From assembly GCF_024345495.1 (NCBI RefSeq), contig NZ_JAGQBF010000014.1, positions 1 through 64,000 of the forward strand: a DNA stretch of 64,000 nucleotides. Reading direction: 5' to 3'. Of the stretch, positions 1 to 64,000 are shown piece after piece; within the stretch, counting starts at the first letter, position 1; every line of letters begins with the position of its first letter. The position numbers and the translations under genes are program-made. Source of the DNA: Synechococcus sp. RedBA-s. GTDB lineage: Bacteria; Cyanobacteriota; Cyanobacteriia; PCC-6307; Cyanobiaceae. The notes under the pieces are model-generated. The model was given only the letters and a program-made list of their open reading frames with translations, did not search any database and was not told the origin of the DNA.

Positions 1-58
1 TCTTCTGCCGAAGCCTGTGGATGCGCTTCTCCTCATCCCAGAATCCACGCTGTCCCAT
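1..58 (-). mobile_element. IS5-type transposase, N-terminal start, cut by window edge
   Basis: Reading leftward from an ATG at 58, the reverse strand encodes MGQRGFWDEEKRIHRL before the window ends. This opening (M-G-Q-x-G-F-W-D-x-x-x-R) is typical of IS5-family DDE transposases common in cyanobacteria. The rest of the gene lies outside the window, so intactness cannot be judged. The segment to about position 137, ending in a sequence that reads GGGCACCTCGAAAAATC on the minus strand, may be the terminal region of the element. An internal fragment of a similar transposase occurs at 6520-6774. Confidence 0.6.
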
Positions 59-137
59 TCAGCTGTGTTGAACTGAACCAATTCTATAGCATATTTCATA
101 GTCTGTCAGGGAGCGGCGTAGATTTTTCGAGGTGCCC

Positions 138-319
138 TTAAGAGTTCGCTGAAAAACGTTTCGGACCTCCAATCGCAGAGCGGTGAGGCTCAAAAGAGAG
201 ACAGTTCCAGCAGTATCTCAGCTCCCCGCGGGTCATTCCGGGGAGCAGAACTGCATGGATTTGAAGGGTTCACCCAGAATCGTCCGTCGTCCGCAGGCTT
301 TTTCAACAGCCTCTTAAAG
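138..319. repeat. Terminal-inverted-repeat pair, MITE-like or IS remnant
   Basis: The sequence at 138-156 (TTAAGAGTTCGCTGAAAAA) is matched by the reverse complement of 301-319 (TTAAGAGGCTGTTGAAAAA) at 14 of 19 positions. About 144 bp without a convincing ORF separates them. The outer TTAAGAG and inner TGAAAAA are identical. Such ends resemble IS termini. The unit is too short to encode a transposase, so it may be an internally deleted copy. It lies between the IS5 transposase start and the truncated end of the integrase relic. Confidence 0.5.
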
Positions 320-339
320 TTATCTACGCCGATTTAGTT

Positions 340-900
340 TAGTCACTAAATATAATATCTTTCCTTGCTGGGCAGCGATGAGCCCGCGGCAATATCCTTT
401 CCTTGCTAGCCTCGTTCTGATGCAGGGGTCGGAAACTGTCTTGCCAGTGCCATGCGCAGCAGTACGCGACCCGGCCGGCTGTCAGGTCAGCACGGTGGAG
501 CTCCCGAACATCAAAGAGGTGCTCACGCCAGAACTCCACAAGGCTGGCAGGACGATGGTGAATCGCCCCTTGTCGCCATTGCCGCTGCGAACGATCAGCC
601 ACCAGGCGCGCACAACTCCTTCAAGGTTGCCCACATCACCCCCAAGCACCTCTCTGCAAAGAATAAAGATGGGCAGAAAGCGCCTGACTCTTGGTGGAAG
701 TACTCACCTGCCCCACTGTGGACAGATGGGACAGGAAGGCATTGATCTCCGTCTCGTCCATCTACCTGGGATGCCACATCCCGTGACAGCGCCGCGCTTG
801 CAATACCTCCCATTAACGATCCATCGGCTGTGGTGCAGGAGCCTCATCCATGCGACCAACGCGACGCCTCCTTCAGTACACCCCTCCGCTCCAGCGCGGT
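340..900 (-). pseudogene. Degenerate integron-type tyrosine recombinase (IntI-like)
   Basis: Pieces of an integron-integrase-like protein can be read on the minus strand in changing frames. From about 770: HPR, a stop where family members have E, then MDETEINAFLSHLS and STKSQALSA. A frameshift leads to EVLGGDVGNLEGVVRA, then LIVRSGNGDKGRFTIVLPA, SLVEFWREHLFDVRELHRADL and ALARQFPTPASERG. These correspond in order to the family segments HPREM..AFLTHLA, TQNQALxALLFLY, EVLGI..L..VVRAK, VR.GKGxKDR.T.LP, L..HL..V..LH..DL and LPxALARKYPxA. The central region between VVRA and VRSG is deleted, and the C-terminal catalytic R-H-R-Y part is missing. Several stops and frameshifts mean no product. No attC-like cassette array was seen nearby. 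The match is from memory of the family. Confidence 0.6.
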
Positions 901-998
901 GGGTCGATTAGCCTGGCCTCAAGGTGGCTTTCAGCAGGTGCTGCTGGTGGGTGGTGCACGGACTATTGACGACAACGCTCCTCCTGACATGACCATCT

Positions 999-2303
999 AT
1001 GGCCCACGCCCTGGTGCTCCTGGCGAGCCCGTCGCGGGAAGCTGTGCTGCTCGACTGGCTCGACCGCCAGGCCCTGGCCGTCTCCGGTTTTCCGTTGCTC
1101 GCCACCGCCGAACTGGCCCAGCGGCTCCGCAGCGATCCCCGCACCGCCCAGCTGCCGGTGATGGCGCTCGAGGCGCTCGCCGAGGGGGGCGACATCCAAT
1201 TGGCCGCCCGTTTGCTGGCGGGTGAGGTGGCGGCGGTGATCGCCTTCCTCGATCCGGAGGCGCCACCGGGCACCCCGCCCGATGGCCGGCTGCTGATCCG
1301 CGCCTGCGATCTGGCCGCCGTGCCCCTGGCCCTCAATGCCGCCACTGCCGAGCTGGCCCTGCGGGGCCTGGCCCACGGCCGCTCGGCCTACCTGCTGTTC
1401 AACCCCGTGGCCGGCCAGGGGGATGCCAACGCAGATCTGGCCCTGATCCGTTCGATCCTCGAGCCCCAGCTCCTGGTGACGGTGCTTCTCACCGGGCCCG
1501 GCACCGATCCGGGCGACCAGTGCCGGGAACTTGTCGAGTTGCTCCAGGCCCGGCCGGCCGGAGAGGTCGGCAATGTGATGATCGTGGCCTGCGGCGGCGA
1601 CGGCACCGTCTCGGTCGTGGCGGGGGCGGTGGCCGGCACCGGCATTCCCCTTGGCGTGATCCCCCGTGGCACCGCCAATGCCTTCGCCGCGGCCCTCGAC
1701 ATCCCCACCGACCTGGTGGCCGCCTGCGAGACGATCCTGGCCGGCCACACCCACGTCGTGGACGCCGCCCGCTGCAACGGCCTGCCGATGACCCTGCTGG
1801 CCGGGGTCGGCTTCGAGGCCGGGATGGTGGATCGCGCCACCCGTGAACTCAAAACGATGCTGGGTCCGCTCGCCTACGTGCTCGCCGGCGCCCAGCAGCT
1901 GGTGAGCCAGCAGCCGTTCCAAGCCCGCGTCGAGATCGACGGCACCGTCACCGAAATGCAGGCCGTCGCCATCACCGTGGCCAACGTGGCCCCCGCCACC
2001 TCCGTGCTGGCCCAGGGCTTCGGGCGGGTGATCCCCGACGACGGCCTGCTGGAGGTCACGATCGCCTCGCCCAGCACCCGCCTGCAGGGACTCAACGCCC
2101 TCGCCTCCCTGCTCACCTCCGCCGTGGTGCAGTCGCCCAGCAACCACCCTGATCTTCTGTGTCTGCGGGCGAGTCACATCACGATCACCACCGACCCTCC
2201 CCAGCGACTGGTGATCGACGGCGAAATGCTCGATGCCGACCCGGTGACCTTCACCTGCCTGCCCAGCGCCCTCACCGTGTTCGCGCCGCTGCCGCCACCG
2301 TGA
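999..2303 (+). CDS. YegS/diacylglycerol-kinase family lipid kinase with N-terminal MGS-like region
   Basis: A 434-residue protein. Residues ~130-434 form a diacylglycerol/sphingosine kinase catalytic domain, with FNPVAGQGD near residue 134, the nucleotide-binding signature GGDGT near 199, the following GTANAFA, and a conserved VDGEM-like C-terminal motif (VIDGEMLDADPV). Residues 1-125 resemble the methylglyoxal-synthase-like domain placed before the kinase in some cyanobacterial homologues. It probably phosphorylates a lipid or lipid-like alcohol with ATP at the membrane; the substrate cannot be inferred. Its stop codon overlaps the GTG of the next gene, so the two are likely co-transcribed. 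Confidence 0.85.
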   Translation: MAHALVLLASPSREAVLLDWLDRQALAVSGFPLLATAELAQRLRSDPRTAQLPVMALEALAEGGDIQLAARLLAGEVAAVIAFLDPEAPPGTPPDGRLLIRACDLAAVPLALNAATAELALRGLAHGRSAYLLFNPVAGQGDANADLALIRSILEPQLLVTVLLTGPGTDPGDQCRELVELLQARPAGEVGNVMIVACGGDGTVSVVAGAVAGTGIPLGVIPRGTANAFAAALDIPTDLVAACETILAGHTHVVDAARCNGLPMTLLAGVGFEAGMVDRATRELKTMLGPLAYVLAGAQQLVSQQPFQARVEIDGTVTEMQAVAITVANVAPATSVLAQGFGRVIPDDGLLEVTIASPSTRLQGLNALASLLTSAVVQSPSNHPDLLCLRASHITITTDPPQRLVIDGEMLDADPVTFTCLPSALTVFAPLPPP

Positions 2304-3826
2304 ATCTCGCCTCCGAAGCGGGCATCGCCACCAAGGTCAGCCGCATGGCCGAACGGGTTCGCTGGGGCCATCCCGAGATCGTCCGCTGTGGCATCGATCC
2401 CTGCCTCCTGGCGATCGAGGCGAATCCGGATTCGCCCGAGGCTTTCTCCTTCCTTGTGCTGGGGGACAGCGGCACCGGGCTGCACCGCCGCGACAGCCCC
2501 CAGCGGCAGGTGGCCGAGCAACTGATCTCCCATGGCGCCGATGCCCGCTTCCTGCTCCACACCGGTGATGTCGTCTACCAGGTGGGCTCCAGCGAGCAGT
2601 ACCCGGACAACTTCATCCGCCCCTACCGCGAGTGGATCATGGGCGGCGAGGACTGGCGGCGGCTGCACTACGACCGGCTTGTCTTCCGGGTGCCGTTCCT
2701 ACCGGTGCTCGGCAACCACGACTACTACGACCTGCCGGCGCCGCTGGGGCTGCTTGCCGGTCTGACGGCGCCGCCACGGCGCCTGCTGAGGGCCTGGCTG
2801 GATCTGGGTGTGGGCTGGCACGGTTCCTACGTGGGCCAGGCGTGGGCCCGCGCCTTCCTTGATGGTCTTGGCGCTGTGCCGGAGGCGGACCTCGGCGAGC
2901 ACCTCGCCCGCACCCGCAGCGCCACGGTCGACGGGGTCCGCTGCCTGCTCTACCGCCCCGGCCAGTTCACCCGCCTGCCCCACCGCCACTACACCTTCCG
3001 CTGGGCCGGCGTCGATGTGTTCGCCCTCGACTCCAATACCTTCAACCAGCCCCTGCCGGCCGGCACCGACAACGGGGACCTGCGGGAGCGCCGCCAACGG
3101 CTCGACGCCGAACGCGCGGCCCTGCTGCTGTCCCTGGGCCCCCTCAGCGGCGACGAGGATGCCCGCGACGATCGGGCCACCAAGGCCGAGCAGCTCGATG
3201 AACAGATCCGTGACATCGACAAGCAACTGACCAGCGGGCCACGGGCAGTCGATGAGGCCCAGCTCGACTGGTTCGCCGACGCCCTGATCGCCTCCTGGCG
3301 CAACCCGGCGGTGCGGGGCCGGCTGCTGGTGCTGCACCATCCCCCCTACGTCACCGAGGTGAGCAAGTGGGACCAGGGCCAGACCCTGGCGGTGCGCGCC
3401 CAGCTGCGCCGGGCCCTCGATCGGGTCGCCGCCGCCCTCGGTGATCGGCCGGCCGGCCGCCCCCTGCTGGATCTCGCCTTCAGCGGCCACGCCCACTGCC
3501 TGGAGCTCCTCAGCACCGGCGACACCGGCCACGGCGATGCACACATCCCCTGGGCCATCTGCGGCGGCAGCGGCCACAGCCTGCGCCGCCAGCGGCCGGA
3601 GGGGTCCGAGCTGCTGGAGGGTCCACCGGGCAGCCAACGTGTCGTGGCCCGCTCTCGCCTGTTCCTCGGCCGCAGCGGCCGGGGCTCCGCCCTGCGTCGC
3701 GCCTATTCCGCCCTGCGGGTCGACGTGGCGGCCGGCACCCCGCTGAAGCTGACGCTCACGCCGCTGGTGGCGGAGAAGGCTGAAGGGAAATGGCGGCCCT
3801 ACCGCGGAGCAGGGATCGCGCTGTAG
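2300..3826 (+). CDS. Calcineurin-like metallophosphoesterase
   Basis: A 508-residue metallophosphoesterase. The metal-binding motifs appear in order: LVLGDSG, HTGDVVYQ, VLGNHDYY, LLVLHHPPY and AFSGHAH, which is the full set for a dinuclear-metal phosphatase. There is no obvious signal peptide. I chose GTG 2300 because it forms a GTGA overlap with the kinase stop; ATG 2345 is an alternative. An open frame continues upstream to 2159, but that part is the kinase gene read in another frame. An insert between the GNHD and HH motifs (~residues 170-330) is rich in charged residues. Substrate unknown; coupling to the lipid kinase suggests phospholipid or phosphate metabolism. Confidence 0.85.
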   Translation: MNLASEAGIATKVSRMAERVRWGHPEIVRCGIDPCLLAIEANPDSPEAFSFLVLGDSGTGLHRRDSPQRQVAEQLISHGADARFLLHTGDVVYQVGSSEQYPDNFIRPYREWIMGGEDWRRLHYDRLVFRVPFLPVLGNHDYYDLPAPLGLLAGLTAPPRRLLRAWLDLGVGWHGSYVGQAWARAFLDGLGAVPEADLGEHLARTRSATVDGVRCLLYRPGQFTRLPHRHYTFRWAGVDVFALDSNTFNQPLPAGTDNGDLRERRQRLDAERAALLLSLGPLSGDEDARDDRATKAEQLDEQIRDIDKQLTSGPRAVDEAQLDWFADALIASWRNPAVRGRLLVLHHPPYVTEVSKWDQGQTLAVRAQLRRALDRVAAALGDRPAGRPLLDLAFSGHAHCLELLSTGDTGHGDAHIPWAICGGSGHSLRRQRPEGSELLEGPPGSQRVVARSRLFLGRSGRGSALRRAYSALRVDVAAGTPLKLTLTPLVAEKAEGKWRPYRGAGIAL

Positions 3827-3856
3827 ACCGGAAGCGCTTCCGTCGTTGAGGGCCAG

Positions 3857-4418
3857 TTGCTGATGGCTGGGGCATGGAGGCTCCGGCGGCCCCGGGTGAT
3901 CACCGCAACGCCATGGTGGCCGCCTGCAGTTCTGAGCTGTCCAAGGGCCGGATTGAGCCTGATGCTCCAGCAGCAGCAACACCCGGGCGCCAAGAACCCG
4001 GTGACGGTCTGCCGTCAGGTGATCGATTTTGCGCTCAAGCCCAACCGGTTGCTGGTGCTGGAGGCTGGCGACAGCTTGAACCTCATCGCCGAGCGCTACG
4101 GCACCACCCACCGTGCAGACGTTGCGGGCGGTGAATTCGGATCTGGCTCAGCAGGGGCCGATCACCACGGCAGGCGGCGACACGCTCAAGCAACTGGCGA
4201 TCCACTACGACACGACGGTGGATTGGTTGTGGCTCTACAAACCGGACTACGACCGCTGGCCCCGCAGTGATCCGTTCCCCGTTGGCATCCGACTGGGTGT
4301 GGGTGTGGGTCAGGATCCCTGCAATGCCGATCTCGTTTTGAGCCCATGCGTTGCCTTGCCCCTCTGCTGGCCCTTGCTGCAGCCGTCGGTCCTTTCCTCT
4401 GCGGTGCCCCTGCTGTGA
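3857..4418 (+). pseudogene. Frameshifted LysM-domain protein
   Basis: Two reading frames together give one LysM-type protein. The first (from 3857) ends in the start of a LysM motif, LEAGDSLNLIAERYGTT. The second (from 4113) continues LRAVNSDLAQQGPITTAGGDTL and WLWLYKPDYDRW. The switch is at 4099-4113, where the run ACCACCCACC has one C too many to keep frame; removing one C restores the join TTVQTLRAVNS. LysM domains bind peptidoglycan or related glycans. After GIRL the second frame runs into the next gene without its own clear end. It may be a pseudogene or a single-base sequence error. Confidence 0.6.
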
Positions 4419-4600
4419 TGGCGGCCCCGGATCCGGCCGCCCAGGGTGGCACCAAGGCGATATTCGCCACCAAAGCCGAGGCGGAAGCTGCCGCGAAACA
4501 CTTCAACTGCAAGGGCGCCCACAAGATGGGTGAGATGTGGATGCCCTGTGCCAGCCACGGCGATGCCTCCGGCACTCACACCAGCCCGATGGCGCACTGA
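4346..4600 (+). CDS. Secreted small DUF3721 protein
   Basis: An 84-residue protein with a signal peptide (hydrophobic core LLALAAAVGPFLCGAPAVMAA, cleavage likely near residue 27), followed by one DUF3721-like domain: KAIFATKAEAEAAAKHFNCKG, then AHKMGEMWMPCASH. The two cysteines (FNC and MPC) frame the domain and may form a disulphide or bind a ligand. Its stop overlaps the ATG of the next gene (TGATG), and that gene ends in the same domain, so the two probably act together in the cell envelope. Function unknown. Confidence 0.75.
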   Translation: MRCLAPLLALAAAVGPFLCGAPAVMAAPDPAAQGGTKAIFATKAEAEAAAKHFNCKGAHKMGEMWMPCASHGDASGTHTSPMAH

Positions 4601-5028
4601 TGGCCAATTCAGCCTGTGGTACCAAACCCAAGCTCATCTCGATCGGCATCGCCCCCCTCGGGATCATCTCGATCGGCATCGTGCCGATGGGCGTGGTGAG
4701 CATCGGCATCGTGCCGATGGGTGTAATCAGCATCGGTGCCGTGGCCATGGGGGTGATCAACGCCTCCGTGGTGGGGATGGGCGTGCTGATCGCCGGCGTC
4801 AATGTGATGGGTGTCTGGTGGGTCGGCCTGGAGGGGATGGGCCCCTACCGGCTGGGGGGATCAGCCGGGCAGGTGCATCACCAGCACGGGCAGCAGGGGG
4901 GCAGCCCGAATCTCTACGCCTACCCGAGCAAGCAGATGGCACTCCAAAAGGCGACAGAGCTGGGCTGCGAGGGCGTCCATGCCATGGGGTCGCTGTGGAT
5001 GCCCTGCCAGGAGCATCCACAGCCGTGA
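4600..5028 (+). CDS. Decapeptide-repeat protein with C-terminal DUF3721 domain
   Basis: A 142-residue protein. After an 11-residue lead come seven consecutive 10-residue repeats (residues 12-81): LISIGIAPLG, IISIGIVPMG, VVSIGIVPMG, VISIGAVAMG, then three more diverged units. Glycine is fixed at position 10 and is usual at position 5, so the units read as paired pentapeptides. The C-terminus (~residues 98-142) is a DUF3721-like domain, YPSKQMALQKATELGCEG then VHAMGSLWMPCQEH, as in the gene just upstream. The hydrophobic glycine-phased repeats could form a beta-solenoid or sit in a membrane. No signal peptide is evident. I chose ATG 4600 from the TGATG overlap. Confidence 0.75.
   Translation: MANSACGTKPKLISIGIAPLGIISIGIVPMGVVSIGIVPMGVISIGAVAMGVINASVVGMGVLIAGVNVMGVWWVGLEGMGPYRLGGSAGQVHHQHGQQGGSPNLYAYPSKQMALQKATELGCEGVHAMGSLWMPCQEHPQP
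4633..4842 (+). repeat. Seven 30-bp tandem repeats inside a coding gene
   Basis: The 210 bp encoding the seven decapeptides is a 30-bp-period tandem array. Units two and three are nearly identical at the DNA level (the core atcggcatcgtgccgatggg occurs twice), and the later units diverge. It is a coding repeat that could expand or contract by slippage. Confidence 0.8.
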
Positions 5029-5038
5029 CCCAGCGCCT

Positions 5039-5469
5039 TCAGCGCACCAGCAGACCGATCGGTCCGAGCGCCAGGAAGCCGCCGAACAGAGCAAGCACCG
5101 GGCAAGCTTGGCGGTCCAGTGGGCCGGCAGGCGTCTGAGCACGAGATAGGTGCCGCCCCGCCACTCACCACCAGCGAGCCGGCGAACGCCCCCAGCCGCC
5201 AGCTGGCAGCCGTGAGATCACCGGGCGCCTCCTGGCCGTGGAGCAAGGTGTTCATCGCCGATGACGCAGGCCAGGGCCCAGAGCTACAGCTGGCCCGAGA
5301 TGTAGGAGGCGGCAGCCCCCATGGCGATCAATAGCAGCAGATGGTCGGTGCCAAGCAGGGGATGGAGGGAACCGGCGGCTGGGCCGCCAGGACCACAGCC
5401 AGGGGCGAGAAACAGACGATCGGGGCCAGGGACCTGGCGGTCGGATTGGAGGGTGAAGTCATCGAACAT
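5039..5469 (-). pseudogene. Broken HupE/UreJ-family membrane protein
   Basis: Read on the minus strand, HupE-like pieces appear in several frames. The order is MFDDFTLQ (from 5469), HPLLGTDHLLLLIAMGAAAS and YISGQL with an in-frame stop, WALACVIGD, ASWRLGAFAGSLVVSGGAA, TYLVLRRLPAHWTAKLA, and finally VLALFGGFLALGPIGLLVR with a normal stop at 5039. The HPLLGxDHLL motif is typical of HupE/UreJ proteins linked to nickel uptake. At least three frame changes plus a stop make it nonfunctional. Confidence 0.6.
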
Positions 5470-6047
5470 CCCGGTCCACGCCGGGGTTGAGGGGAACAGG
5501 AAACGGCGAGCGTTCTGACTCAGGAACCACACCGGAGGGTGGGGCTCCATCCCAGCTGCGGGACAGCGCCGGACTCCCATCGGGCTTTCCTCGTTGCCTT
5601 TCGGGCGTGTCCACCGAAAAACGTTCGCTCCCATTGTGCGCCGATTGCCGCTGCTGGGCCGCTGCCTGGGGCAAGGTTCAGACTTCCGCTGGCCCTGGAA
5701 CGGAATGATGGCGCACACGTCACCCGTGCAGATCGACCGCCTCGTGCGGCAAGGGGGAGCCCTGTTCTTTTCCCAGCAGGAGCTGTGGGCCGCACGCTCC
5801 TGCTTAAGTCCTATCCCCCTGGCGAGCCCATTCCGCTCGCCCTGCATCTCCTTGGCCTGGTATCTGGCTTGCTTGCGCTTTTCGTTCAGCGCTGATGGAT
5901 CCACGCTTCCTCCGTCAGCTCGATCAACGAAGCGGCGATCGTCTCTCTTGCCATGGGCAGGGCGGACCCCCCATGGTCCTACTGGACCTTCGCGAGCCAC
6001 CATCAGCAGATGAAGGAGCCATCGTTGGAACGTGAGTGGAAGCTTCC
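5470..6047. other. Gene-free stretch, nothing recognised
   Basis: No convincing gene was found between the HupE relic and the antitoxin gene. Short plus-strand ORFs end at 5895 (tail reading LALHLLGLVSGLLALFVQR) and overlap a 46-codon ORF at 5895-6035, but neither resembles a known family. The stretch is probably degraded sequence like its flanks. Confidence 0.5.
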
Positions 6048-6242
6048 ATGGCGATCGCGATCGAACTCAGCGACCACCAGGCCCAGGCGCTGAGCGAAGT
6101 TGCTGCACTGCTCCAGGTTCCAGAGGCTGTGTTGGCCGCTGCAGCTGTGTGGGATCTGCTGGCTCACCAGTCCGCCGATTTTGATGCTGCCGCGCAACGC
6201 GTGCGGGACAAGAACCAGGAGCTCTATCGACGCCTGGCTTGA
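6048..6242 (+). CDS. Small antitoxin-like protein upstream of a Doc-type toxin
   Basis: A 64-residue acidic, helical protein (MAIAIELSDHQAQALSEVAA at the start) without a recognised fold signature. It is called an antitoxin from its size, its position directly upstream of a Fic/Doc gene and the TGATG stop-start overlap, the normal arrangement of Phd-Doc modules. GTG 6036 would add four residues. Since the toxin gene is shortened, the antitoxin may no longer be needed. Family assignment is inference from context. Confidence 0.55.
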   Translation: MAIAIELSDHQAQALSEVAALLQVPEAVLAAAAVWDLLAHQSADFDAAAQRVRDKNQELYRRLA

Positions 6243-6520
6243 TGCGTTGGCCGCACCTGACCGAGGTACTGGAGCTGCACTGTTGCCTGATTCAGCAGAG
6301 TGGAGTCAGGGCGTGCCTACGCGATCTGGGCTTGCTGGAAGCCTCTCTGGCCCAGCCCCGCCAGAGCGTTGCCGGTGTTGATCTTTTCCCCGGATTGATG
6401 GCGAAAGCAGCAGCCCTGGGCTTTTCCCTGATCCAGCACCCCTTCGTGGACGGGAACAAGCGCATCGGCCATACCGCCATGGAGACCACCTTGGTGCTCA
6501 ATGGATTGGTCTGGGAGTGA
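6242..6520 (+). CDS. Doc-type Fic toxin, C-terminally truncated
   Basis: A 92-residue Fic/Doc protein. Visible are LRDLGLLEASLAQP, the second conserved block AAALGFSLIQHPFVDGNKR with the Fic signature HPFVDGNKR, and GHTAMETTLVLNG. Doc proteins transfer a phosphate or AMP to targets such as EF-Tu, using the histidine of this motif. Typical family length is about 125-130 residues. Here the frame stops at LVLNGLVWE, and the last ~30 residues are replaced by an IS5 transposase fragment. The catalytic motif survives but the C-terminal helices are gone, so activity is doubtful. Confidence 0.7.
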   Translation: MRWPHLTEVLELHCCLIQQSGVRACLRDLGLLEASLAQPRQSVAGVDLFPGLMAKAAALGFSLIQHPFVDGNKRIGHTAMETTLVLNGLVWE

Positions 6521-6774
6521 TGAATACCATTTCTGATGCCATCACCATTGCCTTCTTTCGCAAGCGGCTCCGCAAGGCAGGTGTCATCGATGAGCATTTT
6601 GAACGGTTTGAGGTGCACCTGCGATCCCATGGGCTGGAGGCCCGTGGTCGGCAGATCATCGAGCCACGCTGGTCCCTGTTCCCTAGCCTCAAGGCTTCTG
6701 CGAAGCAGTAGCAGCGGAACACTCGGGAGGAGAACAAGACCATCAAGGATGGAGCCATCCAAGAGAAGTGGTAA
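6520..6774 (+). pseudogene. IS5-family transposase fragment
   Basis: The frame starting at 6520 reads ISDAITIAFFRKRLRKAGVI, then HFERFEVHLRSHGLEARGRQII. This is the internal segment of IS5-type transposases preceding the first catalytic aspartate (GGQIIDATLVPVPKQR). The DNA continues gccacgctggtccctgttcc (ATLVPVP) out of frame, and after a stop QRNTREENKTIKDGA follows to about 6774. N-terminus, catalytic core and inverted repeats are absent. It abuts the truncated toxin directly. Confidence 0.7.
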
Positions 6775-6903
6775 ACGCATACTCGCCAGGCCTCCGGCTC
6801 AGCGTCTGCTGCAGTTGTCTGTTGCAGTTGTCGGCGCGTGAGAAGCAGGGGCCTGACGTTTGAGCAGAATTGATTCACCGCGCGTCAGTACGGCTTTCCT
6901 GGG

Positions 6904-8421
6904 ATGTCTCCGTTGTTCGACGCCGACAAGCTTCTGCAGATCGTGCTGCCGAAGCTGCTGCGCATGACGCTCGTCAGCTTCGTGGTGGGCAGTGTCGTGG
7001 GAGCGGTGGTCGCCGCGATCGCCGCCCTGATCCGGCGATCACGGCTGAGGCGATCCGGATTCCAGCCTCAGGAGGACGGCGCTTCGCGGGGAAGTCTGTT
7101 GTGGGCGTCCCTCTGGGGATCGTTCCTGGGCACCTTGATGTTTGGCCTCCTGCCGATCGAGGCCAACCCGGCTTCCCTGATCGGCGGGCCCTACGGGGCC
7201 ATCTGGTTCGGCTTCATGCTCCTGGTCTTCGTGCCGGCCGGTGCCATCACGGGTGCTGTTTTTGGACTGATCGCTGCCGGAGCTGCGCGCCTCCGCCCGA
7301 ACCTGCCCCGGGTGATGGCTTTCAGCACCGTGCTGGCCTACCTGATCAGCACCCTCGTGCTCACTCTTCTCCTGGCGCCGCCGACCATCGGATTCAGCAC
7401 TGCTCCAGCGACGGGTCCGTTCCCGCTGGTGGCCAGGCTCACGGGCGGCGAGGACGGCCCTCCCCTGGATCTGGCCCTCAACGAGGATGGTGATCAGCTG
7501 GCCGTGCTGCAGGTGCGCAACAGCGAGCAACAGCTGGACATCCTGGAGTTGTCCACACAGAAGCGGCGCCGAATCCGCAACCTCTATGGAAAACCGGAGG
7601 AGCAACGAACCCTTCAGGATGTTCTGAGCTCCGTGGCCTTCAGTGCCGATGGACAGGAGTTGATCACGGCCGCTGTGCAGCAGGTGCAGGTACGAACGCT
7701 GCCCGAGGGGAAGACACGGCTGCGACTGGACGGCGCGACCGTGGCCTATCCGATGGCCGACCGCAGGCTCGTCACCCTGGCCGCGGTGGACGCCCTGGCG
7801 CCCAGTTCGCAGCCGCAGAGTCTCAAGGTCTGGGCGCTTGCCACGGGCCATCTGCTGCGAACGATTCCAGCTGATCTGTCCACCCTTGACTGGAGGGAAC
7901 TTCCGATCGCCGTGAGCGCCGATCGACGCCTTCTGGCCTTTCCCCGCCGCCTCTACGACAATCAGATCCAGGTCTGGAACATCGTCGACAACAAACTGAG
8001 CAGCACTCTGGCTCTGGGCAGCCCAGCCGGCATTCTCTCCCTGGCCTTTTCTCCGGACGGCGGGCAGCTGGCCGTCGCTCTCGGCCAGGGTCCTCCTCTC
8101 TCCCTCTGGGATCTGGCCTCGGCCCGCCAGACGCACGCCTTCGACGCGGTGGACCGGGCGCAGCAGCTTCACTGGACGGACAAGGGCCTCCTCGTGGGCT
8201 CCGGGGGCGTGGGCTCCGGGGGCGCCTTCAAGGTTCTAAACCCCAGGAGCGGAGATGTCCTGCACACCCTCCGAATTCAGCCGGCTGCGCCCTTGCCCCA
8301 GGACACTCTCGACCTACCACTGGGTCTCTCCGCTCTGAGTGGCGATGGCAGCACCTTGGCCGCTTACGTTCCCCGTCAGGGAATCGGTGTGTGGCGCGTG
8401 GGCCTTCACCACCCGTCGTGA
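6904..8421 (+). CDS. Membrane-anchored WD40 beta-propeller protein
   Basis: A 505-residue protein. Residues ~15-165 contain four or five hydrophobic segments (MTLVSFVVGSVVGAVVAA, WASLWGSFLGTLMFGLLPI, WFGFMLLVFVPAGAITGAVF, LAYLISTLVLTLLLA). The remaining ~330 residues form WD40-like beta-propeller repeats, with units such as VAFSADGQELITAA, SADRRLLAFPRR..IQVWNI and LAFSPDGGQLAVALG..LSLWDLASA. It is probably an envelope scaffold or sensor displaying the propeller on one side of the membrane. No enzymatic motif was seen. The next gene follows closely. Confidence 0.8.
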   Translation: MSPLFDADKLLQIVLPKLLRMTLVSFVVGSVVGAVVAAIAALIRRSRLRRSGFQPQEDGASRGSLLWASLWGSFLGTLMFGLLPIEANPASLIGGPYGAIWFGFMLLVFVPAGAITGAVFGLIAAGAARLRPNLPRVMAFSTVLAYLISTLVLTLLLAPPTIGFSTAPATGPFPLVARLTGGEDGPPLDLALNEDGDQLAVLQVRNSEQQLDILELSTQKRRRIRNLYGKPEEQRTLQDVLSSVAFSADGQELITAAVQQVQVRTLPEGKTRLRLDGATVAYPMADRRLVTLAAVDALAPSSQPQSLKVWALATGHLLRTIPADLSTLDWRELPIAVSADRRLLAFPRRLYDNQIQVWNIVDNKLSSTLALGSPAGILSLAFSPDGGQLAVALGQGPPLSLWDLASARQTHAFDAVDRAQQLHWTDKGLLVGSGGVGSGGAFKVLNPRSGDVLHTLRIQPAAPLPQDTLDLPLGLSALSGDGSTLAAYVPRQGIGVWRVGLHHPS

Positions 8422-8441
8422 CTCAGCCAACCTCCGACTGC

Positions 8442-9014
8442 ATGGCCGTGCGAAAGCAGGACATCAGCTCGTTGCCGCGCTGGCTCACTGCTTGCGCCCT
8501 GTGCCTGCTGCCTTTGCTGGTGTTGCTGCCCGACCATGCTGGTGCCGCATCGGCCCCCTGCCCCGCGTCCGTGGTGGACCAGCTCGATGGCCTCTACCGC
8601 TGGCAGGTCGCCCGTCAGGACGAGCGGGGGCCGATCGATCTCTCGAGTCAGCGCGGCCGCTTCACCCCGGGGCTCGATCAACAGCTGCGGGCGGCCCACC
8701 AGCTCAACCCTGCCGATGGGCGCTTCGTGGACTTCGATGTCTTCAGCGGCACCCAGGTGCGTACCTTCGGGGCACGGGTGCTGGGTTGCGCTCCGGCCGA
8801 TCAGGGCGGCCTTGAGGCCAGGGTGGCCGTGCAGGTGGGTCTGGGCAAACGCCCCGCCGATGCGCCGGTGCTCCTGCGCTACCGGCTGGTGGCCGGCCCC
8901 TCCGGTGCCTGGAGGATCGCCGACATCACCTACCCCGGTGAGCCGGCCTTTCGCCTCTCCTCCTTCCTCTCTGAGCTGCTGGACATTCAGCGGAATGGAG
9001 ATGTGAAGCGCTGA
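8442..9014 (+). CDS. Secreted protein of unknown function
   Basis: About 190 residues. From ATG 8442 the N-terminus is a clear signal peptide (charged start, then WLTACALCLLPLLVLL, cleavage after DHAGAASA). The mature part contains DQLDGLYRWQVARQ and ends in YRLVAGPSGAWRIADITYPG, reminiscent of DUF3828-type or NTF2-like lipid/calcium-transport accessory domains, though I cannot assign a family firmly. GTG 8418 overlaps the stop of the WD40 gene and is a possible earlier start. Close spacing suggests co-transcription with that gene. Confidence 0.65.
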   Translation: MAVRKQDISSLPRWLTACALCLLPLLVLLPDHAGAASAPCPASVVDQLDGLYRWQVARQDERGPIDLSSQRGRFTPGLDQQLRAAHQLNPADGRFVDFDVFSGTQVRTFGARVLGCAPADQGGLEARVAVQVGLGKRPADAPVLLRYRLVAGPSGAWRIADITYPGEPAFRLSSFLSELLDIQRNGDVKR

Positions 9015-9076
9015 CGGGGTCAGGAGATGGCCGTATCCAGATCAGCGTGACTGTGGCGAAAGGGGCGTTGCTTCCC

Positions 9077-10045
9077 CTACCGGCTCAACTCCAGCATCCG
9101 CTGGATCGGTGCCAGGGCCCTGACCCGCAGCTCCTCATCGAGCTCGATCGCCGGACTCATTGTGCTCAGGCACTGCCACAGCTTCTCCAGGGTGTTCAGG
9201 CGCATGTAGGGACAGGCGTTGCAGCTGCAGCCGTCCTGTCCGGGCACCTCATGGAAGGTTTTGTGGGGCAGCTTCAGGCGCATCTGGTGGAGGATGCCGG
9301 GCTCGGTGAGCACCAGGAAGCTTTGGGCCTCGCTGCTAGCGGCGCGGGCCAGCAGCTGGCTGGTGGAGCCGATGAAGTCGGCCAGATCCAGCAGGTTGGG
9401 CAGGCACTCCGGGTGGGCGATCACCTCGGCCTGCGGGTGCTCCAGCTTCAGCCGCAGCAGCGCCTGCTCGCTGAAGGTTTCATGGACGATGCAGCCCCCC
9501 GGCCAGAGGGTGAGCTCCCGGCCGCTCTCTCGTGCCACCCAGCGGCCCAGGTTCTGATCCGGCGCAAACAGAATCGGTCGATCGGGCGGCAGCTGCTGCA
9601 CCAGGCGCACGGCGTTGCTGCTGGTGCAGATCAGGTCGCTCTGGGCCTTCACCGCCGCCGAGCAGTTGATGTAGCTCACCACCAGGTGCTCCGGGTGCTC
9701 GGCGCGGAAGGCGGCGAAGCCATCGGCGGGGCAGGCATCGGCCAGGGAGCAGCCCGCCTCCAGATCCGGCAGCAGCACCGTTTTGCCGGGGCTGAGGATC
9801 TTGGCGGTCTCGGCCATGAAGTGCACGCCGCAGAAGACGATCACCTCGGCGTCAGTGCCGGCGGCCTGGCGGGAGAGCTCCAGTGAGTCGCCGATGAAAT
9901 CGGCCACGTCCTGGATCTCAGGGCTCTGGTAATAGTGAGCAAGGATCACGGCTTTGCGCGTCAGGCGCAGCTCGTCGATCGCGGCCGGCAGGTCGTGGGG
10001 GACGGTGGGGGCTTCAAGGGCGGCAAAAACCAACCTTGACCTCAA
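9077..10045 (-). CDS. nadA: Quinolinate synthase NadA
   Basis: A 322-residue NadA, which condenses iminoaspartate with dihydroxyacetone phosphate to quinolinate in NAD synthesis. Seen: [68 protein letters not shown], and a C-terminal CSCNACPYM. The cysteines in the first, GGCIVHE and CNAC regions are the usual ligands of the 4Fe-4S cluster. The start shown is a TTG codon, and a GTG slightly downstream (before [11 protein letters not shown]) is possible. Divergent from the next gene by under 60 bp. Confidence 0.95.
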
Positions 10046-10084
10046 CTGGGGCAGGATGACTCCAGCCTAGGGAAGGGAGAAGTC

Positions 10085-10984
10085 GTCACGGCCCACATAC
10101 GCCTTGCCATTGCCGGGGATCTGCACGGCCAATGGGACCGGCGGGATGTGGACCTGCTCAGCCGGATCGCCCCCGATGCCCTGCTGGTGGTGGGCGATCT
10201 CAGCGACGGTCAGCAGCGCATCGCCGCCAGCCTCGCCGACCTGTCACTGCCGGTGGCCTGCATCCTCGGCAATCACGACACCGGCAAGGACCACAGCGGC
10301 CACAAGCTGCAGCGCCAGATCGATTGCCTCGGTGAGCGCCACTGCGGCTGGGCCCTGCGCCAGCTCGATCCCCCCGGCCTTTCGGTGGTGGGTGGCAGGC
10401 CCGGCAGTGCCGGCGGTGGCCACCACCTCTCCAGGGCGGTGCAGGCCCTCTGGGGTCCCGTCGAGCTGGTGGAGTCGGCCGGGCGGATCGCGGCAGCGGC
10501 CCTCTCGGCCGACCCGCGCCTGCCCCTGGTGCTCCTCGCCCATTGCGGTCCCAGTGGGCTGGGCAGCACCGCCAGCGATCCCTGCGGCCGCGACTGGAAA
10601 TCGCCCGCCTGTGACTGGGGCGACCAGGACCTCGCCCAGGCGATCGAGCAGATCCGCGTCGTGCGGCCACTGCCGCTGGTGGTCTTCGGGCACATGCACC
10701 ACGCCCTCAAGCGCGGGCGGGGGGAGCGGCGCAGCTTCCTGATCGATCGCCGCGGCACCGCCTATCTCAATGCCGCCTTCGTGCCGCGCCATGCCGTCGA
10801 TGGGGAGGGGCGGCAGCTCTGCCATCTCTCCTGGGTGGAGCTGGACCAGGGCCAGCTGATCCACGCCAGCCACCGTTGGTACGAGCCGGACACAGGGCGG
10901 TTGCTCTACGAGCAGCGGCTGCACCAGCAGCCCCTGGCCCAGCCCCAGCCGGTGGGTGATCAACCCGAAGCGCTGCCGTGCTGA
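10085..10984 (+). CDS. Metallophosphoesterase, cyanobacterial TIGR04168-like
   Basis: A calcineurin-like phosphoesterase of about 300 residues, with motifs LAIAGDLHGQW, LLVVGDLSDG, CILGNHD, LVLLAHCGPSG and VVFGHMHH. The first motif lies upstream of the first available GTG (10148), so the true start must be earlier. In frame, no ATG, GTG or TTG exists between the stop at 10037 and the GDLH motif. Homologues begin MRLAIAGDLHG, which aligns with an ATA codon at 10097. I placed the start near the ribosome-binding-like GGGAAGGGAGA (10070-10080), but the exact codon is uncertain. It overlaps the next gene by 7 nt. Confidence 0.75.
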   Translation, partial: VTAHIRLAIAGDLHGQWDRRDVDLLSRIAPDALLVVGDLSDGQQRIAASLADLSLPVACILGNHDTGKDHSGHKLQRQIDCLGERHCGWALRQLDPPGLSVVGGRPGSAGGGHHLSRAVQALWGPVELVESAGRIAAAALSADPRLPLVLLAHCGPSGLGSTASDPCGRDWKSPACDWGDQDLAQAIEQIRVVRPLPLVVFGHMHHALKRGRGERRSFLIDRRGTAYLNAAFVPRHAVDGEGRQLCHLSWVELDQGQLIHASHRWYEPDTGRLLYEQRLHQQPLAQPQPVGDQPEALPC

Positions 10985-12045
10985 TCTACGCCGCCATCAG
11001 TGGCCACGGCTATGGCCACGGCTCCCGCAGCGGCGCCATCCTGCTGGCCCTGGCCCAGCGTCAGCCCGGCTGGCGGCTGGTGCTCTCCACCTCCCTGCCG
11101 GCGGCATTCCTGCGCACGGTTTTCGGAGAGGTGTCCTTTGAGCTGCGCCCCTGCGGCTGGGATGTGGGGGTGGTGCAGGCCGATGCCCTCGGCGCTGACC
11201 CCGCCGCCACCCTCACGGCCCTCGATGCGCTGGAGCGCCGCCTGCCCGATCAGATCGCCGCAGAGGCCCGCTGGCTCAGGGCCCAGGCCGGACCGGTGCT
11301 GCTGCTGGGTGATGTGCCACCGGCCCTGGCGCGGCTGGCGCAGGCCGGCGGCTGGCCGCTGATCTGGGTGGGTAATTTCGGTTGGGATGCCATCTACAGC
11401 CCCATGGGCGGCCCCTTCCTGGCCTGGGCTGAGCGCTGCCGCTTGCTTTACCGCCAGGGCCAGGGCCTGATCCACTGCCCCTTCTCGATGTCCATGAACT
11501 GGGGCCTGCCGGAGATCCGGGTGGGCCTCACCGTGGCCCCACTGCGGCAGCGGGCCGAAGACCTGCGCCGGCGGCTGGAGTTGCCCGAGCGCAGCCGCTG
11601 CGTGCTGGTGAGTTTCGGTGGGCTGGGCTTCGAGTTGGGGGAGGAGCCCTTCCGCCGCTGGCCCGATCGGGTGTTTGTGAGCACCGATCCCTCGGCCGCG
11701 GGGGCAGCCCATGTGCGCCAGTTGCCCCAGGGATTGCGCCTGCTGGAGTTCATGCCGCTGGTGGAGCGATTGATCACCAAGCCTGGATACAGCAGCTTCT
11801 GTGAGGCCCTGGCGCACGATGTGGGCATTCATCTGGTTCACCGCCAGGGCTTTGCCGAGGCGCCGGTGCTGGAGGAGGCGCTGCGCCGCCATGGCCGCCA
11901 CCGGTTGCTCAGCCAGGAGCAACTGCGCTGCGGCGACTGGCAACTGGATCAGCCTCTGCGGCCGGCCGGCGTGGGCCCCCTGGCGCTGGACGGGGCCCAG
12001 CAGGCGGCCAGCTGGCTGGAAGACCGGGCGCTCGCCTACAGCTGA
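10978..12045 (+). CDS. Glycosyltransferase-like protein (GT-B type)
   Basis: A 355-residue protein starting at GTG with LIYAAISGHGYGHGSR, a glycine/histidine-rich N-terminal loop typical of GT-B nucleotide-sugar enzymes and of the N-terminal half of L-arabinokinase-like proteins. Further support comes from LIWVGNFGWD, VLVSFGGLGFE (start of the C-terminal Rossmann domain), and KPGYSSFCEALAHDVGIHLVHR, where donor-binding residues usually lie. Acceptor and donor are unknown. Likely translationally coupled to the phosphoesterase upstream by overlap. Confidence 0.7.
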   Translation: MLIYAAISGHGYGHGSRSGAILLALAQRQPGWRLVLSTSLPAAFLRTVFGEVSFELRPCGWDVGVVQADALGADPAATLTALDALERRLPDQIAAEARWLRAQAGPVLLLGDVPPALARLAQAGGWPLIWVGNFGWDAIYSPMGGPFLAWAERCRLLYRQGQGLIHCPFSMSMNWGLPEIRVGLTVAPLRQRAEDLRRRLELPERSRCVLVSFGGLGFELGEEPFRRWPDRVFVSTDPSAAGAAHVRQLPQGLRLLEFMPLVERLITKPGYSSFCEALAHDVGIHLVHRQGFAEAPVLEEALRRHGRHRLLSQEQLRCGDWQLDQPLRPAGVGPLALDGAQQAASWLEDRALAYS

Positions 12046-12493
12046 GATCGCTGGGGAGCATTGCAGTGCAAGAGATCTGGTGTCGGTGGCTACCACGCCC
12101 TGGGGCTCAATCAGCAGAACTGATGATCAGCGCGATCAATGATTTCGCATCAATAATCCCTGTCCTGAACAGTGATGTGAACCCCGAGGCCAATTCTGAT
12201 AACGGGTGGACGGTCGTGCGACTGTCACTAACACGATCCCCGACGAAGGGCTCGTTCGACACATTGGCGTGCAACCCGATCCCGCCACGATGTATTCTTC
12301 CATCGCTTCGACGGTTTCCCTTGAGTTCTACCCTGATCAACGAGCCTGATTGCATACATCAGGGTTTCTGATCAGCTTTATAAGCTCATCTAAGCACCCA
12401 CAGTCCTTGCTCCGATCAGCAGTCACGAACTGATCAAGACTTTCCCCTCAAATCTTTCTCCAGCACAGCAGCGTTTCTCCAGGCCGATTCTCA
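12046..12493. other. Intergenic region, no gene recognised
   Basis: About 450 bp of lower GC than its surroundings. Short ORFs on both strands have no recognisable similarity or codon bias. No clear terminator or RNA gene was seen. It presumably contains the promoter of the lysozyme-like gene. Confidence 0.5.
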
Positions 12494-13303
12494 ATGGAAT
12501 CCACCTGGCTTAAACGTGGCTGCAACCAGTCCTCTCCCCCAATCAATCAGTTGCCCGCCACCGCTTCCCGCCTCAGCCGCTTCTGCCTGCCAGCTCTGGT
12601 GCTCGCCCTCAGCGCCCCAGCCCACGCCACGGCCTGGGAGGAGATTCGTCTGCCCGGTGCGGCGCCAACCAGCCAGCCCCAGTCGCTGGCGATCGCCACT
12701 CCCCAGGGTCTGCCGGGGATGCGCGCTGTCTTCGAGATCACCCCTGAGCGGCGGGCCCTGCTCAACACCATCCGCTTTGCCGAGGGCACTTGGGCCAACG
12801 GCGAAGACGTGGGCTACCGGATCATGTTCGGCGGCAGCCTGATGCCCTCGCTGGATCGCCACCCCAATCAGGTCAACCGCACCGTGGGCTATGCCAGCGC
12901 CGCCGCTGGTGCCTACCAGTTCATGCCCTTCACTTGGTCGATGGCCACCCGTGTCCTGGGCATCAGTGGCTTCGGCCCCCAGGTTCAGGATCAGGCCGCC
13001 ATCTTCCTGATCCAGCGCCGTGGCGCCCTGGCCATGGCCGATCGCGGCATGCTCACCCCTGAACTGGCCGCCAAGCTGGCGCCGGAATGGGCCTCCTTCC
13101 CAACCCTGGCCGGCAGCAGCTTCTACGGACAGCCCGTCAAGCGCTACGGCCAGCTCAGGGCCTTCTACGAGGCGAACCTGGCCAGCCTGCGCTCCATCGA
13201 CAACGTGCGCACGGATATCGCCCAGGCCGCCCCTCCGGTGAAGCCGGCCTGCACCGGCGATAGCCTCAGCTGCGCCCTTCAGGAGGCCAGCGCCGGACGC
13301 TGA
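12494..13303 (+). CDS. Secreted lambda-R-type lysozyme (GH104-like)
   Basis: A 269-residue protein. Residues ~25-46 are a signal peptide (LSRFCLPALVLALSAPAHAT). The rest matches the phage lambda endolysin R fold: RALLNTIRFAEGTW with the probable catalytic Glu near residue 97, then GYRIMFGGSL, LDRHPNQV, SAAAGAYQFMPFTWS, VQDQAAIFLIQRRGALAMADRG and LAPEWASFPT. These enzymes are lytic transglycosylases that cleave peptidoglycan glycan strands. It may serve cell-wall remodelling. Similar secreted forms are common in picocyanobacteria, so this is not evidence of a prophage. Confidence 0.8.
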   Translation: MESTWLKRGCNQSSPPINQLPATASRLSRFCLPALVLALSAPAHATAWEEIRLPGAAPTSQPQSLAIATPQGLPGMRAVFEITPERRALLNTIRFAEGTWANGEDVGYRIMFGGSLMPSLDRHPNQVNRTVGYASAAAGAYQFMPFTWSMATRVLGISGFGPQVQDQAAIFLIQRRGALAMADRGMLTPELAAKLAPEWASFPTLAGSSFYGQPVKRYGQLRAFYEANLASLRSIDNVRTDIAQAAPPVKPACTGDSLSCALQEASAGR

Positions 13304-13321
13304 TCCCAGGCGCTGTGTCGT

Positions 13322-14158
13322 TCACCCGCCGCCGGAACCCTCAGTGGCGCCGGGAATCCCCAGGGTTTTCTGGGCAATGAGGTAGGCCCCAACGGCCCCG
13401 CCCAGGAAGCCCAGTGCATTACGCAGCACCGGCAACAGATCGGAGGTGCGGGTCACCACCGGCCCCAGTCCGAACACCACGAAGAGCATCACCCACAGCG
13501 GCGAGAGCAGCAGGATCCAGCTCCAGGCCACAACATCGCCCTGTTTGCGCGGATAGCCGGCGAAACCCACGATTAGGCCCCCCAGCAGCGAGGTGCAGAA
13601 GGTAAGCAGCCACTGCTCCTGGGGCAGGCCCGGCACCACCTGGCAGCCGCCGCGCTCCAGGCAGGTTTCCACCGCCGCGAGCGCATCGACAATTGCGCCG
13701 TCCTCGCCGTGGTCTCGCACGTAGTACTGGTTGCCGAAGCGGGTCTGCAGCTCCACCCAGAAGGTGCGCGGCATCAGTGCGAAGAGCGCATCGCCCACAT
13801 TGAAATTAAGCAGGTTGCCGCCGCGGGGATCGGCCACCAGCAGCAGGCTGCGCTCATCCAGACCCCAGAACTGCTTCACCGCCAGGCCAGGGGTGCGCTC
13901 GTACTGGGTGAGCACCCGCAGCTTCCAGCCACTGCTGGCCTCGAACGCCTCCAGGTGCTCCTCCAGGCTGGCGCGCTGGCCATCGGTGAGCGCCCGGGCC
14001 AAATCGATCACGGGGGTGGGGTGATCCGGCAGCAGCGAGGGATTGTCGGCGGCCTGGGCCATCCCGCCCGCTGCTCCCCCCAGCGGCGCCAGCAGTAGCA
14101 CCAGAGCGACCAGACCGGCAAGGATGGAGCGGAGGAGAGATCTGGCGCCAGGGGCCAT
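13322..14158 (-). CDS. psb32: Psb32/TPM-domain protein, photosystem II repair
   Basis: A 278-residue protein. It has a signal peptide (LAGLVALVLLLAPLGGAAGGMAQA), then a TPM domain (~residues 45-175) starting TPVIDLARALTDGQRASLEEHL, with WKLRVLTQYERTPG and SLLLVADPRGGNLLNFNVGD. Two to three C-terminal membrane helices follow. This architecture is that of cyanobacterial Psb32, related to plant TLP18.3, which assists photosystem II repair from the lumenal side of the thylakoid. It is divergent from the methyltransferase gene (14206) with under 50 bp between. Confidence 0.8.
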   Translation of the reverse strand: MAPGARSLLRSILAGLVALVLLLAPLGGAAGGMAQAADNPSLLPDHPTPVIDLARALTDGQRASLEEHLEAFEASSGWKLRVLTQYERTPGLAVKQFWGLDERSLLLVADPRGGNLLNFNVGDALFALMPRTFWVELQTRFGNQYYVRDHGEDGAIVDALAAVETCLERGGCQVVPGLPQEQWLLTFCTSLLGGLIVGFAGYPRKQGDVVAWSWILLLSPLWVMLFVVFGLGPVVTRTSDLLPVLRNALGFLGGAVGAYLIAQKTLGIPGATEGSGGG

Positions 14159-14205
14159 GCGGCTGCTTCAGTGGCCCTGCATTCTCCCTGAGCTGCCGCC
14201 CGGCC

Positions 14206-15360
14206 GTGTCCCTGCCCGCCTGGCTCCATGAGCGCCTGCTCCAGTTCGGTGGCAGCGTGCCCTTTCGCACCTACATGGAGTGGGTGCTTCACGACCCCCA
14301 TCACGGCGCCTACGGCGCCGGCCGCCTCAGCATCGGTCCCGGCGGTGATTTCGCCACCGCCCCATCGCTGGGCCCGGAGTTCGCGGCCCTGCTGGCCCCC
14401 CAGCTCGCCCGCTGGCTGGAGGATCTGCCGGGCGGCCGCCTCAGCCTGGTAGAGACCGGCCCCGGAGAGGGCAGCCTGGCGGCCCAGCTGGCCGAGGACC
14501 TGGCCGCCGGCTGGCCCCGGCTGGCCCAGCGGCTGGAGCTGGTGCTGGTGGAGCCCAACGCCGGCATGGCGGCTCGCCAGCGCCAGCGCCTCCAGGGCTG
14601 CCCGCTGCCGCTGCGCTGGAGCAGCTTTGAGGAGATGGCCGCCGCTCCGCTCAACGGTGTGGTGCTGGCCCATGAGGTGCTCGATGCCCTGGCGGTGGAG
14701 CGGATTGAGCGCTGTGGGGAGCACTGGCGCCGCCAGCAGGTGACGCTCCAGCAGGGGGCGTTGCGGCTGGAGCCCGGCGAACTTCTGGAGCCGGAGGATC
14801 AGGCGCGACTGGAGCCCCTCGGGCTGCTGCCCCTCCATCCACGGCGCCCCGAGGGCTGGTGCAGCGAACTCCACCCCGGGCTGGCCCCCTGGCTGGCGGC
14901 CTGCGCCGCCGCTGTGGCACACGGCCGCCTGCTGGTGATCGACTACGCCCACGAGGCCTGGCGCTACTACGCCCCCCAGCGCAGCAATGGCACCTTGATG
15001 GCCTACCGCGCCCAGCGGGCCAGCGCCGATCCGCTGCAGGAGCCCGGCCAGTGGGACCTCACCGCCCACCTCTGCATCGAGAGCGTGCTGGAGGCCGCCG
15101 AGGCGGCGGGCTGGAGCTTCCTGGGCCAGCGCCGCCAGGGGGAAGCCCTGCTGGCCCTGGGGCTGGCCCAGCGCCTGCACGGCCTACAGCAGCCGGGCCC
15201 GTTGGCCGATCGGCTGGCCCGGCGCGAGGCCCTGCTGCGCCTGGTGGATCCCGCCGCCCTCGGCGATTTCCGCTGGCTGGCCTTCAGCCGCGGCGAGGCC
15301 GCGCCGGCCGTGGCTTCCAGCGCCGAGCTGTTCCTGCAGGATCCGAGCGGTGAGGCGTAG
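14206..15360 (+). CDS. SAM-dependent methyltransferase, MidA/NDUFAF7 family
   Basis: A 384-residue protein. N-terminal region VPFRTYMEWVLHDPHHGAYG, then FATAPSLGPEFAALLAPQ, SAM-binding LVETGPGEGSLAAQLAED, and VVLAHEVLDALAVER, which together identify the DUF185/MidA family. In mitochondria NDUFAF7 methylates an arginine of complex I; cyanobacteria have the related NDH-1, so a similar role is plausible but unproven. Starts at GTG. The oxygenase gene follows after about 9 bp. Confidence 0.85.
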   Translation: MSLPAWLHERLLQFGGSVPFRTYMEWVLHDPHHGAYGAGRLSIGPGGDFATAPSLGPEFAALLAPQLARWLEDLPGGRLSLVETGPGEGSLAAQLAEDLAAGWPRLAQRLELVLVEPNAGMAARQRQRLQGCPLPLRWSSFEEMAAAPLNGVVLAHEVLDALAVERIERCGEHWRRQQVTLQQGALRLEPGELLEPEDQARLEPLGLLPLHPRRPEGWCSELHPGLAPWLAACAAAVAHGRLLVIDYAHEAWRYYAPQRSNGTLMAYRAQRASADPLQEPGQWDLTAHLCIESVLEAAEAAGWSFLGQRRQGEALLALGLAQRLHGLQQPGPLADRLARREALLRLVDPAALGDFRWLAFSRGEAAPAVASSAELFLQDPSGEA

Positions 15361-15369
15361 CTTGCGCCG

Positions 15370-16320
15370 ATGGAGCCCTCGATCCTCGATGTCGATCTGC
15401 TGGCCTTCGAGCGGGGTGACGAACGGCGCCGACGGGCGGTAGTGGATGGGGTGAGGCGCAGCCTGGCCACCGGCTTCCTTTACACCAGCAGCGATCTCTC
15501 CACTGATCTGCTCGATTCGGCCTACGCGCTGCTGGCGCGCTTCTTTGCCCTCGAGGCCGAGAGCAAAGGTCGCTTCACGGCCACCGGGGCCTCCGGCCAG
15601 ACGGGCTACACCGGCCTGCTGGTGGAAACCGCCGCCGGCAGCGAGAGGGCCGACTGGAAGGAGATGCTCAATTGGTCGTCGCCGATCCCGGCCGCCCACC
15701 CCCTGCGCCGCCGCTTTCCGCTGCTCTACCCCGAGCCGCTGCTGCCCGAAGCGGTGGTGCCCGGCATCACCGAGGTGCTGCTGAGCTTCCATGCGGCGCT
15801 GGCTGATCTGCAGCGGCGCGTCCTGCGGGTGATCGCCCTGGGCCTGGGGGCGGCCGAGGGGTTCTTTGAGGAGATGGTCAGCGAGGCCCCCACCCTCAGC
15901 CGCGCCATCCGCTACCCGCCCATGGCGGCGGCCCCTGGCCCCGGCCACCTCTGGGCCGCCGCCCACGGCGACATCAACCTGATCACCGCCCTGCCCAGGG
16001 CCACCGGCGCCGGCCTGGAGGTGGAGGTGGACGGCAGCTGGGTGCCGGCGCTGCCGCCCGAGGGCCAGGTGATCATCAACAGCGGCCTGATGCTGGAGAG
16101 GCTCAGCAACGGCCAGATCCCCGCCGGCCTGCACCGGGTGGTGGCGCCGCCCGATTCCATCCAGGAGCGGCTGAGCGTGGTGCAGTTCTGCCACGCCCGA
16201 CCCTCCACGCTGCTGACGCCCCTGGCCAGCTGCTGCACCCCGGAACATCCCCAGCGCCAGGTCGGGGTGCTGGCGGCCGATGCCCTCGAAGAGGTGCTCT
16301 ACCGCATCAACCTCTTGTAA
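15370..16320 (+). CDS. 2OG-Fe(II) oxygenase, isopenicillin-N-synthase-like
   Basis: A 316-residue member of the isopenicillin N synthase/gibberellin oxidase superfamily. N-terminal non-haem dioxygenase segment (VRRSLATGFLYTSSD), iron ligands HGD in AAHGDINLITALP, distal His in PAGLHRVVAPP, and the 2-oxoglutarate-binding type RLSVVQFCHARP. Substrate not inferable. Likely in an operon with the MidA-like methyltransferase. The 3' end overlaps the convergent phosphoesterase gene by 14 nt. Confidence 0.85.
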   Translation: MEPSILDVDLLAFERGDERRRRAVVDGVRRSLATGFLYTSSDLSTDLLDSAYALLARFFALEAESKGRFTATGASGQTGYTGLLVETAAGSERADWKEMLNWSSPIPAAHPLRRRFPLLYPEPLLPEAVVPGITEVLLSFHAALADLQRRVLRVIALGLGAAEGFFEEMVSEAPTLSRAIRYPPMAAAPGPGHLWAAAHGDINLITALPRATGAGLEVEVDGSWVPALPPEGQVIINSGLMLERLSNGQIPAGLHRVVAPPDSIQERLSVVQFCHARPSTLLTPLASCCTPEHPQRQVGVLAADALEEVLYRINLL

Positions 16321-17401
16321 CGGCGGAGCGGCGCACCTGGGTGCGGCCGCGGCTGTCGCTAAGGCTCTGCGGCAGCCCTGCTGGATCCAGCAGTTGTTTG
16401 CTGCGCATGTTGACCGTGCTGTCCCGGCGACGGCCGCTGCTCCAGTCGTAATCCAGCACGGTGAGGGTCTGGAACGGTGCCGCGCTTTGCCCCAGCAGCT
16501 TCCGGGGTCCGCTGCCGAGGGCACCCAGCTGGATAAGATCGAGTTGGCCAAGCCGTCCGGGGTAGTAGGCGTGCTGGTGGCCGCTGATGTAGGCCTCCAC
16601 CCTCTGGCGCTCCAGCAGTTGACGCAGCTCCTGGCTCTGGGCCAGCACATTGCCGGCGGTGTCGCGCCCCTGGGCCACCCCCAGCAGCGGCAGGTGGCCC
16701 ACCACCAGACGCCGCTGGGCGCCCTGGGCCCCAGCGCTCGCCAGGCTTCGCTCGGCCCAGCGCAGCTGGTCCGCTGGGATCTGAGCGGAGGAGGCATCGA
16801 GCACCAGCAGAAACATCTCGTCCTGCAGCACGGAATAGAAGAAGGGAAAGCCGGAGGCGTCGACGAAGCTGAGGCCGAGGTCAGCCTGCTGGCGGCGCCA
16901 GTAGCGGCTGGCTTCCTGCCGCTCCCGTTCGAAGACATAGCCGCCGCCCGCCCTGCTGCTGGAGGCGTCGTGGTTGCCCATCGCTGGAGCGAAAGGCAGG
17001 CCCGCGCGGCGCAGGGGCCTGAGCACCTGGCGATCGAAGCCGGCCCACATGGCCTGCAGCTGGGCGGTGCTCAGGCTGGTCTTCTGGCCGGCCACCATGT
17101 CGCCGGCGCAGACCACCAGATCCGGGTGCAGGGAGGGGATCAGCGCGATCCCCTGGCCCACCTCGGGGATGTAGCTGGTGGAGCCGTAGCTGGCATTGAG
17201 ATCACTGATCAACACCAGCCGCCGGTCGCCGCGGTCCGGAAGCCTCAGACCGCCTGCGCCTGCGCCTGCGCCTGCGACCGTGCCCGCGGCCAGCGCCGCC
17301 GCTGGGGCCGCCTGAGCCCGCTGCCATCTGCCCAGGGCCGCCCCCCCCAGGGCCAGGCCCCCGAGGCCGAGCAGCTGACGTCGGGTGAGGGATGGGGCCA
17401 T
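16307..17401 (-). CDS. Tat-exported metallophosphoesterase
   Basis: A 364-residue protein starting MAPSLTRRQLLGLGGLALGG, a twin-arginine signal peptide (S-L-T-R-R-Q-L-L) with an Ala-rich cleavage region. The enzyme domain has LVLISDLNASYG, LVVCAGDMVAGQ, APAMGNHDASSS, LVVGHLPLLG and AYISGHQHAYYPG, the full calcineurin-type metal set. It is likely a periplasmic phosphoesterase folded before export. ATG 17401 was chosen because the Tat motif follows directly; an open frame extends further but lacks support. A string of GAGAGAG repeats follows the signal (codons ~45-55). Confidence 0.85.
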   Translation of the reverse strand: MAPSLTRRQLLGLGGLALGGAALGRWQRAQAAPAAALAAGTVAGAGAGAGGLRLPDRGDRRLVLISDLNASYGSTSYIPEVGQGIALIPSLHPDLVVCAGDMVAGQKTSLSTAQLQAMWAGFDRQVLRPLRRAGLPFAPAMGNHDASSSRAGGGYVFERERQEASRYWRRQQADLGLSFVDASGFPFFYSVLQDEMFLLVLDASSAQIPADQLRWAERSLASAGAQGAQRRLVVGHLPLLGVAQGRDTAGNVLAQSQELRQLLERQRVEAYISGHQHAYYPGRLGQLDLIQLGALGSGPRKLLGQSAAPFQTLTVLDYDWSSGRRRDSTVNMRSKQLLDPAGLPQSLSDSRGRTQVRRSAVTRG

Positions 17402-17466
17402 GGCTGGATCACTCCGCTGTGTCCCCATGCTGCCTCTGCCCGCCCAGAGTGGCCCCCCCAGACACC

Positions 17467-17874
17467 ATGACCGGCATGTCCACCGCCCAGACCCACACCA
17501 CCCTGGTGCTGGCGGCCGATCAGCCCGATCGCCTGGCCGGGTTCTACGCCGCCCTGCTCGGCAGCGAAGCCCGGCAGGGCCTTGGCTCCAGCCACTGGAG
17601 GCTGGCCTGGCCCGGCGGCGGCCGCCTCGAGATCTATGCCCCGTCATCGCAGCGGCCGCAGCCCCGCAGCCCAGGTCGCCTGGCCCTCTGCCTGCAACGC
17701 TCCAGCTCCGCCTCCGCCGAGGATTGCCTGCAGCAGCTGCAGGCCTGGGTGGCGCAGGCCCTGGCTCTGGGGGCCACGGCCCGGGAGCCCCCCCGGCTCG
17801 ACTCCTTCGGCGCCGAGGCCTGGATCGCTGATCCTGAGGACAATCGCCTGCTGCTGCTGTTGCAGGCCTGCTGA
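17467..17874 (+). CDS. VOC/glyoxalase-like protein
   Basis: About 135 residues with one vicinal-oxygen-chelate fold pattern: TTLVLAADQPDRLAGFYAALLG at the start, RLEIYAPSSQ in the middle and AEAWIADPEDNRLLLLL at the end (the beta-strand with the E/D-P-x-G/D-N turn). Reaction unknown; VOC members include lyases, dioxygenases and resistance proteins. ATG 17467 fits the domain. It precedes an hli gene on the same strand. Confidence 0.7.
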   Translation: MTGMSTAQTHTTLVLAADQPDRLAGFYAALLGSEARQGLGSSHWRLAWPGGGRLEIYAPSSQRPQPRSPGRLALCLQRSSSASAEDCLQQLQAWVAQALALGATAREPPRLDSFGAEAWIADPEDNRLLLLLQAC

Positions 17875-17910
17875 GGCCGGCGGCGTCCGCGGCCAACCCA
17901 TAGGCTGCCT

Positions 17911-17934
17911 TTCGCCAGCATCTGCACTGGCGAA
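17911..17934. promoter_or_regulatory. Perfect inverted repeat upstream of hli gene
   Basis: TTCGCCAG (17911-17918) and CTGGCGAA (17927-17934) are perfect inverted repeats with an 8-nt spacer, 40 bp before the start of the hli gene. It could be an operator, a 5'UTR hairpin or a weak terminator for the VOC gene; there is no T-run. Confidence 0.4.
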
Positions 17935-17973
17935 AACGATCAGTTCCAACGCGTCACCGATGAGCCACCAGCT

Positions 17974-18189
17974 ATGAGCAGCGACAACTTCCGCTACGAG
18001 CCGGTGGAGAAATTCGGCGAAGGGCTCACCACCAACCGCCCCTGGAACACCACCGCCCTGGCTGGGGTGGAGCTGCTCAACGGCCGCGTGGCGATGCTTG
18101 GGTTCAGCGCCGCCATCCTCGGCGAGTGGCTCACAGGCAAAGGAATCGTCGGCCAGCTGGGAGCTGTGCTGGCCTGGTATCTGAGCTGA
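17974..18189 (+). CDS. High-light-inducible protein (Hli/Scp)
   Basis: A 71-residue one-helix chlorophyll-binding protein. The Hli core is AGVELLNGRVAMLGFSAAIL (residues ~29-48), containing the chlorophyll-binding E-x-x-N-x-R motif, followed by GEWLTGKGIVGQLG. These proteins bind chlorophyll and carotenoid in the thylakoid membrane and dissipate energy under high light, or assist chlorophyll delivery to photosystem II. A second, divergent hli is at 62481. Confidence 0.93.
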   Translation: MSSDNFRYEPVEKFGEGLTTNRPWNTTALAGVELLNGRVAMLGFSAAILGEWLTGKGIVGQLGAVLAWYLS

Positions 18190-18216
18190 TTCCGGCTGAT
18201 CTCAGCTGATCAGCGA

Positions 18217-18509
18217 TCAGCGGCCATCGAGACCGGTGAAGGAAGCCTTGCCCAGGCTCTGGCTGTTGACCATGAAGCCCACCAGGGCGGCTGAGGGGTC
18301 GGGCGGCAGATCCAGGGTCTTCACCTTTAGGGGAGGCAGTCCTGGACGGAGATGCGATAGCTGAACCCGAGGGCGCCGGCGTCGGAGGAGTTGGCGGTGA
18401 AGAAAAACTTGAAGCCGGTGAAGAGCTTATCGACGATAAAATCCGTGTTCCAGTTCGATCGGCCGATCAACTTGTCCCGCCCCACCGACTTGGCCATGAT
18501 CGGGCTCAT
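18217..18509 (-). pseudogene. Frameshifted conserved cyanobacterial hypothetical
   Basis: The minus strand reads MAKSVGRDKLIGRSNWNTDF, IVDKLFTGFKFFFTANSSDA and GFSYRISVQDC to a stop near 18327. A second frame continues KTLDLPPDPSAALVGFMVNS then QSLGKASFTGLDGR to 18217. Joined, they look like one protein with the middle missing. I do not recognise the family. Confidence 0.45.
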
Positions 18510-18736
18510 GCCGTGTCATCGTCAGAAGTCGTGTCCATCAGAAGCGATATTTTACCGTTACATGCCGTACTTGTGGTGTAGATCAAGTCAGAGAGTCCAG
18601 ATCATCATGCCCTTCTGGCAGTAGTGCGTGCACCACCTTCGCTAAAATGGTGGGATTGGGATGATTCAGACCCTGCCAGGTTCGAATGTTCCATACGATC
18701 AGACGGCGTGGACCATGCTGAAACGCAGGCTGAGGT
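18510..18736. other. Low-information stretch between gene relics
   Basis: No gene, RNA or obvious repeat recognised. It joins two degraded coding fragments and probably consists of degraded DNA. Confidence 0.4.
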
Positions 18737-18901
18737 GGACTGGCTTTTCTGGACAGGCCCCATCGTTACATCACCAGCTTGAATCACGTCGGCTGAGTCG
18801 ACGTGCACGATGACTTCGCCGTTCCTGTGTGCGCCAGGCAGGTGCAACAGGTCGATGGTCATCAGCACAGGCGAGGCCGGACCGTTGAGCAGAACCATCA
18901 A
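18737..18901 (-). pseudogene. Fragment of MBL-fold metallo-hydrolase
   Basis: The minus-strand frame reads SPVLMTIDLLHLPGAHRNGE then VIVHVDSADVIQAGDVTMGP. This matches the part of metallo-beta-lactamase-fold proteins with the metal-binding H and D (PxAHTxGDxVVHFxxANVIHxGD). Neither the upstream HxHxDH motif nor the C-terminal half is present. It overlaps the stop of the thioredoxin-fold gene by 4 nt. Confidence 0.5.
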
Positions 18902-19671
18902 CTGAGAAATGGATCCAGGAAGCTGAGTGGCCTTGCCATGGTCGCCGAGAAGCCGAGGATGCCGAGGTCCCGGTAGCTGTAAAGCAGCGTGTCGTCGGCC
19001 TCGAGCAGGAAGGTCCCGCCCCGCTGGGTGAGGAAGTCGTCGCGCGGCACGTAGGTGCGCCAGTGGCCCAGCACTTCGCTCATGTTGCGCAGGCGAACCG
19101 TGGCCAGCTCGAAGGGACGCTGGAACCCGGTTCCGCCCGCCCTGGCGAAGAACGACCCCTTGATCGGTGGCAGGGGTCCCGCCTGGATGGTCTCCTCGTC
19201 GGCGATCCGCTGCGGAGCGCTGCGATCGCCCGTGTAGCCACGCAGTACCTCAGCCAGGGTGCCGGGTGAACCGATGCCGGCGCACATCAGCAGCAGGTTC
19301 GGCCACGGCCCGCCGATCTGCCGGAGGCCCTCGTAGAGCCCCAGGGCCCGATGCAGCTGGGGTTCGGCATCCACCCCGAGGTAGTCGAGTGGAAACCCCG
19401 TGAAGGCGCAGAAGCGTTGGCGGCCCGCCTCGTCGCCGATGCCGATCGACAGCACGGCGATGCCGGCAGACTCCAGCTGCGGCAGGAACGGGACCAGGGC
19501 CTGGGCGTATTCGAGGCTGTCGAAATCCCCCAGCTGGCTGAGCAGCAGCACGAGTCGGCGCTGACCATGCCCCATCCCGGCCACCCCCGCCAGCCGCTCG
19601 AGCAGGACAGCGGGTGCAGGCGGTCGTGCCTCACTGCCGGCTGGATCGGTGGCCGATGGACCGGCGTTCAT
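18898..19671 (-). CDS. AhpC/TSA-like thioredoxin-fold protein
   Basis: About 257 residues, resembling the peroxiredoxin-like AhpC/TSA_2 proteins found near photolyase genes in cyanobacteria: RRLVLLLSQLGDFDSLEYAQ, LESAGIAVLSIGIGDEAG, DAEPQLHRALGLYEG, then GGTFLLEADDTLLYSYRDLGILGF. No CxxC redox pair is evident, so peroxidase activity is uncertain. ATG 19671 was chosen; a TTG overlapping the stop of the photolyase gene (19704) would give a coupled start and about 11 more residues. Clearly in one operon with that gene. Confidence 0.65.
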   Translation of the reverse strand: MNAGPSATDPAGSEARPPAPAVLLERLAGVAGMGHGQRRLVLLLSQLGDFDSLEYAQALVPFLPQLESAGIAVLSIGIGDEAGRQRFCAFTGFPLDYLGVDAEPQLHRALGLYEGLRQIGGPWPNLLLMCAGIGSPGTLAEVLRGYTGDRSAPQRIADEETIQAGPLPPIKGSFFARAGGTGFQRPFELATVRLRNMSEVLGHWRTYVPRDDFLTQRGGTFLLEADDTLLYSYRDLGILGFSATMARPLSFLDPFLS

Positions 19672-19703
19672 TAGATCGGAGCTGGGCACAAGCAACGCGA
19701 CGG

Positions 19704-21218
19704 TCAAGGCAGGACCATCGTGGCGCCCTCCAGGAACGTCTCCGCCGCGACGAACAGGCCACCGCGGCGAACGGGGTCCATCCGATCCAGCAGGTGCACC
19801 ATCATCGAGAGGCGGGGGTTGGCCTGGAAGAAGGCGCGGTGGCCGTCGATGAAGCGCCAGTAGAGGCCGTCCCAGATCTCGCACCAGGGCCCCTTCTTGA
19901 AATCGCTCATCTTGAGGATGTAGTTGGAGCCGCAGATGTAGGGCTTGGTGGCAAAAAGGCCGCCATCGCTCATCTGGCCCATGCCGTAGACGTTCGGACC
20001 CATTACCCACTCATAGGAATCCAGGTAGCGCTCCATGAACCAGCGCTGCACTTCCGCTGGGTGGATCTCGCAGAGCAGCATCAGGTTGCTGATCACCATC
20101 AGCCGTTCGATGTGGTGGTTGTAGCCCGTGCGCTCCAGCCGCTCGATCGCCGCATCCAGCGGTGGCAGGCCGGTGCTGCCGTCGGACCAGCAGGGCGCGA
20201 GCCGGCGCTGGTGGTTCCAGAAGTTGCTGCTGGTCTGGCGTTCGCCATGCACGCGATCGATGCCGCGCACGAACTCACGCCAGCCGATCACCTGGCGCAG
20301 GAACCCCTCCAGCGAGGCGATCGGCACCGGCTGTTCACCGTTCTGCCGTTGCTGCACGTGGACCAGGGTGGCCTCGATCACTCCAGCTGGACAGAGCAGA
20401 CCGATGTTGAGCAGGGGAGAGAGCAGGGAATGGTGCAGGGTGCCCAGGCGCGCACTCAGAGCGTCCTCGTAGGGGCCGAATCCGTCGAGACGGTCCTGGA
20501 GGAACCGCTGCAGCCAGGCGTCGGCCCCGGCGTGATCGAAAGGAATCCAGAGTTCCCCCAGCACTCCGGGGTGGGCGGCGAAGTGGGTGGTGATCAGCTG
20601 CCGCACCGCCGGTTCATGGGGGCTGGCCGTCACAGCCGGCAGGGGCGGCTCCTGATAGCCCTTCGGCAGTCGGCGGCGGTTTTCGGCGTCGAAGCTCCAG
20701 CGGCCACCGCTGGGGGTGCCGTCGGCTTCGAGCAGCAGCCCCAGGCGCCGGCGCTGCCGCTCGTAGAAGGTCTTCATGAAGGGGCGGCGACGTCCTTCGA
20801 ACCAGGCCCGACTCTCGGCGATGGATTCAAGGAAGGCGGGCGAGGGCAGAACGGTCAGCCGGACCAGGTGCTCCCGGCAGAAGCGATTCAGACTCTGCTC
20901 GAAGCTGCGGTCGGCGATCTCCGCCACCTGCAGCTCCCGGCCTTCGCCCAGCTCCGCCGCCAGCCGCTCCCAGAACGAAACACCCGCCGAAGCAGGCAGT
21001 TCGAAATAGCGCACCGCCAGCCCCCGCTCGACCAGGGCATCGCGGAAGCTGCGCATCGCCACGAAGGTGTGCAGCAGGCGCAGCTGGTGGTACTGGTAGG
21101 TAGAGGCCACCGCGAGGTCTTCGATCATCAGCACCCGGCTTCCGGCCGCGAGCTGCAGCGGCGAGGGGCTGAACCACTGGCGGTGCAGCTGATCGCCCAG
21201 GATCAGGGTCAGGACCAT
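19704..21218 (-). CDS. Cryptochrome/photolyase, FeS-BCP-like group
   Basis: A 504-residue protein. N-terminal alpha/beta domain (LTLILGDQLHRQWF, VLMIEDLAVASTYQYHQ) of the DUF504/PhrB-type photolyase family, then the FAD-binding helical domain: IGWREFVRGIDR, TGYNHHIERLMVISNLMLL, YEWVMGPNVYGMGQMSDGG, ATKPYICGSNYILKMSDFKKG, GLYWRFIDGHRAFF. PhrB-type enzymes repair (6-4) photoproducts or act as cryptochromes and carry a 4Fe-4S cluster. Here the segment after KMSD reads FKKGPWC and lacks the Cys-x-x-Cys I expect there, so the cluster may be absent. Photoreactivation or signalling role, with the AhpC-like gene downstream. Confidence 0.85.
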   Translation of the reverse strand: MVLTLILGDQLHRQWFSPSPLQLAAGSRVLMIEDLAVASTYQYHQLRLLHTFVAMRSFRDALVERGLAVRYFELPASAGVSFWERLAAELGEGRELQVAEIADRSFEQSLNRFCREHLVRLTVLPSPAFLESIAESRAWFEGRRRPFMKTFYERQRRRLGLLLEADGTPSGGRWSFDAENRRRLPKGYQEPPLPAVTASPHEPAVRQLITTHFAAHPGVLGELWIPFDHAGADAWLQRFLQDRLDGFGPYEDALSARLGTLHHSLLSPLLNIGLLCPAGVIEATLVHVQQRQNGEQPVPIASLEGFLRQVIGWREFVRGIDRVHGERQTSSNFWNHQRRLAPCWSDGSTGLPPLDAAIERLERTGYNHHIERLMVISNLMLLCEIHPAEVQRWFMERYLDSYEWVMGPNVYGMGQMSDGGLFATKPYICGSNYILKMSDFKKGPWCEIWDGLYWRFIDGHRAFFQANPRLSMMVHLLDRMDPVRRGGLFVAAETFLEGATMVLP

Positions 21219-21221
21219 GCC

Positions 21222-21419
21222 GTGCTGAGTAATGCGCTGGTCTACGCGGCGTATGTGCTTCAGCTGCTGGTGATCACCCGGCCCGTGGGGCGCTTCGCCT
21301 GGATCAACCTGCTGTTCCCCATCCCGGTGCTGTTTTTCCTTGGGGTGTTCCTGATGGCGATCCTCAACCTCAAGCGGGGCCAGGTGCGTTGGAAGGGTCG
21401 CACCTTCAGCACGCGCTGA
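21222..21419 (+). pseudogene. C-terminal remnant of membrane glycosyltransferase (GT2, CrtQ-like)
   Basis: Sixty-five codons encode LVYAAYVLQLLVITRPVGRF, WINLLFPIPVLFFLGVFLMA and ILNLKRGQVRWKGRTFSTR, matching the membrane tail of family-2 glycosyltransferases, which end with a basic R-G-x-V-x-W-K/R-G-R-x-Y stretch. The catalytic domain is missing: the opposite-strand photolyase gene starts 4 bp before this frame's GTG. The stop overlaps the next ATG (TGATG), suggesting a former operon with a CrtO-like acyltransferase. Confidence 0.55.
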
Positions 21420-21670
21420 TGGCTTCGCTCAGCGGTTTGGGTGCGGTGGCCGCCTCAGTCAGCCTGTGGCTGCCCTGGTCGGTCGTGATCGGGACGCTCG
21501 CCGATCAGCTGTCAGATCGGCTGCTTGGCCGGCGTGATCCGTATCAGCCTGACCACCTGGGTGGGGCGCCACTGCGGATCTACGAGCGATGGCTGGGGAT
21601 CCGGATCTGGAAGCCCTGGATTCCTGATGCCGGCGATGCCCTGCCGGGGGGCATCCGCAAGGCGAGCCTG
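21419..21670 (+). pseudogene. CrtO-like acyltransferase, N-terminal fragment
   Basis: Reads GAVAASVSLWLPWSVVIGTL (one membrane helix), then RIYERWLGIRIWKPWIPDAG and ALPGGIRKASL. The YERxLxIRxWKxxxPxAG block and the GGxxKxxL motif are characteristic of glycosyl-4,4'-diaponeurosporenoate acyltransferase (CrtO), which acylates glycosylated carotenoids. After about 85 codons the similarity ends where an unrelated relic on the other strand begins. Confidence 0.55.
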
Positions 21671-21963
21671 GCCACCACCAGCCGGTGCAAGCCTTCTTCG
21701 GTCACGAAGCCATCCTGGGCCGGATCGAAGGTGGCGCAGGCGCGTAGCTGGATGGCCAGGGTGATGCGGCGGGCTTCACCGGCGGTCAGAAGCAGGCGCT
21801 GAAACGCCACCAGGGTCCGAGCTGGACGCTCCACCTTCCGAGCGGGTGGCTCCGGGTACAGCTGGACCACCTCCGCCGCCTCCACGTTGCCTGTGTTGGT
21901 GATGGTCACGCTCGCCTGCAGCTTCAGGGCGCGAGCCTGGATCAAGGATCCGTGATCCTTCAT
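21643..21963 (-). pseudogene. Glycoside hydrolase family 3 C-terminal (FnIII-like) fragment
   Basis: The minus strand reads LQASVTITNTGNVEAAEVVQ, LYPEPPARKVERPARTLVAF, QRLLLTAGEARRITLAI and then CATFDPAQDGFVTEEGLHRLVV. This is the fibronectin-III-like domain found at the C-terminus of GH3 beta-glucosidases (NTG..AGxEVVQLY..P..RPxxxLxGFxRv.L.pGE). The catalytic parts are absent. It is a relic, joined at about 21650 to the CrtO fragment. Confidence 0.6.
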
Positions 21964-22085
21964 GGTCGTCATCGTTGAGGCACCTGTTCCAAGCGGTGGC
22001 CCAGGCACCAAGCCAAGATCCAATCCATCAGCAGTGAGGTTCCGATCAGCATGAACGCCTCGGTGTGATCTGGAGGTCTTGAGAT

Positions 22086-22544
22086 TCAGTGGGGAACAAA
22101 TCTGACCATCGCCGCATCCCGGTTGATGAGCTCCTCAGCTTGCGCTGAATCAGGGCTCAGCAGCTGGAAATCACCGAACTCGAAGCCAGGGGCCACCGTG
22201 CATCCCACCAAGACCTCATCGCTGATCGGTTCAGCGGCTTGCCAGAGGCCAGCTGGGATCACGTGGCAGAACGTGCGTGTCTCGGCTGAGAGCGTGACAC
22301 AGCTAGGGGAGGTGCTGGTTCCGTCCCAGCTGTAAAGACGGAGACCGCAGCCCTGGTAGAGGTTCCAGACCTCGTCGGAGGCCACCTGATGAAACAGGCT
22401 TCGTTCACCAGCCCGCAACTTGAAATAAATGTGGGTGAGTGCGCAACGGCCTTGCCCTGCTGCTGTGCTTACACGATGGCTGGAGCGGAACAGTTCACGG
22501 AAACGCCCGCCTTCAGGGTGATCGATCAACGGCTCAGGTTCCAC
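22086..22544 (-). CDS. Cupin DUF985 protein
   Basis: A 152-residue cupin of the DUF985 family: PLIDHPEGGRFRELFRSS, ALTHIYFKLRAGERSLFHQV, SDEVWNLYQGCGLRLYSWDG, CHVIPAGLWQAAEPI, LVGCTVAPGFEFGDFQLL. The conserved H and E residues of the cupin barrel (FHQVASDEVW) are kept. Family members are often annotated as sugar epimerase-like, but function is not established. The start is GTG because a stop lies just upstream in frame. Confidence 0.85.
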   Translation of the reverse strand: MEPEPLIDHPEGGRFRELFRSSHRVSTAAGQGRCALTHIYFKLRAGERSLFHQVASDEVWNLYQGCGLRLYSWDGTSTSPSCVTLSAETRTFCHVIPAGLWQAAEPISDEVLVGCTVAPGFEFGDFQLLSPDSAQAEELINRDAAMVRFVPH

Positions 22545-22646
22545 GGCAAGGACAACCTTCAGGAGCTGATAGTCTGCTTCACTCGCTCACCTGCAGGTCG
22601 CCAAGGTTGAGAGGTTGTTGCAGGCCCCATGGCCGGCCGGAGGTGT

Positions 22647-22796
22647 TCAGATGCCACGCCCTTGAATCAAGCGGAGCAGGATCGTAATCACTGCGAGGAC
22701 CAGTAAGATGTGAATCAAACCGCCCAGTGTTTAGCTGGTCAGCAGGCCAAGCAACCAGAGTATGACCAATGCAGTCGCGATGAATCCCAGCATCAT
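22647..22796 (-). pseudogene. Lmo0937-type small membrane protein with premature stop
   Basis: Forty-nine codons encode MMLGFIATALVILWLLGLLT, S, a TAA stop (22731-22733), then TLGGLIHILLVLAVITILLR and LIQGRGI. Intact members of this two-helix family (DUF5670) read LLGLxxSYTLGGxIHxLLVxAxI, so TAA has replaced a Tyr codon. Everything else, including the normal stop, is conserved, suggesting a recent nonsense mutation or a base error. It is too short for standard gene calling. Confidence 0.7.
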
Positions 22797-22886
22797 TTAG
22801 TCCGCGTCTGTGGAAAGATATCGCGATATGGCTATACGGCTCTGATTCTAGATTCTCTGTATCTGTCAATAGTGTCCGGTAGTCAG

Positions 22887-22918
22887 CAGCCGTCCCTGCC
22901 ATGAGGTGGGGACGGCTG
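22887..22918. terminator. Strong hairpin downstream of CsbD-like gene
   Basis: CAGCCGTCCC (22887-22896) pairs perfectly with GGGACGGCTG (22909-22918), with a 12-nt loop. It lies just past the stop of the minus-strand CsbD-like gene. There is no T-run on either side, so it may be a rho-type or 3'-stabilising hairpin. Confidence 0.5.
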
Positions 22919-22924
22919 TGATCT

Positions 22925-23275
22925 TCAGCTCAGATCATCGGTCAGGTTGTCTGCCGCCTTGCTGATGCTCTTGGCTACTGTTTTGGCGCCCTGCTTGAGA
23001 TTGTCTGCGGTATGCATGGCCGACGCCTGCACTTGCTTGGCCTTTCCTTTGATCTGATGTCCAGCGTCGCCCGTGAGTTCGCCATAGGCCGATTCCAGTT
23101 TCCCCTCTGCGTCTTTGGCAGAAGCGTCTAAATTGTTTGACATGGTTCCGATTGCGATGGGGATGGAAATGAGGTCTGAGGCGACAGCCGTAGCTCTCAG
23201 TGGGGTCAGCAGTGTGAAGATCGCGAAAAGCACTGCTGTGAAAACGGCAACAAAATCACCCAGCTGGGTACTCAT
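22925..23275 (-). CDS. CsbD-like stress protein with N-terminal membrane segment
   Basis: A 116-residue protein. The N-terminal segment LGDFVAVFTAVLFAIFTLL is a membrane helix or signal; the C-terminal ~65 residues, KDAEGKLESAYGELTGDAGHQIKGKAKQV onward, are of the CsbD type (small, charged, helical, general-stress-associated). ATG 23275 opens with MSTQLGDF; an ORF start 10 codons upstream is less likely. A stress-related role is inferred from the family. Base composition is less GC-rich than its neighbours, as for the adjacent short membrane gene. Confidence 0.7.
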   Translation of the reverse strand: MSTQLGDFVAVFTAVLFAIFTLLTPLRATAVASDLISIPIAIGTMSNNLDASAKDAEGKLESAYGELTGDAGHQIKGKAKQVQASAMHTADNLKQGAKTVAKSISKAADNLTDDLS

Positions 23276-23650
23276 AAAACACGCACCTACATGGAGCTCA
23301 GCCAAAGGCTAGCCATTGTTGAAGTCAGTCAACGTAGATGGGCTCCCTTTGGTGTAGTCTGCGGTTGAGCGATGCCAACCAGGCAGTTGCTGCAGACTGC
23401 TTAAAGTATGTCATGAATGTTGAAGACTTTTGAGCTGAATATCGCCACCTGAATGGCTTTTAAGTGCTGGATCAGTAGGGAATTGACTCAATAAATTGTG
23501 CGCGATTCTCCCCTGAGTGGATGGAGTGCTCCTTGTCTTCGCCCTCGGTCGCATCAGGCGATGCATCCGTTCTTTTGTCAGGACCAGGGGCGGATGGCGT
23601 TCTGGCCAGGTCAGGGGGCGTGGTGGTGGCCCTAGGGTCTGGGCCCCTGG
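23276..23650. other. Intergenic region between divergent genes
   Basis: About 375 bp, AT-richer than average, between the divergent CsbD-like and prohibitin-family genes. It presumably carries both promoters. I see no confident -10/-35 pair, RNA gene or repeat. Confidence 0.5.
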
Positions 23651-24466
23651 ATGCCTTTGTTGATGCAGAGTTCGATGCGCCCGGCCGGTGGCGATGGACC
23701 CGGAGCTGGTTTTCAGCTGATCGCGGCGGCGGCTGTGGCCCTGCTGATCTTGCTCACCCAGACGATCTTCATCGTCCCGGCCGGAAACGTGGCTGTGGTC
23801 ACCACCCTGGGGCGCGTCACGGGTGGCCAGCGCAGCCCCGGTCCTAACGTCAAGGTGCCGCTGATTCAGGCCACTTCGTTGTTTGATGTGCGCACCCAGG
23901 TGCGTCCTGAGCAGTTCTCCACGCTCACCAAGGATCTGCAGGTGATCGAGGCGACGGCCACGGTCAAATATGCCATCAAGCCGAAGGAAGCAGGACGGAT
24001 CTACGAAACGATCGCCACAGACAACCAGCAGATCTATCCGCGCATCATTCAGCCGTCACTGCTCAAAGCACTCAAGTCGGTGTTCTCCCAATACGAGCTG
24101 GTTACGATCGCCACTGAATGGAACAGCATCTCCGAGCTCGTTCAGGACAAAGTGGCCCAGGAACTGATCAAATTCGATTACGTGCAGGTGCAGGGGCTTG
24201 ACCTCACCGGCCTGCAGATCGCTGAGGAATACCGTGCAGCGATTGAGCAGAAGCAGATCGCCGATCAGCGGCTGCTGCGCGCCCAGACCGAAGTGAAGAT
24301 CGCCGAACAGGAGGCCAAGCGCTACCAGATTCTCAACTCCAGCCTTGATGATCAGGTGCTCTTCAAGCTCTTCCTCGACAAGTGGGACGGCCAGACCTCC
24401 GTGGTGCCGGCCCTGCCGGGAACAGTCGGCGGTGGCACCCCGGTGATCGTCAACGGGCGCCGCTGA
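23651..24466 (+). CDS. Prohibitin/SPFH-family membrane protein
   Basis: A 271-residue protein. It has a membrane anchor (LIAAAAVALLILLTQTIFIV) and an SPFH domain: VPAGNVAVVTTLGRVTGG, PGPNVKVPLIQATSLFDVRTQ, LQVIEATATVKYAIKP, then a coiled region QKQIADQRLLRAQTEVKIAEQEAKR and a short tail. Bacterial prohibitins form ring scaffolds that control membrane proteases such as FtsH. In cyanobacteria they are linked to photosystem II turnover. The start is one of several closely spaced ATGs. Confidence 0.85.
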   Translation: MPLLMQSSMRPAGGDGPGAGFQLIAAAAVALLILLTQTIFIVPAGNVAVVTTLGRVTGGQRSPGPNVKVPLIQATSLFDVRTQVRPEQFSTLTKDLQVIEATATVKYAIKPKEAGRIYETIATDNQQIYPRIIQPSLLKALKSVFSQYELVTIATEWNSISELVQDKVAQELIKFDYVQVQGLDLTGLQIAEEYRAAIEQKQIADQRLLRAQTEVKIAEQEAKRYQILNSSLDDQVLFKLFLDKWDGQTSVVPALPGTVGGGTPVIVNGRR

Positions 24467-24469
24467 CTC

Positions 24470-24844
24470 TCAGTCGTAGCGGCAGGCCGGGCTCAGTCCC
24501 GGCACCGTGAACTCCTGGAACCAGAGGAAGTCGCGGCTTCTCCAGCCCAGATCAAAGGGGGCTGTGGAGGCCCACTCCCCCTGCTCAAGCTGGAAGTGTG
24601 ACCTGAGGTAGTTGGGCACCAGGGCTTCCACCTCCCGCTGCCCTTCGCTCTCCTCATCGGCAAAAAGCCGATCCAGGTAGAGCACCGCAAAGATTGACGT
24701 CTCCTCATCCACCACCACCACCTCGAACGGTCCGTCTTCGGCGGGCAGGGGGGTGACTTCGAAGAACTCATCACGTTCCAGGGGGTCCGACGGAGCCTTC
24801 TCCATCAGAGCCGCAAGGGCCTGCTTGAAGCGATCGAGGGTCAC
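24470..24844 (-). CDS. Conserved acidic protein of unknown function
   Basis: About 124 residues, acidic: LDRFKQALAALMEKAPSDPL, then FEVVVVDEETSIFAVLYLDR and a C-terminal WRSRDFLWFQEFTVPGLSPA. I do not recognise a family. The GTG start forms a GTGA overlap with the stop of the upstream CPBP gene, so it is the last gene of a six-gene unit. Soluble, no signal peptide. Confidence 0.6.
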   Translation of the reverse strand: MTLDRFKQALAALMEKAPSDPLERDEFFEVTPLPAEDGPFEVVVVDEETSIFAVLYLDRLFADEESEGQREVEALVPNYLRSHFQLEQGEWASTAPFDLGWRSRDFLWFQEFTVPGLSPACRYD

Positions 24845-27276
24845 GGCGAAAGCTGCGGCTGCTCTTGCATCCTCGCTCTGCCCCCCAGGCCCCAGAGCCA
24901 GAGCGTTACAGCCAGCCCATGCAGCAGCACCGGCGGCCAGAGGGAGCCGCTCAGCCCGTAGCTCAGCACGCAGGCCGCCCCCAGCAAGGTGCATTGAACC
25001 AGGAAGCGGCCGTCGCCGAACACCCCTCGCCCCGCCGGGTACCAGCAGCGGGCCGCCACAGGGTGGTACAGCACGAACAGACCCACGCTCAGGGCTCCCC
25101 AGGCGGCTGAACCGGCCAGGGATTCCCCCTCAAGCGGGTGGGGCAGCAGGGCTACGCGGAACAGAAGTTCCTCCCCCAGGGCCGGCATCAGCAGCAGGCC
25201 CGGCACGGCCCGCAGCGACGGCCCCAGTGCTTCCAGCCTCCAGGGGCTCAGAAAACCCGAGCCCCAGCCCAGCGGCAGGGCCAGCGCCGCGTAGGCCGCC
25301 ACAACCGCCAGAGCGCTCCCCAGGCTGGCTGCTCCCAGGGGCGCGAACAGGGCATCGCTGAGGCGCCGTAGCAGGGTGGAGAGGATCGGAATCTGACCCA
25401 GCAACAGGGTGGGGGCTAGCGGTTCAAGGCTGGTGTCGCCTCCGGCCAGCTGGTTGCTGCGCAGGAACCAGAGGCTGGCGCCGTGCTGCAGAAACACCCG
25501 TGCCATGTCGTCGTGGGCGCGGCGGGGCAGCATCGAGCGCCAGCTCAGCAGCGCATCCACGCCCGTTTCACCGCGCACGAAGCTCCCACCCGCCACCACC
25601 GCCGCGTTGTGGCGCCAATCGGAGCGCACCATGCCGAAGGGGCTGAGCAGCTCATCAAGGGAAGAGGAGAGACCCGCCAGCTGGCGGAAGGCCTGGCTGG
25701 AGTTCTCCTGGGGGTGGGCTTTGATCCAGCGGCGCAGCTCGGGTTCGTTGGCCGTGCGGCGGCGCAGGCGATCGATGGCGATGAACAGCGCCTGGCTCGA
25801 ATCCTGCACGCAGGAGGTGGACGGGGTCACCGTGGAGACGCCGCTGCCGTCGCCACTGCGGTAGCGGGCCATCAGCACCTCCGCCTGGTTCGCCAGCTCC
25901 TGCAGCAACGACAGAGGTTGGCCGGCCACCGTCAGGTCGTCGAAGGGGCGCAGTTTGATCAACACATCGGAGATGGGCCGCGAGCCCAGCCAGCCCCGCT
26001 GGAGATCACCGCTGAAGGCCGTCCAGTCTTGGGTCCCCGAGACGATCCCATTGGGGTTGTTGGCATAGATCTGGTGGTAGCGCAGGTCGAAGCGGGGCTC
26101 GCCGGTGATGGCATCGTTCACCACCCGCGCTTCCCCGAAGGCGAAGTGGCCGGTCACGGTGAAGCCGCTGATCCGTTCACCCCCCGGCCCACCGATGCCA
26201 CCGAAGCTGTGGATCAGCAGGGCCCTATCCCCGGCCTGCCAGTTTTCGCCCAGCAACACCCGCCTGATCCGCCCCCGCTGCCTGGGGGTGTTGGCCCAGT
26301 TGCCGCGCAGGATGTAAGGGAGTCCCTCTCGGGTGGTGGGCAGCACGGCATCGGGGCTCAGCAGGTGCAGGGCCCTGGGCCGGATGGCCTGGACCGTGAA
26401 CAGCCCTTCGGCATCAGGTGCGCCATAGAGGTACCAACCCTGGGCCCCCACGGGATTGGAGCTCAGCCCTCGCGGCGTGGAGATCCAGCGGCCGTAGCGA
26501 TCGCGGGGCTGCTGGGGCACCCGCACCACATCCTCGGGGCCGCTGAAGTCCCCCCGCTCCGGGCTCCAGTGCTGCACGCGGAAGCGCTCCGGCTGGCTGG
26601 CAACGGGCCCAAGAATCCGCCCCAGACCCACGTAGCGGCCGCTGATCTGCAGCGGTGGTCGGCCGATGCTTAGCCGGCTGGGGCCATCCGCCGCCGGCTC
26701 CAGCTCCACCTCCTCCAGCTGCACGATCAGATCGTCGTTGGGGCGCGCCCCCGCCAGCGATTGCAGTGGGCCCACCCGCCGACGCCCATCCAGCCGCCTT
26801 GGCAGCACGTTGCCCTGGGCCTCGATCGCCCGGGCCTCCGGCGCGAAGCGCACATCGGTGCTCACCCGCTCCACCAGCTCCTGCAGGACAGGCCGCTGGG
26901 CCCAGCCCAGGCGCAGCACCTGCCCCTGGAGCGCCACGGCTGTCGTGGGTGCGTGCTCGATCTCGACCCACACCCAGTCGCCGGGATCCCGGTCGGTTTC
27001 AGCGGCGCTGGGCAGGATCAACCGCCCGATCCAGTCGGCGTGGGGCTGATACAGGCGCGGATCGGGGCGCTGGGCCAGCGGGTAGTGGCTGGGCCGGTTG
27101 AAGGGGGCGGCCTGGGCCAGGGCGTAACTGCTGCCAGGGGCGGGAGGGCCGGCCAAGGAAGGAGCCAGCAGCAGCGGCAGCAGCAGCGACACCACCAGGG
27201 TCAGCAGCAGCAGGAGCGGCCGCCGAGCACGGGGCCAGGGACCTGATCGCCGCCCATGGGGAGAGCCCGATCTCAC
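24841..27276 (-). CDS. Large CPBP-type intramembrane protease with long N-terminal domain
   Basis: An 811-residue protein. It has an N-terminal signal/anchor (RPLLLLLTLVVSLLLPLLLA), about 550 residues of predicted extracytoplasmic sequence with no recognised domain (includes ALLIHSFGGIGGPGGE and WTAFSGDLQRGWLGSRPISDV), then a C-terminal ~200-residue multi-pass domain with CPBP motifs: PALGEELLFRVALL (the E-E-x-x-x-R glutamates), VGLFVLYHPVA (second histidine motif) and WPPVLLHGLAVTLW. CPBP proteins are glutamate intramembrane peptidases or prenyl-modification relatives; family members are often ~200-300 residues. ATGA overlap with the upstream zinc-ribbon gene. Confidence 0.8.
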   Translation of the reverse strand: MRSGSPHGRRSGPWPRARRPLLLLLTLVVSLLLPLLLAPSLAGPPAPGSSYALAQAAPFNRPSHYPLAQRPDPRLYQPHADWIGRLILPSAAETDRDPGDWVWVEIEHAPTTAVALQGQVLRLGWAQRPVLQELVERVSTDVRFAPEARAIEAQGNVLPRRLDGRRRVGPLQSLAGARPNDDLIVQLEEVELEPAADGPSRLSIGRPPLQISGRYVGLGRILGPVASQPERFRVQHWSPERGDFSGPEDVVRVPQQPRDRYGRWISTPRGLSSNPVGAQGWYLYGAPDAEGLFTVQAIRPRALHLLSPDAVLPTTREGLPYILRGNWANTPRQRGRIRRVLLGENWQAGDRALLIHSFGGIGGPGGERISGFTVTGHFAFGEARVVNDAITGEPRFDLRYHQIYANNPNGIVSGTQDWTAFSGDLQRGWLGSRPISDVLIKLRPFDDLTVAGQPLSLLQELANQAEVLMARYRSGDGSGVSTVTPSTSCVQDSSQALFIAIDRLRRRTANEPELRRWIKAHPQENSSQAFRQLAGLSSSLDELLSPFGMVRSDWRHNAAVVAGGSFVRGETGVDALLSWRSMLPRRAHDDMARVFLQHGASLWFLRSNQLAGGDTSLEPLAPTLLLGQIPILSTLLRRLSDALFAPLGAASLGSALAVVAAYAALALPLGWGSGFLSPWRLEALGPSLRAVPGLLLMPALGEELLFRVALLPHPLEGESLAGSAAWGALSVGLFVLYHPVAARCWYPAGRGVFGDGRFLVQCTLLGAACVLSYGLSGSLWPPVLLHGLAVTLWLWGLGGRARMQEQPQLSP

Positions 27277-28604
27277 GGCCGGGGGCTCAGGGTGGCTGGC
27301 GCCACCTCCAGCTGGGCGGCGCCGCAGTGGCTGCAGTACGGCAGGTGCCGGCGGGTGGGCTCGTGGCAGTGGACGCAGGTGCGGAACTGGGCGTAGCCGC
27401 AGTGGGGGCAGTGGCGGTCGCCGTTGGGCAGCTTGCGCGCGCAGTGCAGGCAGCGGCTGCGCTGGGCCCGCTCCGCCGCCTGCAGCCTGGGGTTGAACAA
27501 CAGCGCCTGCAGCAGCTTGATCAGGGCGAAACCCACCACTGGCACCGCCAACAGGTAGAGGTAATTCACCAGGAAGCGCAGGTTGCCCGCCAGGGCCCGC
27601 ACCGCCGCCAGCAGCAGCTCGAAGATCACCCCCACCTGGGCCGCTTCAGCCAGCTTCAGCAGCAGCGGGATCAGGGAAATCACCAGCAGGTGCCAGCTCA
27701 CCAGCGCCAGCAGGCCGTGCCCCCTGCGCAGGGCGTGGCGATGGATCAGCAGGCTCAGCAGCACCAGGGGCGCCAGGAAGAGGCCCTGCAGCAGCAGGCG
27801 CTGGCTGGGGGCCCAGAACTGGGCCCGCGCGAAGCCCCGCTCCATCGCCGCATAGCTGCTGCTGCGGTTCAGAAACGCCAGGAACGCCTGGCTGTCACGG
27901 GCCTCCAGCAGGCCCTGACCAAGCGTGACCACTTCATCGCGCAGGCTGGCAATGCGGGCGTCGTTGGCCTCGATCTCACGCCGGGCCTGGGAGGCCGGCA
28001 CCTTCTGGATGGTCTTTGAGGCCGGCTGACTGGCGATCTGCTCCAGCAGGCTGGAGTCGTACTGGGAGCGGATGGAGGCGTTGCCCTGCTCCAGGGCGGT
28101 GATCTCGCTTTCGGCCGCATCCAGCTCCCTCTGCCGCTGGCGCAGCTGAGGCTGGGCGGCGATGCGGTCCTGATGGCCCGCGAACTCCAGGCAGAGGGGC
28201 GCCACCTGGCCGAGGTGGTCGCGGCCGTCCGCGATGGCCCGGGCGCTGAATCCCGGTTCAGGGGCTGATGCCTTGCTCTCCCCCGGTGAGCGGCGGGGAA
28301 GGGCCCGGCGCAGGATCGCCAGGTTCTGCTGACGCTGATCCGTGTTGCCATCGCGGTAGAGGCTCCACTCGGCCTGACAGGGGAAGGCCTGCTGAGGGCT
28401 CAGGGGCCACTGGGCGATGGCGGCCATGCCGCTGAAGATGTTGAGCAGCAGCAGCAGATCCACCAGCACGATCACCAGCAGGCTGGCCTTGTTCAGCGGC
28501 TGGCCATTGAGGCTCCCCGAGCGCTGCAGCAGCTTGCCCATCAGCCTCCCCAGTCGGTGGCGGGCACGGCTCAGGCGGGAGGTGAACGGAACTCCTTGTG
28601 GCAT
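27273..28604 (-). CDS. Multi-pass membrane protein with two C-terminal zinc ribbons
   Basis: A 443-residue protein. It has one N-terminal helix (LLVIVLVDLLLLLNIFSGM) and a charged coiled region (~residues 150-240, RQRQRELDAAESEITALEQG). Three or four helices follow (LLQGLFLAPLVLLSLLI, LALVSWHLLVISLIPLLLKL, LVNYLYLLAVPVVGFALIKL). The tail has CLHC, CPHC, CVHC and CSHC pairs, forming two treble-clef-like zinc ribbons. The ribbon end is presumably cytoplasmic and may bind a partner or nucleic acid. Function unknown. Overlaps the CPBP protease start (ATGA). Confidence 0.7.
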   Translation of the reverse strand: MPQGVPFTSRLSRARHRLGRLMGKLLQRSGSLNGQPLNKASLLVIVLVDLLLLLNIFSGMAAIAQWPLSPQQAFPCQAEWSLYRDGNTDQRQQNLAILRRALPRRSPGESKASAPEPGFSARAIADGRDHLGQVAPLCLEFAGHQDRIAAQPQLRQRQRELDAAESEITALEQGNASIRSQYDSSLLEQIASQPASKTIQKVPASQARREIEANDARIASLRDEVVTLGQGLLEARDSQAFLAFLNRSSSYAAMERGFARAQFWAPSQRLLLQGLFLAPLVLLSLLIHRHALRRGHGLLALVSWHLLVISLIPLLLKLAEAAQVGVIFELLLAAVRALAGNLRFLVNYLYLLAVPVVGFALIKLLQALLFNPRLQAAERAQRSRCLHCARKLPNGDRHCPHCGYAQFRTCVHCHEPTRRHLPYCSHCGAAQLEVAPATLSPRP

Positions 28605-28614
28605 CAGAGCGGTG

Positions 28615-29610
28615 CTATGGCCAGAGGCTCAGCGTTGCAGGCTGCGCATCCAGCCGCCAGAGCTGGGCCCTTCGGCGCAACAACTCCTGCCCCACGATCG
28701 CCTCCACCCGCAGGCTCTCGAAGATCGGGTTGGCGGTCACGATGGCCTCGACTCGCTGGCCTGGATCACCCCCCGGCAGGGCCAGGCCGGAGAGGCTCTG
28801 GAGGCTGGCGCTCTGCTCGCCGCAGAACCCCGCCAGCCGCACAGCCCTGGCTGGTGCCAGGGGCCGCAGCTTCGTAGCCAGTCCCGCTGTGATGAACAGC
28901 CCCTCGGCGCCGGTGTCGGCCAGGGCGAGGGCCGACACCGCGGGCGTGGCCATGGGCATCAGCGGCACCCCTTCGCGCCAGAGCAGCGGCAGGGTGGTGG
29001 CGCCGGTGGGGGCTGCCCGGCGCAAGCGATCGGCATCGACGAGGGCCAGCGGACCCAGGCTGAGGCGCTGGCCCAGGGGGTCGATCCAGAGTGGCTGCTG
29101 CCGCAGCTGCGGGGCACCCAGCACCCCATCAACCCCCTCTGGCAGCTCGGCCACCGGCAGCACCAGCGCCTCCATGCCCCTGATCTGGAAGCGATTGCCC
29201 GCCGCGCTGATCTCCAGGTCGGGCAGCTGCACCCGCCGAGGCTTCAGCTCGGGGCAGGCCGCACCGGCACCGGCGAGCGCGAAGGTTCTGGGGTCCACCA
29301 GCCGGCTCTGGAGCGCCAGGCGGCGCACCAGCTCGGGGGTCACCAGGGTTGTGGAGGCGCCGGTGTCGAGCAGCAACCGCACCGGACCGCCGCTGCTCTG
29401 GAGGCTGAGCACGGGTGTGTCTCCGCCGCTGGCCCGCTCCAGGGGCACGCCCACCTGGCCGCTGCTCCGACCGGGCGCCAGGGGTGGCCCCCCCAGCTGT
29501 ATCAAGGCTGCTGTGGTGATGGCTGTCGCCACAGAGCTGGGGGCCGAACCCGCGAGAAGCAGGCCAATGAGCCCCAGCCACAGACCCACGGCGGCGGCTC
29601 TGTGGCTCAT
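28615..29610 (-). CDS. Secreted aspartic protease with two DTG motifs
   Basis: About 331 residues from ATG 29610. It has a signal peptide (AAVGLWLGLIGLLLAGSAPSSVATA), then two lobes, each with a catalytic-type motif: VRLLLDTGASTTLV and ALALADTGAEGLF. Each is followed by hydrophobic-hydrophobic-G elements (VDGVLGAPQL, EAIVGQELL). Retropepsin-like bacterial proteins normally carry one such motif and dimerise, while a pair in one chain is pepsin-like. The upstream gene's stop overlaps the start (ATGA), and a zinc-ribbon membrane protein follows. It may process envelope proteins. Confidence 0.75.
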   Translation of the reverse strand: MSHRAAAVGLWLGLIGLLLAGSAPSSVATAITTAALIQLGGPPLAPGRSSGQVGVPLERASGGDTPVLSLQSSGGPVRLLLDTGASTTLVTPELVRRLALQSRLVDPRTFALAGAGAACPELKPRRVQLPDLEISAAGNRFQIRGMEALVLPVAELPEGVDGVLGAPQLRQQPLWIDPLGQRLSLGPLALVDADRLRRAAPTGATTLPLLWREGVPLMPMATPAVSALALADTGAEGLFITAGLATKLRPLAPARAVRLAGFCGEQSASLQSLSGLALPGGDPGQRVEAIVTANPIFESLRVEAIVGQELLRRRAQLWRLDAQPATLSLWP

Positions 29611-30437
29611 CGGCCGTCGGCGCGGCGCAGGGTGATCGCCAGGGCCCCATCGGGCCGGCGCAACTCCAGCCGGTTCGCTTCGATCTGCCACTGGCTGGCG
29701 GATTCAAGGGCGCTCAGGAACTGAATCTCCTGCTCCATCACGCCCCGGGGCCGCACGCAGATCCTGCGGGTTGCCGCCGGCGGACTCACCTGGATCGTTC
29801 CCTGGCCCACCACCGCCGAGGCGTTGTAACGGTTGCAGCCAGCCGCTCCAGCCAGGCGGCCCCTGGAGCTGAGCTCCAGGCTGAGGGTGGTACCGGTCAA
29901 GGTGCTCACCACCGCCTGCTTGCCGTTGTTCAGCCCGGTGACGATCCAGAGGGCGCCGGCGATCTCCTGGGGCTGGGGCCGGAAGCGGGCCACGGGCTTG
30001 CCATTGGCGGCCATCAGCTCCAACTGGCCGTTGCGCAGGGCGTAGCCCCTGGCCGCCGTCAGGGCTGCCCTGAAGGCTTCTGCCTGGCGCATCTGCTGAT
30101 CAGGACAGGCCATCTGGGTGGAGGGACCCTGTTCGCTCACCCGAAAGATCGTGTCCCGCACCTGAACCGTGGCGGAGTAACGGTTGCAGCCGTCGCTGCC
30201 GCTGACGCGACCCTGCTCCAGGCGCAGGGTCGGAGTGGGCGGAACCACCGCTCTGCGTCCCGGGATCGATTCCAGTAGCCAGGCACTGCCCTCCAGGGGC
30301 GAGGGTGGTCGCCGCTGCGCCACCGCAGGCTCCCCCGCCGGCCGGGTCTGGGCCAGCAGTGGGTTGGCTGCCATCGCTAGCAGGCCCCCTAGGGCCAGCG
30401 CCAGGGAAGCCCAGGTTCCTGCATTGCGTTTGCTCAT
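29607..30437 (-). CDS. Double META-domain secreted protein
   Basis: About 276 residues from ATG 30437. It has a signal peptide (SLALALGGLLAMAANPLLAQ), then two META/HslJ-like domains (~residues 48-150 and 160-275). Each has the W-L-L/V start and the G-C-N-R-Y motif (SAWLLESIPG...SGSDGCNRYSAT; LWIVTGLNNG...AGAAGCNRYNAS) and a later Cys forming a probable disulphide (QMACPDQQM; RRICVRPRG). META proteins such as HslJ are envelope stress or resistance factors. The duplicated form is compatible with an inhibitor-like or scaffold role. In one operon with the aspartic protease. Confidence 0.78.
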   Translation of the reverse strand: MSKRNAGTWASLALALGGLLAMAANPLLAQTRPAGEPAVAQRRPPSPLEGSAWLLESIPGRRAVVPPTPTLRLEQGRVSGSDGCNRYSATVQVRDTIFRVSEQGPSTQMACPDQQMRQAEAFRAALTAARGYALRNGQLELMAANGKPVARFRPQPQEIAGALWIVTGLNNGKQAVVSTLTGTTLSLELSSRGRLAGAAGCNRYNASAVVGQGTIQVSPPAATRRICVRPRGVMEQEIQFLSALESASQWQIEANRLELRRPDGALAITLRRADGR

Positions 30438-30438
30438 G

Positions 30439-30909
30439 TCATGCCCCACCGACGGCGGTGCCCATCCTGGTGCCCAGCACCCCCAGCAGCGCCCAGATCA
30501 CCCCCGACAGTTGATCCATCCGATCGCCCAGGCCAGCCATTTCCAGCTGGGCCAGCACAGCCGAGAAGGGCAGCACCAGGGCAAAGAGCAGGTTTTGGCT
30601 GATCACCGTGAGGGATTCCAAGACGAAGTAGAAGGCCACCGGCCCCAACAGCAGTCCCAGCAGGGTGTCGAGCGCCAGCAGGCGTTGATCACCCCCGTTC
30701 AGTTGCTTCAGCAGCACGGGCAGTTGCCGGCGGCCGGGTAGTAGCGCCATGAGGCCAACAATCAGCTGGGCCACAAAGAAAACGTTGCAGAAGCTGATCG
30801 GATTCTCACCGCCGATCGGATGGGCCGCTCCGAAGTTCTGTAGCCCTTTCAGGGCCGTGGCGTTGAGCCCCTTCAGCAGGACATACAGCGCCAGGGTCAG
30901 CCAGGCCAT
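30439..30909 (-). CDS. Half-length EamA/DMT-like membrane protein
   Basis: A 156-residue hydrophobic protein with about four to five helices: LTLALYVLLKGLNATALKGL, FCNVFFVAQLIVGLMALLPG, LGLLLGPVAFYFVLESLTVI and LFALVLPFSAVLAQLEMAGL. It resembles one half of an EamA/drug-metabolite transporter, whose full length is about 300 residues and 10 helices. The frame stops 1 nt before the next start, so either the gene lost its C-terminal half or it acts as a dimer of half-size subunits. It heads the six-gene minus-strand cluster. Confidence 0.55.
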   Translation of the reverse strand: MAWLTLALYVLLKGLNATALKGLQNFGAAHPIGGENPISFCNVFFVAQLIVGLMALLPGRRQLPVLLKQLNGGDQRLLALDTLLGLLLGPVAFYFVLESLTVISQNLLFALVLPFSAVLAQLEMAGLGDRMDQLSGVIWALLGVLGTRMGTAVGGA

Positions 30910-30987
30910 GGCCGGAGGCTGAAAAAGAATTTCGCCCCCAACTCCACGCCGTTCTAGTTATAGCTGTAGGCATTTTCGGGGGACTGG

Positions 30988-31590
30988 TCATTCGTGCCGC
31001 CCAGGTGCACGTAGCGCCAGGACTGGAACGCGAGGCGTCAGCCTTGGCCCCTCGAACTGAACGTCCAGGTCGTAGCGCATGTCGACGAAGCGCACGCCGG
31101 CATAGGGGATCACACTGAAGCTGCCGGCCTTGGCGATGGCCTCTTCCCGGTCACCGAAGCGGTAGCGGGCGGCCAGGTTGTTGATGCCCTGGATGTTGTT
31201 GAGCGAGGAGTCCAGCCGCCGGATCCCATCAGGGGACGTTCTGCCTTCCTGACCCCGCACATCGGCGGCCATGGTCAGCGGACGCAGCACCTGGTCCAGA
31301 TCCAGATCGGCCGTGAGACCCCTGACGGAGGTGCTGACCGTGGTGCGCAGGGGCAGGAAGCCATAGACCTCCACAGTGGCGTTCCAGGGGGAGGGGGCTG
31401 GTGGTTCGTGGTCTCCTGCTCCTCGGCGATGGCGGCTCCCGGGGCCATCAGGGCCGGGATCACAGCCGTCAGGGCGAACAGCAGAGCGCTCTGAGGCTGC
31501 TGGACCTGCAGGGCGATAACAGTACGGCGCAACGGCTTCGGAGTGAACAGCGGTGCGGCCAGGGAAGGAGTGGCCTGAAGCTCCGCCCGT
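30988..31590 (-). pseudogene. Frameshifted outer-membrane/porin-like protein
   Basis: Minus-strand frames supply a signal peptide (ALLFALTAVIPALMAPGAAI, then AEEQETTNHQ). After a slip in a poly-C tract near 31385 they give VEVYGFLPLRTTVSTSVRGL, TADLDLDQVLRPLTMAADVR, LAARYRFGDREEA, VIPYAGVRFVDMRYDLDVQFEG, then a drifting end. This is the pattern of cyanobacterial outer-membrane proteins with an early DLxxVLxPLxMA block and a later PYAGVRxxDxRY block. The strand-rich middle between them is missing and the C-terminus goes out of frame. Confidence 0.5.
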
Positions 31591-31623
31591 GTGGATCCAC
31601 AGACAGGCTCAGCGGCGGCGGCT

Positions 31624-32340
31624 TCAGATCGGATGCCGGCCGATGATCTCCAGATAGCGATCCTCCACGGCTCCCACATCCAGCTGGCTCAGGCCGGCCT
31701 CAACCAGCTGGGCCTCCACCTCCTCCACCGTGAAGGCAGCCCGCAGCGACTGGCGGTAGTCGTGCTGCAGCACGGGCGGGGCACCGGCGGCATGGGTGGC
31801 CACCAGCCGCTCCAGGGCGATCTGATCGGCGGGACGCCGCAGATCCCTGATGCAGATCGCAGCCCCGGGGGCCGCCATCTGCCGCACCGTGCTCCAGAGC
31901 ACCTGGGGATCATGGAGGTGATGCAGCAGGCTGTTGCTCACAACGGCGCTGTAGCCCCCCTGCAGCTGAGGGCAGGGGAGCCGGGCCTGCTGGAAGCTCA
32001 CGGATGCGCGGGGCCGTTCACCCTGCTGAAGGTGTCGCAGCCGCAGCTGATCGAGGCGGGCCAAGGCGATCGCCAGCATCGCCCCCGAGCCATCCACCCC
32101 CACCACCAAGCTGGAGGGATGGTGATCGGCCAGGCGGAAGGTGATGTTGCCCGGCCCGCAACCCAGATCGACGATGCGCTCCCCCAGCTGGGCACCGAAG
32201 CAGCAGGCGATGCGCTCCACCATGGCCTGGTCGGTGGCACTGAAATCAGCTTCGGCGTAGGCCAGGGCCTGCTCGGCCCCCTCCATCAGCTCAGGTTCGC
32301 AAACGCGCTCGATCGCTCGGCTCCAGGGGGCAAACGCCAT
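31624..32340 (-). CDS. Class I SAM-dependent methyltransferase
   Basis: A 238-residue methyltransferase. SAM-binding motif I is RIVDLGCGPGNITFRLADHH, then LVVGVDGSGAML and the post-motif YSAVVSNSLLHHLHDPQVLW and GAAICIRDLRRP. The substrate is unknown. It resembles the UbiE/type-11 group in gross pattern but lacks specific signatures. It starts 16 nt downstream of the RodZ-like gene on the same strand. Confidence 0.8.
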   Translation of the reverse strand: MAFAPWSRAIERVCEPELMEGAEQALAYAEADFSATDQAMVERIACCFGAQLGERIVDLGCGPGNITFRLADHHPSSLVVGVDGSGAMLAIALARLDQLRLRHLQQGERPRASVSFQQARLPCPQLQGGYSAVVSNSLLHHLHDPQVLWSTVRQMAAPGAAICIRDLRRPADQIALERLVATHAAGAPPVLQHDYRQSLRAAFTVEEVEAQLVEAGLSQLDVGAVEDRYLEIIGRHPI

Positions 32341-32356
32341 TCTCCCTGCGGTTGCT

Positions 32357-33259
32357 TCAGCGGCTCGTGCTGCTGGTGGTCGGTTGGCTCTCCCCGCTGC
32401 TGGAGAAGCGCTGCCAGCGGATCTGCTCGATGGTGCCCAGGGGCTGGGCCTGACCTGAGGCGGTGGTCACCGTAATCAGATCCGGGCGGCCCGCCATCAC
32501 CTGCAGACCCGTCGCCAGAGCAAAGGTGCTGGTGCCACTGAACAGACCACGGAACAGCTCCTTGCCCTCGCCGTTGCGCACCTCCAGCCAGCTGGGTTCC
32601 CGGCTGCTGAGCTGAAGGCTCCCCTGGCTGGGTTTGGCGGGTTTGGTGGGCGCAGCGGGTTGCTTGCCGGGGCTGGGGGCTTCGCTGGTCCCTGCCGCTA
32701 CGGGTGGGCTCGCCAGGTTGCTGGCAGCCGGTGGGCTCTGTTTCCAGCCGAAGGCCAGGCCCCCCGCCAGCGCCAGCACCCCGGCAGCCCCCGCCACCAG
32801 CCAGGTCTTCCCGCCGCGTCGGGGCTTTGGGGTTGGCTGAATGAAGGGAACCGTGCCCGGCTCACGGGGGGCCATGGCCGGAGCCGCCAGGCTCACCCTG
32901 GCCACGGGGACCGCGCTGGGGGCGGCCGTGCGGGCCACTCCGGGCAGGTGAATGTCCAGCAGCGGCTCGGTCAGCTGGTCGGCGTCGAGGCCGAGGCTGG
33001 TGGCCACCCGTCGGGCCTGGGCGATCAGGTAGATCCGCTCCGGCAGCCGTGTGTGATCACCTGATTCCAGGGCATTCAGCCGGTCGGTGGAGAGGTAGTT
33101 CTGCTCCGCCAGCACGCCCACAGGGATGCCCTGGGCCTGGCGGGCCTCAGCAAGGGTCCGTCCAAGGCTCACCAGGACCGGTAGCCGCTCACTGGAGCCC
33201 GAGTCGGCTGTGGTGGCCGGTTCGCCGGGCTCCCCTGGCTGGGTGGCGCGCTCACTCAC
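32357..33259 (-). CDS. RodZ-like helix-turn-helix membrane protein
   Basis: A 300-residue protein. It has an N-terminal HTH (LGRTLAEARQAQGIPVGVLAEQNYLS, LNALESGDHTRLPERIY), a proline/alanine-rich linker, one membrane helix (TWLVAGAAGVLALAGGLAFGW, ~residue 152), another Pro/Ala linker, then a C-terminal DUF4115-like beta domain (SWLEVRNGEGKELFRGLFSG). This order (HTH, TM, DUF4115) is that of RodZ, which anchors MreB for cell-shape control. The GTG start is used. Start-to-start divergence with the DoxX gene is about 130 bp. Confidence 0.8.
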   Translation of the reverse strand: MSERATQPGEPGEPATTADSGSSERLPVLVSLGRTLAEARQAQGIPVGVLAEQNYLSTDRLNALESGDHTRLPERIYLIAQARRVATSLGLDADQLTEPLLDIHLPGVARTAAPSAVPVARVSLAAPAMAPREPGTVPFIQPTPKPRRGGKTWLVAGAAGVLALAGGLAFGWKQSPPAASNLASPPVAAGTSEAPSPGKQPAAPTKPAKPSQGSLQLSSREPSWLEVRNGEGKELFRGLFSGTSTFALATGLQVMAGRPDLITVTTASGQAQPLGTIEQIRWQRFSSSGESQPTTSSTSR

Positions 33260-33392
33260 GCTGGGACTGCACTCAAAGGAACGCTTCCATCATGGAGGGA
33301 AGCTCCGGTGTCGTCAGACGCCCCTGATGCTGTGGACTCGCGGTGATCATCCGTCTGAATCCACCAGACTGCAGGCCGATGCACCGTTCTCG

Positions 33393-33839
33393 ATGAGGAG
33401 CTCCAGGCCCCAGCTGCGCCTCTCCCGCTCAGCTCAACGCTCCCGCTCCCTCCCCTGGCTGGATGGGTTGGCCCGTGGGCTGCTGGCGCTGGTGTTCGTT
33501 CATGCCCTGGTGGGCAAGCTCACGAATTTTGCCGCGGTGGCCGACACGATCGCCGCCAAAGGACTTCCCCTGGCCCCGCTGCTGCTGGTGCTGGCCATGG
33601 GCCTGCTGGCCGTGGGATCGGCGTTGCTGATCCTGGGCTGGCGTCAGCGCCTCGGCGCGGTGCTGCTGCTGATCTTTCTGGTGCCCACCAGCTTGATCTT
33701 CCACAGCACTCTGGGCGATACCGCTGATCGCATTCAGCTGATGAAGAACCTGGCGATCATGGGTGGCCTGCTGCTGGTGTTCAATCAGCCCAGCGAGGGC
33801 CGGCCGAGGCTTCGGAGTAAGTCGAGCCGGAGTCAGTAG
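33393..33839 (+). CDS. DoxX-family membrane protein
   Basis: A 148-residue, four-helix protein: GLARGLLALVFVHALVGKLT, PLAPLLLVLAMGLLAVGSAL, LGAVLLLIFLVPTSLIFHS, NLAIMGGLLLVFN, with the conserved K-L-x-N-F and IQLMKNLAIMGG signatures of DoxX/SURF4. Function is unclear; some members partner with redox enzymes. An ATG 22 codons upstream is possible. Convergent with the solanesyl diphosphate synthase gene, overlapping by 7 nt. Confidence 0.8.
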   Translation: MRSSRPQLRLSRSAQRSRSLPWLDGLARGLLALVFVHALVGKLTNFAAVADTIAAKGLPLAPLLLVLAMGLLAVGSALLILGWRQRLGAVLLLIFLVPTSLIFHSTLGDTADRIQLMKNLAIMGGLLLVFNQPSEGRPRLRSKSSRSQ

Positions 33840-34804
33840 AGCCGGCTGAGCACGAACTCGGGCAGGCTCAGCAGGGCCGTGCGGGAGTCGGAGGGGTTGA
33901 GCCACTGCAAGGATTCACCGGCTTCGCGCGCAAACCCTTCAGCCAGGGACCTGGAGCGGGGGATCGCCTCGCAGCCCCGCACCAGTGCCAGCGCTTGCGC
34001 CAGATCATCGGGTTCACAGAGTTCCCGCTCGATCAGCCCCGCCAGGGCCGGACGCTCCTCCAGGGCATAGAGCACAGGTGCGGTGAGATAGCCGGTGGCG
34101 AGGTCGCTGGCGGCGGGTTTGCCCAGCTGCTGGTCGCTGCCGGTGAAATCGAGGATGTCATCGACCACCTGGAAGGCGAGGCCGAGCTGGCGGCCGAAGT
34201 GGTAGAGGTCTTCGAGGCGATCGTTGTCGAGGCCGCTGAGCACACCCGAGGCCTTGGCGCTGTTGGCGATCAGGGAGGCTGTTTTGCAGTAGCTCTTGTC
34301 GAGGTAGGTCTCGAAGCTCTGGCCGGTGTCGTAGCGGTAGAGGCCTTGGCGCACCTCGCCATCGGCCAGATCCATGATCACGCGCGAGAGCAGCTTGACC
34401 ACGGCGAGATCGTCGAGGTTGGCCAGGTGCCAGCTGGCCTGGGCAAAGAGAAAATCACCGGCGAGCACCGCCAGGCGGTTGTTGAAGCGACTGTGCACCG
34501 TGTCCACCCCACGGCGGGTGGAGGCCTCATCCACCACGTCATCGTGGACGAGCGAGGCGGTATGGATCATCTCGGTGATCTCCGCCAGGCGCCGGTGGCG
34601 ACTAGAGAGCTCGCCGTCCGGGGAGAGGGCGCGAGATAGTAGCAGCACGATGCCGGGGCGGATGCGCTTGCCGCCGGCGCTGAACAGGTGCTCAGCGGCA
34701 GCCTGGAGAATTGGATGCCCAGCTCCAATCAAAGAGCGCAGATCGCTCAGCAGGGTTTCGAGGTCGTTCTCGACCGGCTGGAGCAGCTCTGCAACGGTGG
34801 CCAT
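33833..34804 (-). CDS. sds: Solanesyl (polyprenyl) diphosphate synthase
   Basis: A 323-residue trans-polyprenyl synthase with FSAGGKRIRPGIVLL, first aspartate-rich motif HDDVVDEASTRRG, second motif FQVVDDILDFTGS, and GKPAASDLATGYLTAP. It makes the C45 (solanesyl) or similar side chain of plastoquinone in cyanobacteria. Residues at the fifth position before the first motif (TASLVHDD) are small, as expected for a long-chain product. Adjacent, just downstream of murI. Confidence 0.9.
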   Translation of the reverse strand: MATVAELLQPVENDLETLLSDLRSLIGAGHPILQAAAEHLFSAGGKRIRPGIVLLLSRALSPDGELSSRHRRLAEITEMIHTASLVHDDVVDEASTRRGVDTVHSRFNNRLAVLAGDFLFAQASWHLANLDDLAVVKLLSRVIMDLADGEVRQGLYRYDTGQSFETYLDKSYCKTASLIANSAKASGVLSGLDNDRLEDLYHFGRQLGLAFQVVDDILDFTGSDQQLGKPAASDLATGYLTAPVLYALEERPALAGLIERELCEPDDLAQALALVRGCEAIPRSRSLAEGFAREAGESLQWLNPSDSRTALLSLPEFVLSRLY

Positions 34805-34827
34805 GTCACCCGCCTTGTGCCGCGATC

Positions 34828-35658
34828 CTAGAAGGCTCCCACCGACGAACGCAGGCAGACCCGCTCCACCTGGGGTTGCCAGCCCAGCCAGGGGGCCGCG
34901 GCCAGGGCAAAGGCCTCGGCATCACCTGTGACGCAGAACCGGCCCCGCTCCACCGGCACCTCCCGGGGGTGCAGGCCGCAGGAACGGGCCTGGTGCAGGG
35001 GTGCCTTGCCCAGCCGCTGGCCCAGCTGGGCCACCGCCGCCTGGGCCGGATCCACCAGCAGCACCTCGGGGGGCAGCAGCTCCCTCAGCAGGTCCTCCAG
35101 CAGGGGGTAGTGGGTGCAGCCCAGCACGATCGCCTCCACCCGCTCGGCCAGCAGCGGCTCGAGGTAGGCGATCGCCGCGGCGCGCAGGCGTGGATCGCTG
35201 AAATCACCGGCTTCGATCAACGGCACGAAGGCGGGACAACCGATTTCGATCACCTGACAGGAGGGATCAACCAGGCGCAGGGCCCGGCCGTAGGCGCCGC
35301 TGGAGGCCGTGGCGGGGGTGGCGAGCACGCCCACCCGCGTGCAGCTCAGCTGGCTGGCGACGCAGTCGATCAGCCCGAAGACAGGTAGGCCGCTGCCGGC
35401 CTCGGCCTCGGCGATGTCGAAGGCCAGGGCGTTGGTGGTGTTGCAGGCCATCAGCACCGCATCCACCTGCTGCCGCCGCAACCAGCCCACCACCTCCGCG
35501 GCGATGCGGCGGATCTCGTTGGGGGAGCGATGGCCATAGGGCACCCGGGCGGTGTCGCCTAAGTACACAAAGGGGATCTCGGGGTGATGCTCAAGCATCC
35601 GGCGCAGCACCGTGAGCCCGCCCAAGCCGCTGTCCAGCAGGCCGATCCGCTGCTCCAT
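34828..35658 (-). CDS. murI: Glutamate racemase MurI
   Basis: A 276-residue racemase with the opening IGLLDSGLGGLTVLRRM, YLGDTARVPYGHRSPNEI, the first catalytic Cys in LMACNTTNA and the second in VLGCTHYPLL. It interconverts L- and D-glutamate for peptidoglycan. Its ATG overlaps the amidase stop (TGATG), so the two are co-translated. Confidence 0.95.
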   Translation of the reverse strand: MEQRIGLLDSGLGGLTVLRRMLEHHPEIPFVYLGDTARVPYGHRSPNEIRRIAAEVVGWLRRQQVDAVLMACNTTNALAFDIAEAEAGSGLPVFGLIDCVASQLSCTRVGVLATPATASSGAYGRALRLVDPSCQVIEIGCPAFVPLIEAGDFSDPRLRAAAIAYLEPLLAERVEAIVLGCTHYPLLEDLLRELLPPEVLLVDPAQAAVAQLGQRLGKAPLHQARSCGLHPREVPVERGRFCVTGDAEAFALAAAPWLGWQPQVERVCLRSSVGAF

Positions 35659-36770
35659 CAGCCCCCTGCCAGATACCGGAGGATACCGCTCGTGATCGCC
35701 TGGGCCACTCGCTGCCGGTGGGACGCGGTGGCCAGGCGGGGGGAGTCGATGTCGCCGGTGACGAAGCCGGTCTCCACCAGGGCGGCGGGCATCACCGTGC
35801 GGCGGATCACGAAGAAGCGCCCGGTGCGCACCCCCCGGTCCGGACTGCCCGGTGACACCGCCACTACCTCCGACTGGACGGCCGCCGCCAGAGCCCGCGA
35901 AAGGGAGCTCTGGAAGTAGAAGGTCTCGATGCCGTTGACATCAGGCCGGGCCATGCTCAGGGCATTGGCATGGATGCTGAGGAAGGCATCAGCGCGACTG
36001 CTGTTGGCCAGGGACACCCGCGGCGGCAGATCCACATCGATTTCCGAGGTGCGCGTCAAGATCACCTGAACCCCCTTGGCCTGGAGCAATCGCGCCACCT
36101 GGAGGCTGATGTCGAGCACCACATCGGTTTCGCGCAGGCCGCCGATGCCCACCGCGCCTGGGTCCGGGCCGCCATGGCCTGGATCGATCACCACCCGAAA
36201 GCGCCCGCGGGGCACATCCGGAAGGCCGGCGGTGGAGAAAGGCGTGCGGTTGATGCCGGGGGTGAAACCTGGATTGGAGCGCCAGGGGACCGAGGCGGCA
36301 TTGATATCCCCTTCACCGAGCGTGCGCAGGCTGCGAGTGGGAAGACCCTCGAACTCCAGCTTCCAGCGGTCCCGTGAGGTGCCCACCAGCCTCAGGCGCC
36401 TGGGATCGAGCTGGGTGCCGGGCTGGAACTCCAACACCAGTCGGGTGGTTTCGGAATCGGGCTTGCCGATGCGCACCTCGCGCAGGATGCCATTGCCACG
36501 GATGCTGCGGGTGCGGCCGGGAGCTCCCGGCAGATCGATCCAGACCCTGGGCCCGGCGTTGCCCTGGCCCGCCTCAAAAAAGGCCTGCAGGGAAATCGAC
36601 GGGGCGGTGCGTAGCTCCAGCACCCCCTCACTGTTGATGCGCCAGGCCGCCAGGGCACTGGCGGCCCGTGCCGGCAGGGCGGCCAGCAGCAGGGCGCCCT
36701 GCAGAGCCGCGCCCAGAACAAGGGTGCTCAGTGGGCCGAGACGGGTTAGGCGTGGCTTCCTCAGGATCAG
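35658..36770 (-). CDS. N-acetylmuramoyl-L-alanine amidase, AmiC type
   Basis: An amidase with an N-terminal AMIN-like beta domain and a C-terminal Amidase_3 domain: VVIDPGHGGPDPGAVG, GLRETDVVLDISLQVARLL, VQVILTRTSEIDVDLPPRVSLAN, DAFLSIHANA, and the second glutamate in ALVETGFVTG. It cleaves the peptide stem from MurNAc during cell separation. A signal peptide (RKPRLTRLGPLSTLVLGAAL...ARA) is needed for export, yet no ATG/GTG/TTG occurs before it. A CTG at 36770 overlaps the nitrilase stop (CTGA). The first conventional start, GTG 36623, would remove the signal peptide. Confidence 0.85.
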   Translation of the reverse strand: MILRKPRLTRLGPLSTLVLGAALQGALLLAALPARAASALAAWRINSEGVLELRTAPSISLQAFFEAGQGNAGPRVWIDLPGAPGRTRSIRGNGILREVRIGKPDSETTRLVLEFQPGTQLDPRRLRLVGTSRDRWKLEFEGLPTRSLRTLGEGDINAASVPWRSNPGFTPGINRTPFSTAGLPDVPRGRFRVVIDPGHGGPDPGAVGIGGLRETDVVLDISLQVARLLQAKGVQVILTRTSEIDVDLPPRVSLANSSRADAFLSIHANALSMARPDVNGIETFYFQSSLSRALAAAVQSEVVAVSPGSPDRGVRTGRFFVIRRTVMPAALVETGFVTGDIDSPRLATASHRQRVAQAITSGILRYLAGG

Positions 36771-37585
36771 AACAGCGACGGGTGACGGTGGTTGAGGCTC
36801 GGCATCTGGGCGCGGACCCGCTGGCCATGGTCAGGGTCGACGGGGGCCATCGCAAGCCCCACACCAACGCCGGCATCAGCGAGCACGGTTCCCCAGGGAT
36901 CAATCACCAGGGCATGGCCGTGGCTCTGGCGGCGGCCGTAGTGCAGGCCGGTCTGGGCCGGAGCCAGCACGTAGGCGGTGTTCTCGATCGCCCTCGCCTG
37001 CAGCAGCACCTGCCAGTGGTCCTTGCCGGTGAAGGCGGTGAAGGCCGCCGGGATCATGATCAACTCGGCGCCGGCGCCGGCCAGGTGACGGTAGAGCTCC
37101 GGGAAGCGCACGTCGTAGCAGATCGAAAGGCCGATCCGGCAGAGGCCCGGGGCATCGACCACCGGCGGCAGCGCCGTGCCGGATTGAACGGTCTCCGATT
37201 CCCGATAGGTGTTGCCGTCGGGCAGATCGACATCGAAAAGGTGGATTTTGTCGTAGCGGGCCAGTAGCTGGCCGTCGCGCCCCACCAGCTCCGCGCGGTT
37301 GTAGGTGACCCGCTCGCCGGCGGGCACGGGGAAACCACCCCCCAGCAGGGTCACCTGATAGCGCCGCGCCATGGTGACCAGGAAGCGGCTGCAGCGGTCC
37401 GCCAAGCTGGGGGCCAGCTCCAGGCGGCGGCTGTCGTCGCCCATGAAGGCGAAATTCTCGGGCAGGCCCACCAGCTCGGCCCCACGGCGGGCGGCCAGCT
37501 CGATCTGCTCCTCGGCGGCGGCGAAGTTGGCGTCCGGATCGGGGGTGCTGGTGAGTTGCGCTGCGGCAGCCAGAAAGCTCGTCAC
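36767..37585 (-). CDS. Carbon-nitrogen hydrolase (nitrilase superfamily)
   Basis: A 272-residue hydrolase with the Glu-Lys-Cys triad: LVGLPENFAFMGDD (Glu), YDKIHLFDVDLP (Lys) and IGLSICYDVRFPELYRHL (Cys). PQ...FTAFTGKDHW and SHGHALVIDPWGTVLADAG resemble the Nit2/NitFhit group, which repairs deaminated glutathione or acts as omega-amidase. The start GTG 37585 fits the conserved first strand. It overlaps the amidase start by 4 nt, giving a nit-ami-murI unit. Confidence 0.85.
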   Translation of the reverse strand: MTSFLAAAAQLTSTPDPDANFAAAEEQIELAARRGAELVGLPENFAFMGDDSRRLELAPSLADRCSRFLVTMARRYQVTLLGGGFPVPAGERVTYNRAELVGRDGQLLARYDKIHLFDVDLPDGNTYRESETVQSGTALPPVVDAPGLCRIGLSICYDVRFPELYRHLAGAGAELIMIPAAFTAFTGKDHWQVLLQARAIENTAYVLAPAQTGLHYGRRQSHGHALVIDPWGTVLADAGVGVGLAMAPVDPDHGQRVRAQMPSLNHRHPSLF

Positions 37586-37668
37586 CAGAAGGAAGTGCCA
37601 GGTCGGCGGAACTTTAGGGGGAGGTCCGCCGGGGGGGCTGGCCGTCACGGCCCCCTTTTGGGCTGGCC

Positions 37669-38424
37669 TCAGCTGGCCTTGAGCACCCCGGGCTCGGCCT
37701 GCATCGGCACGATTGTGAGGGTGTCGAGGGCAGCGCAGCAGTGGAAATCGGCGTCGTGGTTGCCCAGCCGCTCCAGGCGCTGGCCATGGCTGGCGGTGCG
37801 CAGGCAGGCCTCGGGGTCGTGCCGCCATTGCTGCCAGAGGGCCAGGGCTGCCACCATCTCATCGTTGCCGGCCGCCACACTGATTCCCGCGGCAGGGGCC
37901 AACTCCATCAGGGCGGCGCCGACGGCGCCCGCCGCCAGGCTGTCCTCCAGCGAATAGGCCCCCTCCCAGCCGCTGCCCACGATCCAGACGTTCTGCACAC
38001 CCCGCTCGATCAACCGCTTCGCCACGGCGCTGCGGTTCGGCAGACAGGCGGTGAGCAGCAAGGGCAGATCCCGCACCCGGTCGAGGGAGCGGGTGCCATT
38101 GGTGGTGCTCATGAAGATGCGCTTGCCCGCCACCAGCTCCGGGGTCACCCCCAGAGGCGAGTTGCCCAGATCGAAGCCCTCCACCCGGGCCCCGCCACGC
38201 TCACCGGCGGTGAGACGCTGCTCGGCCGGCCAGGCGGCGGCACTGGTCTTGAGGGTTTCGAGGTCGGCGAAGGCCTGGATCGCCTCGGCGCCGTTCTCCA
38301 GGGCCCAGGCCATGGTGGTGGTGGCCCGCAGCACATCGATCACCACCGCCGCATCCGGGCTGCCGCCTTCGGCACGCTCCGCCTCCGGCACGCATTCGGA
38401 GGTGTGGAAGGTGTGGATCAGCAC
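37669..38424 (-). CDS. 2-phosphosulfolactate phosphatase family protein (ComB-like)
   Basis: A 251-residue protein with [20 protein letters not shown], a conserved [50 protein letters not shown]. These mark ComB, described in coenzyme M synthesis. Cyanobacteria lack coenzyme M as far as known, so the substrate here is uncertain. Divergent from ubiD with 54 bp between. Confidence 0.85.
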
Positions 38425-38478
38425 GGCGCGGCGGGCGGGGAGGGTGCGCCACAGTAGGCAGCAACGGATCTGAACCGA

Positions 38479-40044
38479 ATGCAGGCAGTGTTGCCGCGGA
38501 GCACCACCCGAGACCTGCGCGGTTTTCTGGCGCTGCTGGAACAGCGCGGCCAGCTGCGGCGAATCACCGTGCCGGTGGATCCCGACCTGGAGCTGGCGAC
38601 CATCGCCGACCGGGTACTGGCCCGCGGTGGACCTGGCCTCCTGTTCGAGAACGTGATCGGCAGTTCGATGCCGGTGGCAGTCAACCTGCTGGGCACGGTG
38701 GAGCGGGTGGTCTGGAGCATGGGCCTGGAGCGGGCCGAGCAGCTGGAAGACCTTGGGGAGCGCCTGGCCTTGCTGCAGCAACCCCGCCCCCCCAAGGGCC
38801 TGCGCGAGGCGGTCCGTTTCGGCGGCGTGCTCTGGGATGTGGTCAAGGCCCGCCCCGACCTCGACCTGCTGCCCCCCTGCCACCAGCAGGTGTTCAAAGG
38901 GGATCAGGTGAACCTCGATGCCCTGCCGCTGCTGCGCCCCTGGCCCGGTGACGCCGGCGGCGTGGTCACCCTGGGCCTGGTGATCACCAAGGACCCGGAC
39001 ACAGGGGTGCCCAACGTGGGCGTTTATCGCCTGCAGCGCCAGTCGGTGAACACCATGACCGTGCACTGGCTGAGCGTGCGCGGTGGCGCCCGCCACCTGC
39101 GCAAAGCCGCCGCCCTGGGCAAGCCCCTGGAGGTGGCGGTGGCGATCGGCGTGCACCCCCTGCTGGTGATGGCCGCCGCCACCCCGATTCCCGTGCAGCT
39201 CTCCGAGTGGCTGTTCGCCGGCATCTATGCCGGAGAGGGAGTGCGCCTGGCGAAGTGCAAAACGCTCAACCTGGAGGTGCCCAGCCACAGCGAGGTGGTG
39301 CTGGAGGGCACGATCGCGCCGGGGGAGGTGCTCCCCGATGGCCCCTTCGGCGATCACATGGGCTTCTATGGCGGCCTTGAAGACTCCCCCCTGGTGCGCT
39401 TCCACTGCGTCACCCAGCGGCGCGATCCGGTCTTCCTCACCACCTTCAGCGGCAGGCCTCCCAAGGAGGAGGCGATGCTGGCCATCGCCCTCAACCGCAT
39501 GTACACGCCGATTCTTCGCCAGCAGGTGCCGGAGATCGTTGATTTCTTCCTGCCGATGGAGGGCCTCAGCTACAAGCTGGCGGTGATCGCCATCGACAAG
39601 GCCTATCCGGGCCAGGCCAAGCGGGCGGCGATGGCCTTCTGGAGTGCTCTTCCCCAGTTCACCTACACCAAATTTGTGGTGGTGGTCGACAAGACGATCA
39701 GCATCCGCGATCCACGCCAGGTGATCTGGGCGATCAGCGCCCAGGTGGATCCCCAGCGGGATCTGTTCGTGCTCGAGGACACCCCCTTCGACACCCTTGA
39801 TTTCGCCAGTGAGCGGCTGGGGCTCGGCGGTCGTCTGGCGATCGACGCCACCACCAAGATTGGCCCCGAGAAACGCCACGACTGGGGCGAACCGCTGCGG
39901 CGCACGGCGGAGCAGGAGGCTGCGGTGGACCGCCGCTGGGCGGAGCTGGGCCTTGCCGACATCGACGCCAGCGATCCCGATCCGGCGCTGTTCGGCTACA
40001 CCCTGGAGCACGTGCTGGAGCGCCTGGCCGCCCGCGGCGCCTAG
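38479..40044 (+). CDS. ubiD: UbiD-family decarboxylase
   Basis: A 521-residue UbiD-type prenylated-FMN decarboxylase with [84 protein letters not shown] and [11 protein letters not shown]. In cyanobacteria it probably decarboxylates 3-octaprenyl-4-hydroxybenzoate-like intermediates in plastoquinone synthesis. It requires prenyl-FMN made by UbiX, which is not in this window. Followed by an Rrf2-like gene. Confidence 0.92.
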
Positions 40045-40068
40045 GCCGATGCACTCCCTGGGGCGGTG

Positions 40069-40518
40069 ATGCTCAAGCGCCGGGGCCTGCAGGCGATCCA
40101 GGCGTTGCTGGAACTGGCCCTGGAGCCCGGGCGCTGGCGCTCGGGGCCCGATCTGGCCGCCAGCCAGGCGATTCCCGAGCCGATGCTGGAGCAGCTGTTG
40201 CTGCAGCTGCGCCGCGCTGGGCTGGTGGACGCCCGTCGGGGTCGCCATGGCGGCTATCGGCTTCAGTGCGCCGCCGCCGCCATTCCCCTGCTGGCGGTGC
40301 TGCGGGCGGTGGAGGCGGACCCCTCCCAGCCGGCGGCCGCGGCGGGGGCGTCCCAGGCGGCTGAGCCGGCGGGAGCCCAGGTGGCCGTCGCCCTGGAGCG
40401 GCGCCTGCAGCTGGCCCTGGAGCGGGAGCTGGCCCGGCTCAGCCTCGAGGACCTGCTCTACGACCTGCGCAGCACCCAGGAGAGTCTGAGCCAGGAGGGG
40501 GGGCTGATGCTGGGGTGA
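40069..40518 (+). CDS. Rrf2-like winged-helix regulator
   Basis: About 149 residues with an Rrf2-type DNA-binding region: [38 protein letters not shown], and the wing [11 protein letters not shown]. No Cys triad for a 2Fe-2S cluster is present (only one Cys, LQCAAAA), so it is not an IscR-type sensor. The remaining ~70 residues are Ala-rich and charged. The gene lies 24 bp after ubiD on the same strand, and is likely in its operon or a separate repressor. Confidence 0.75.
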
Positions 40519-40536
40519 TGACGATGAAGGCGCCAC

Positions 40537-41289
40537 TCATGGAGCGGCATCCTCTGCCCCCAGGTAGCTGCTGCGGAGGTCGTCATGGGCCAGCAGCTCA
40601 GTGGCGCTGCCGCTGAGGCTGACGCTGCCCGCCTGGAGCACCACCCCCCGATCGGCGATCGCCAGGGCCGCCTGGGCGTTCTGCTCCACCAGCAGGATCG
40701 TCAGCCCCTCGCGATGCAGCTGCTGCAGGATCGCCATCACTTCGGCCACCAGCCTCGGCGCCAGCCCCAGGCTGGGTTCATCCAGCAGCAGCAGCCGTGG
40801 ACGCCCCATCAGCGAGCGGGCGATCGCCAGCATCTGCTGCTCACCGCCCGAGAGGCTGCCGGCCGGCTGCGACTGGCGCTCCCGCAGGCGGGGGAAGCGC
40901 TCGTAGCAGCGCTGCAGATCCTGCTCGATCCCGCGGCGGTCACGGCGCAGATAGGCCCCGAGCTCCAGGTTTACCGCCACGGTCTGGCGGGCCAGCACCC
41001 GCCGCCCCTCCGGGCAGTGGGCGATGCCGAGCCGCACCGTTCCCTCGGTGGCGGTCTTGGTCAGGGAGCGGCCCTGCCACTCGATCCGCCCCAGCTGGGG
41101 CTTCACCAGACGCGAAATCGCCCGCAGGGTGGTGCTCTTGCCGGCGCCGTTGGAGCCCAGCAGGGCCAACAGTTCCCCCTCGTGGATCTCCAGGTCAACC
41201 CCGCTGAGGGCGCTGATCGCTCCGTAGCGCACCGAGATCCCCCGCAGGGCCAGCAACGGTGGGCCAGGGCTGCTGAGGCTGACGCTCAT
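40537..41289 (-). CDS. livF: Branched-chain amino acid-type ABC importer ATPase (LivF)
   Basis: A 250-residue ATPase with Walker A LLGSNGAGKSTTLRAI, signature SLSGGEQQMLAIARSLM and Walker B LLLLDEPSLGLAP. The pattern (GRRVL preceded by CPEGRRVLARQTV) is typical of LivF. It is the last gene of a five-gene import operon. Substrate may be amino acids (cyanobacterial Nat-type) rather than strictly branched-chain ones. UrtE of the urea importer is a related alternative. Confidence 0.85.
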   Translation of the reverse strand: MSVSLSSPGPPLLALRGISVRYGAISALSGVDLEIHEGELLALLGSNGAGKSTTLRAISRLVKPQLGRIEWQGRSLTKTATEGTVRLGIAHCPEGRRVLARQTVAVNLELGAYLRRDRRGIEQDLQRCYERFPRLRERQSQPAGSLSGGEQQMLAIARSLMGRPRLLLLDEPSLGLAPRLVAEVMAILQQLHREGLTILLVEQNAQAALAIADRGVVLQAGSVSLSGSATELLAHDDLRSSYLGAEDAAP

Positions 41290-42059
41290 GGGCTCACCCC
41301 GAGATAGGCCTCGATCACCGCCGGGTCGTGGCGCACGCTCTCAGGGCTGCCCAGGGCGATTCGCCGGCCGAAATTCAAGACCGCCAGACGGTCGCAGAGC
41401 TGCATCATCAGCGGCACATGGTGCTCAATCACTAGGACGGTGAGATCAAAACGGGAGCGCAGTCTGCGGATCAGGGCCGAGAGTTCCTCCTTCTCGATCG
41501 GGTTCATACCGGCGGCCGGTTCATCCAGCAGCAGCAGGCGCGGGTCGGTGGCCAGGGCGCGGGCGATCTCCAGCCGCCGTTGTGACCCATAGGCCAGGCT
41601 GCCGGCCGGCAGCTGGGCCGAGGCACCCAGATCCAGCAGATCCAGCAGCTCCAGGGCCTGCTGCCGCAACTCCCCCTGGCGCTGACGAAACGAACGTCCC
41701 CCCAGCAGGGAGGCCAGCAGGGGGGAGCGTGCCCGCTGATGCAGGCCGATCAGCACGTTCTCCAGGCAGCTCAGCCGCTGGAACAGGCGCAGGTTCTGGA
41801 AGGTGCGGCCGATCCCCAGCCGGTTGATCCGATCGGGGGGCAGGCCGTCAATCGCCCCATCCCCCCAGCGGATCGACCCCCCCGTGGGCCTGCCCAGCCC
41901 AGAGATCAGGTTGAACAGGGTGGTCTTGCCGGCTCCGTTGGGGCCGATCAGCCCGAAGATCTCCCCTGGCTGCACCTGCAGCGACACCCGATCAAGGGCC
42001 AGCAGGCCGCCGAAGCGGCAGCTCACCTCCTCCAACACCAGCAGGGGGGCGGCTGGCAT
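41286..42059 (-). CDS. livG: Branched-chain amino acid-type ABC importer ATPase (LivG)
   Basis: A 257-residue ATPase with Walker A LIGPNGAGKTTLFNLISG, the LivG-type insertion GIGRTFQNLRLFQRLSCLENVLIGLHQR, YGSQRRLEIARAL in place of a canonical LSGGQ signature, and Walker B LLLLDEPAAGMNPIE. It overlaps livF by 4 nt and abuts livM by 1 nt. It pairs with LivF to energise the LivHM channel. Confidence 0.88.
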   Translation of the reverse strand: MPAAPLLVLEEVSCRFGGLLALDRVSLQVQPGEIFGLIGPNGAGKTTLFNLISGLGRPTGGSIRWGDGAIDGLPPDRINRLGIGRTFQNLRLFQRLSCLENVLIGLHQRARSPLLASLLGGRSFRQRQGELRQQALELLDLLDLGASAQLPAGSLAYGSQRRLEIARALATDPRLLLLDEPAAGMNPIEKEELSALIRRLRSRFDLTVLVIEHHVPLMMQLCDRLAVLNFGRRIALGSPESVRHDPAVIEAYLGVSP

Positions 42060-42940
42060 CAGGATCGGCGCAGCAGCTTCCGCAGCCTGGCGAAGCGCTC
42101 CGGGGTGATCAGTCCCTGGGGAAAGAAGATCGGCCCCACCAGGATCACCAGGCCGTAGAGGATCAGGCGCAGATCGCCCACCGGCCGCAGCAGTTCGGGC
42201 AGGGCGGTGATCACCAGCCCCCCCAGCACCGGCCCCAGCCAGAGGCGCGAGCCCCCGAACACCACAAAGGCCAGGCTGGTGACACTGGTGTCGAAGCTGC
42301 CCTGACGGGCATTCCAGGTGTTGAGAAAGTGGGCGGCCAGCACGCCGGTGAGGGCGGCGATCACAGCGCTGAGCACGAAGGCGGTGAGTTTCACGTCGGC
42401 GGTGGGGATGCCCATGCAGCGGGCCGCCAGTTCGTCATCGCGGATGGCCGCCATCGCCCGCCCCAGGCGCATGGACTCCAGCCGGGCGCAGAGCCAGCAG
42501 ACCAGGGCCAGCAGCAGACCGGTGGCCAGGGCATAGCCCCCGGGGCCGGCGAAGGGCTGGGGAATGCCGAAGATCCCCACGGCGCCGCCGCTCCACTCCA
42601 GGTTCAGGTTCAGCACCCTGAGGATCTCCACCAGGGCAATGGTGGCAATGGCCAGGTAGATGCCGCGCAGCTGCAGCACGGGTCGCCCGATCGCCAGGGC
42701 CACAGCCGCCGCCACCAGGGCCGCCAGCAGCAGCTCCAGGGCCAGGGAGGTGAGGGGGTAGCCGGCGCCATCGCCCGCCAGGGCGGGCCAACGGGTGGAG
42801 AGCAGGGCCGCCACATAACCGCCGATCACATAGAAGCCCGGGGTGGCCAGTGAGAGCTGACCGCAGCGCAGCGGCAAATAGACGGAGAGGGCCAACAGGG
42901 CGCCGAAGCCCATCTGCACCAGCAGGGAGAGATCGCTCAC
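42059..42940 (-). CDS. livM: Branched-chain amino acid-type ABC importer permease (LivM)
   Basis: A 293-residue membrane permease with eight to ten helices and the family segments LATPGFYVIGGYVAALL, LAIATIALVEILRVLNL, RLGRAMAAIRDDELAARCMGI (the ATPase-contact loop), TAFVLSAVIAALTGVLAAHF. It overlaps livH by 4 nt. Substrate-specific residues cannot be told from sequence. Confidence 0.88.
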   Translation of the reverse strand: MSDLSLLVQMGFGALLALSVYLPLRCGQLSLATPGFYVIGGYVAALLSTRWPALAGDGAGYPLTSLALELLLAALVAAAVALAIGRPVLQLRGIYLAIATIALVEILRVLNLNLEWSGGAVGIFGIPQPFAGPGGYALATGLLLALVCWLCARLESMRLGRAMAAIRDDELAARCMGIPTADVKLTAFVLSAVIAALTGVLAAHFLNTWNARQGSFDTSVTSLAFVVFGGSRLWLGPVLGGLVITALPELLRPVGDLRLILYGLVILVGPIFFPQGLITPERFARLRKLLRRS

Positions 42941-43869
42941 ACCTTGTTGGCCAGCGGTTTGCCGAGCAGTCCCTGGGGGCGCAGCAGCAGCACCAGAAAG
43001 AGGATCGCGAAGGCCACCCCGTCCTTGTAGCCGGAGAGATCCGGCGGCACCAGCGCTTCGGCCAGCCCCACGATCAGGCCACCGAGCACCGCCCCGGGCA
43101 CGCTGCCCAGCCCCCCCAGTACCAGCACCCCCAGACCCTTGAGCCCGTAGCCGATGCCGAAGTAGGGGCCGGCGATGCTCACGCTGAGCCCCACCAGTCC
43201 ACCGGCCACCCCCGCCAGGAAGCCGCTGAGCGCGAAGGCCAGGCGGATCATGGCGCCGGAATCAATGCCCAGCAGGCGGGCGGTGATCGGATCCTCCGCC
43301 ACCGCCTGCAGGGCCTTGCCGCTGCGGCTGCGCTCCAGCCAGAGGGTGAGCAGCACCAGCACCAGGGCGGCCACCAGCAGCAGCAGCAGCTGCACGCTGC
43401 GGATCTGGGCGCCGCCCAGGCTCAGGGCCGGCGGCAGGGCCGCCAGAGTGGAGGCGGGAATCGAGTAGCTCTCGGCCCCCATCAGCAGCTGCACCAGGTT
43501 CACCAGCACCACCCCGGCCCCCAGGCTGGAGATCAGGTAAAGCAACGGTTCGGCGTTGCGTTGGCGCAGGGGGCGGAACGCCACCGCCTCCACCGCCAGC
43601 CCCACCAGGGCGGAGCCGGCTCCGGCGACGGACAGGGCCAGCCAGAACGGCAGGGCCATGGGCAGTTGCCATCCCGCCAGCAGCCCATTGGCCCCCACGG
43701 CGCCACCGATCAGCAGGTAGGTGAGGTAACCGCCGATCGTGAACACCGCTCCATGGGCGAAGTTGATCACCCCCAGCACCGAGAACACCAGGGTGTAACC
43801 GAGGGCGAAGAGGGCATAGACCGCCCCTGAGGCCAGTCCGTTGATCAGAATCTGCAGGAGATGAACCAC
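42937..43869 (-). CDS. livH: Branched-chain amino acid-type ABC importer permease (LivH)
   Basis: A 310-residue permease beginning at GTG 43869 with LLQILINGLASGAVYALFAL, GYTLVFSVLGVINFAHGAVF, the ATPase-contact loop EDPITARLLGID, and GVAGGLVGLSVSIAGPYFGI. The start was set by homology; an open frame upstream is unsupported. The gene follows the binding-protein gene after 7 bp. Confidence 0.88.
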   Translation of the reverse strand: MVHLLQILINGLASGAVYALFALGYTLVFSVLGVINFAHGAVFTIGGYLTYLLIGGAVGANGLLAGWQLPMALPFWLALSVAGAGSALVGLAVEAVAFRPLRQRNAEPLLYLISSLGAGVVLVNLVQLLMGAESYSIPASTLAALPPALSLGGAQIRSVQLLLLLVAALVLVLLTLWLERSRSGKALQAVAEDPITARLLGIDSGAMIRLAFALSGFLAGVAGGLVGLSVSIAGPYFGIGYGLKGLGVLVLGGLGSVPGAVLGGLIVGLAEALVPPDLSGYKDGVAFAILFLVLLLRPQGLLGKPLANKV

Positions 43870-43876
43870 GTCAGGT

Positions 43877-45100
43877 TCAGGGCAGCAGCGCGAAACGGCC
43901 GCTGCGCCCACCCGGTTGCATCCGCACCTGGGCCACGTGGAACTGCTGCTGCACCACCTCTCCATCGGGGCTGAAGCTGATGGGGCCCAGGGGAGTGTCG
44001 TAGCGGCCGCCCAGCAGTTCGGCCATCAGCGCCTTGCGCGCCTCTTGCAGGGAAAGCTGGGCCAGTGGCTGGCGTTGGTTCAGCCTTTGCAGGGCTTCGC
44101 CCACCACCTGGAAGGCTGTGAAGGCCTGGGCCGTGAGCTGGGGGGGGATCGCTCCGCCTTTGGCCTTTTGATACAGAGCCACGAACTCGCGGTTCACGGG
44201 GGTGTCGAGCTCGGGGCTGTAGGCCTGGGCGATCAGGATGGCGTCGCAGTAGGCCTGACAGATCGGATAGATGTTCGGCGTGTTCATGCCGTTGCCCACC
44301 ACGATCGCGCCCCTGTAGCCCAGCTCCCGCAGCTGACGGATCAGGTTGCCGCCATCCACGGCCTGGGCCGAGATCACCACCAGATCGGGGGTCTCGCGCA
44401 GGGCGGCCGTGATCTGGTTTTGAAAGTCCTGGTCATTGAGCTGGGTGCGCTGTACCGTCACGGGCTTGAGCCCCTTGTCGGTGAGAGCCTTCTGGAAGAT
44501 GGCGGTCTCTGACGTGCTGTAGGCGTCGTCCTGGGCATAGAACACCGCCGCCCGCCGGATCGAAGGGGTCAGCTGAAGGGCCTTGGCGATCGACAGCGGC
44601 GCAATCTCGGTGCTGGGGGCAGAAACCCGGCTGATGAAGTGACCGATCTGGGGAATCCCGGTGGCGGTGTTGGAGGGGGCCACCACCGGCACGCCGCGGC
44701 GCTGGGCGATCGGGTCGGCGGCGAAGGCCTGCTGGGAGAGGGTGGGGCCGATCAGGGCCACCATGCCGGCATCGATCAGCAGGTTGAAGGCCTGGCTGGC
44801 GGTGGCCTCATCGCCGCCGCCGTCCTCCAGGCGCAGGTTCAGCTTCAGGGCGCCCTGGGGGTTGGCTGTCTGGCGCTGGCGGAACCAGCTCTGCGCCAGT
44901 TTGAGCCCGATCTGCTGGTCCTGCCCGTAGGCATTGGCATTGCTGGTGAGCGAGAGCACCGCCCCCACCGGGACGCCGCCCTTGAACTGCAGCGGTTGGT
45001 CATCAGCGCTGGGACCGCAGCCCACAAGAGCGGCTAGAAGGGCCACTGCGGCCCCCGCTCCCAGGGAGGCCGTGATCCGTGAGCGCCTGCCCAGCTGCAT
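43877..45100 (-). CDS. Periplasmic binding protein of Liv-type ABC importer, lipoprotein
   Basis: A 407-residue substrate-binding protein. Lipobox LLAALVGC near residue 28. Mature protein has a Leu/Ile/Val-binding-protein fold: VPVGAVLSLTSNANAYGQDQ, ALIGPTLSQQAFAADPIA, VVAPSNTATGIPQIG, FYAQDDAYSTSETAIFQ, DLVVISAQAVDGGNLIRQLRELG, VVGNGMNTPNIYPICQAYC. Ligand not assignable. Its ATG overlaps the hemL stop (TGATG). Confidence 0.85.
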   Translation of the reverse strand: MQLGRRSRITASLGAGAAVALLAALVGCGPSADDQPLQFKGGVPVGAVLSLTSNANAYGQDQQIGLKLAQSWFRQRQTANPQGALKLNLRLEDGGGDEATASQAFNLLIDAGMVALIGPTLSQQAFAADPIAQRRGVPVVAPSNTATGIPQIGHFISRVSAPSTEIAPLSIAKALQLTPSIRRAAVFYAQDDAYSTSETAIFQKALTDKGLKPVTVQRTQLNDQDFQNQITAALRETPDLVVISAQAVDGGNLIRQLRELGYRGAIVVGNGMNTPNIYPICQAYCDAILIAQAYSPELDTPVNREFVALYQKAKGGAIPPQLTAQAFTAFQVVGEALQRLNQRQPLAQLSLQEARKALMAELLGGRYDTPLGPISFSPDGEVVQQQFHVAQVRMQPGGRSGRFALLP

Positions 45101-46416
45101 CAGGCGATGGCGGCGAAACAGTCGCGGAAGGCCCTGAGGGTGGCGTCGATGTCGGCGTCGCTGTGGGCCAGGGACGTGAACCCGGCCTCGAAGGCGCTGG
45201 GGGCCAGGTAGATGCCGCGCTCGAGCATGGCCCGGTGCAGGCGGCCGAAGCGTTCACTGTCGGTGGCCTTGGCCTCCTCGAAGTTGCGCACGGGCCCTTC
45301 ACAGAAGAAGAAGCCGAACATGGCGCTGATGGAGCCCCCGCAGATGGGCAGGCCGGCCTCGCGACCCGCCGCCAGGATGCCGTCGCTGAGACGCTTGGTG
45401 ATCGCCTCAAGCCGCTCGTAGCTGCCGGGCTGCTTCAGCAGCTCCAGGGTTTTGATGCCGGCGGTCATCGCCAGGGGATTGCCGCTGAGGGTGCCGGCCT
45501 GGTACATGGGCCCGGCCGGGGCCACCATCGCCATGATCTCGGCCCTGCCGCCGTAGGCGCCCACGGGCAGGCCGCCACCGATCACCTTGCCCAGGGTGGT
45601 GAGGTCGGGGGTGATGCCGAAGCGGGCCTGGGCGCCTCCGTAGCTGATGCGGAAGCCGGTCATCACCTCATCGAAGGTGAGCAGGGCGCCGTGCTCCGTG
45701 GTGAGTTCCCGCAGACCCTCAAGGAAGCCCGGCTCGGGGGTGATGAAGCCGGCGTTGCCCACCACCGGCTCCAGGATCACGCCGGCGATTTCGCCAGGGT
45801 TGTCGGCGAAGAGCTGCTTCACCGCTTCCAGGTCGTTGTAGGGGGCGGTGAGGGTGTTGGCGGTGGTTGTGCGCGGCACCCCGGGAGAATCCGGTAGTCC
45901 GAGCGTGGCCACTCCCGAGCCGGCCTTCACCAGGAACATGTCGGCGTGGCCGTGGTAGCAGCCCTCGAACTTGATCAGCTTGTCGCGACCGGTGAAGGCC
46001 CGCATCAGCCGCAGCACCGACATGCAGGCTTCGGTGCCGGAATTCACGAAGCGGACCATCTCGACGCTGGGGACCGCCTCGATCACCATCTCCGCCAGGG
46101 TGTTCTCCAGGGCGCAGGGGGCACCGAAGCTGGTGCCCTTGTCGAGGGCCTCATGCAGGGCCGCGATCACTTCGGGCCGGGCGTGACCACAGATCGCCGG
46201 CCCCCAGCTGCCGATGTAATCGATGTAGCGGTTGCCGTCCACGTCCCAGGCGTAGGCGCCCTTGACCCGGTCGAAGACGATCGGATCACCGCCCACGGAA
46301 CGGAAGGCCCGCACCGGTGAGCTGACCCCACCGGGCATCAAGGTCTGGGCGGCTCTGAAGAGGTCCTGGGAACGGGAGGTGTTCAGGGCAGGAACCGAAA
46401 CAGGGGCCGAAGTCAA
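45100..46416 (-). CDS. hemL: Glutamate-1-semialdehyde 2,1-aminomutase HemL
   Basis: About 438 residues. The PLP aminomutase carries [83 protein letters not shown], and the PLP lysine in [18 protein letters not shown]. It converts glutamate-1-semialdehyde to 5-aminolevulinate for chlorophyll and haem. No ATG occurs at the expected start; TTG 46416 gives a normal N-terminus. It stands upstream of, and overlaps, the ABC importer operon. Confidence 0.95.
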
Positions 46417-46678
46417 GGCGTGATCCGCGAACGTTGAAGGGGGGTGAGGGGCTGAGGGCGAACCTGAGAACTGCCCTGGCACCACCAGACCATGGTGCAT
46501 CCTCGCCCAACACGCTGCCGCTCCCTCCGCCGAAGGCCCCAGGTCCGGCGGATTTCCCCTTCAGCGCGCGCAGATCCTGCCATTGGCGCAAGATTTCGCA
46601 ACGACTTTTCCCACCCCCGGGCTCCAAGCAGGTGCGCACTCGCCACGCTCGCTATCGTCACGGAGCTGCCTGTTGTGA
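46417..46678. other. Divergent promoter region of hemL and glcD
   Basis: A 262-bp gap between divergent genes. It holds no convincing ORF and presumably both promoters. I see no riboswitch or clear operator. Confidence 0.4.
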
Positions 46679-48250
46679 TTGGCTGACCCCTTGGCCGAGC
46701 CGCCTGCCCTGACCCTGCCCTGGGGGCGGATCGAGCGGCGACTGCGTCAGTTGCTGCCCGCGAGGGCGGTTGTGGCCCGTCGCCCGGAGCTGCTCACCTA
46801 CGACAGCGATGGTCTGACCCTGCATCGCCATGAGCCCCCCCTGGTGGTGCTGCCCGAAACGACCGACCAGGTGGCCGCTGTGCTGCGCCTCTGCCAGGAC
46901 GAGGGAGTGCCCTTCGTGGCGCGGGGCAGCGGCACCGGTCTGTCCGGGGGTGCCGTGGCGGAGCAGGAGTCGCTGCTGGTGGTGACCAGCCGCATGCGCT
47001 CGGTGCTGGCCCTGGATCTGGAGAACCAGCGCATCACCGTGCAACCGGGGGTGATCAACAGTTGGGTCACCCGCGCCGTGGCCGGCGATGGCTTCTATTA
47101 CGCTCCCGACCCCTCCAGCCAGGTGGTCTGCAGCATCGGCGGCAACGTGGCCGAGAACGCCGGTGGGGTGCATTGCCTCAAGTACGGCGTCACCAGCAAC
47201 CACGTGCTGGAGCTGGAGGTGGTGCTCCCCGATGGCCGCATCACCCGCCTGGGCGGAAGCCTGGCGGAAATGCCCGGCCTTGACCTGCGCGGGGTCTTCA
47301 TCGGCAGTGAGGGCACCCTCGGCATCGCCACCGCCATCACCCTGCGACTGCTGCCCCAGCCCCAGACGGTTCAGGTGCTGCTGGCGGACTTCCCCTCGAT
47401 GGAGGCGGCCGGGGAGGCGGTGCGCCTGGTCACCGAAGCCGGGGTGCTGCCGGCGGGGATGGAGATCATGGACAACTTCACGATCAACGCCGTCGATGAC
47501 CTCTTCGGCTGCGATGAGTATCCACGCGACGCGGCGGCGGTGCTGCTGATCGAGCTCGACGGCCGCCTGGAGGAGGTGAGTGCCGCGGCGGAGCGCGCCA
47601 TGGAGCTCTGCCACCTGGCCGGTGCCCGCTCCCTTCGCCGGGCTGAATCGGAGGCTGATCGCGCCCTGCTCTGGAAGGGCCGCAAGTCAGCCTTCGCGGC
47701 GGTGGGCCGGATCACTCCCACCTACTACGTCCAGGATGGGGTGGTGCCCCGCAGCGCCCTGCCACGGGTGCTGGCGGCGATCGAGGAGCTCAGCCGCCGC
47801 TATGGCTTGCCGGTGGCCAACGTCTTCCATGCCGGCGACGGCAATCTCCACCCGCTGATCCTCTACAACGCCAGCGACGTGGATGTGCAGGAGAGGGTGC
47901 AGGCCCTCGGCGCCGATATCCTGCGCCTCTGCATCGACGCCGGCGGCAGCATCACCGGCGAGCACGGCGTAGGCGCCGACAAGCGCTGCTACATGGATTG
48001 GATGTTCTCCCCGGAGGATCTGGGCACGATGCAGCTGGTGCGCAACGCCTTTGATCCCGAAGGCCGCGCTAACCCTGGCAAGCTCTTTCCCACCCCCCGC
48101 AGCTGCGGAGAATCGGCCCGCCGTGCCCGCAGCGTGCGCGTGCAGGTGAATGGCATGGAAGACGTCACCCCTGGAGTCCCTGCCGCTGCAGGCCTCGATC
48201 CGTCTCTGCCGGAAGCGTCTCTGAGCAGCGAAGCGATCGAGGTGTTCTGA
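46679..48250 (+). CDS. glcD: Glycolate oxidase FAD subunit GlcD
   Basis: A 523-residue FAD-linked oxidase with the PCMH FAD-binding region (ARGSGTGLSGGAVAEQ, GYYAPDPSSQVVCSIGGNVAENAGG, VFIGSEGTLGIATAITLRLLP) and the C-terminal oxidase domain ending VFHAGDGNLHPLILYN, GGSITGEHGVGADKRCYMDWMF, EGRANPGKLFPTPRSC. It oxidises glycolate or D-lactate, relevant to photorespiration. The start is TTG. Partner subunits GlcE/GlcF are not adjacent. Confidence 0.9.
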   Translation: MADPLAEPPALTLPWGRIERRLRQLLPARAVVARRPELLTYDSDGLTLHRHEPPLVVLPETTDQVAAVLRLCQDEGVPFVARGSGTGLSGGAVAEQESLLVVTSRMRSVLALDLENQRITVQPGVINSWVTRAVAGDGFYYAPDPSSQVVCSIGGNVAENAGGVHCLKYGVTSNHVLELEVVLPDGRITRLGGSLAEMPGLDLRGVFIGSEGTLGIATAITLRLLPQPQTVQVLLADFPSMEAAGEAVRLVTEAGVLPAGMEIMDNFTINAVDDLFGCDEYPRDAAAVLLIELDGRLEEVSAAAERAMELCHLAGARSLRRAESEADRALLWKGRKSAFAAVGRITPTYYVQDGVVPRSALPRVLAAIEELSRRYGLPVANVFHAGDGNLHPLILYNASDVDVQERVQALGADILRLCIDAGGSITGEHGVGADKRCYMDWMFSPEDLGTMQLVRNAFDPEGRANPGKLFPTPRSCGESARRARSVRVQVNGMEDVTPGVPAAAGLDPSLPEASLSSEAIEVF

Positions 48251-48257
48251 GGCTGCC

Positions 48258-48998
48258 TCAGGCGGCCACGGGCACCTGATAGCGGGCGATGCGAGCAAAG
48301 CCCGCGGGATCCAGCGAAGCGCCGCCCACCAGCACGCCGTCGATGTCGGGTTGGGCCATCAGCAGGTCGATGTTCTCCGCCTTGACCGAGCCGCCGTACT
48401 GGATGATCACGTCGTCGTAGCCCACCCAACCCCGGATCAGGCCGCAGAGGCGGTTGGCCTCTTCAGCGCCGCAGGTCTTGCCGGTACCGATCGCCCAGAT
48501 CGGTTCGTAGGCCACCACCAGCTGGGTGGGGTCGAGCCCTTCCAGACCCTGGTCCACCTGGCGGCGGATCACCCGCTCGGCCTCGCCGGCCTCCCGCTGG
48601 GAATCGCTCTCGCCCACGCACAGGATCGGGATCATCCCCGACTTCTGGGCCGTGCGTGCCCGCAGGTTGATCTGCTCGTCAGTTTCGCTGTAGTACTTGC
48701 GCGGCTCGCTGTGGCCCACGATCGTGTGGCTGACGCCGTGCTCCAGCAGCATCGGAGCTGAGATCATGCCGGTGTAGGCCCCCACGTCGTCCCAGTGCAC
48801 GTTCTGGGAGGCGATGCGCACGGCGCTGCCCGCGAGGGCTTCACTGAGGGCGGAGATGGCGGTGAACGGAGGGGCCAGCACCACCTCCCGATCGCCGGGA
48901 AGCTCCCCCAACAGCGGCAGGAAGGCGGCGGCATAGGCCCGCGCCTCGGCGCAGGTCATGTGCATCTTCCAGTTGCCTGCAATCACGGCTTGACGCAC
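48258..48998 (-). CDS. tpiA: Triosephosphate isomerase TpiA
   Basis: A 246-residue TIM barrel with [13 protein letters not shown] (Lys of the active site), [13 protein letters not shown] (catalytic His region), [16 protein letters not shown] (catalytic Glu), and [31 protein letters not shown]. It interconverts DHAP and G3P in the Calvin cycle and glycolysis. Starts at GTG. Convergent with glcD, 7 bp between. Confidence 0.97.
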
Positions 48999-49030
48999 AG
49001 GATTGTCCTCGCCCAGAATTGCCCCACAAC

Positions 49031-49264
49031 TTAGGTGCCTGTGGGGACCACCTCACTTGTCCGCCCCAGCTCCACCCTGTCTCCGGGCAGCAGCTGACGG
49101 CCGCGGCGCCGCTCCACCGCTCCGTTGACCCGCACCTCACCGGCCTGCACCCGCACCTTGGCTTCACCGCCGGTGGCCACCAGGCCCTGGTACTTAAGGA
49201 ATTGATCAAGCCGCAAGGGAAGGGGGGCCGGATCGGCGCTGATAAGGTTCCTCGATGCTCGCAC
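49031..49264 (-). CDS. S4-domain RNA-binding protein, YbcJ-like
   Basis: About 77 residues with an S4-like fold: [53 protein letters not shown]. Such small proteins bind structured RNA, often rRNA. The start is uncertain: GTG 49264 lies 10 nt inside the divergent ABC gene's 5' end, while TTG 49216 would begin exactly at the domain (LRLDQFL). It is divergent from the ABC exporter. Confidence 0.7.
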
Positions 49265-50994
49265 CCCCACCGGCCGGCTTTCGCGGGCTGCTGCCGCTGC
49301 TGAAGCCCCACCGCCGCAGGCTGGTGGCCGGCGGCCTGTGCATGCTCGTGTTCGTGGCCTGCTGGCCCCTGCTGGCGGCCCTGGCCGGCCAGCTGATCCC
49401 CGCCATCGGCTCGGGAGATTTCCCTCGGGTGCTGCGGGCGATCTCCCTGGCCCTGCTGGTATTTCTGGTGCAGAAGCTGGCCCAGTTCGGTCAGGACACC
49501 CTGCTGGCCTCACCGGCGCTGCAGGTGAGTCAGGCGTTGCGTAGCCAGCTGTTCGCGCGGCTGCAGCGGCTGGAGTTCTCGGCTCTGGAAAAGCTCTCGG
49601 CCGGCGACCTCACCTACCGCCTCACCGAAGACGCCGACCGGGTCGGCGAGGTGATTTATAAAACGATCCAGGACACCACCCCCAGCCTGCTGCAGCTGGT
49701 TGTGGTGTTCGGCTACATGGTGTTCCTTGATTGGAAGCTGTCCCTGGCGACCCTGCTGCTGGCGCCGCTGGTGGCGCTGATGGTCAGTGGCTTCGGTGCC
49801 CGGGTGATGGGCGCGGCCGAGCGCAGCCAGAAGCAGGTGAGCGAGCTGGCGGGGCTGCTGGCGGAGGCCATCGGCGGACTGTCACTGGTGCGCGCCTTCG
49901 CCGCTGAGGACTGGCTGCAGCACCGCTTTGAGCAGGAGATCGATCTGCATCGGCGCGCCAAATACCGCACCCTGCGCCTGCTGGCCCTGCAGCATCCGGT
50001 GGTGGGCTTCATCGAGGCTGCCGGCATCCTCTCGGTGCTGCTGATCGGAGCGGCCCGCATCCAGGCCGGAGGGCTCGACAGCCAGGGCTTCAGCTCCTAC
50101 GTAGCGGCGCTATTGATGCTGATCGATCCGATCTCCCACCTCACCACCAATTACAACGAGTTACAGCAGGGGCAGGCCTCCTTGAATCGCCTGCGCGAGA
50201 TCGAGCGCGAGCCGGTGGAGATCCCCGACAGCCCCACCGCCCAGCCCCTGGGAGCGGTGCGCGGAGAGCTGCGGCTGGAGCATGTCTGGTTTGGCTATGA
50301 CTCCGACCAGCCGGTGCTGCGCGACCTCGATCTTTGCGCCCAGCCCGGCCAGCTGGTGGCCCTGGTGGGACCCTCTGGAGCGGGCAAGAGCACCCTGTTT
50401 TCGCTGTTGCTGCGCTTCAACACCGCCCAGAGCGGGCGGGTGCTGCTGGATGGCCAGGATCTGGCGGGCCTGCGCGCCGCCGACCTGCGCCGGGCCGTTG
50501 CGCTGGTGCCCCAGCAGAGTCGGGTGTTCTCCGGCAGCGTGGCTGAGGCGATCCGTTTCGGGCGGCCCGCCAGCGACGAGCAGGTGGCTGAGGCGGCGCG
50601 CCTGGCCAATGCGGCCGGTTTCATCGAGGCCCTGCCTGAGGGGTACCACTCGCGCATCGAGGAGCGGGGCAGCAATTTCTCCGGCGGCCAGCTCCAGCGC
50701 ATCGCCATCGCCCGAGCGGTGCTCGGTGATCCCGCCGTGCTGCTGCTGGATGAGGCCACCAGCGCCCTCGATGCCGAAGCGGAAGAGGCGGTGCAGCAGG
50801 GCCTCAAGCAGGCCATGGCTGGCCGCACCGTGCTGGTGATCGCCCACCGCCTCTCCACGGTGCAGGGCGCCGACCAGATCCTGGTGCTCGAGGGTGGCGG
50901 CATCATCGAGCGCGGCAGCCATGATCAGCTGATGGCACGTCCCGGCCGCTACCGCGAGCTGTGCGACCGTCAGCTGATCCGCGTGGCGGCCTGA
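49255..50994 (+). CDS. ABC exporter, MsbA-like half-transporter
   Basis: A 579-residue fusion of a six-helix exporter domain (residues 1-300; VAGGLCMLVFVACWPLLAALA, LLQLVVVFGYMVFLDWKLSL) and an ATPase domain: Walker A VALVGPSGAGKSTLFSLLLRF, Q-loop LVPQQSRVFSGSV, signature NFSGGQLQRIAIARAVL, Walker B VLLLDEATSALDAEAEEA and H-loop VIAHRLSTV. It probably exports lipids or other hydrophobic compounds as a homodimer. Confidence 0.92.
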   Translation: MLAPPPAGFRGLLPLLKPHRRRLVAGGLCMLVFVACWPLLAALAGQLIPAIGSGDFPRVLRAISLALLVFLVQKLAQFGQDTLLASPALQVSQALRSQLFARLQRLEFSALEKLSAGDLTYRLTEDADRVGEVIYKTIQDTTPSLLQLVVVFGYMVFLDWKLSLATLLLAPLVALMVSGFGARVMGAAERSQKQVSELAGLLAEAIGGLSLVRAFAAEDWLQHRFEQEIDLHRRAKYRTLRLLALQHPVVGFIEAAGILSVLLIGAARIQAGGLDSQGFSSYVAALLMLIDPISHLTTNYNELQQGQASLNRLREIEREPVEIPDSPTAQPLGAVRGELRLEHVWFGYDSDQPVLRDLDLCAQPGQLVALVGPSGAGKSTLFSLLLRFNTAQSGRVLLDGQDLAGLRAADLRRAVALVPQQSRVFSGSVAEAIRFGRPASDEQVAEAARLANAAGFIEALPEGYHSRIEERGSNFSGGQLQRIAIARAVLGDPAVLLLDEATSALDAEAEEAVQQGLKQAMAGRTVLVIAHRLSTVQGADQILVLEGGGIIERGSHDQLMARPGRYRELCDRQLIRVAA

Positions 50995-51077
50995 GCTGCC
51001 ACCGTTGAGACCACCGTTGAGACCACTCCTGAGGCCACCCTCCAGGTTCCGCCGTTCCCTTCCACGCTCGAGCGACC

Positions 51078-51446
51078 ATGGCTGAAATGCCCCAGTGGGA
51101 GTACCGGGTGATCCACATCAATGTGGAGAACACCTCCCCGCCCCAACCGCCGGATCCCCAGGCCGCCAGCCAGAAGCTGCAGGGGATCCTCAGCCCGGAG
51201 TTCATTGCCCGGGAATTTCCCGAGTTCTACGGCGCCTCCCAGACCCCCCGCCACCCTGCCGAGCAACTGCAGTTCTTCATGAACCTGCTGGGCAAGGAGG
51301 GCTGGGAGATGGTGGAGGCTGCCCAGGTGGGTCCGCTGCTGATGTTCTTCTTCAAGCGCATTCGCCGTCCCGCCCCGGCCAAGCTGCCCCCGGCAGGTCC
51401 GGCGCTGGCCGCTCCAGCCGCCGAGGGCCCGCCGGGGGCGGCTTAA
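51078..51446 (+). CDS. DUF4177-like small protein
   Basis: A 122-residue protein starting MPQWEYRVIHINVENTSP, with a C-terminal LGKEGWEMVEAAQVGPLLMF and FFKRIRRP, the usual two elements of DUF4177 (W-E-Y-x-V..L-N-x-x-G-x-x-G-W-E-L), followed by a Pro/Ala-rich tail. Function unknown. It lies downstream of the ABC exporter on the same strand. Confidence 0.65.
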   Translation: MAEMPQWEYRVIHINVENTSPPQPPDPQAASQKLQGILSPEFIAREFPEFYGASQTPRHPAEQLQFFMNLLGKEGWEMVEAAQVGPLLMFFFKRIRRPAPAKLPPAGPALAAPAAEGPPGAA

Positions 51447-51474
51447 CCTGCCCCAGACGACACAGTGGTGACCT

Positions 51475-51705
51475 TTGACGGCCTCTTCCAACCAGCCCCC
51501 CGTGCTCACCTTCGAGGGCAAGCGCTACGAACTCAACGTTCTCCCCGACGACGTCAAGGAACTGGTGCGAGGGATGCAGGTGGCCGATGCCCAGTTGCGT
51601 CTCTACGAGGACACCCTCAAGGTGCTGGCGGTGGGCCGCCAGTCGATGGCCTTTCAACTGAACGAGCGACTCAAGCAGATCCCCGCCCTGCCGGACGGGG
51701 TCTGA
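51475..51705 (+). CDS. Small conserved hypothetical (DUF6447-like)
   Basis: A 76-residue protein: LTFEGKRYELNVLPDDVKEL, VRGMQVADAQLRLYEDTLKV then LAVGRQSMAFQLNERLKQIP. It matches the small charged family with a YDI..L-P-D-x-x-K-x-x motif from DUF6447. TTG is the start in frame after GTG-GTG codons that do not fit. Function unknown. Confidence 0.55.
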   Translation: MTASSNQPPVLTFEGKRYELNVLPDDVKELVRGMQVADAQLRLYEDTLKVLAVGRQSMAFQLNERLKQIPALPDGV

Positions 51706-51731
51706 GAGAACGGCTCGTCAGGTGGTTTTGA

Positions 51732-52484
51732 TCAGGAGGCGGGGGTCTCCTGGGAAGCCTGGGGCAGCGGCTCGAGGGCCTCGAAGCGGAAGGTCTGCAC
51801 GCTGCTGCCACCGGAAGCTTCGGGATCCTCGCTGCTGATCACCCGCTCGCTCAGCACCCAGGGGCCCACGCCCGCCAGGGGCACGAAGGTGTCGGTGAAG
51901 GTGCTTTTGCCGCCGCGAGCCTCGCCCGTGGCCGGATCGCTGTATTGGCTGCTGTAGGTGTGGCTGAGGTAGCCGGCGCCGGTGTCGGTGGTGCTGCCGG
52001 TGAAGATCGTCACCACGGTGCCGTGGATCTGGCGGTGCACCATGGTCACCACCGAATCCTTGATGCGGTAGCGATCTCCGGCGTTCTTGCCGCCCACGAT
52101 CACCTCGAGGCCCACGGCGTCGCTGTCGCCGGCGTTGAATGTGTTGGCACCATGGGTCTGCTCGAAGCTGCGGCGCACCCGGTGGATGCACACCTCCCAG
52201 AGCTGGGAGCCGACCGCCTTGGTGATCTCCTCATCCTCGATGCCCTCCACGCTGGCCTTGAGATCGGCGCCCACATGGAACTGGCCCTCCGCCCGCTGTG
52301 CTCCCTGCTCCCAGAGGCAACGGCCCCGGTAGCCGCCGAAGCCCGGCTCCCAGGTGTAGCGGTTCTCATAGGCGGCACGGAACAGCTCGCGGATGTCGCT
52401 GCCCGGAGTGATTGAGGCGCTGGTGCTGGCGCTGATGGGGGGGGTGGCGGTACCGGTCAAGGATCCAGGGGCGGAGGCCCCCAA
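51732..52484 (-). CDS. DUF3386 family protein
   Basis: A 250-residue protein. The DUF3386 pattern is seen from residue ~27: DIRELFRAAYENRYTWEPGF, GYRGRCLWEQGAQRAEGQFH, VCIHRVRRSFEQTHG, then DRYRIKDSVVTMVHRQIHGT, IFTGSTTDTGAGYLSHTYSS and the end. This family is widespread in cyanobacteria, function unknown. The first 26 residues are low complexity (ATPPISASTSASI). Start TTG 52484 sits 3 nt from the carB stop, so it is in the carB operon. Confidence 0.75.
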   Translation of the reverse strand: MGASAPGSLTGTATPPISASTSASITPGSDIRELFRAAYENRYTWEPGFGGYRGRCLWEQGAQRAEGQFHVGADLKASVEGIEDEEITKAVGSQLWEVCIHRVRRSFEQTHGANTFNAGDSDAVGLEVIVGGKNAGDRYRIKDSVVTMVHRQIHGTVVTIFTGSTTDTGAGYLSHTYSSQYSDPATGEARGGKSTFTDTFVPLAGVGPWVLSERVISSEDPEASGGSSVQTFRFEALEPLPQASQETPAS

Positions 52485-52486
52485 CC

Positions 52487-55807
<3,321 letters not shown>

Positions 55808-55923
55808 GGGCGGAGCTTGAACTGCCAAACGACGCCAGCCTCTCACGGCCCCATCACCGATTAGGGCGGTGGGGCGCTGTGTCCTCGCTAACGTGAGGAT
55901 CTTGTGATCAGTGACGTGGCTCC

Positions 55924-56559
55924 ATGAGCGAACTCCAGCGCCTGAAAGGGCTCCTCCCTCCGGAGATGCAGAGCTGGGTGTTCGTGGAAGCGGCAGCCTC
56001 CGCCGATCCCCCGCTGATCACGATCGAAGAGATCGGCCGCGATGAGGTGGAGGTTCAGGTGGACCTGCTCAAGTGGGAGCCCTTCGCCCTCGACCACCGC
56101 AACCTGCTTTTCTGGCATGAGGTGGGGCGCATCCAGAACGATGCCGTTCCCCGCGATGGCTGGGAGATGGCGGCCCTGGCCATCGGCCTTGGCGGCGCCA
56201 TTGGTGAGCTCTGGGTCCAGGACGGCCTGCTGCTGATGATGGCCCTGGGGCTCTCTGGCTTCGCCGGCTACCGCCTCTACCTCAAGAATAACAACGAGAA
56301 GCGCCTGCAGGACGCCATCGCCGCTGACGAGCGAGCCATTTCCCTGTCCTGCCGCTTCGGCTACACCCTCCCCAACGCCTACAAGAGCCTGGGGGGTGCC
56401 CTCAAGGAACTGCTGGAGCAGACCCGCAAGAAGCGTCGCCGCTCTTTCTACGAGGACCGGCTGGAGGCTCTGCGCAAGAGTGCGGGTCGTGCCAGAGCAG
56501 AGATGGCACAGCAACAGGGAAGCCGCGAGTCCGTTACCAGTGAGAACGTCTATGGCTGA
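55924..56559 (+). CDS. DUF3318 membrane protein
   Basis: A 211-residue protein of the cyanobacterial DUF3318 family: [80 protein letters not shown], and [31 protein letters not shown]. One or two membrane helices. Its end overlaps the rsfS start by 8 nt, suggesting co-translation. Function unknown. Confidence 0.8.
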
Positions 56560-56959
56560 GTCAGCCCCCACCCCTGCCCTTTTGGCTTCTGCTAACAGCC
56601 GGGCCCTGGCCCTGCTGGCCGCCGAGGCCTGTGACGACCGCAAGGCCGTCGAGATCTGTCTGATCCGCGTCGAGGAGGTGTCCTCCATCGCCGACTGGTT
56701 CGTGATCTGCTCCGGCCTCTCCGATGTGCAGGTGCGGGCCATTGCCCGCTCCGTTGAAGACCGGCTGGAGCTGGAGGCCGATCGCCTGCCCCTGCGCAAG
56801 GAGGGCCAGAGCGAAGGCCGCTGGGTTCTGCTCGACTACGGCGAGCTGATCGTGCACGTGCTCACCCCGGCAGAGCGCCGCTATTACGACCTGGAGTCCT
56901 TCTGGGGACACGGTGAGCACGAGCCATTCCTAAGCTCGCAGCAGCCACAGCCCCAATGA
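56552..56959 (+). CDS. rsfS: Ribosomal silencing factor RsfS
   Basis: A 135-residue protein with the RsfS/Iojap core: ALALLAAEACDDRKAVEICL, IADWFVICSGLSDVQVRAIA, EGQSEGRWVLLDYGELIVHV and YYDLESFWGHGE. It binds uL14 and blocks subunit joining under low nutrient conditions. Start ATG 56552. Confidence 0.93.
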   Translation: MAESAPTPALLASANSRALALLAAEACDDRKAVEICLIRVEEVSSIADWFVICSGLSDVQVRAIARSVEDRLELEADRLPLRKEGQSEGRWVLLDYGELIVHVLTPAERRYYDLESFWGHGEHEPFLSSQQPQPQ

Positions 56960-57023
56960 GTTGTCCCCCGGGGACAGCTCGACACCAACTCAGCCACTTC
57001 CCGGGGACGTCCCTGTGACTGCC

Positions 57024-57527
57024 ATGGATCAGGCCTGCTCGGAGAGTCCGTGCCCGGTGCCGCCGGAGCAGCGTCCCCTTGAGGAATACCGCCAGCTGTG
57101 CTCCTCCTGGTTCTTCGCCTGGCCGTCCCTCACCGCCGTGGGCCTGCGCAGGCCGCTGTTGATCAGCTGGGTTCTGGCCCTGCCGTTCACCGTCTTGATC
57201 AGCACAGGCAGCTGGCCCCTGCGCCACGACCCCCTGCGCCTGGTGGCCACCGCCGCGGTGGCGGCGGTGCTGCCTTCACTGCTGTTGCTGACGCGTCAGT
57301 GGCTGGGCTGGTCCTACGTCAACCGCCGCTTGATCTCCGAGCGAGTGGAGTATGAAGAATCCGGCTGGTACGACGGCCAGGTGTGGGAGAAACCCCTGGC
57401 CTGGCGCCAGCAGGATCTGCTGGTGGCCCGCCACCAGGTGAGGCCCGTGCTGGTGCGGCTGCGGCAGGCCCTCAGCGTTGCCCTTGCGCTGCTCCTGGGC
57501 GGTGCTGGCCTCTGCCAGGCTCTGTGA
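57024..57527 (+). CDS. Ycf36/CGLD27-family membrane protein
   Basis: About 167 residues. Visible are CPVPPEQRPLEEYRQLCSSW (the family's N-terminal PVPxEQxPLxEYxxL), FFAWPSLTAVGLRRPLLISW, LLLLTRQWLGWSYVNRRLIS, VEYEESGWYDGQVWEKPLAW. Two or three membrane helices. CGLD27 is implicated in iron homeostasis or photosynthesis in green algae; a role in cyanobacteria is unproven. ATG 57024 or GTG 57015 are candidate starts; the TTG at 56961 is less likely. Confidence 0.8.
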   Translation: MDQACSESPCPVPPEQRPLEEYRQLCSSWFFAWPSLTAVGLRRPLLISWVLALPFTVLISTGSWPLRHDPLRLVATAAVAAVLPSLLLLTRQWLGWSYVNRRLISERVEYEESGWYDGQVWEKPLAWRQQDLLVARHQVRPVLVRLRQALSVALALLLGGAGLCQAL

Positions 57528-57558
57528 ACGCTCCATCCGCGGCCCCCTTCCATCCCCG

Positions 57559-58542
57559 ATGACCCTGTCCTCCAGCTTCGGCAGCCCCCAGCGCCCCGGG
57601 GTTCCTCCCCTGGAGGTGCGCCTGCTGCGCAACGGCATCGCGGAGTCGCTCCATCGCGTCCATGCGGCGGTCTGCGACAAGCGCGGCCGGGTGCTGATGC
57701 GCGCCGGTGACCCCCAGCAGCTCAGCTTCGTGCGCTCGGCGCTGAAACCCTTTCAGGCCATGCTCTTCGTCAGCAGTGGCGCCGCCGATCAGACCGGCAG
57801 CGGCGACCGCGGACTGGCGATCGCCTGCGCCTCCCATGCCGGCACCGCCGCCCATGCGCGCGAGGCCTTCAAGCTGCTCTGGAGCGCCGACATTGAGGCC
57901 GAACAGCTGCAGTGCCCCACTCCGGTGGGGGCCGACAGCCCGCTGCAACACAACTGCTCCGGCAAGCACGCGGCTTTCCTCACCACCTGCCGGCGACTGC
58001 ACTGGCCGCTGGAGAGCTATCTGCACGTGGACCACCCCCTACAGCAGCAGATGCTGCGCCGGGTGGGCGAGCTGCTGGGGCTGCCGGGGGCTGAGCTGGT
58101 CACCGCCCGCGACGACTGCGGCGCCCCCACCCTGCAATTGCCCCTGGCCCAGATGGCCCTTCTCTTCGCCCACCTCGGCTCCTCGGAGCATGCGGATCTA
58201 GAGCGACTCAGTCGGGCGATGCTGGCCCACCCGGAGCTGGTGGCGGGCGAAGGTCGCTTCGACACCGAGCTGATGGCCCGGGGTCACGGCATGGTGATCA
58301 GCAAGGGCGGTGCCGAGGGCATCCAGTGCCTCAGCCGCGTGGGCGAGGGCCTGGGTCTGGCGATCAAGGTGGAGGACGGCGCCAGCCGTGCCAAGCACGC
58401 CGTGGCTCTGCACCTGCTCGAGCAGCTCGACTGGCTCACGCCGATCACCCTCGAAGACCTCAAGCGCCAGTTCCTGGTGCCCGGCGAGGGCCTGGAGCTG
58501 GCGGTGAGCGGTGAGCTGCGCTTCGACGCGGCCACCCCATGA
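57559..58542 (+). CDS. L-asparaginase II-type protein
   Basis: A 327-residue asparaginase of the plant-type/bacterial asparaginase II family: VEVRLLRNGIAESLHRVHAA, VLMRAGDPQQLSFVRSALKPFQ, LAIACASHAGTAAHAREAF, LQCPTPVGADSPLQHNCSGKHAAFL, CGAPTLQLPLAQMALLFAHL, KGGAEGIQCLSRVGEGLGLA. The SHAGT block with CSGKH are family hallmarks. Hydrolyses L-asparagine to aspartate and ammonia. The initiator tRNA gene follows 50 bp downstream. Confidence 0.9.
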   Translation: MTLSSSFGSPQRPGVPPLEVRLLRNGIAESLHRVHAAVCDKRGRVLMRAGDPQQLSFVRSALKPFQAMLFVSSGAADQTGSGDRGLAIACASHAGTAAHAREAFKLLWSADIEAEQLQCPTPVGADSPLQHNCSGKHAAFLTTCRRLHWPLESYLHVDHPLQQQMLRRVGELLGLPGAELVTARDDCGAPTLQLPLAQMALLFAHLGSSEHADLERLSRAMLAHPELVAGEGRFDTELMARGHGMVISKGGAEGIQCLSRVGEGLGLAIKVEDGASRAKHAVALHLLEQLDWLTPITLEDLKRQFLVPGEGLELAVSGELRFDAATP

Positions 58543-58593
58543 GGGCCGGTTTTTGCTTGCGGGCACCTCGGGCTGGTATTCTCCTTTTGGCGC

Positions 58594-58670
<77 letters not shown>

Positions 58671-58678
58671 CATCACGA

Positions 58679-58710
58679 AGCCCGGTCATCCCCAGATGGC
58701 CGGGCTTTTT
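58679..58710 (+). terminator. Rho-independent terminator of tRNA-fMet
   Basis: AGCCCGG (58679-58685) pairs with CCGGGCT (58700-58706), with a 14-nt loop and a T-run TTTTT (58706-58710), just after the tRNA. Confidence 0.9.
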
Positions 58711-58812
58711 GATGGCTGCACTGCCCATCCCATCTGCTGAGCTCAAGGTTCAGCCTCCCTCTGAAGCCCTGGCCTTAGCTTCGTCCTCTGCTGCCGGCTG
58801 GGAAGCCCACAG

Positions 58813-60492
58813 ATGTCCTCTGGCCTCGCTGGGTCCCCCCGCTTCGATCCCTCCCTCACCTACGACGCGGTGGTGGTGGGCTCAGGGGCCACGGGCGGGG
58901 TGGCGGCGATGGTGCTGGCGGAGGCGGGCCTGCGGGTGCTGGTGCTGGAGGCGGGTCGTGACCTGAGCCCGGTGCAGGCCTTCGGCCGGGAGCCAGGTAA
59001 CAGCCTGCGGCGCCTGGCCAACCTCAGCAGTGGTCACCAGAGGCTGCAGAGCCAGCATCCGGGTTACTGGAAGGCCAACCCCGATCTCTACGTCGATGAG
59101 ATCGAGAACCCCTACAGCACTCCCCAGCAGCGGCCTTTCCTCTGGAGCCGCGGTCGCCAGGTGGGTGGCAGGAGCCTCACCTGGGGCGGCATCACCCTTC
59201 GCCTCTCCGACTACGAGTTCAAGGCGGCCGAGCGGGATGGCCATGGTCTGCCCTGGCCGATCGCCGGCGAGGATCTGGCCCCCTACTACGACCGATTGGA
59301 GCGCCTGCTGGGGGTGCATGGCCAGCGCGATGGCCTGCCCCAGCTGCCGGATGGCCAATACCTGCCCCCTCTGCCGTTCACCCCCGCCGAGGAGCACCTG
59401 GGCGGCGCGGTCGCCCGGGAGCTAGGGCTGCCCCTGATCCACTCCCGCGGCTTCCGGCTGCAGCGGCGCACGGCCACCAGCCCCTGGCCCCGCTCCTGCT
59501 CCCAGGGCGGTGCCCTCGCCCGCGCCCTGGCCAGCGGCAAGGTCTGCCTGCGCAGCGATGCGGTGGTCAGCCATGTGGAGACCGGCGCCGGCGGCCTCGC
59601 CGAAGCTGTTGTCTTCCTCGATCGCCTCAGCGGAGTGCGCCAGCGCGCCCGCGCCCGGCTGGTGGTGCTCTGCGCCTCCACGCTGGAGAGCGTGCGCATC
59701 CTGCTGCACTCCGGTGAAGCGCATCAGGGCGGGGGCCTGGCCGACGGCTGCGGCTGCCTGGGGCGCTACTTGATGGATCACATCTCCAGCAGCCGTTTCT
59801 TCGCCCTACCCGATCAGCCGCCGCCGGCTGAGGCGGCGGAGCTCTCCGGGGCTGGCAGCGCCTTCATCCCCAACACGGTGAACCTGGAGGGCGGCGCTGA
59901 TCTGCCTTTTCTGCGGGGCTACGGCCTCTGGATGGGGGTGCAGCGCTTTGACCCACCGTGGCCGCTCAAGCGCCACCCCAGCGAGGCGGTGGGCTTTCTG
60001 ATCGGCCACGGTGAGGTGCTGCCCCGGGCCGACAACCAGCTCACGCTCAGCTCCTCGCTCCGAGATGCCTGGGGGCTGCCGGCCGCCCACATCGACTGCC
60101 AATGGGGGGAGAACGAGCTGCGCATGGTGGCCCACATGCAGGAGCGCATGGAGCAGGTGGTGGCGGCCGCCGGCGGTGAGATCCGCCCCCTCCAGGATCT
60201 GTTCGTCTTCCCGCTTGCTGAGCCCCTGATCTGCCGAGGCCTGGCCCTCGCCCCCGCAGCGCCCCCCCCCGGTTACTACATCCACGAGCTGGGTGGTGCC
60301 CGCATGGCCTCACGCCCCGAGGACGGCGTGCTCGATCCCTGGAATCGCCACTGGCAAGCGCCCAATCTGCTGGTCACCGATGGGTCCTGCTGGCCCAGTG
60401 CCGGCTGGCAGAGCCCAACCCTGACCGAAATGGCGATCACCTGGCGGGCCTGTGAGCGGGCGGCGGCGGATCTGCGCCGCTCGGATGTGTGA
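58813..60492 (+). CDS. GMC-family FAD oxidoreductase
   Basis: A 559-residue oxidoreductase with the FAD-binding N-terminus YDAVVVGSGATGGVAAMVLA, LVLEAGRD, SRGRQVGGRSLTWGG, then the substrate domain and the C-terminal GYYIHELGGARMASRPEDGV and LLVTDGSCWPSAGWQSPTL, where catalytic His is normally placed. Homologues oxidise alcohols or sugars. Substrate unknown. Followed by a terminator at 60607. Confidence 0.88.
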   Translation: MSSGLAGSPRFDPSLTYDAVVVGSGATGGVAAMVLAEAGLRVLVLEAGRDLSPVQAFGREPGNSLRRLANLSSGHQRLQSQHPGYWKANPDLYVDEIENPYSTPQQRPFLWSRGRQVGGRSLTWGGITLRLSDYEFKAAERDGHGLPWPIAGEDLAPYYDRLERLLGVHGQRDGLPQLPDGQYLPPLPFTPAEEHLGGAVARELGLPLIHSRGFRLQRRTATSPWPRSCSQGGALARALASGKVCLRSDAVVSHVETGAGGLAEAVVFLDRLSGVRQRARARLVVLCASTLESVRILLHSGEAHQGGGLADGCGCLGRYLMDHISSSRFFALPDQPPPAEAAELSGAGSAFIPNTVNLEGGADLPFLRGYGLWMGVQRFDPPWPLKRHPSEAVGFLIGHGEVLPRADNQLTLSSSLRDAWGLPAAHIDCQWGENELRMVAHMQERMEQVVAAAGGEIRPLQDLFVFPLAEPLICRGLALAPAAPPPGYYIHELGGARMASRPEDGVLDPWNRHWQAPNLLVTDGSCWPSAGWQSPTLTEMAITWRACERAAADLRRSDV

Positions 60493-60606
60493 GCGGCTGA
60501 ACACCAGCGGGGGAAACTGGTGTCGATGACCACAACCCGGCTGGATCCCAGGCCGCACAATTTGTGGGCGACCTTTCAACGGGTCGGGCAAGGGAGTTAC
60601 GGCGGG

Positions 60607-60629
60607 AGCGGCAGCTTCCGCTTTTTTTT
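60607..60629 (+). terminator. Terminator of GMC oxidoreductase gene
   Basis: AGCGG (60607-60611) pairs with CCGCT (60618-60622), and a run of eight T follows (60622-60629). A short stem but a strong T-run. It may also terminate the convergent DUF2811 gene weakly. Confidence 0.7.
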
Positions 60630-60634
60630 GTGCC

Positions 60635-60874
60635 CTAGTTGGAGCCGGCCTTCATGAACAGGCCATCGAGGTAGTGCTGGGTCACGCAGCGATCGTTGCA
60701 ACCGTTCTGGAAGAGGAAGCCGGCCAGGGCGGAGGTGATCAGGCGGTATTGATCCCAGTGGGGGTGGCTGCGCATGAACTCATGCATGCCGTTGAAGAGG
60801 TCTTCGGGGATCTCCGCTTCCAGGCTGATGTCAGCGCTGCCCCGGGGCTCTTGGCCGTCGTGACGCATGGGCAT
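60635..60874 (-). CDS. DUF2811 small protein
   Basis: A 79-residue protein of the cyanobacterial DUF2811 family: ISLEAEIPEDLFNGMHEFMR, SHPHWDQYRLITSALAGFLF, QNGCNDRCVTQHYLDGLFMK. The small Cys-containing loop (NGCNDRC) is conserved in the family. Function unknown. ATG 60874 is the first of two closely spaced starts (M-P-M-R). It lies downstream of cbiX on the same strand, separated by a repeat-rich gap. Confidence 0.85.
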   Translation of the reverse strand: MPMRHDGQEPRGSADISLEAEIPEDLFNGMHEFMRSHPHWDQYRLITSALAGFLFQNGCNDRCVTQHYLDGLFMKAGSN

Positions 60875-61050
60875 GGATCCTCTGAATTGACCCCAGGAAG
60901 CCACGGCGAGGGGGGTGGCGTCAAAGCGGCCTGGTGGCGCCGAATTCACCTGGCCCAAGGCTGAGACAGCCAGCCCTTGAGCGCCCTGGAGCCCCAGGAC
61001 GGAGACCTGGGGAGGGGGAGCAAAGGGCTGGCAGCGGACTGTCAAGTTGT

Positions 61051-61081
61051 GGGCCTGGGGAAGGGCGGAATCCCCAGGCCC
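61051..61081. repeat. Perfect 10-bp inverted repeat in cbiX-DUF2811 gap
   Basis: GGGCCTGGGG (61051-61060) pairs exactly with CCCCAGGCCC (61072-61081), with an 11-nt loop. There is no T-run on either strand. The gap between the two minus-strand genes contains further CCTGGGGA copies (~61006, 61134, 61153). It may be an mRNA hairpin or a protein-binding repeat. Confidence 0.6.
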
Positions 61082-61113
61082 AACGCCGTGGCGGCCCTTT
61101 CGAGCCTTCAACC

Positions 61114-61164
61114 TGTGGAAAAACCCCTCCTGGCCTGGGGAAAACCCCGTTGATCTGGGGAAAT
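61114..61164. promoter_or_regulatory. Three regularly spaced DnaA-box-like 9-mers
   Basis: TGTGGAAAA (61114-61122), TGGGGAAAA (61136-61144), TGGGGAAAT (61156-61164), at 20-22 bp spacing. Reversed, the first is TTTTCCACA, the DnaA-box form known in cyanobacteria; the others differ at one or two positions. The regular two-turn phasing is notable, but neither dnaA nor dnaN is in the window, so an origin is not supported. Possibly a DnaA-regulated site or chance repeat. Confidence 0.3.
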
Positions 61165-61184
61165 CGTTGATCCATCAGCAGGGC

Positions 61185-62327
61185 TTATGCCTGCCGTGTC
61201 TCCTGTGACTCGGCTGGGATCGAGACAGGTGAGCCAGCCGGGGCGAGGCTGCGCGGGCCGAGGGGATGGTCCGCCTGGGGGTAGGGCGCATGGGTGTGCG
61301 TGTGCTCCCCGGCCTGGCCATGCTCATGGGTGTGGCCGTGGCCATGGCCCACGGGAATCGGTACGCCATCGGGCTGGCAGGCGCCAGTGCACTCCCGCTC
61401 GCAGAGGGTGCAGCTCTCCACGAGCCCTTCCACGTGGTGGTGGTGGCTGCGCTGGGGAGCCCCCACCTCGCTCTCGAAGCCCAGCACCTGATCCCGGTAT
61501 TTGCACAGGGAGCAGTTCATCTGCGTGTCCCCCCGGATCACCTCCTCCACTCGCTCGCGGAAGGTGTCAAGCACCAGGGGATGGTCCCCCAGGTAGCTGG
61601 CCGAGAGGAACTCAATCTCGGGATGGTCGTCGGCCACCCGCTGGCTGTGCTGCTGGATCCGGCTCACCAGCACCCCTGAGAAGAGGAAGTAGGGGAAGAC
61701 GACGATGCGGCGGAAGCCCAGCTTGAGGGCGTGGCGCAGGCCCGGCTCCACCAGCGGGAAGGTGACCCCTGAATACAGGGTTTCCCCCCAGCCGAAGCCC
61801 ATGCCTTCCACCAGCATCCGCGTCACCTTGCTGACGTTGGAGTTGGCATCGGGATCCGAGGAGCCTCGGCCCACCACCACCAGCAGCGTGTCGTGCAGAG
61901 AAACCGCGGGGCCGGCCTGCTCCAGGCAGGTGCTGATGCGGGCGGCAGCGGCCTGGATCATCTTGCGATCGACCCCCAGCTCCCGGCCGTAGTCGATGCG
62001 CAGGCCGGTTTCGGCCGCGTAGGTGTTGAGTACCGAGGGGATGTCGTTCTTGGCATGACCGGCGGCAAACAGCATTCCCGGCACCGCCAGCACGTGCTCC
62101 ACCCCCTGGGAGCGCAGGTTGTCGAGGCCATCCCGCAGGATCGGGCGGGCGAATTCCAGGTAGCCGTAGTCGACGGGTACGCCCGGGAGGCGGCTGCGCA
62201 GCCCCTCGGCCAGCTGGGCGAACTCGCCCACAGCCAGGCGGTTGCGGCTGCCGTGGCCGCAGACCATGACGCCGAGTTTGCCGTGAGGGCCAAGGGCCGT
62301 GAGCGGTTGCACGAGAGAAGAAACCAT
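61185..62327 (-). CDS. CbiX-type sirohydrochlorin chelatase with Cys- and His-rich tail
   Basis: A 380-residue protein. The CbiX-type tandem chelatase region occupies residues ~15-270: VMVCGHGSRNRLAVGEFAQL, VLAVPGMLFAAGHAKNDIPS, VVGRGSSDPDANSNVSKV, GFRRIVVFPYFLFSGVLVSR. A tail has two Cys clusters (CSLCKYRDQV and CTLCERECTGAC) and a run of His (VGHGHGHTHEHGQAGEHTHTHAP). Such tails occur in CbiX and may bind an Fe-S cluster or metal ions. It inserts cobalt or iron into sirohydrochlorin for B12 or sirohaem. Confidence 0.9.
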   Translation of the reverse strand: MVSSLVQPLTALGPHGKLGVMVCGHGSRNRLAVGEFAQLAEGLRSRLPGVPVDYGYLEFARPILRDGLDNLRSQGVEHVLAVPGMLFAAGHAKNDIPSVLNTYAAETGLRIDYGRELGVDRKMIQAAAARISTCLEQAGPAVSLHDTLLVVVGRGSSDPDANSNVSKVTRMLVEGMGFGWGETLYSGVTFPLVEPGLRHALKLGFRRIVVFPYFLFSGVLVSRIQQHSQRVADDHPEIEFLSASYLGDHPLVLDTFRERVEEVIRGDTQMNCSLCKYRDQVLGFESEVGAPQRSHHHHVEGLVESCTLCERECTGACQPDGVPIPVGHGHGHTHEHGQAGEHTHTHAPYPQADHPLGPRSLAPAGSPVSIPAESQETRQA

Positions 62328-62480
62328 GGGCCATCCTGCCTGGATCGACCCTATCGCTCTCCCCCGGGGCCCTCAGCTGCCCTCAGGTGCCCACAAGGGC
62401 AGCGGTGAATAAGCGGGGCAGACAAGTTGTCAACCTTGCGCAATTTACTGTTACATTGCTTCAAGTTTGCTTCATGAGTC
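62328..62480. other. Promoter region of hli and cbiX
   Basis: A 153-bp gap between divergent cbiX and hli genes. It carries the HLR1-like site at 62450. No ORF. Confidence 0.4.
62450..62467 (+). promoter_or_regulatory. HLR1-like RpaB-binding site upstream of hli
   Basis: GTTACATT at 62450-62457 is an exact match to the K-TTACA-WW half of the HLR1 element bound by the response regulator RpaB. After a 2-nt spacer, TTCAAGTT (62460-62467) keeps 5 of 8 positions. HLR1 controls hli genes in cyanobacteria, and this lies 14 bp before the gene. The second half is degenerate, so the match is moderate. Confidence 0.45.
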
Positions 62481-62690
62481 ATGACCACCAGCTCCGCCGC
62501 CGCCCAAGGCCAGTCCTGGTACGAGAACGCCGCGGCCGCCCAGATCCACGTGGAGCAGCTGCGCCGCGTTGAGCTCCTCAACGGTCGCGCCGCCATGCTC
62601 GGTTTCGTGATCGGCGTGCTCACCGAAGCCCTCACCGGCCAGGGAATCCTCCAGCAGATCGGCTTGGGTACCCTTTTTTCCCAGGGCTGA
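62481..62690 (+). CDS. High-light-inducible protein (Hli/Scp)
   Basis: A 69-residue one-helix protein. The core is RRVELLNGRAAMLGFVIGVL, with the chlorophyll-binding ExxNxR motif, then TEALTGQGILQQIG. The N-terminal arm (AAAQGQSWYENAAAAQIHVE) differs from the hli at 17974, so they are paralogues. Probably induced by high light through the HLR1-like site at 62450. Confidence 0.93.
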   Translation: MTTSSAAAQGQSWYENAAAAQIHVEQLRRVELLNGRAAMLGFVIGVLTEALTGQGILQQIGLGTLFSQG

Positions 62691-62720
62691 ATCCAGTGTT
62701 CTGGCGGTCGAGCCGAGCCG

Positions 62721-63560
62721 TTGATGCCCCAGGTGATGGATCCGTCAGCACCCCTCAGCCATGCAGCATCCCTTGGCCGCCATTGGTTCAATCGATCCCC
62801 TCATCCGCAGTGTCCTCCGCAGCGCACCGCCGGCCTGGGGGCAGCGGGCACGCCTGAGCTGGTGATCAAGAACCTGGCGCGGCTTGAAGCCATCAGCGCC
62901 GTGGCTGCCAGTCATCAGGTGCAGCTGCTGGCCTTCCCCGAGCTCTCTCTCTGCGGCTATGCCCTCAGCCCCGATACGGCCTGGCGCCTGACAGAACCCC
63001 TGAACGGCCCCAGCCTCCAGCTAGTGGCGGGCCGTGAGTGCCTCTACGACGCCATCGGCCTGTTCGATTCGGGCGGCACCCTGCTGCGCAACTTCCGCAA
63101 GACCCACCTCTGGGGCCCTGACGAAGCACTGGTCAACTGCTATGAGGGCGAATTCCCCGAGCTCACCCGGCTGCTGGTGCTGGCCGGTGCCCGGCTGGTG
63201 CTGATCCCCACCGCCGCCAATGCCTGGATGCTGCTCTGCGATGGGCGCCGCACCGACCGCCCTTATCCAGATGTGTCGCGCACGTTGCTGCCGGCCCATG
63301 CCTTCTCCAGCCAGAGCTTCGCGGCCAAGGCCAATCGCTGCGGTGAGGAGAGCGTGGGGGAGCAGGTCTGGGGGCCTACCTGGGCAACAGCGTGGTGGCG
63401 GCCCCCGATGGCTCGCTGCTGCTGGAGGCCAGCGATGAGCTCACCCTGCTGATCTCCGACTGTCGGTCGGGGGACTACTGGCCCAGCCATCCCGAGGGCA
63501 CCACCTATTTCCCCGACCGTCGAACCGACTCTATGGGCCCCTGGCCCAGCCTCAGGCGCT
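62721..63560 (+). pseudogene. Broken nitrilase-superfamily protein
   Basis: Pieces of one carbon-nitrogen hydrolase occur in order: LARLEAISAVAASHQVQLLA, FPELSLCGYALSPDTAWRL (Glu), LVAGRECLYDAIGLFDSGG, TLLRNFRKTHLWGPDE (Lys), then VNCYEGEFPELTRLLVLAGA (Cys), and after a frameshift near 63375, VVAAPDGSLLLEASDELTLL, ISDCRSGDYWPSHPEGT. Two joins lack the usual intervening ~20 residues, so it contains internal deletions plus the frameshift. It may once have resembled the cyanobacterial nitrilase Nit1 group. Confidence 0.65.
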
Positions 63561-64000
63561 GTAGGCCTTACGCGCCGGGATCGGGTAGGGAATGCGGCGG
63601 TGTCGCATTCGCCGCCACACCCTGACGAAGGCGCGAATCACCAGCTCCAGCTCGCCGAGGCTGATGCCGCTGTCGCGCAGCTGGCCGTCGAGGCGCCGGG
63701 CATCGATCAGGCGCCGCACCATCGCCGCGGCCTCCTGCTCCGAAGTGCCCGGCGGCAGCGAACGCAGGGCCGCTTCGCAGCCATCGGCCAGCATCAGGAT
63801 CGCTGTTTCGCGGCTCTGGGGGGTGGGGCCGCGGTAGCGAAAGGCGGACTCCGGGGTGGAGGGGTCGCGCTCACGAGCCTGGTGGAAGAAGTACCCCATC
63901 CTCAGGGTGCCCTGGTGCTCGGGAATGAAGTCTTCGAGGGGGCGGGGCAGGCGGTACTTGCGGGCCAGCTTGAGGCCCTCATCCACATGGGCCTGCAGAA
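63552..64000 (-). CDS. 7TM-HD phosphohydrolase, PgpH-like, C-terminal part (partial)
   Basis: The window ends inside the gene. Visible: HVDEGLKLARKYRLPRPLED, FIPEHQGTLRMGYFFHQARE, FRYRGPTPQSRETAILMLAD, GCEAALRSLPPGTS and the end PIPARKAYSA. This is the C-terminal HD domain of 7TMR-HD (PgpH/YqfF) proteins, which hydrolyse cyclic di-AMP or related nucleotides, with the family's FRYPGPxPQTxExAIxMLADxxEAxxRSL block. The N-terminal membrane region and the first metal-binding HD residues lie past the right edge. It is convergent with the nitrilase relic. Confidence 0.8.
   Translation of the reverse strand, partial: LQAHVDEGLKLARKYRLPRPLEDFIPEHQGTLRMGYFFHQARERDPSTPESAFRYRGPTPQSRETAILMLADGCEAALRSLPPGTSEQEAAAMVRRLIDARRLDGQLRDSGISLGELELVIRAFVRVWRRMRHRRIPYPIPARKAYSA

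Follow-up and report, generated by a model that had tools for sequence, protein, structure and literature searches.

A tandem pair of DUF3721 genes with a fixed-length glycine- and methionine-phased array, a candidate metal-handling module of picocyanobacteria

Two overlapping small genes on the + strand of a 64,000-nucleotide stretch of DNA from Synechococcus sp. RedBA-s (the whole stretch that was analysed, hereafter the window) encode two DUF3721 proteins, the first apparently exported and the second carrying seven glycine- and methionine-phased 10-residue units ahead of its domain. Genes of this kind are widespread in the picocyanobacterial family and often lie beside metal-regulation genes, which goes beyond what the first-pass annotation of this DNA had proposed. 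The pair was read, with a probability of roughly 0.55, as a picocyanobacterial metal-handling module, in which exported and membrane-associated metal binders would buffer Zn/Cu.

Results

Gene pair and DUF3721 domain

The features of the two genes (gene 1 and gene 2) are collected in Table 1. One base is common to both genes, inside TGATG (the stop of gene 1 and the ATG of gene 2). The tandem DUF3721 pair with the TGATG overlap, as given by the first-pass annotation, was recovered with both ORFs in place, and the domain assignment was borne out by both proteins matching the DUF3721 profile (PF12518) above the curated Pfam cut-off of 27 bits (61 bits for gene 1 and 55.4 bits for gene 2). The description of gene 1 as secreted agrees with a signal-like N-terminus (by eye), the hydropathy of which reaches its maximum of 1.99 at residue 3, and the protein is apparently exported.

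Table 1. Positions of the gene pair and of its parts in the window.
Feature	Position	Strand	Basis
Gene 1: single-domain DUF3721 protein, 84 aa	4346..4600	+	ORF; DUF3721 61 bits; hydrophobic N-terminus
Gene 1 likely Sec signal peptide, residues 1-26	4346..4423	+	By eye; hydropathy
Gene 1 DUF3721 domain, C-x-G-A-H-x-M-G-x2-W-M-P-C	4463..4558	+	Pfam profile; motif
Gene 2: array-DUF3721 protein, 142 aa	4600..5028	+	ORF; Pfam; homologues in family
Gene 2 N-terminal C-G-x-K-P-K motif ahead of array	4615..4632	+	Family alignment
Seven 10-residue units, type I-S-I-G-I-V-P-M-G-V	4636..4845	+	Repeats; alignment
His-rich linker HHQH	4876..4887	+	Sequence; His common at corresponding family-alignment columns
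Gene 2 DUF3721 domain	4921..5019	+	Pfam; alignment

For the comparison of loci, the best 80 of 343 loci from a scan of named genomes (including WH7803, WH 5701 and many Prochlorococcus) were taken, and one of them (L099, whose protein contains X) was removed to leave 79. In 63 of these 79 loci from the best 80 of 343, gene 2 is immediately preceded by a DUF3721 partner gene, with the gene-2 starts picked by rule (a narrower rule gives 62), and 20 of the 63 pairs have the identical one-base overlap. Gene 1 was not found by the pairing rule in the other 16 of the 79 loci of this best-80-of-343 set, the partner-gene pattern being one that overlooks divergent partners. The residues C, G, H, G, W, M, P and C are identical in 63/63 gene-1 partners, most of them being required by the partner-finding pattern itself. 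A strict lipobox pattern was matched by 7 of the 14 Prochlorococcus gene-1 proteins versus 1 of the 49 others, and the remaining seven from Prochlorococcus have Gly-Cys or Ala-Cys behind a hydrophobic stretch (by eye), so gene 1 is lipoprotein-like in all 14 pairs from Prochlorococcus. In the gene 2 domain, C, G, H, M, G, W, M, C and H are invariant in 46/46 proteins, and the candidate ligands are spaced as C-x3-H-x8-C-x2-H.

The NCBIfam search gave no match at E <= 1. Neither DUF3721 nor PF12518 was mentioned in the literature covered by our search, most subscription journals being outside its reach, and the gene pair appears to be uncharacterised so far. The DUF3721 domain is already known and both proteins exceed the cut-off of its family, but the Pfam entry gives no function and the family does not imply fusion to a Gly/Met array; it is the combination of array and domain that is new.

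In the window the pair is bordered by a broken LysM-like gene (by eye) on one side and a HupE remnant on the other, and no regulator adjoins it there. The LysM-like gene (3857-4340, +) lies directly upstream of gene 1 in several broken frames, and a 137-aa piece of it had no Pfam match. The HupE/UreJ permease remnant (5269-5385, -; 25.5 bits) lies just downstream and contains one in-frame TAG, and two stop-free HupE matches were found elsewhere in the genome of the window (2.7 Mb in 61 contigs). At 6036-6520 (+) a small ORF is followed by a 93-aa Fic/DOC-domain ORF (50 bits) in a toxin-antitoxin-like arrangement.

Anatomy and length of the array

Gene 2 begins with MANSACGTKPK, and its units are, in order, ISIGIAPLGI, ISIGIVPMGV, VSIGIVPMGV, ISIGAVAMGV, INASVVGMGV, LIAGVNVMGV and WWVGLEGMGP, degenerating toward the C-terminus from the fourth on. 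Glycine recurs about every 5 residues, and Met every 10 residues from unit 2, just before the second Gly. Among the 18 glycines of residues 11-90, 14 share one phase of five, a value that 20,000 shuffles of these residues never reached (shuffle maximum 10); the glycine-phased decapeptide array carrying a Cys-containing domain, as first annotated, is thereby upheld with its seven units. The array is hydrophobic throughout, with 19-residue windows above 1.6 from every start at residues 10 to 59. That adjacent units are near-identical at the DNA level was too strong a statement: adjacent 30-base units agree at 22, 23, 21, 19, 18 and 16 of 30 positions, and the highest identity (88% over 2.2 copies) belongs to units 2-3 in a shifted register only.

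In the family alignment of 88 extracted proteins (some of which are the same loci entered through two routes) the array aligns without gaps, the phased glycines through the sixth unit are invariant bar one, and the array is far better conserved than the linker. Met stands at alignment columns 51, 61, 71, 81 and 91 in 88/88 proteins, and unit 1 has Leu instead in 86/88. The C and P of the N-terminal motif are present in 88/88 and its first G in 86/88, the extraction pattern itself requiring C, G/S and P. In a register test, from which proteins with fewer than 70 residues beyond the Cys motif (e.g. the stop-broken L143) were left out, the Gly and Met positions of units 1 to 5 were at a constant distance from the N-terminal Cys in 101 of 102 distinct proteins, and the sole protein out of register (L148) lacks five residues. 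The suggestion that the copy number could vary is therefore not sustained, array length being essentially fixed in the family, and a variable-number repeat is ruled out. The puzzle is that an array of low-complexity appearance is nearly invariant, whereas repeat numbers usually drift.

Predicted structure of gene 2

AlphaFold2 models were made for the gene 2 protein of the window (46 sequences in all) and for a compact orthologue, L115 (32 sequences). Both models have a beta strand once per ten residues in the array, with a pLDDT there of only about 40-62, and both form DUF3721 as a helix plus a beta hairpin (block pLDDT 72-92). On the basis of the 10-residue-period strands in both models and the hydrophobicity of the array, a beta rather than a helical array is favoured. 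Foldseek with the first model against the PDB returned nothing at E <= 0.001, and the profile against PDB sequences returned EmrE only (E 1.8). The chains that aligned best to the L115 model with VIA-align were CPAP G-box sheets and an injection-system baseplate protein, both at Z 6.4, then a phiKZ spike at 6.1 and OspA at 5.7 or lower, scores of Z 6.4 or less being in the range that the tool flags as common. Likeness to OspA, to the single-layer sheets of the CPAP G-box and to phage or injection-system spikes thus consists of alignments of a low-confidence model at Z about 5-6.4, and no sequence kinship of these proteins with the array was seen. Of the first-pass description, the tandem pair and the array-borne Cys domain stand, while the period-10 strands, at an array pLDDT of about 40-62 and Z of at most 6.4, do not distinguish a solenoid from a sheet or a membrane-inserted array, and "solenoid or membrane-embedded" is a possible reading only.

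Two repeat families with a five-residue period were compared with the array. The GLTT family consists of xGLTT pentapeptides and is known from nematodes. Gene 2 matches the GLTT repeat (PF01744) at 52 bits versus a cut-off of 21 and has the five-residue glycine period in common with it, but its 142 residues do not contain any GLTT; the match was taken as one of periodicity and kinship was rejected, and a literature search on 'GLTT repeat' gave nothing. The pentapeptide-repeat beta-helix proteins (PF00805) are like the array in the five-residue period and in the hydrophobic residue beside Gly, but gene 2 did not match their profile at E <= 1, a search in which the HMMER filters discard most weak matches.

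Distribution

The nearest named homologues of gene 2 are from Synechococcus and Cyanobium. Of the 300 family genomes, 248 contain a homologue at E <= 1e-5 (175 of 197 when only near-complete genomes are counted, and 54 of 59 genera), 8 of the 248 genomes matching only at E ~1e-6 to 1e-5 and possibly by DUF3721 alone; gene 2 is therefore a trait of the family, within which the repeat-DUF3721 architecture is widespread. DUF3721 was present in 13 of 194 sampled cyanobacterial genomes, all 13 of the picocyanobacterial family, and an array match in 53 of 244 sampled cyanobacteria, that family included. In the six proteins examined from outside the family (L147, L149-L153) a Cys precedes a similar array, and the C-terminal end is His-rich in L149-L152 and has a few His in L147.

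An array-only paralogue without DUF3721 occurs in the genome of the window (L002 1471-1824; G000:C60:42254), flanked by a histidine-biosynthesis-like ORF (by eye) and a matrixin-type protease gene. In Prochlorococcus, a second array gene lies downstream of the array-DUF3721 gene in L101 (5520-5864; no DUF3721 by Pfam) and in L102 (+417 from the array gene). No evident metal neighbours were seen by eye within ~3 kb of the array-only genes L002, L147, L149, L150, L152 and L153.

Phage cargo was ruled out, with 0 matches in 50,697 phage records and 0 confirmed of 7 stretches of viral contigs that fitted the pattern. Among 72,556 plasmid records there was one weak array-only match, from Nostoc, over 30% of the query.

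Metal genes around the array-DUF3721 loci

MerR homologues were found at 20 of the 79 loci (best 80 of 343), and at 17 of these loci the gene is immediately upstream in divergent orientation. All 16 adjacent homologues that are full-length have CNC and a C-terminal CGG, a pattern which we take to resemble that of divalent-metal (Zn/Cd/Pb) sensors of the ZntR/CadR-like kind. The stretch that separates MerR from gene 1 contains, in 17/17 cases, a shared block of operator-like appearance with imperfect arms (~TCTCCA / CTGGAG), after which come TAGGnT and then the gene 1 start.

A convergent Fur-family gene lies just downstream at 12 loci of Synechococcus and Prochlorococcus in the best-80-of-343 set (including WH7803, the only one on which Pfam was run; one of the twelve is labelled a gammaproteobacterial MAG). 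These 12 loci are without gene 1 by the pairing rule, so the Fur link concerns gene 2 alone. At the same 12 loci (e.g. L098 3634-4650) a radical-SAM plus DUF3641 gene lies upstream of the array gene, its product being presumably ArsS-like; the all-against-all clustering of neighbours, in which out-of-frame ORFs from GC-rich DNA predominated, was used solely as a pointer to this gene. ZnuB and a Zur-like gene were present within ~5 kb at 4 loci of two kinds in the best-80-of-343 set, namely L107 and L114 (Prochlorococcus, with ZnuA too) and L081 and L082 (Synechococcus/Cyanobium).

A match to MerR, Fur, CobW or Znu (SEG filter, E 1e-8) was obtained at 38 of the 79 loci from the best 80 of 343 versus 0 of 20 regions picked arbitrarily from seven other family genomes, a comparison that is suggestive only, since the queries were chosen post hoc from genes seen beside array loci or beside DUF3721 genes elsewhere, kinship links the loci, and the controls come from other genomes. 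A HupE-type permease, silent under the filter and therefore searched unfiltered at E 1e-4, was found at 15/79 loci of the best-80-of-343 set versus 0/20 control regions. Addition of HupE raises the former count to 42/79, and leaves 37/79 loci of the best 80 of 343 without a match, in place of 41/79. No match to the MerR, Fur, CobW and Znu queries was found at 20 of the 25 loci nearest the window (L044-L068) or at 13 of the 18 Prochlorococcus loci. The recurrent linkage of the gene pair to metal regulators and transporters is accordingly taken as suggestive.

A porin is near 21 of the 79 loci (best 80 of 343). At four Prochlorococcus loci only (L122 3673-4839, L112, L107 and L114), a His/Met-rich OprB-like porin is divergent from the DUF3721 operon, with a Pfam OprB match for L122 and none for L107. 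The L044 porin, the single other one scored, is an OprB with an SLH domain, and the genome of the window has five OprB matches; for these reasons the porin was given little weight.

Contexts of other DUF3721 genes

Elsewhere in the genome of the window, two DUF3721 genes face a MerR and then a DUF305 gene, and a third is beside a multicopper-oxidase fragment. Around twelve single DUF3721 genes of relatives (seven genomes, orthologous sets included, about six distinct contexts), DUF411, MauE, ZnuA, ABC-3, ArsP_1, DUF305, multicopper oxidase and RND were seen among the 25 commonest of 61 Pfam families. None of these eight was among the 25 commonest of 149 control families, a view in which single occurrences are possible. 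For the 12 case regions the scan covered 108 of 147 ORFs, and for the controls 134 of 177 (16 of 20 regions); some DUF3721 genes dropped out at the ORF-picking step, DUF3721 being matched by 5 of the 108, and DUF411 was found in 5 members of the scanned case ORFs. In two of the about six contexts (L191/L193 and L199) no evident metal gene was seen by eye. In L196, L197, L198 and L200 (Prochlorococcus), a DUF411-like gene, a DUF3721 gene and one for a small membrane protein stand in a row (order by eye), which is likely to be a metal operon. The small membrane protein next to some of the DUF3721 genes was 'PepSY-like' by eye, and Pfam gave only a sub-threshold FtsX.

Discussion

In the metal-handling module proposed here, gene 1 would be exported via a Sec signal (lipoprotein-like in Prochlorococcus), and its DUF3721 site (Cys, His, Met, Cys) would bind a transition-metal ion. 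Gene 2, which probably shares a transcript with gene 1, would carry the same type of domain, most likely held at or in the membrane by the hydrophobic, Gly/Met-phased, fixed-length beta-strand array, and its N-terminal Cys, His linker and Met ladder may be further ligands. Outside the cytoplasm the two proteins would jointly buffer Zn(II) and/or Cu(I) or hand them on, and a metalloregulator, which may be MerR in Cyanobium-type strains, would adjust their expression. Speaking for this reading are the pairing of the genes, the invariant candidate ligands and the metal genes near array loci and near other DUF3721 genes; weighing against it are the 41/79 loci (best 80 of 343) without a MerR, Fur, CobW or Znu match, the array-only genes and the two single-DUF3721 contexts in which no metal neighbours were evident by eye, and the pair in the window, which no regulator adjoins. 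A bolder form, in which the array conducts or stores metal as a fixed-length membrane-associated beta structure and its Met-thioether ladder links the N-terminal Cys to DUF3721 as a relay for Cu(I) or a different soft metal, together with the exported partner, was considered very unlikely.

As to the metal, zinc or cadmium is favoured by the Cys pattern of MerR and by Zur/Znu, and copper by the Met ladder and by the DUF305, oxidase and DUF411 neighbours. That the module is specifically a Cu(I) store or relay made of the Met ladder with Cys/His, with a CopM-like function, is a tentative possibility. Met every 10 residues and the adjoining of other DUF3721 genes to DUF305, multicopper-oxidase and DUF411 genes speak for it, as does the example of CopM of Synechocystis PCC 6803, described as a periplasmic copper-binding protein with two DUF305 domains (PMC4335983). 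CopM is alike in being a small exported Met/His-containing protein, and DUF305 and DUF3721 genes are clustered in the genome of the window; but gene 1 and gene 2 have a different domain, a tandem arrangement and a hydrophobic array, and neither has DUF305 by Pfam, so the pair may work like CopM and is not a CopM. Against a copper-only function, the neighbours are equally suggestive of divalent metals, by the CNC...CGG of MerR and by Zur/Znu at 4 loci of the best-80-of-343 set.

It is somewhat unlikely that the array is structural first, a glycine-packed beta sheet or solenoid for anchoring or oligomerising, with DUF3721 as a structural zinc site and the metal neighbours reflecting other members of the domain family. 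Its fixed length, its conservation far above that of the linker, its occurrence without DUF3721 in other cyanobacteria where no metal neighbours were evident by eye, and a C-x3-H-x8-C-x2-H spacing that would also suit a structural site are all consistent with such a role; yet metal genes flank the array genes of the family too, beyond the other DUF3721 genes, and a strict 10-residue Met ladder is, in our judgement, unusual for mere packing. Still less probable is an envelope or photosynthetic assembly protein whose metal-gene neighbours are a matter of chance or of clustering in genome islands. A homologue in 175 of the 197 near-complete family genomes suggests housekeeping, and about half of the loci of the best-80-of-343 set are without any tested metal gene, but such genes were in 0/20 arbitrary regions and several different arrangements recur.

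In the zinc study of WH8102 the Zur regulon is given as synw0968-0973 plus synw0359-0360, a set with several genes of unknown function, and the authors state that genome mining yielded no zinc efflux pump orthologues (PMC9337993). 'DUF' does not occur in the main text of that paper, which was counted against the metal reading.

The metal-handling module, if correctly read, would give DUF3721 a testable function by way of a widespread and metal-linked gene pair. No phototrophs of the ocean outnumber Prochlorococcus and marine Synechococcus, which are sensitive to trace metals, and the pair is a candidate for metal buffering in picocyanobacteria.
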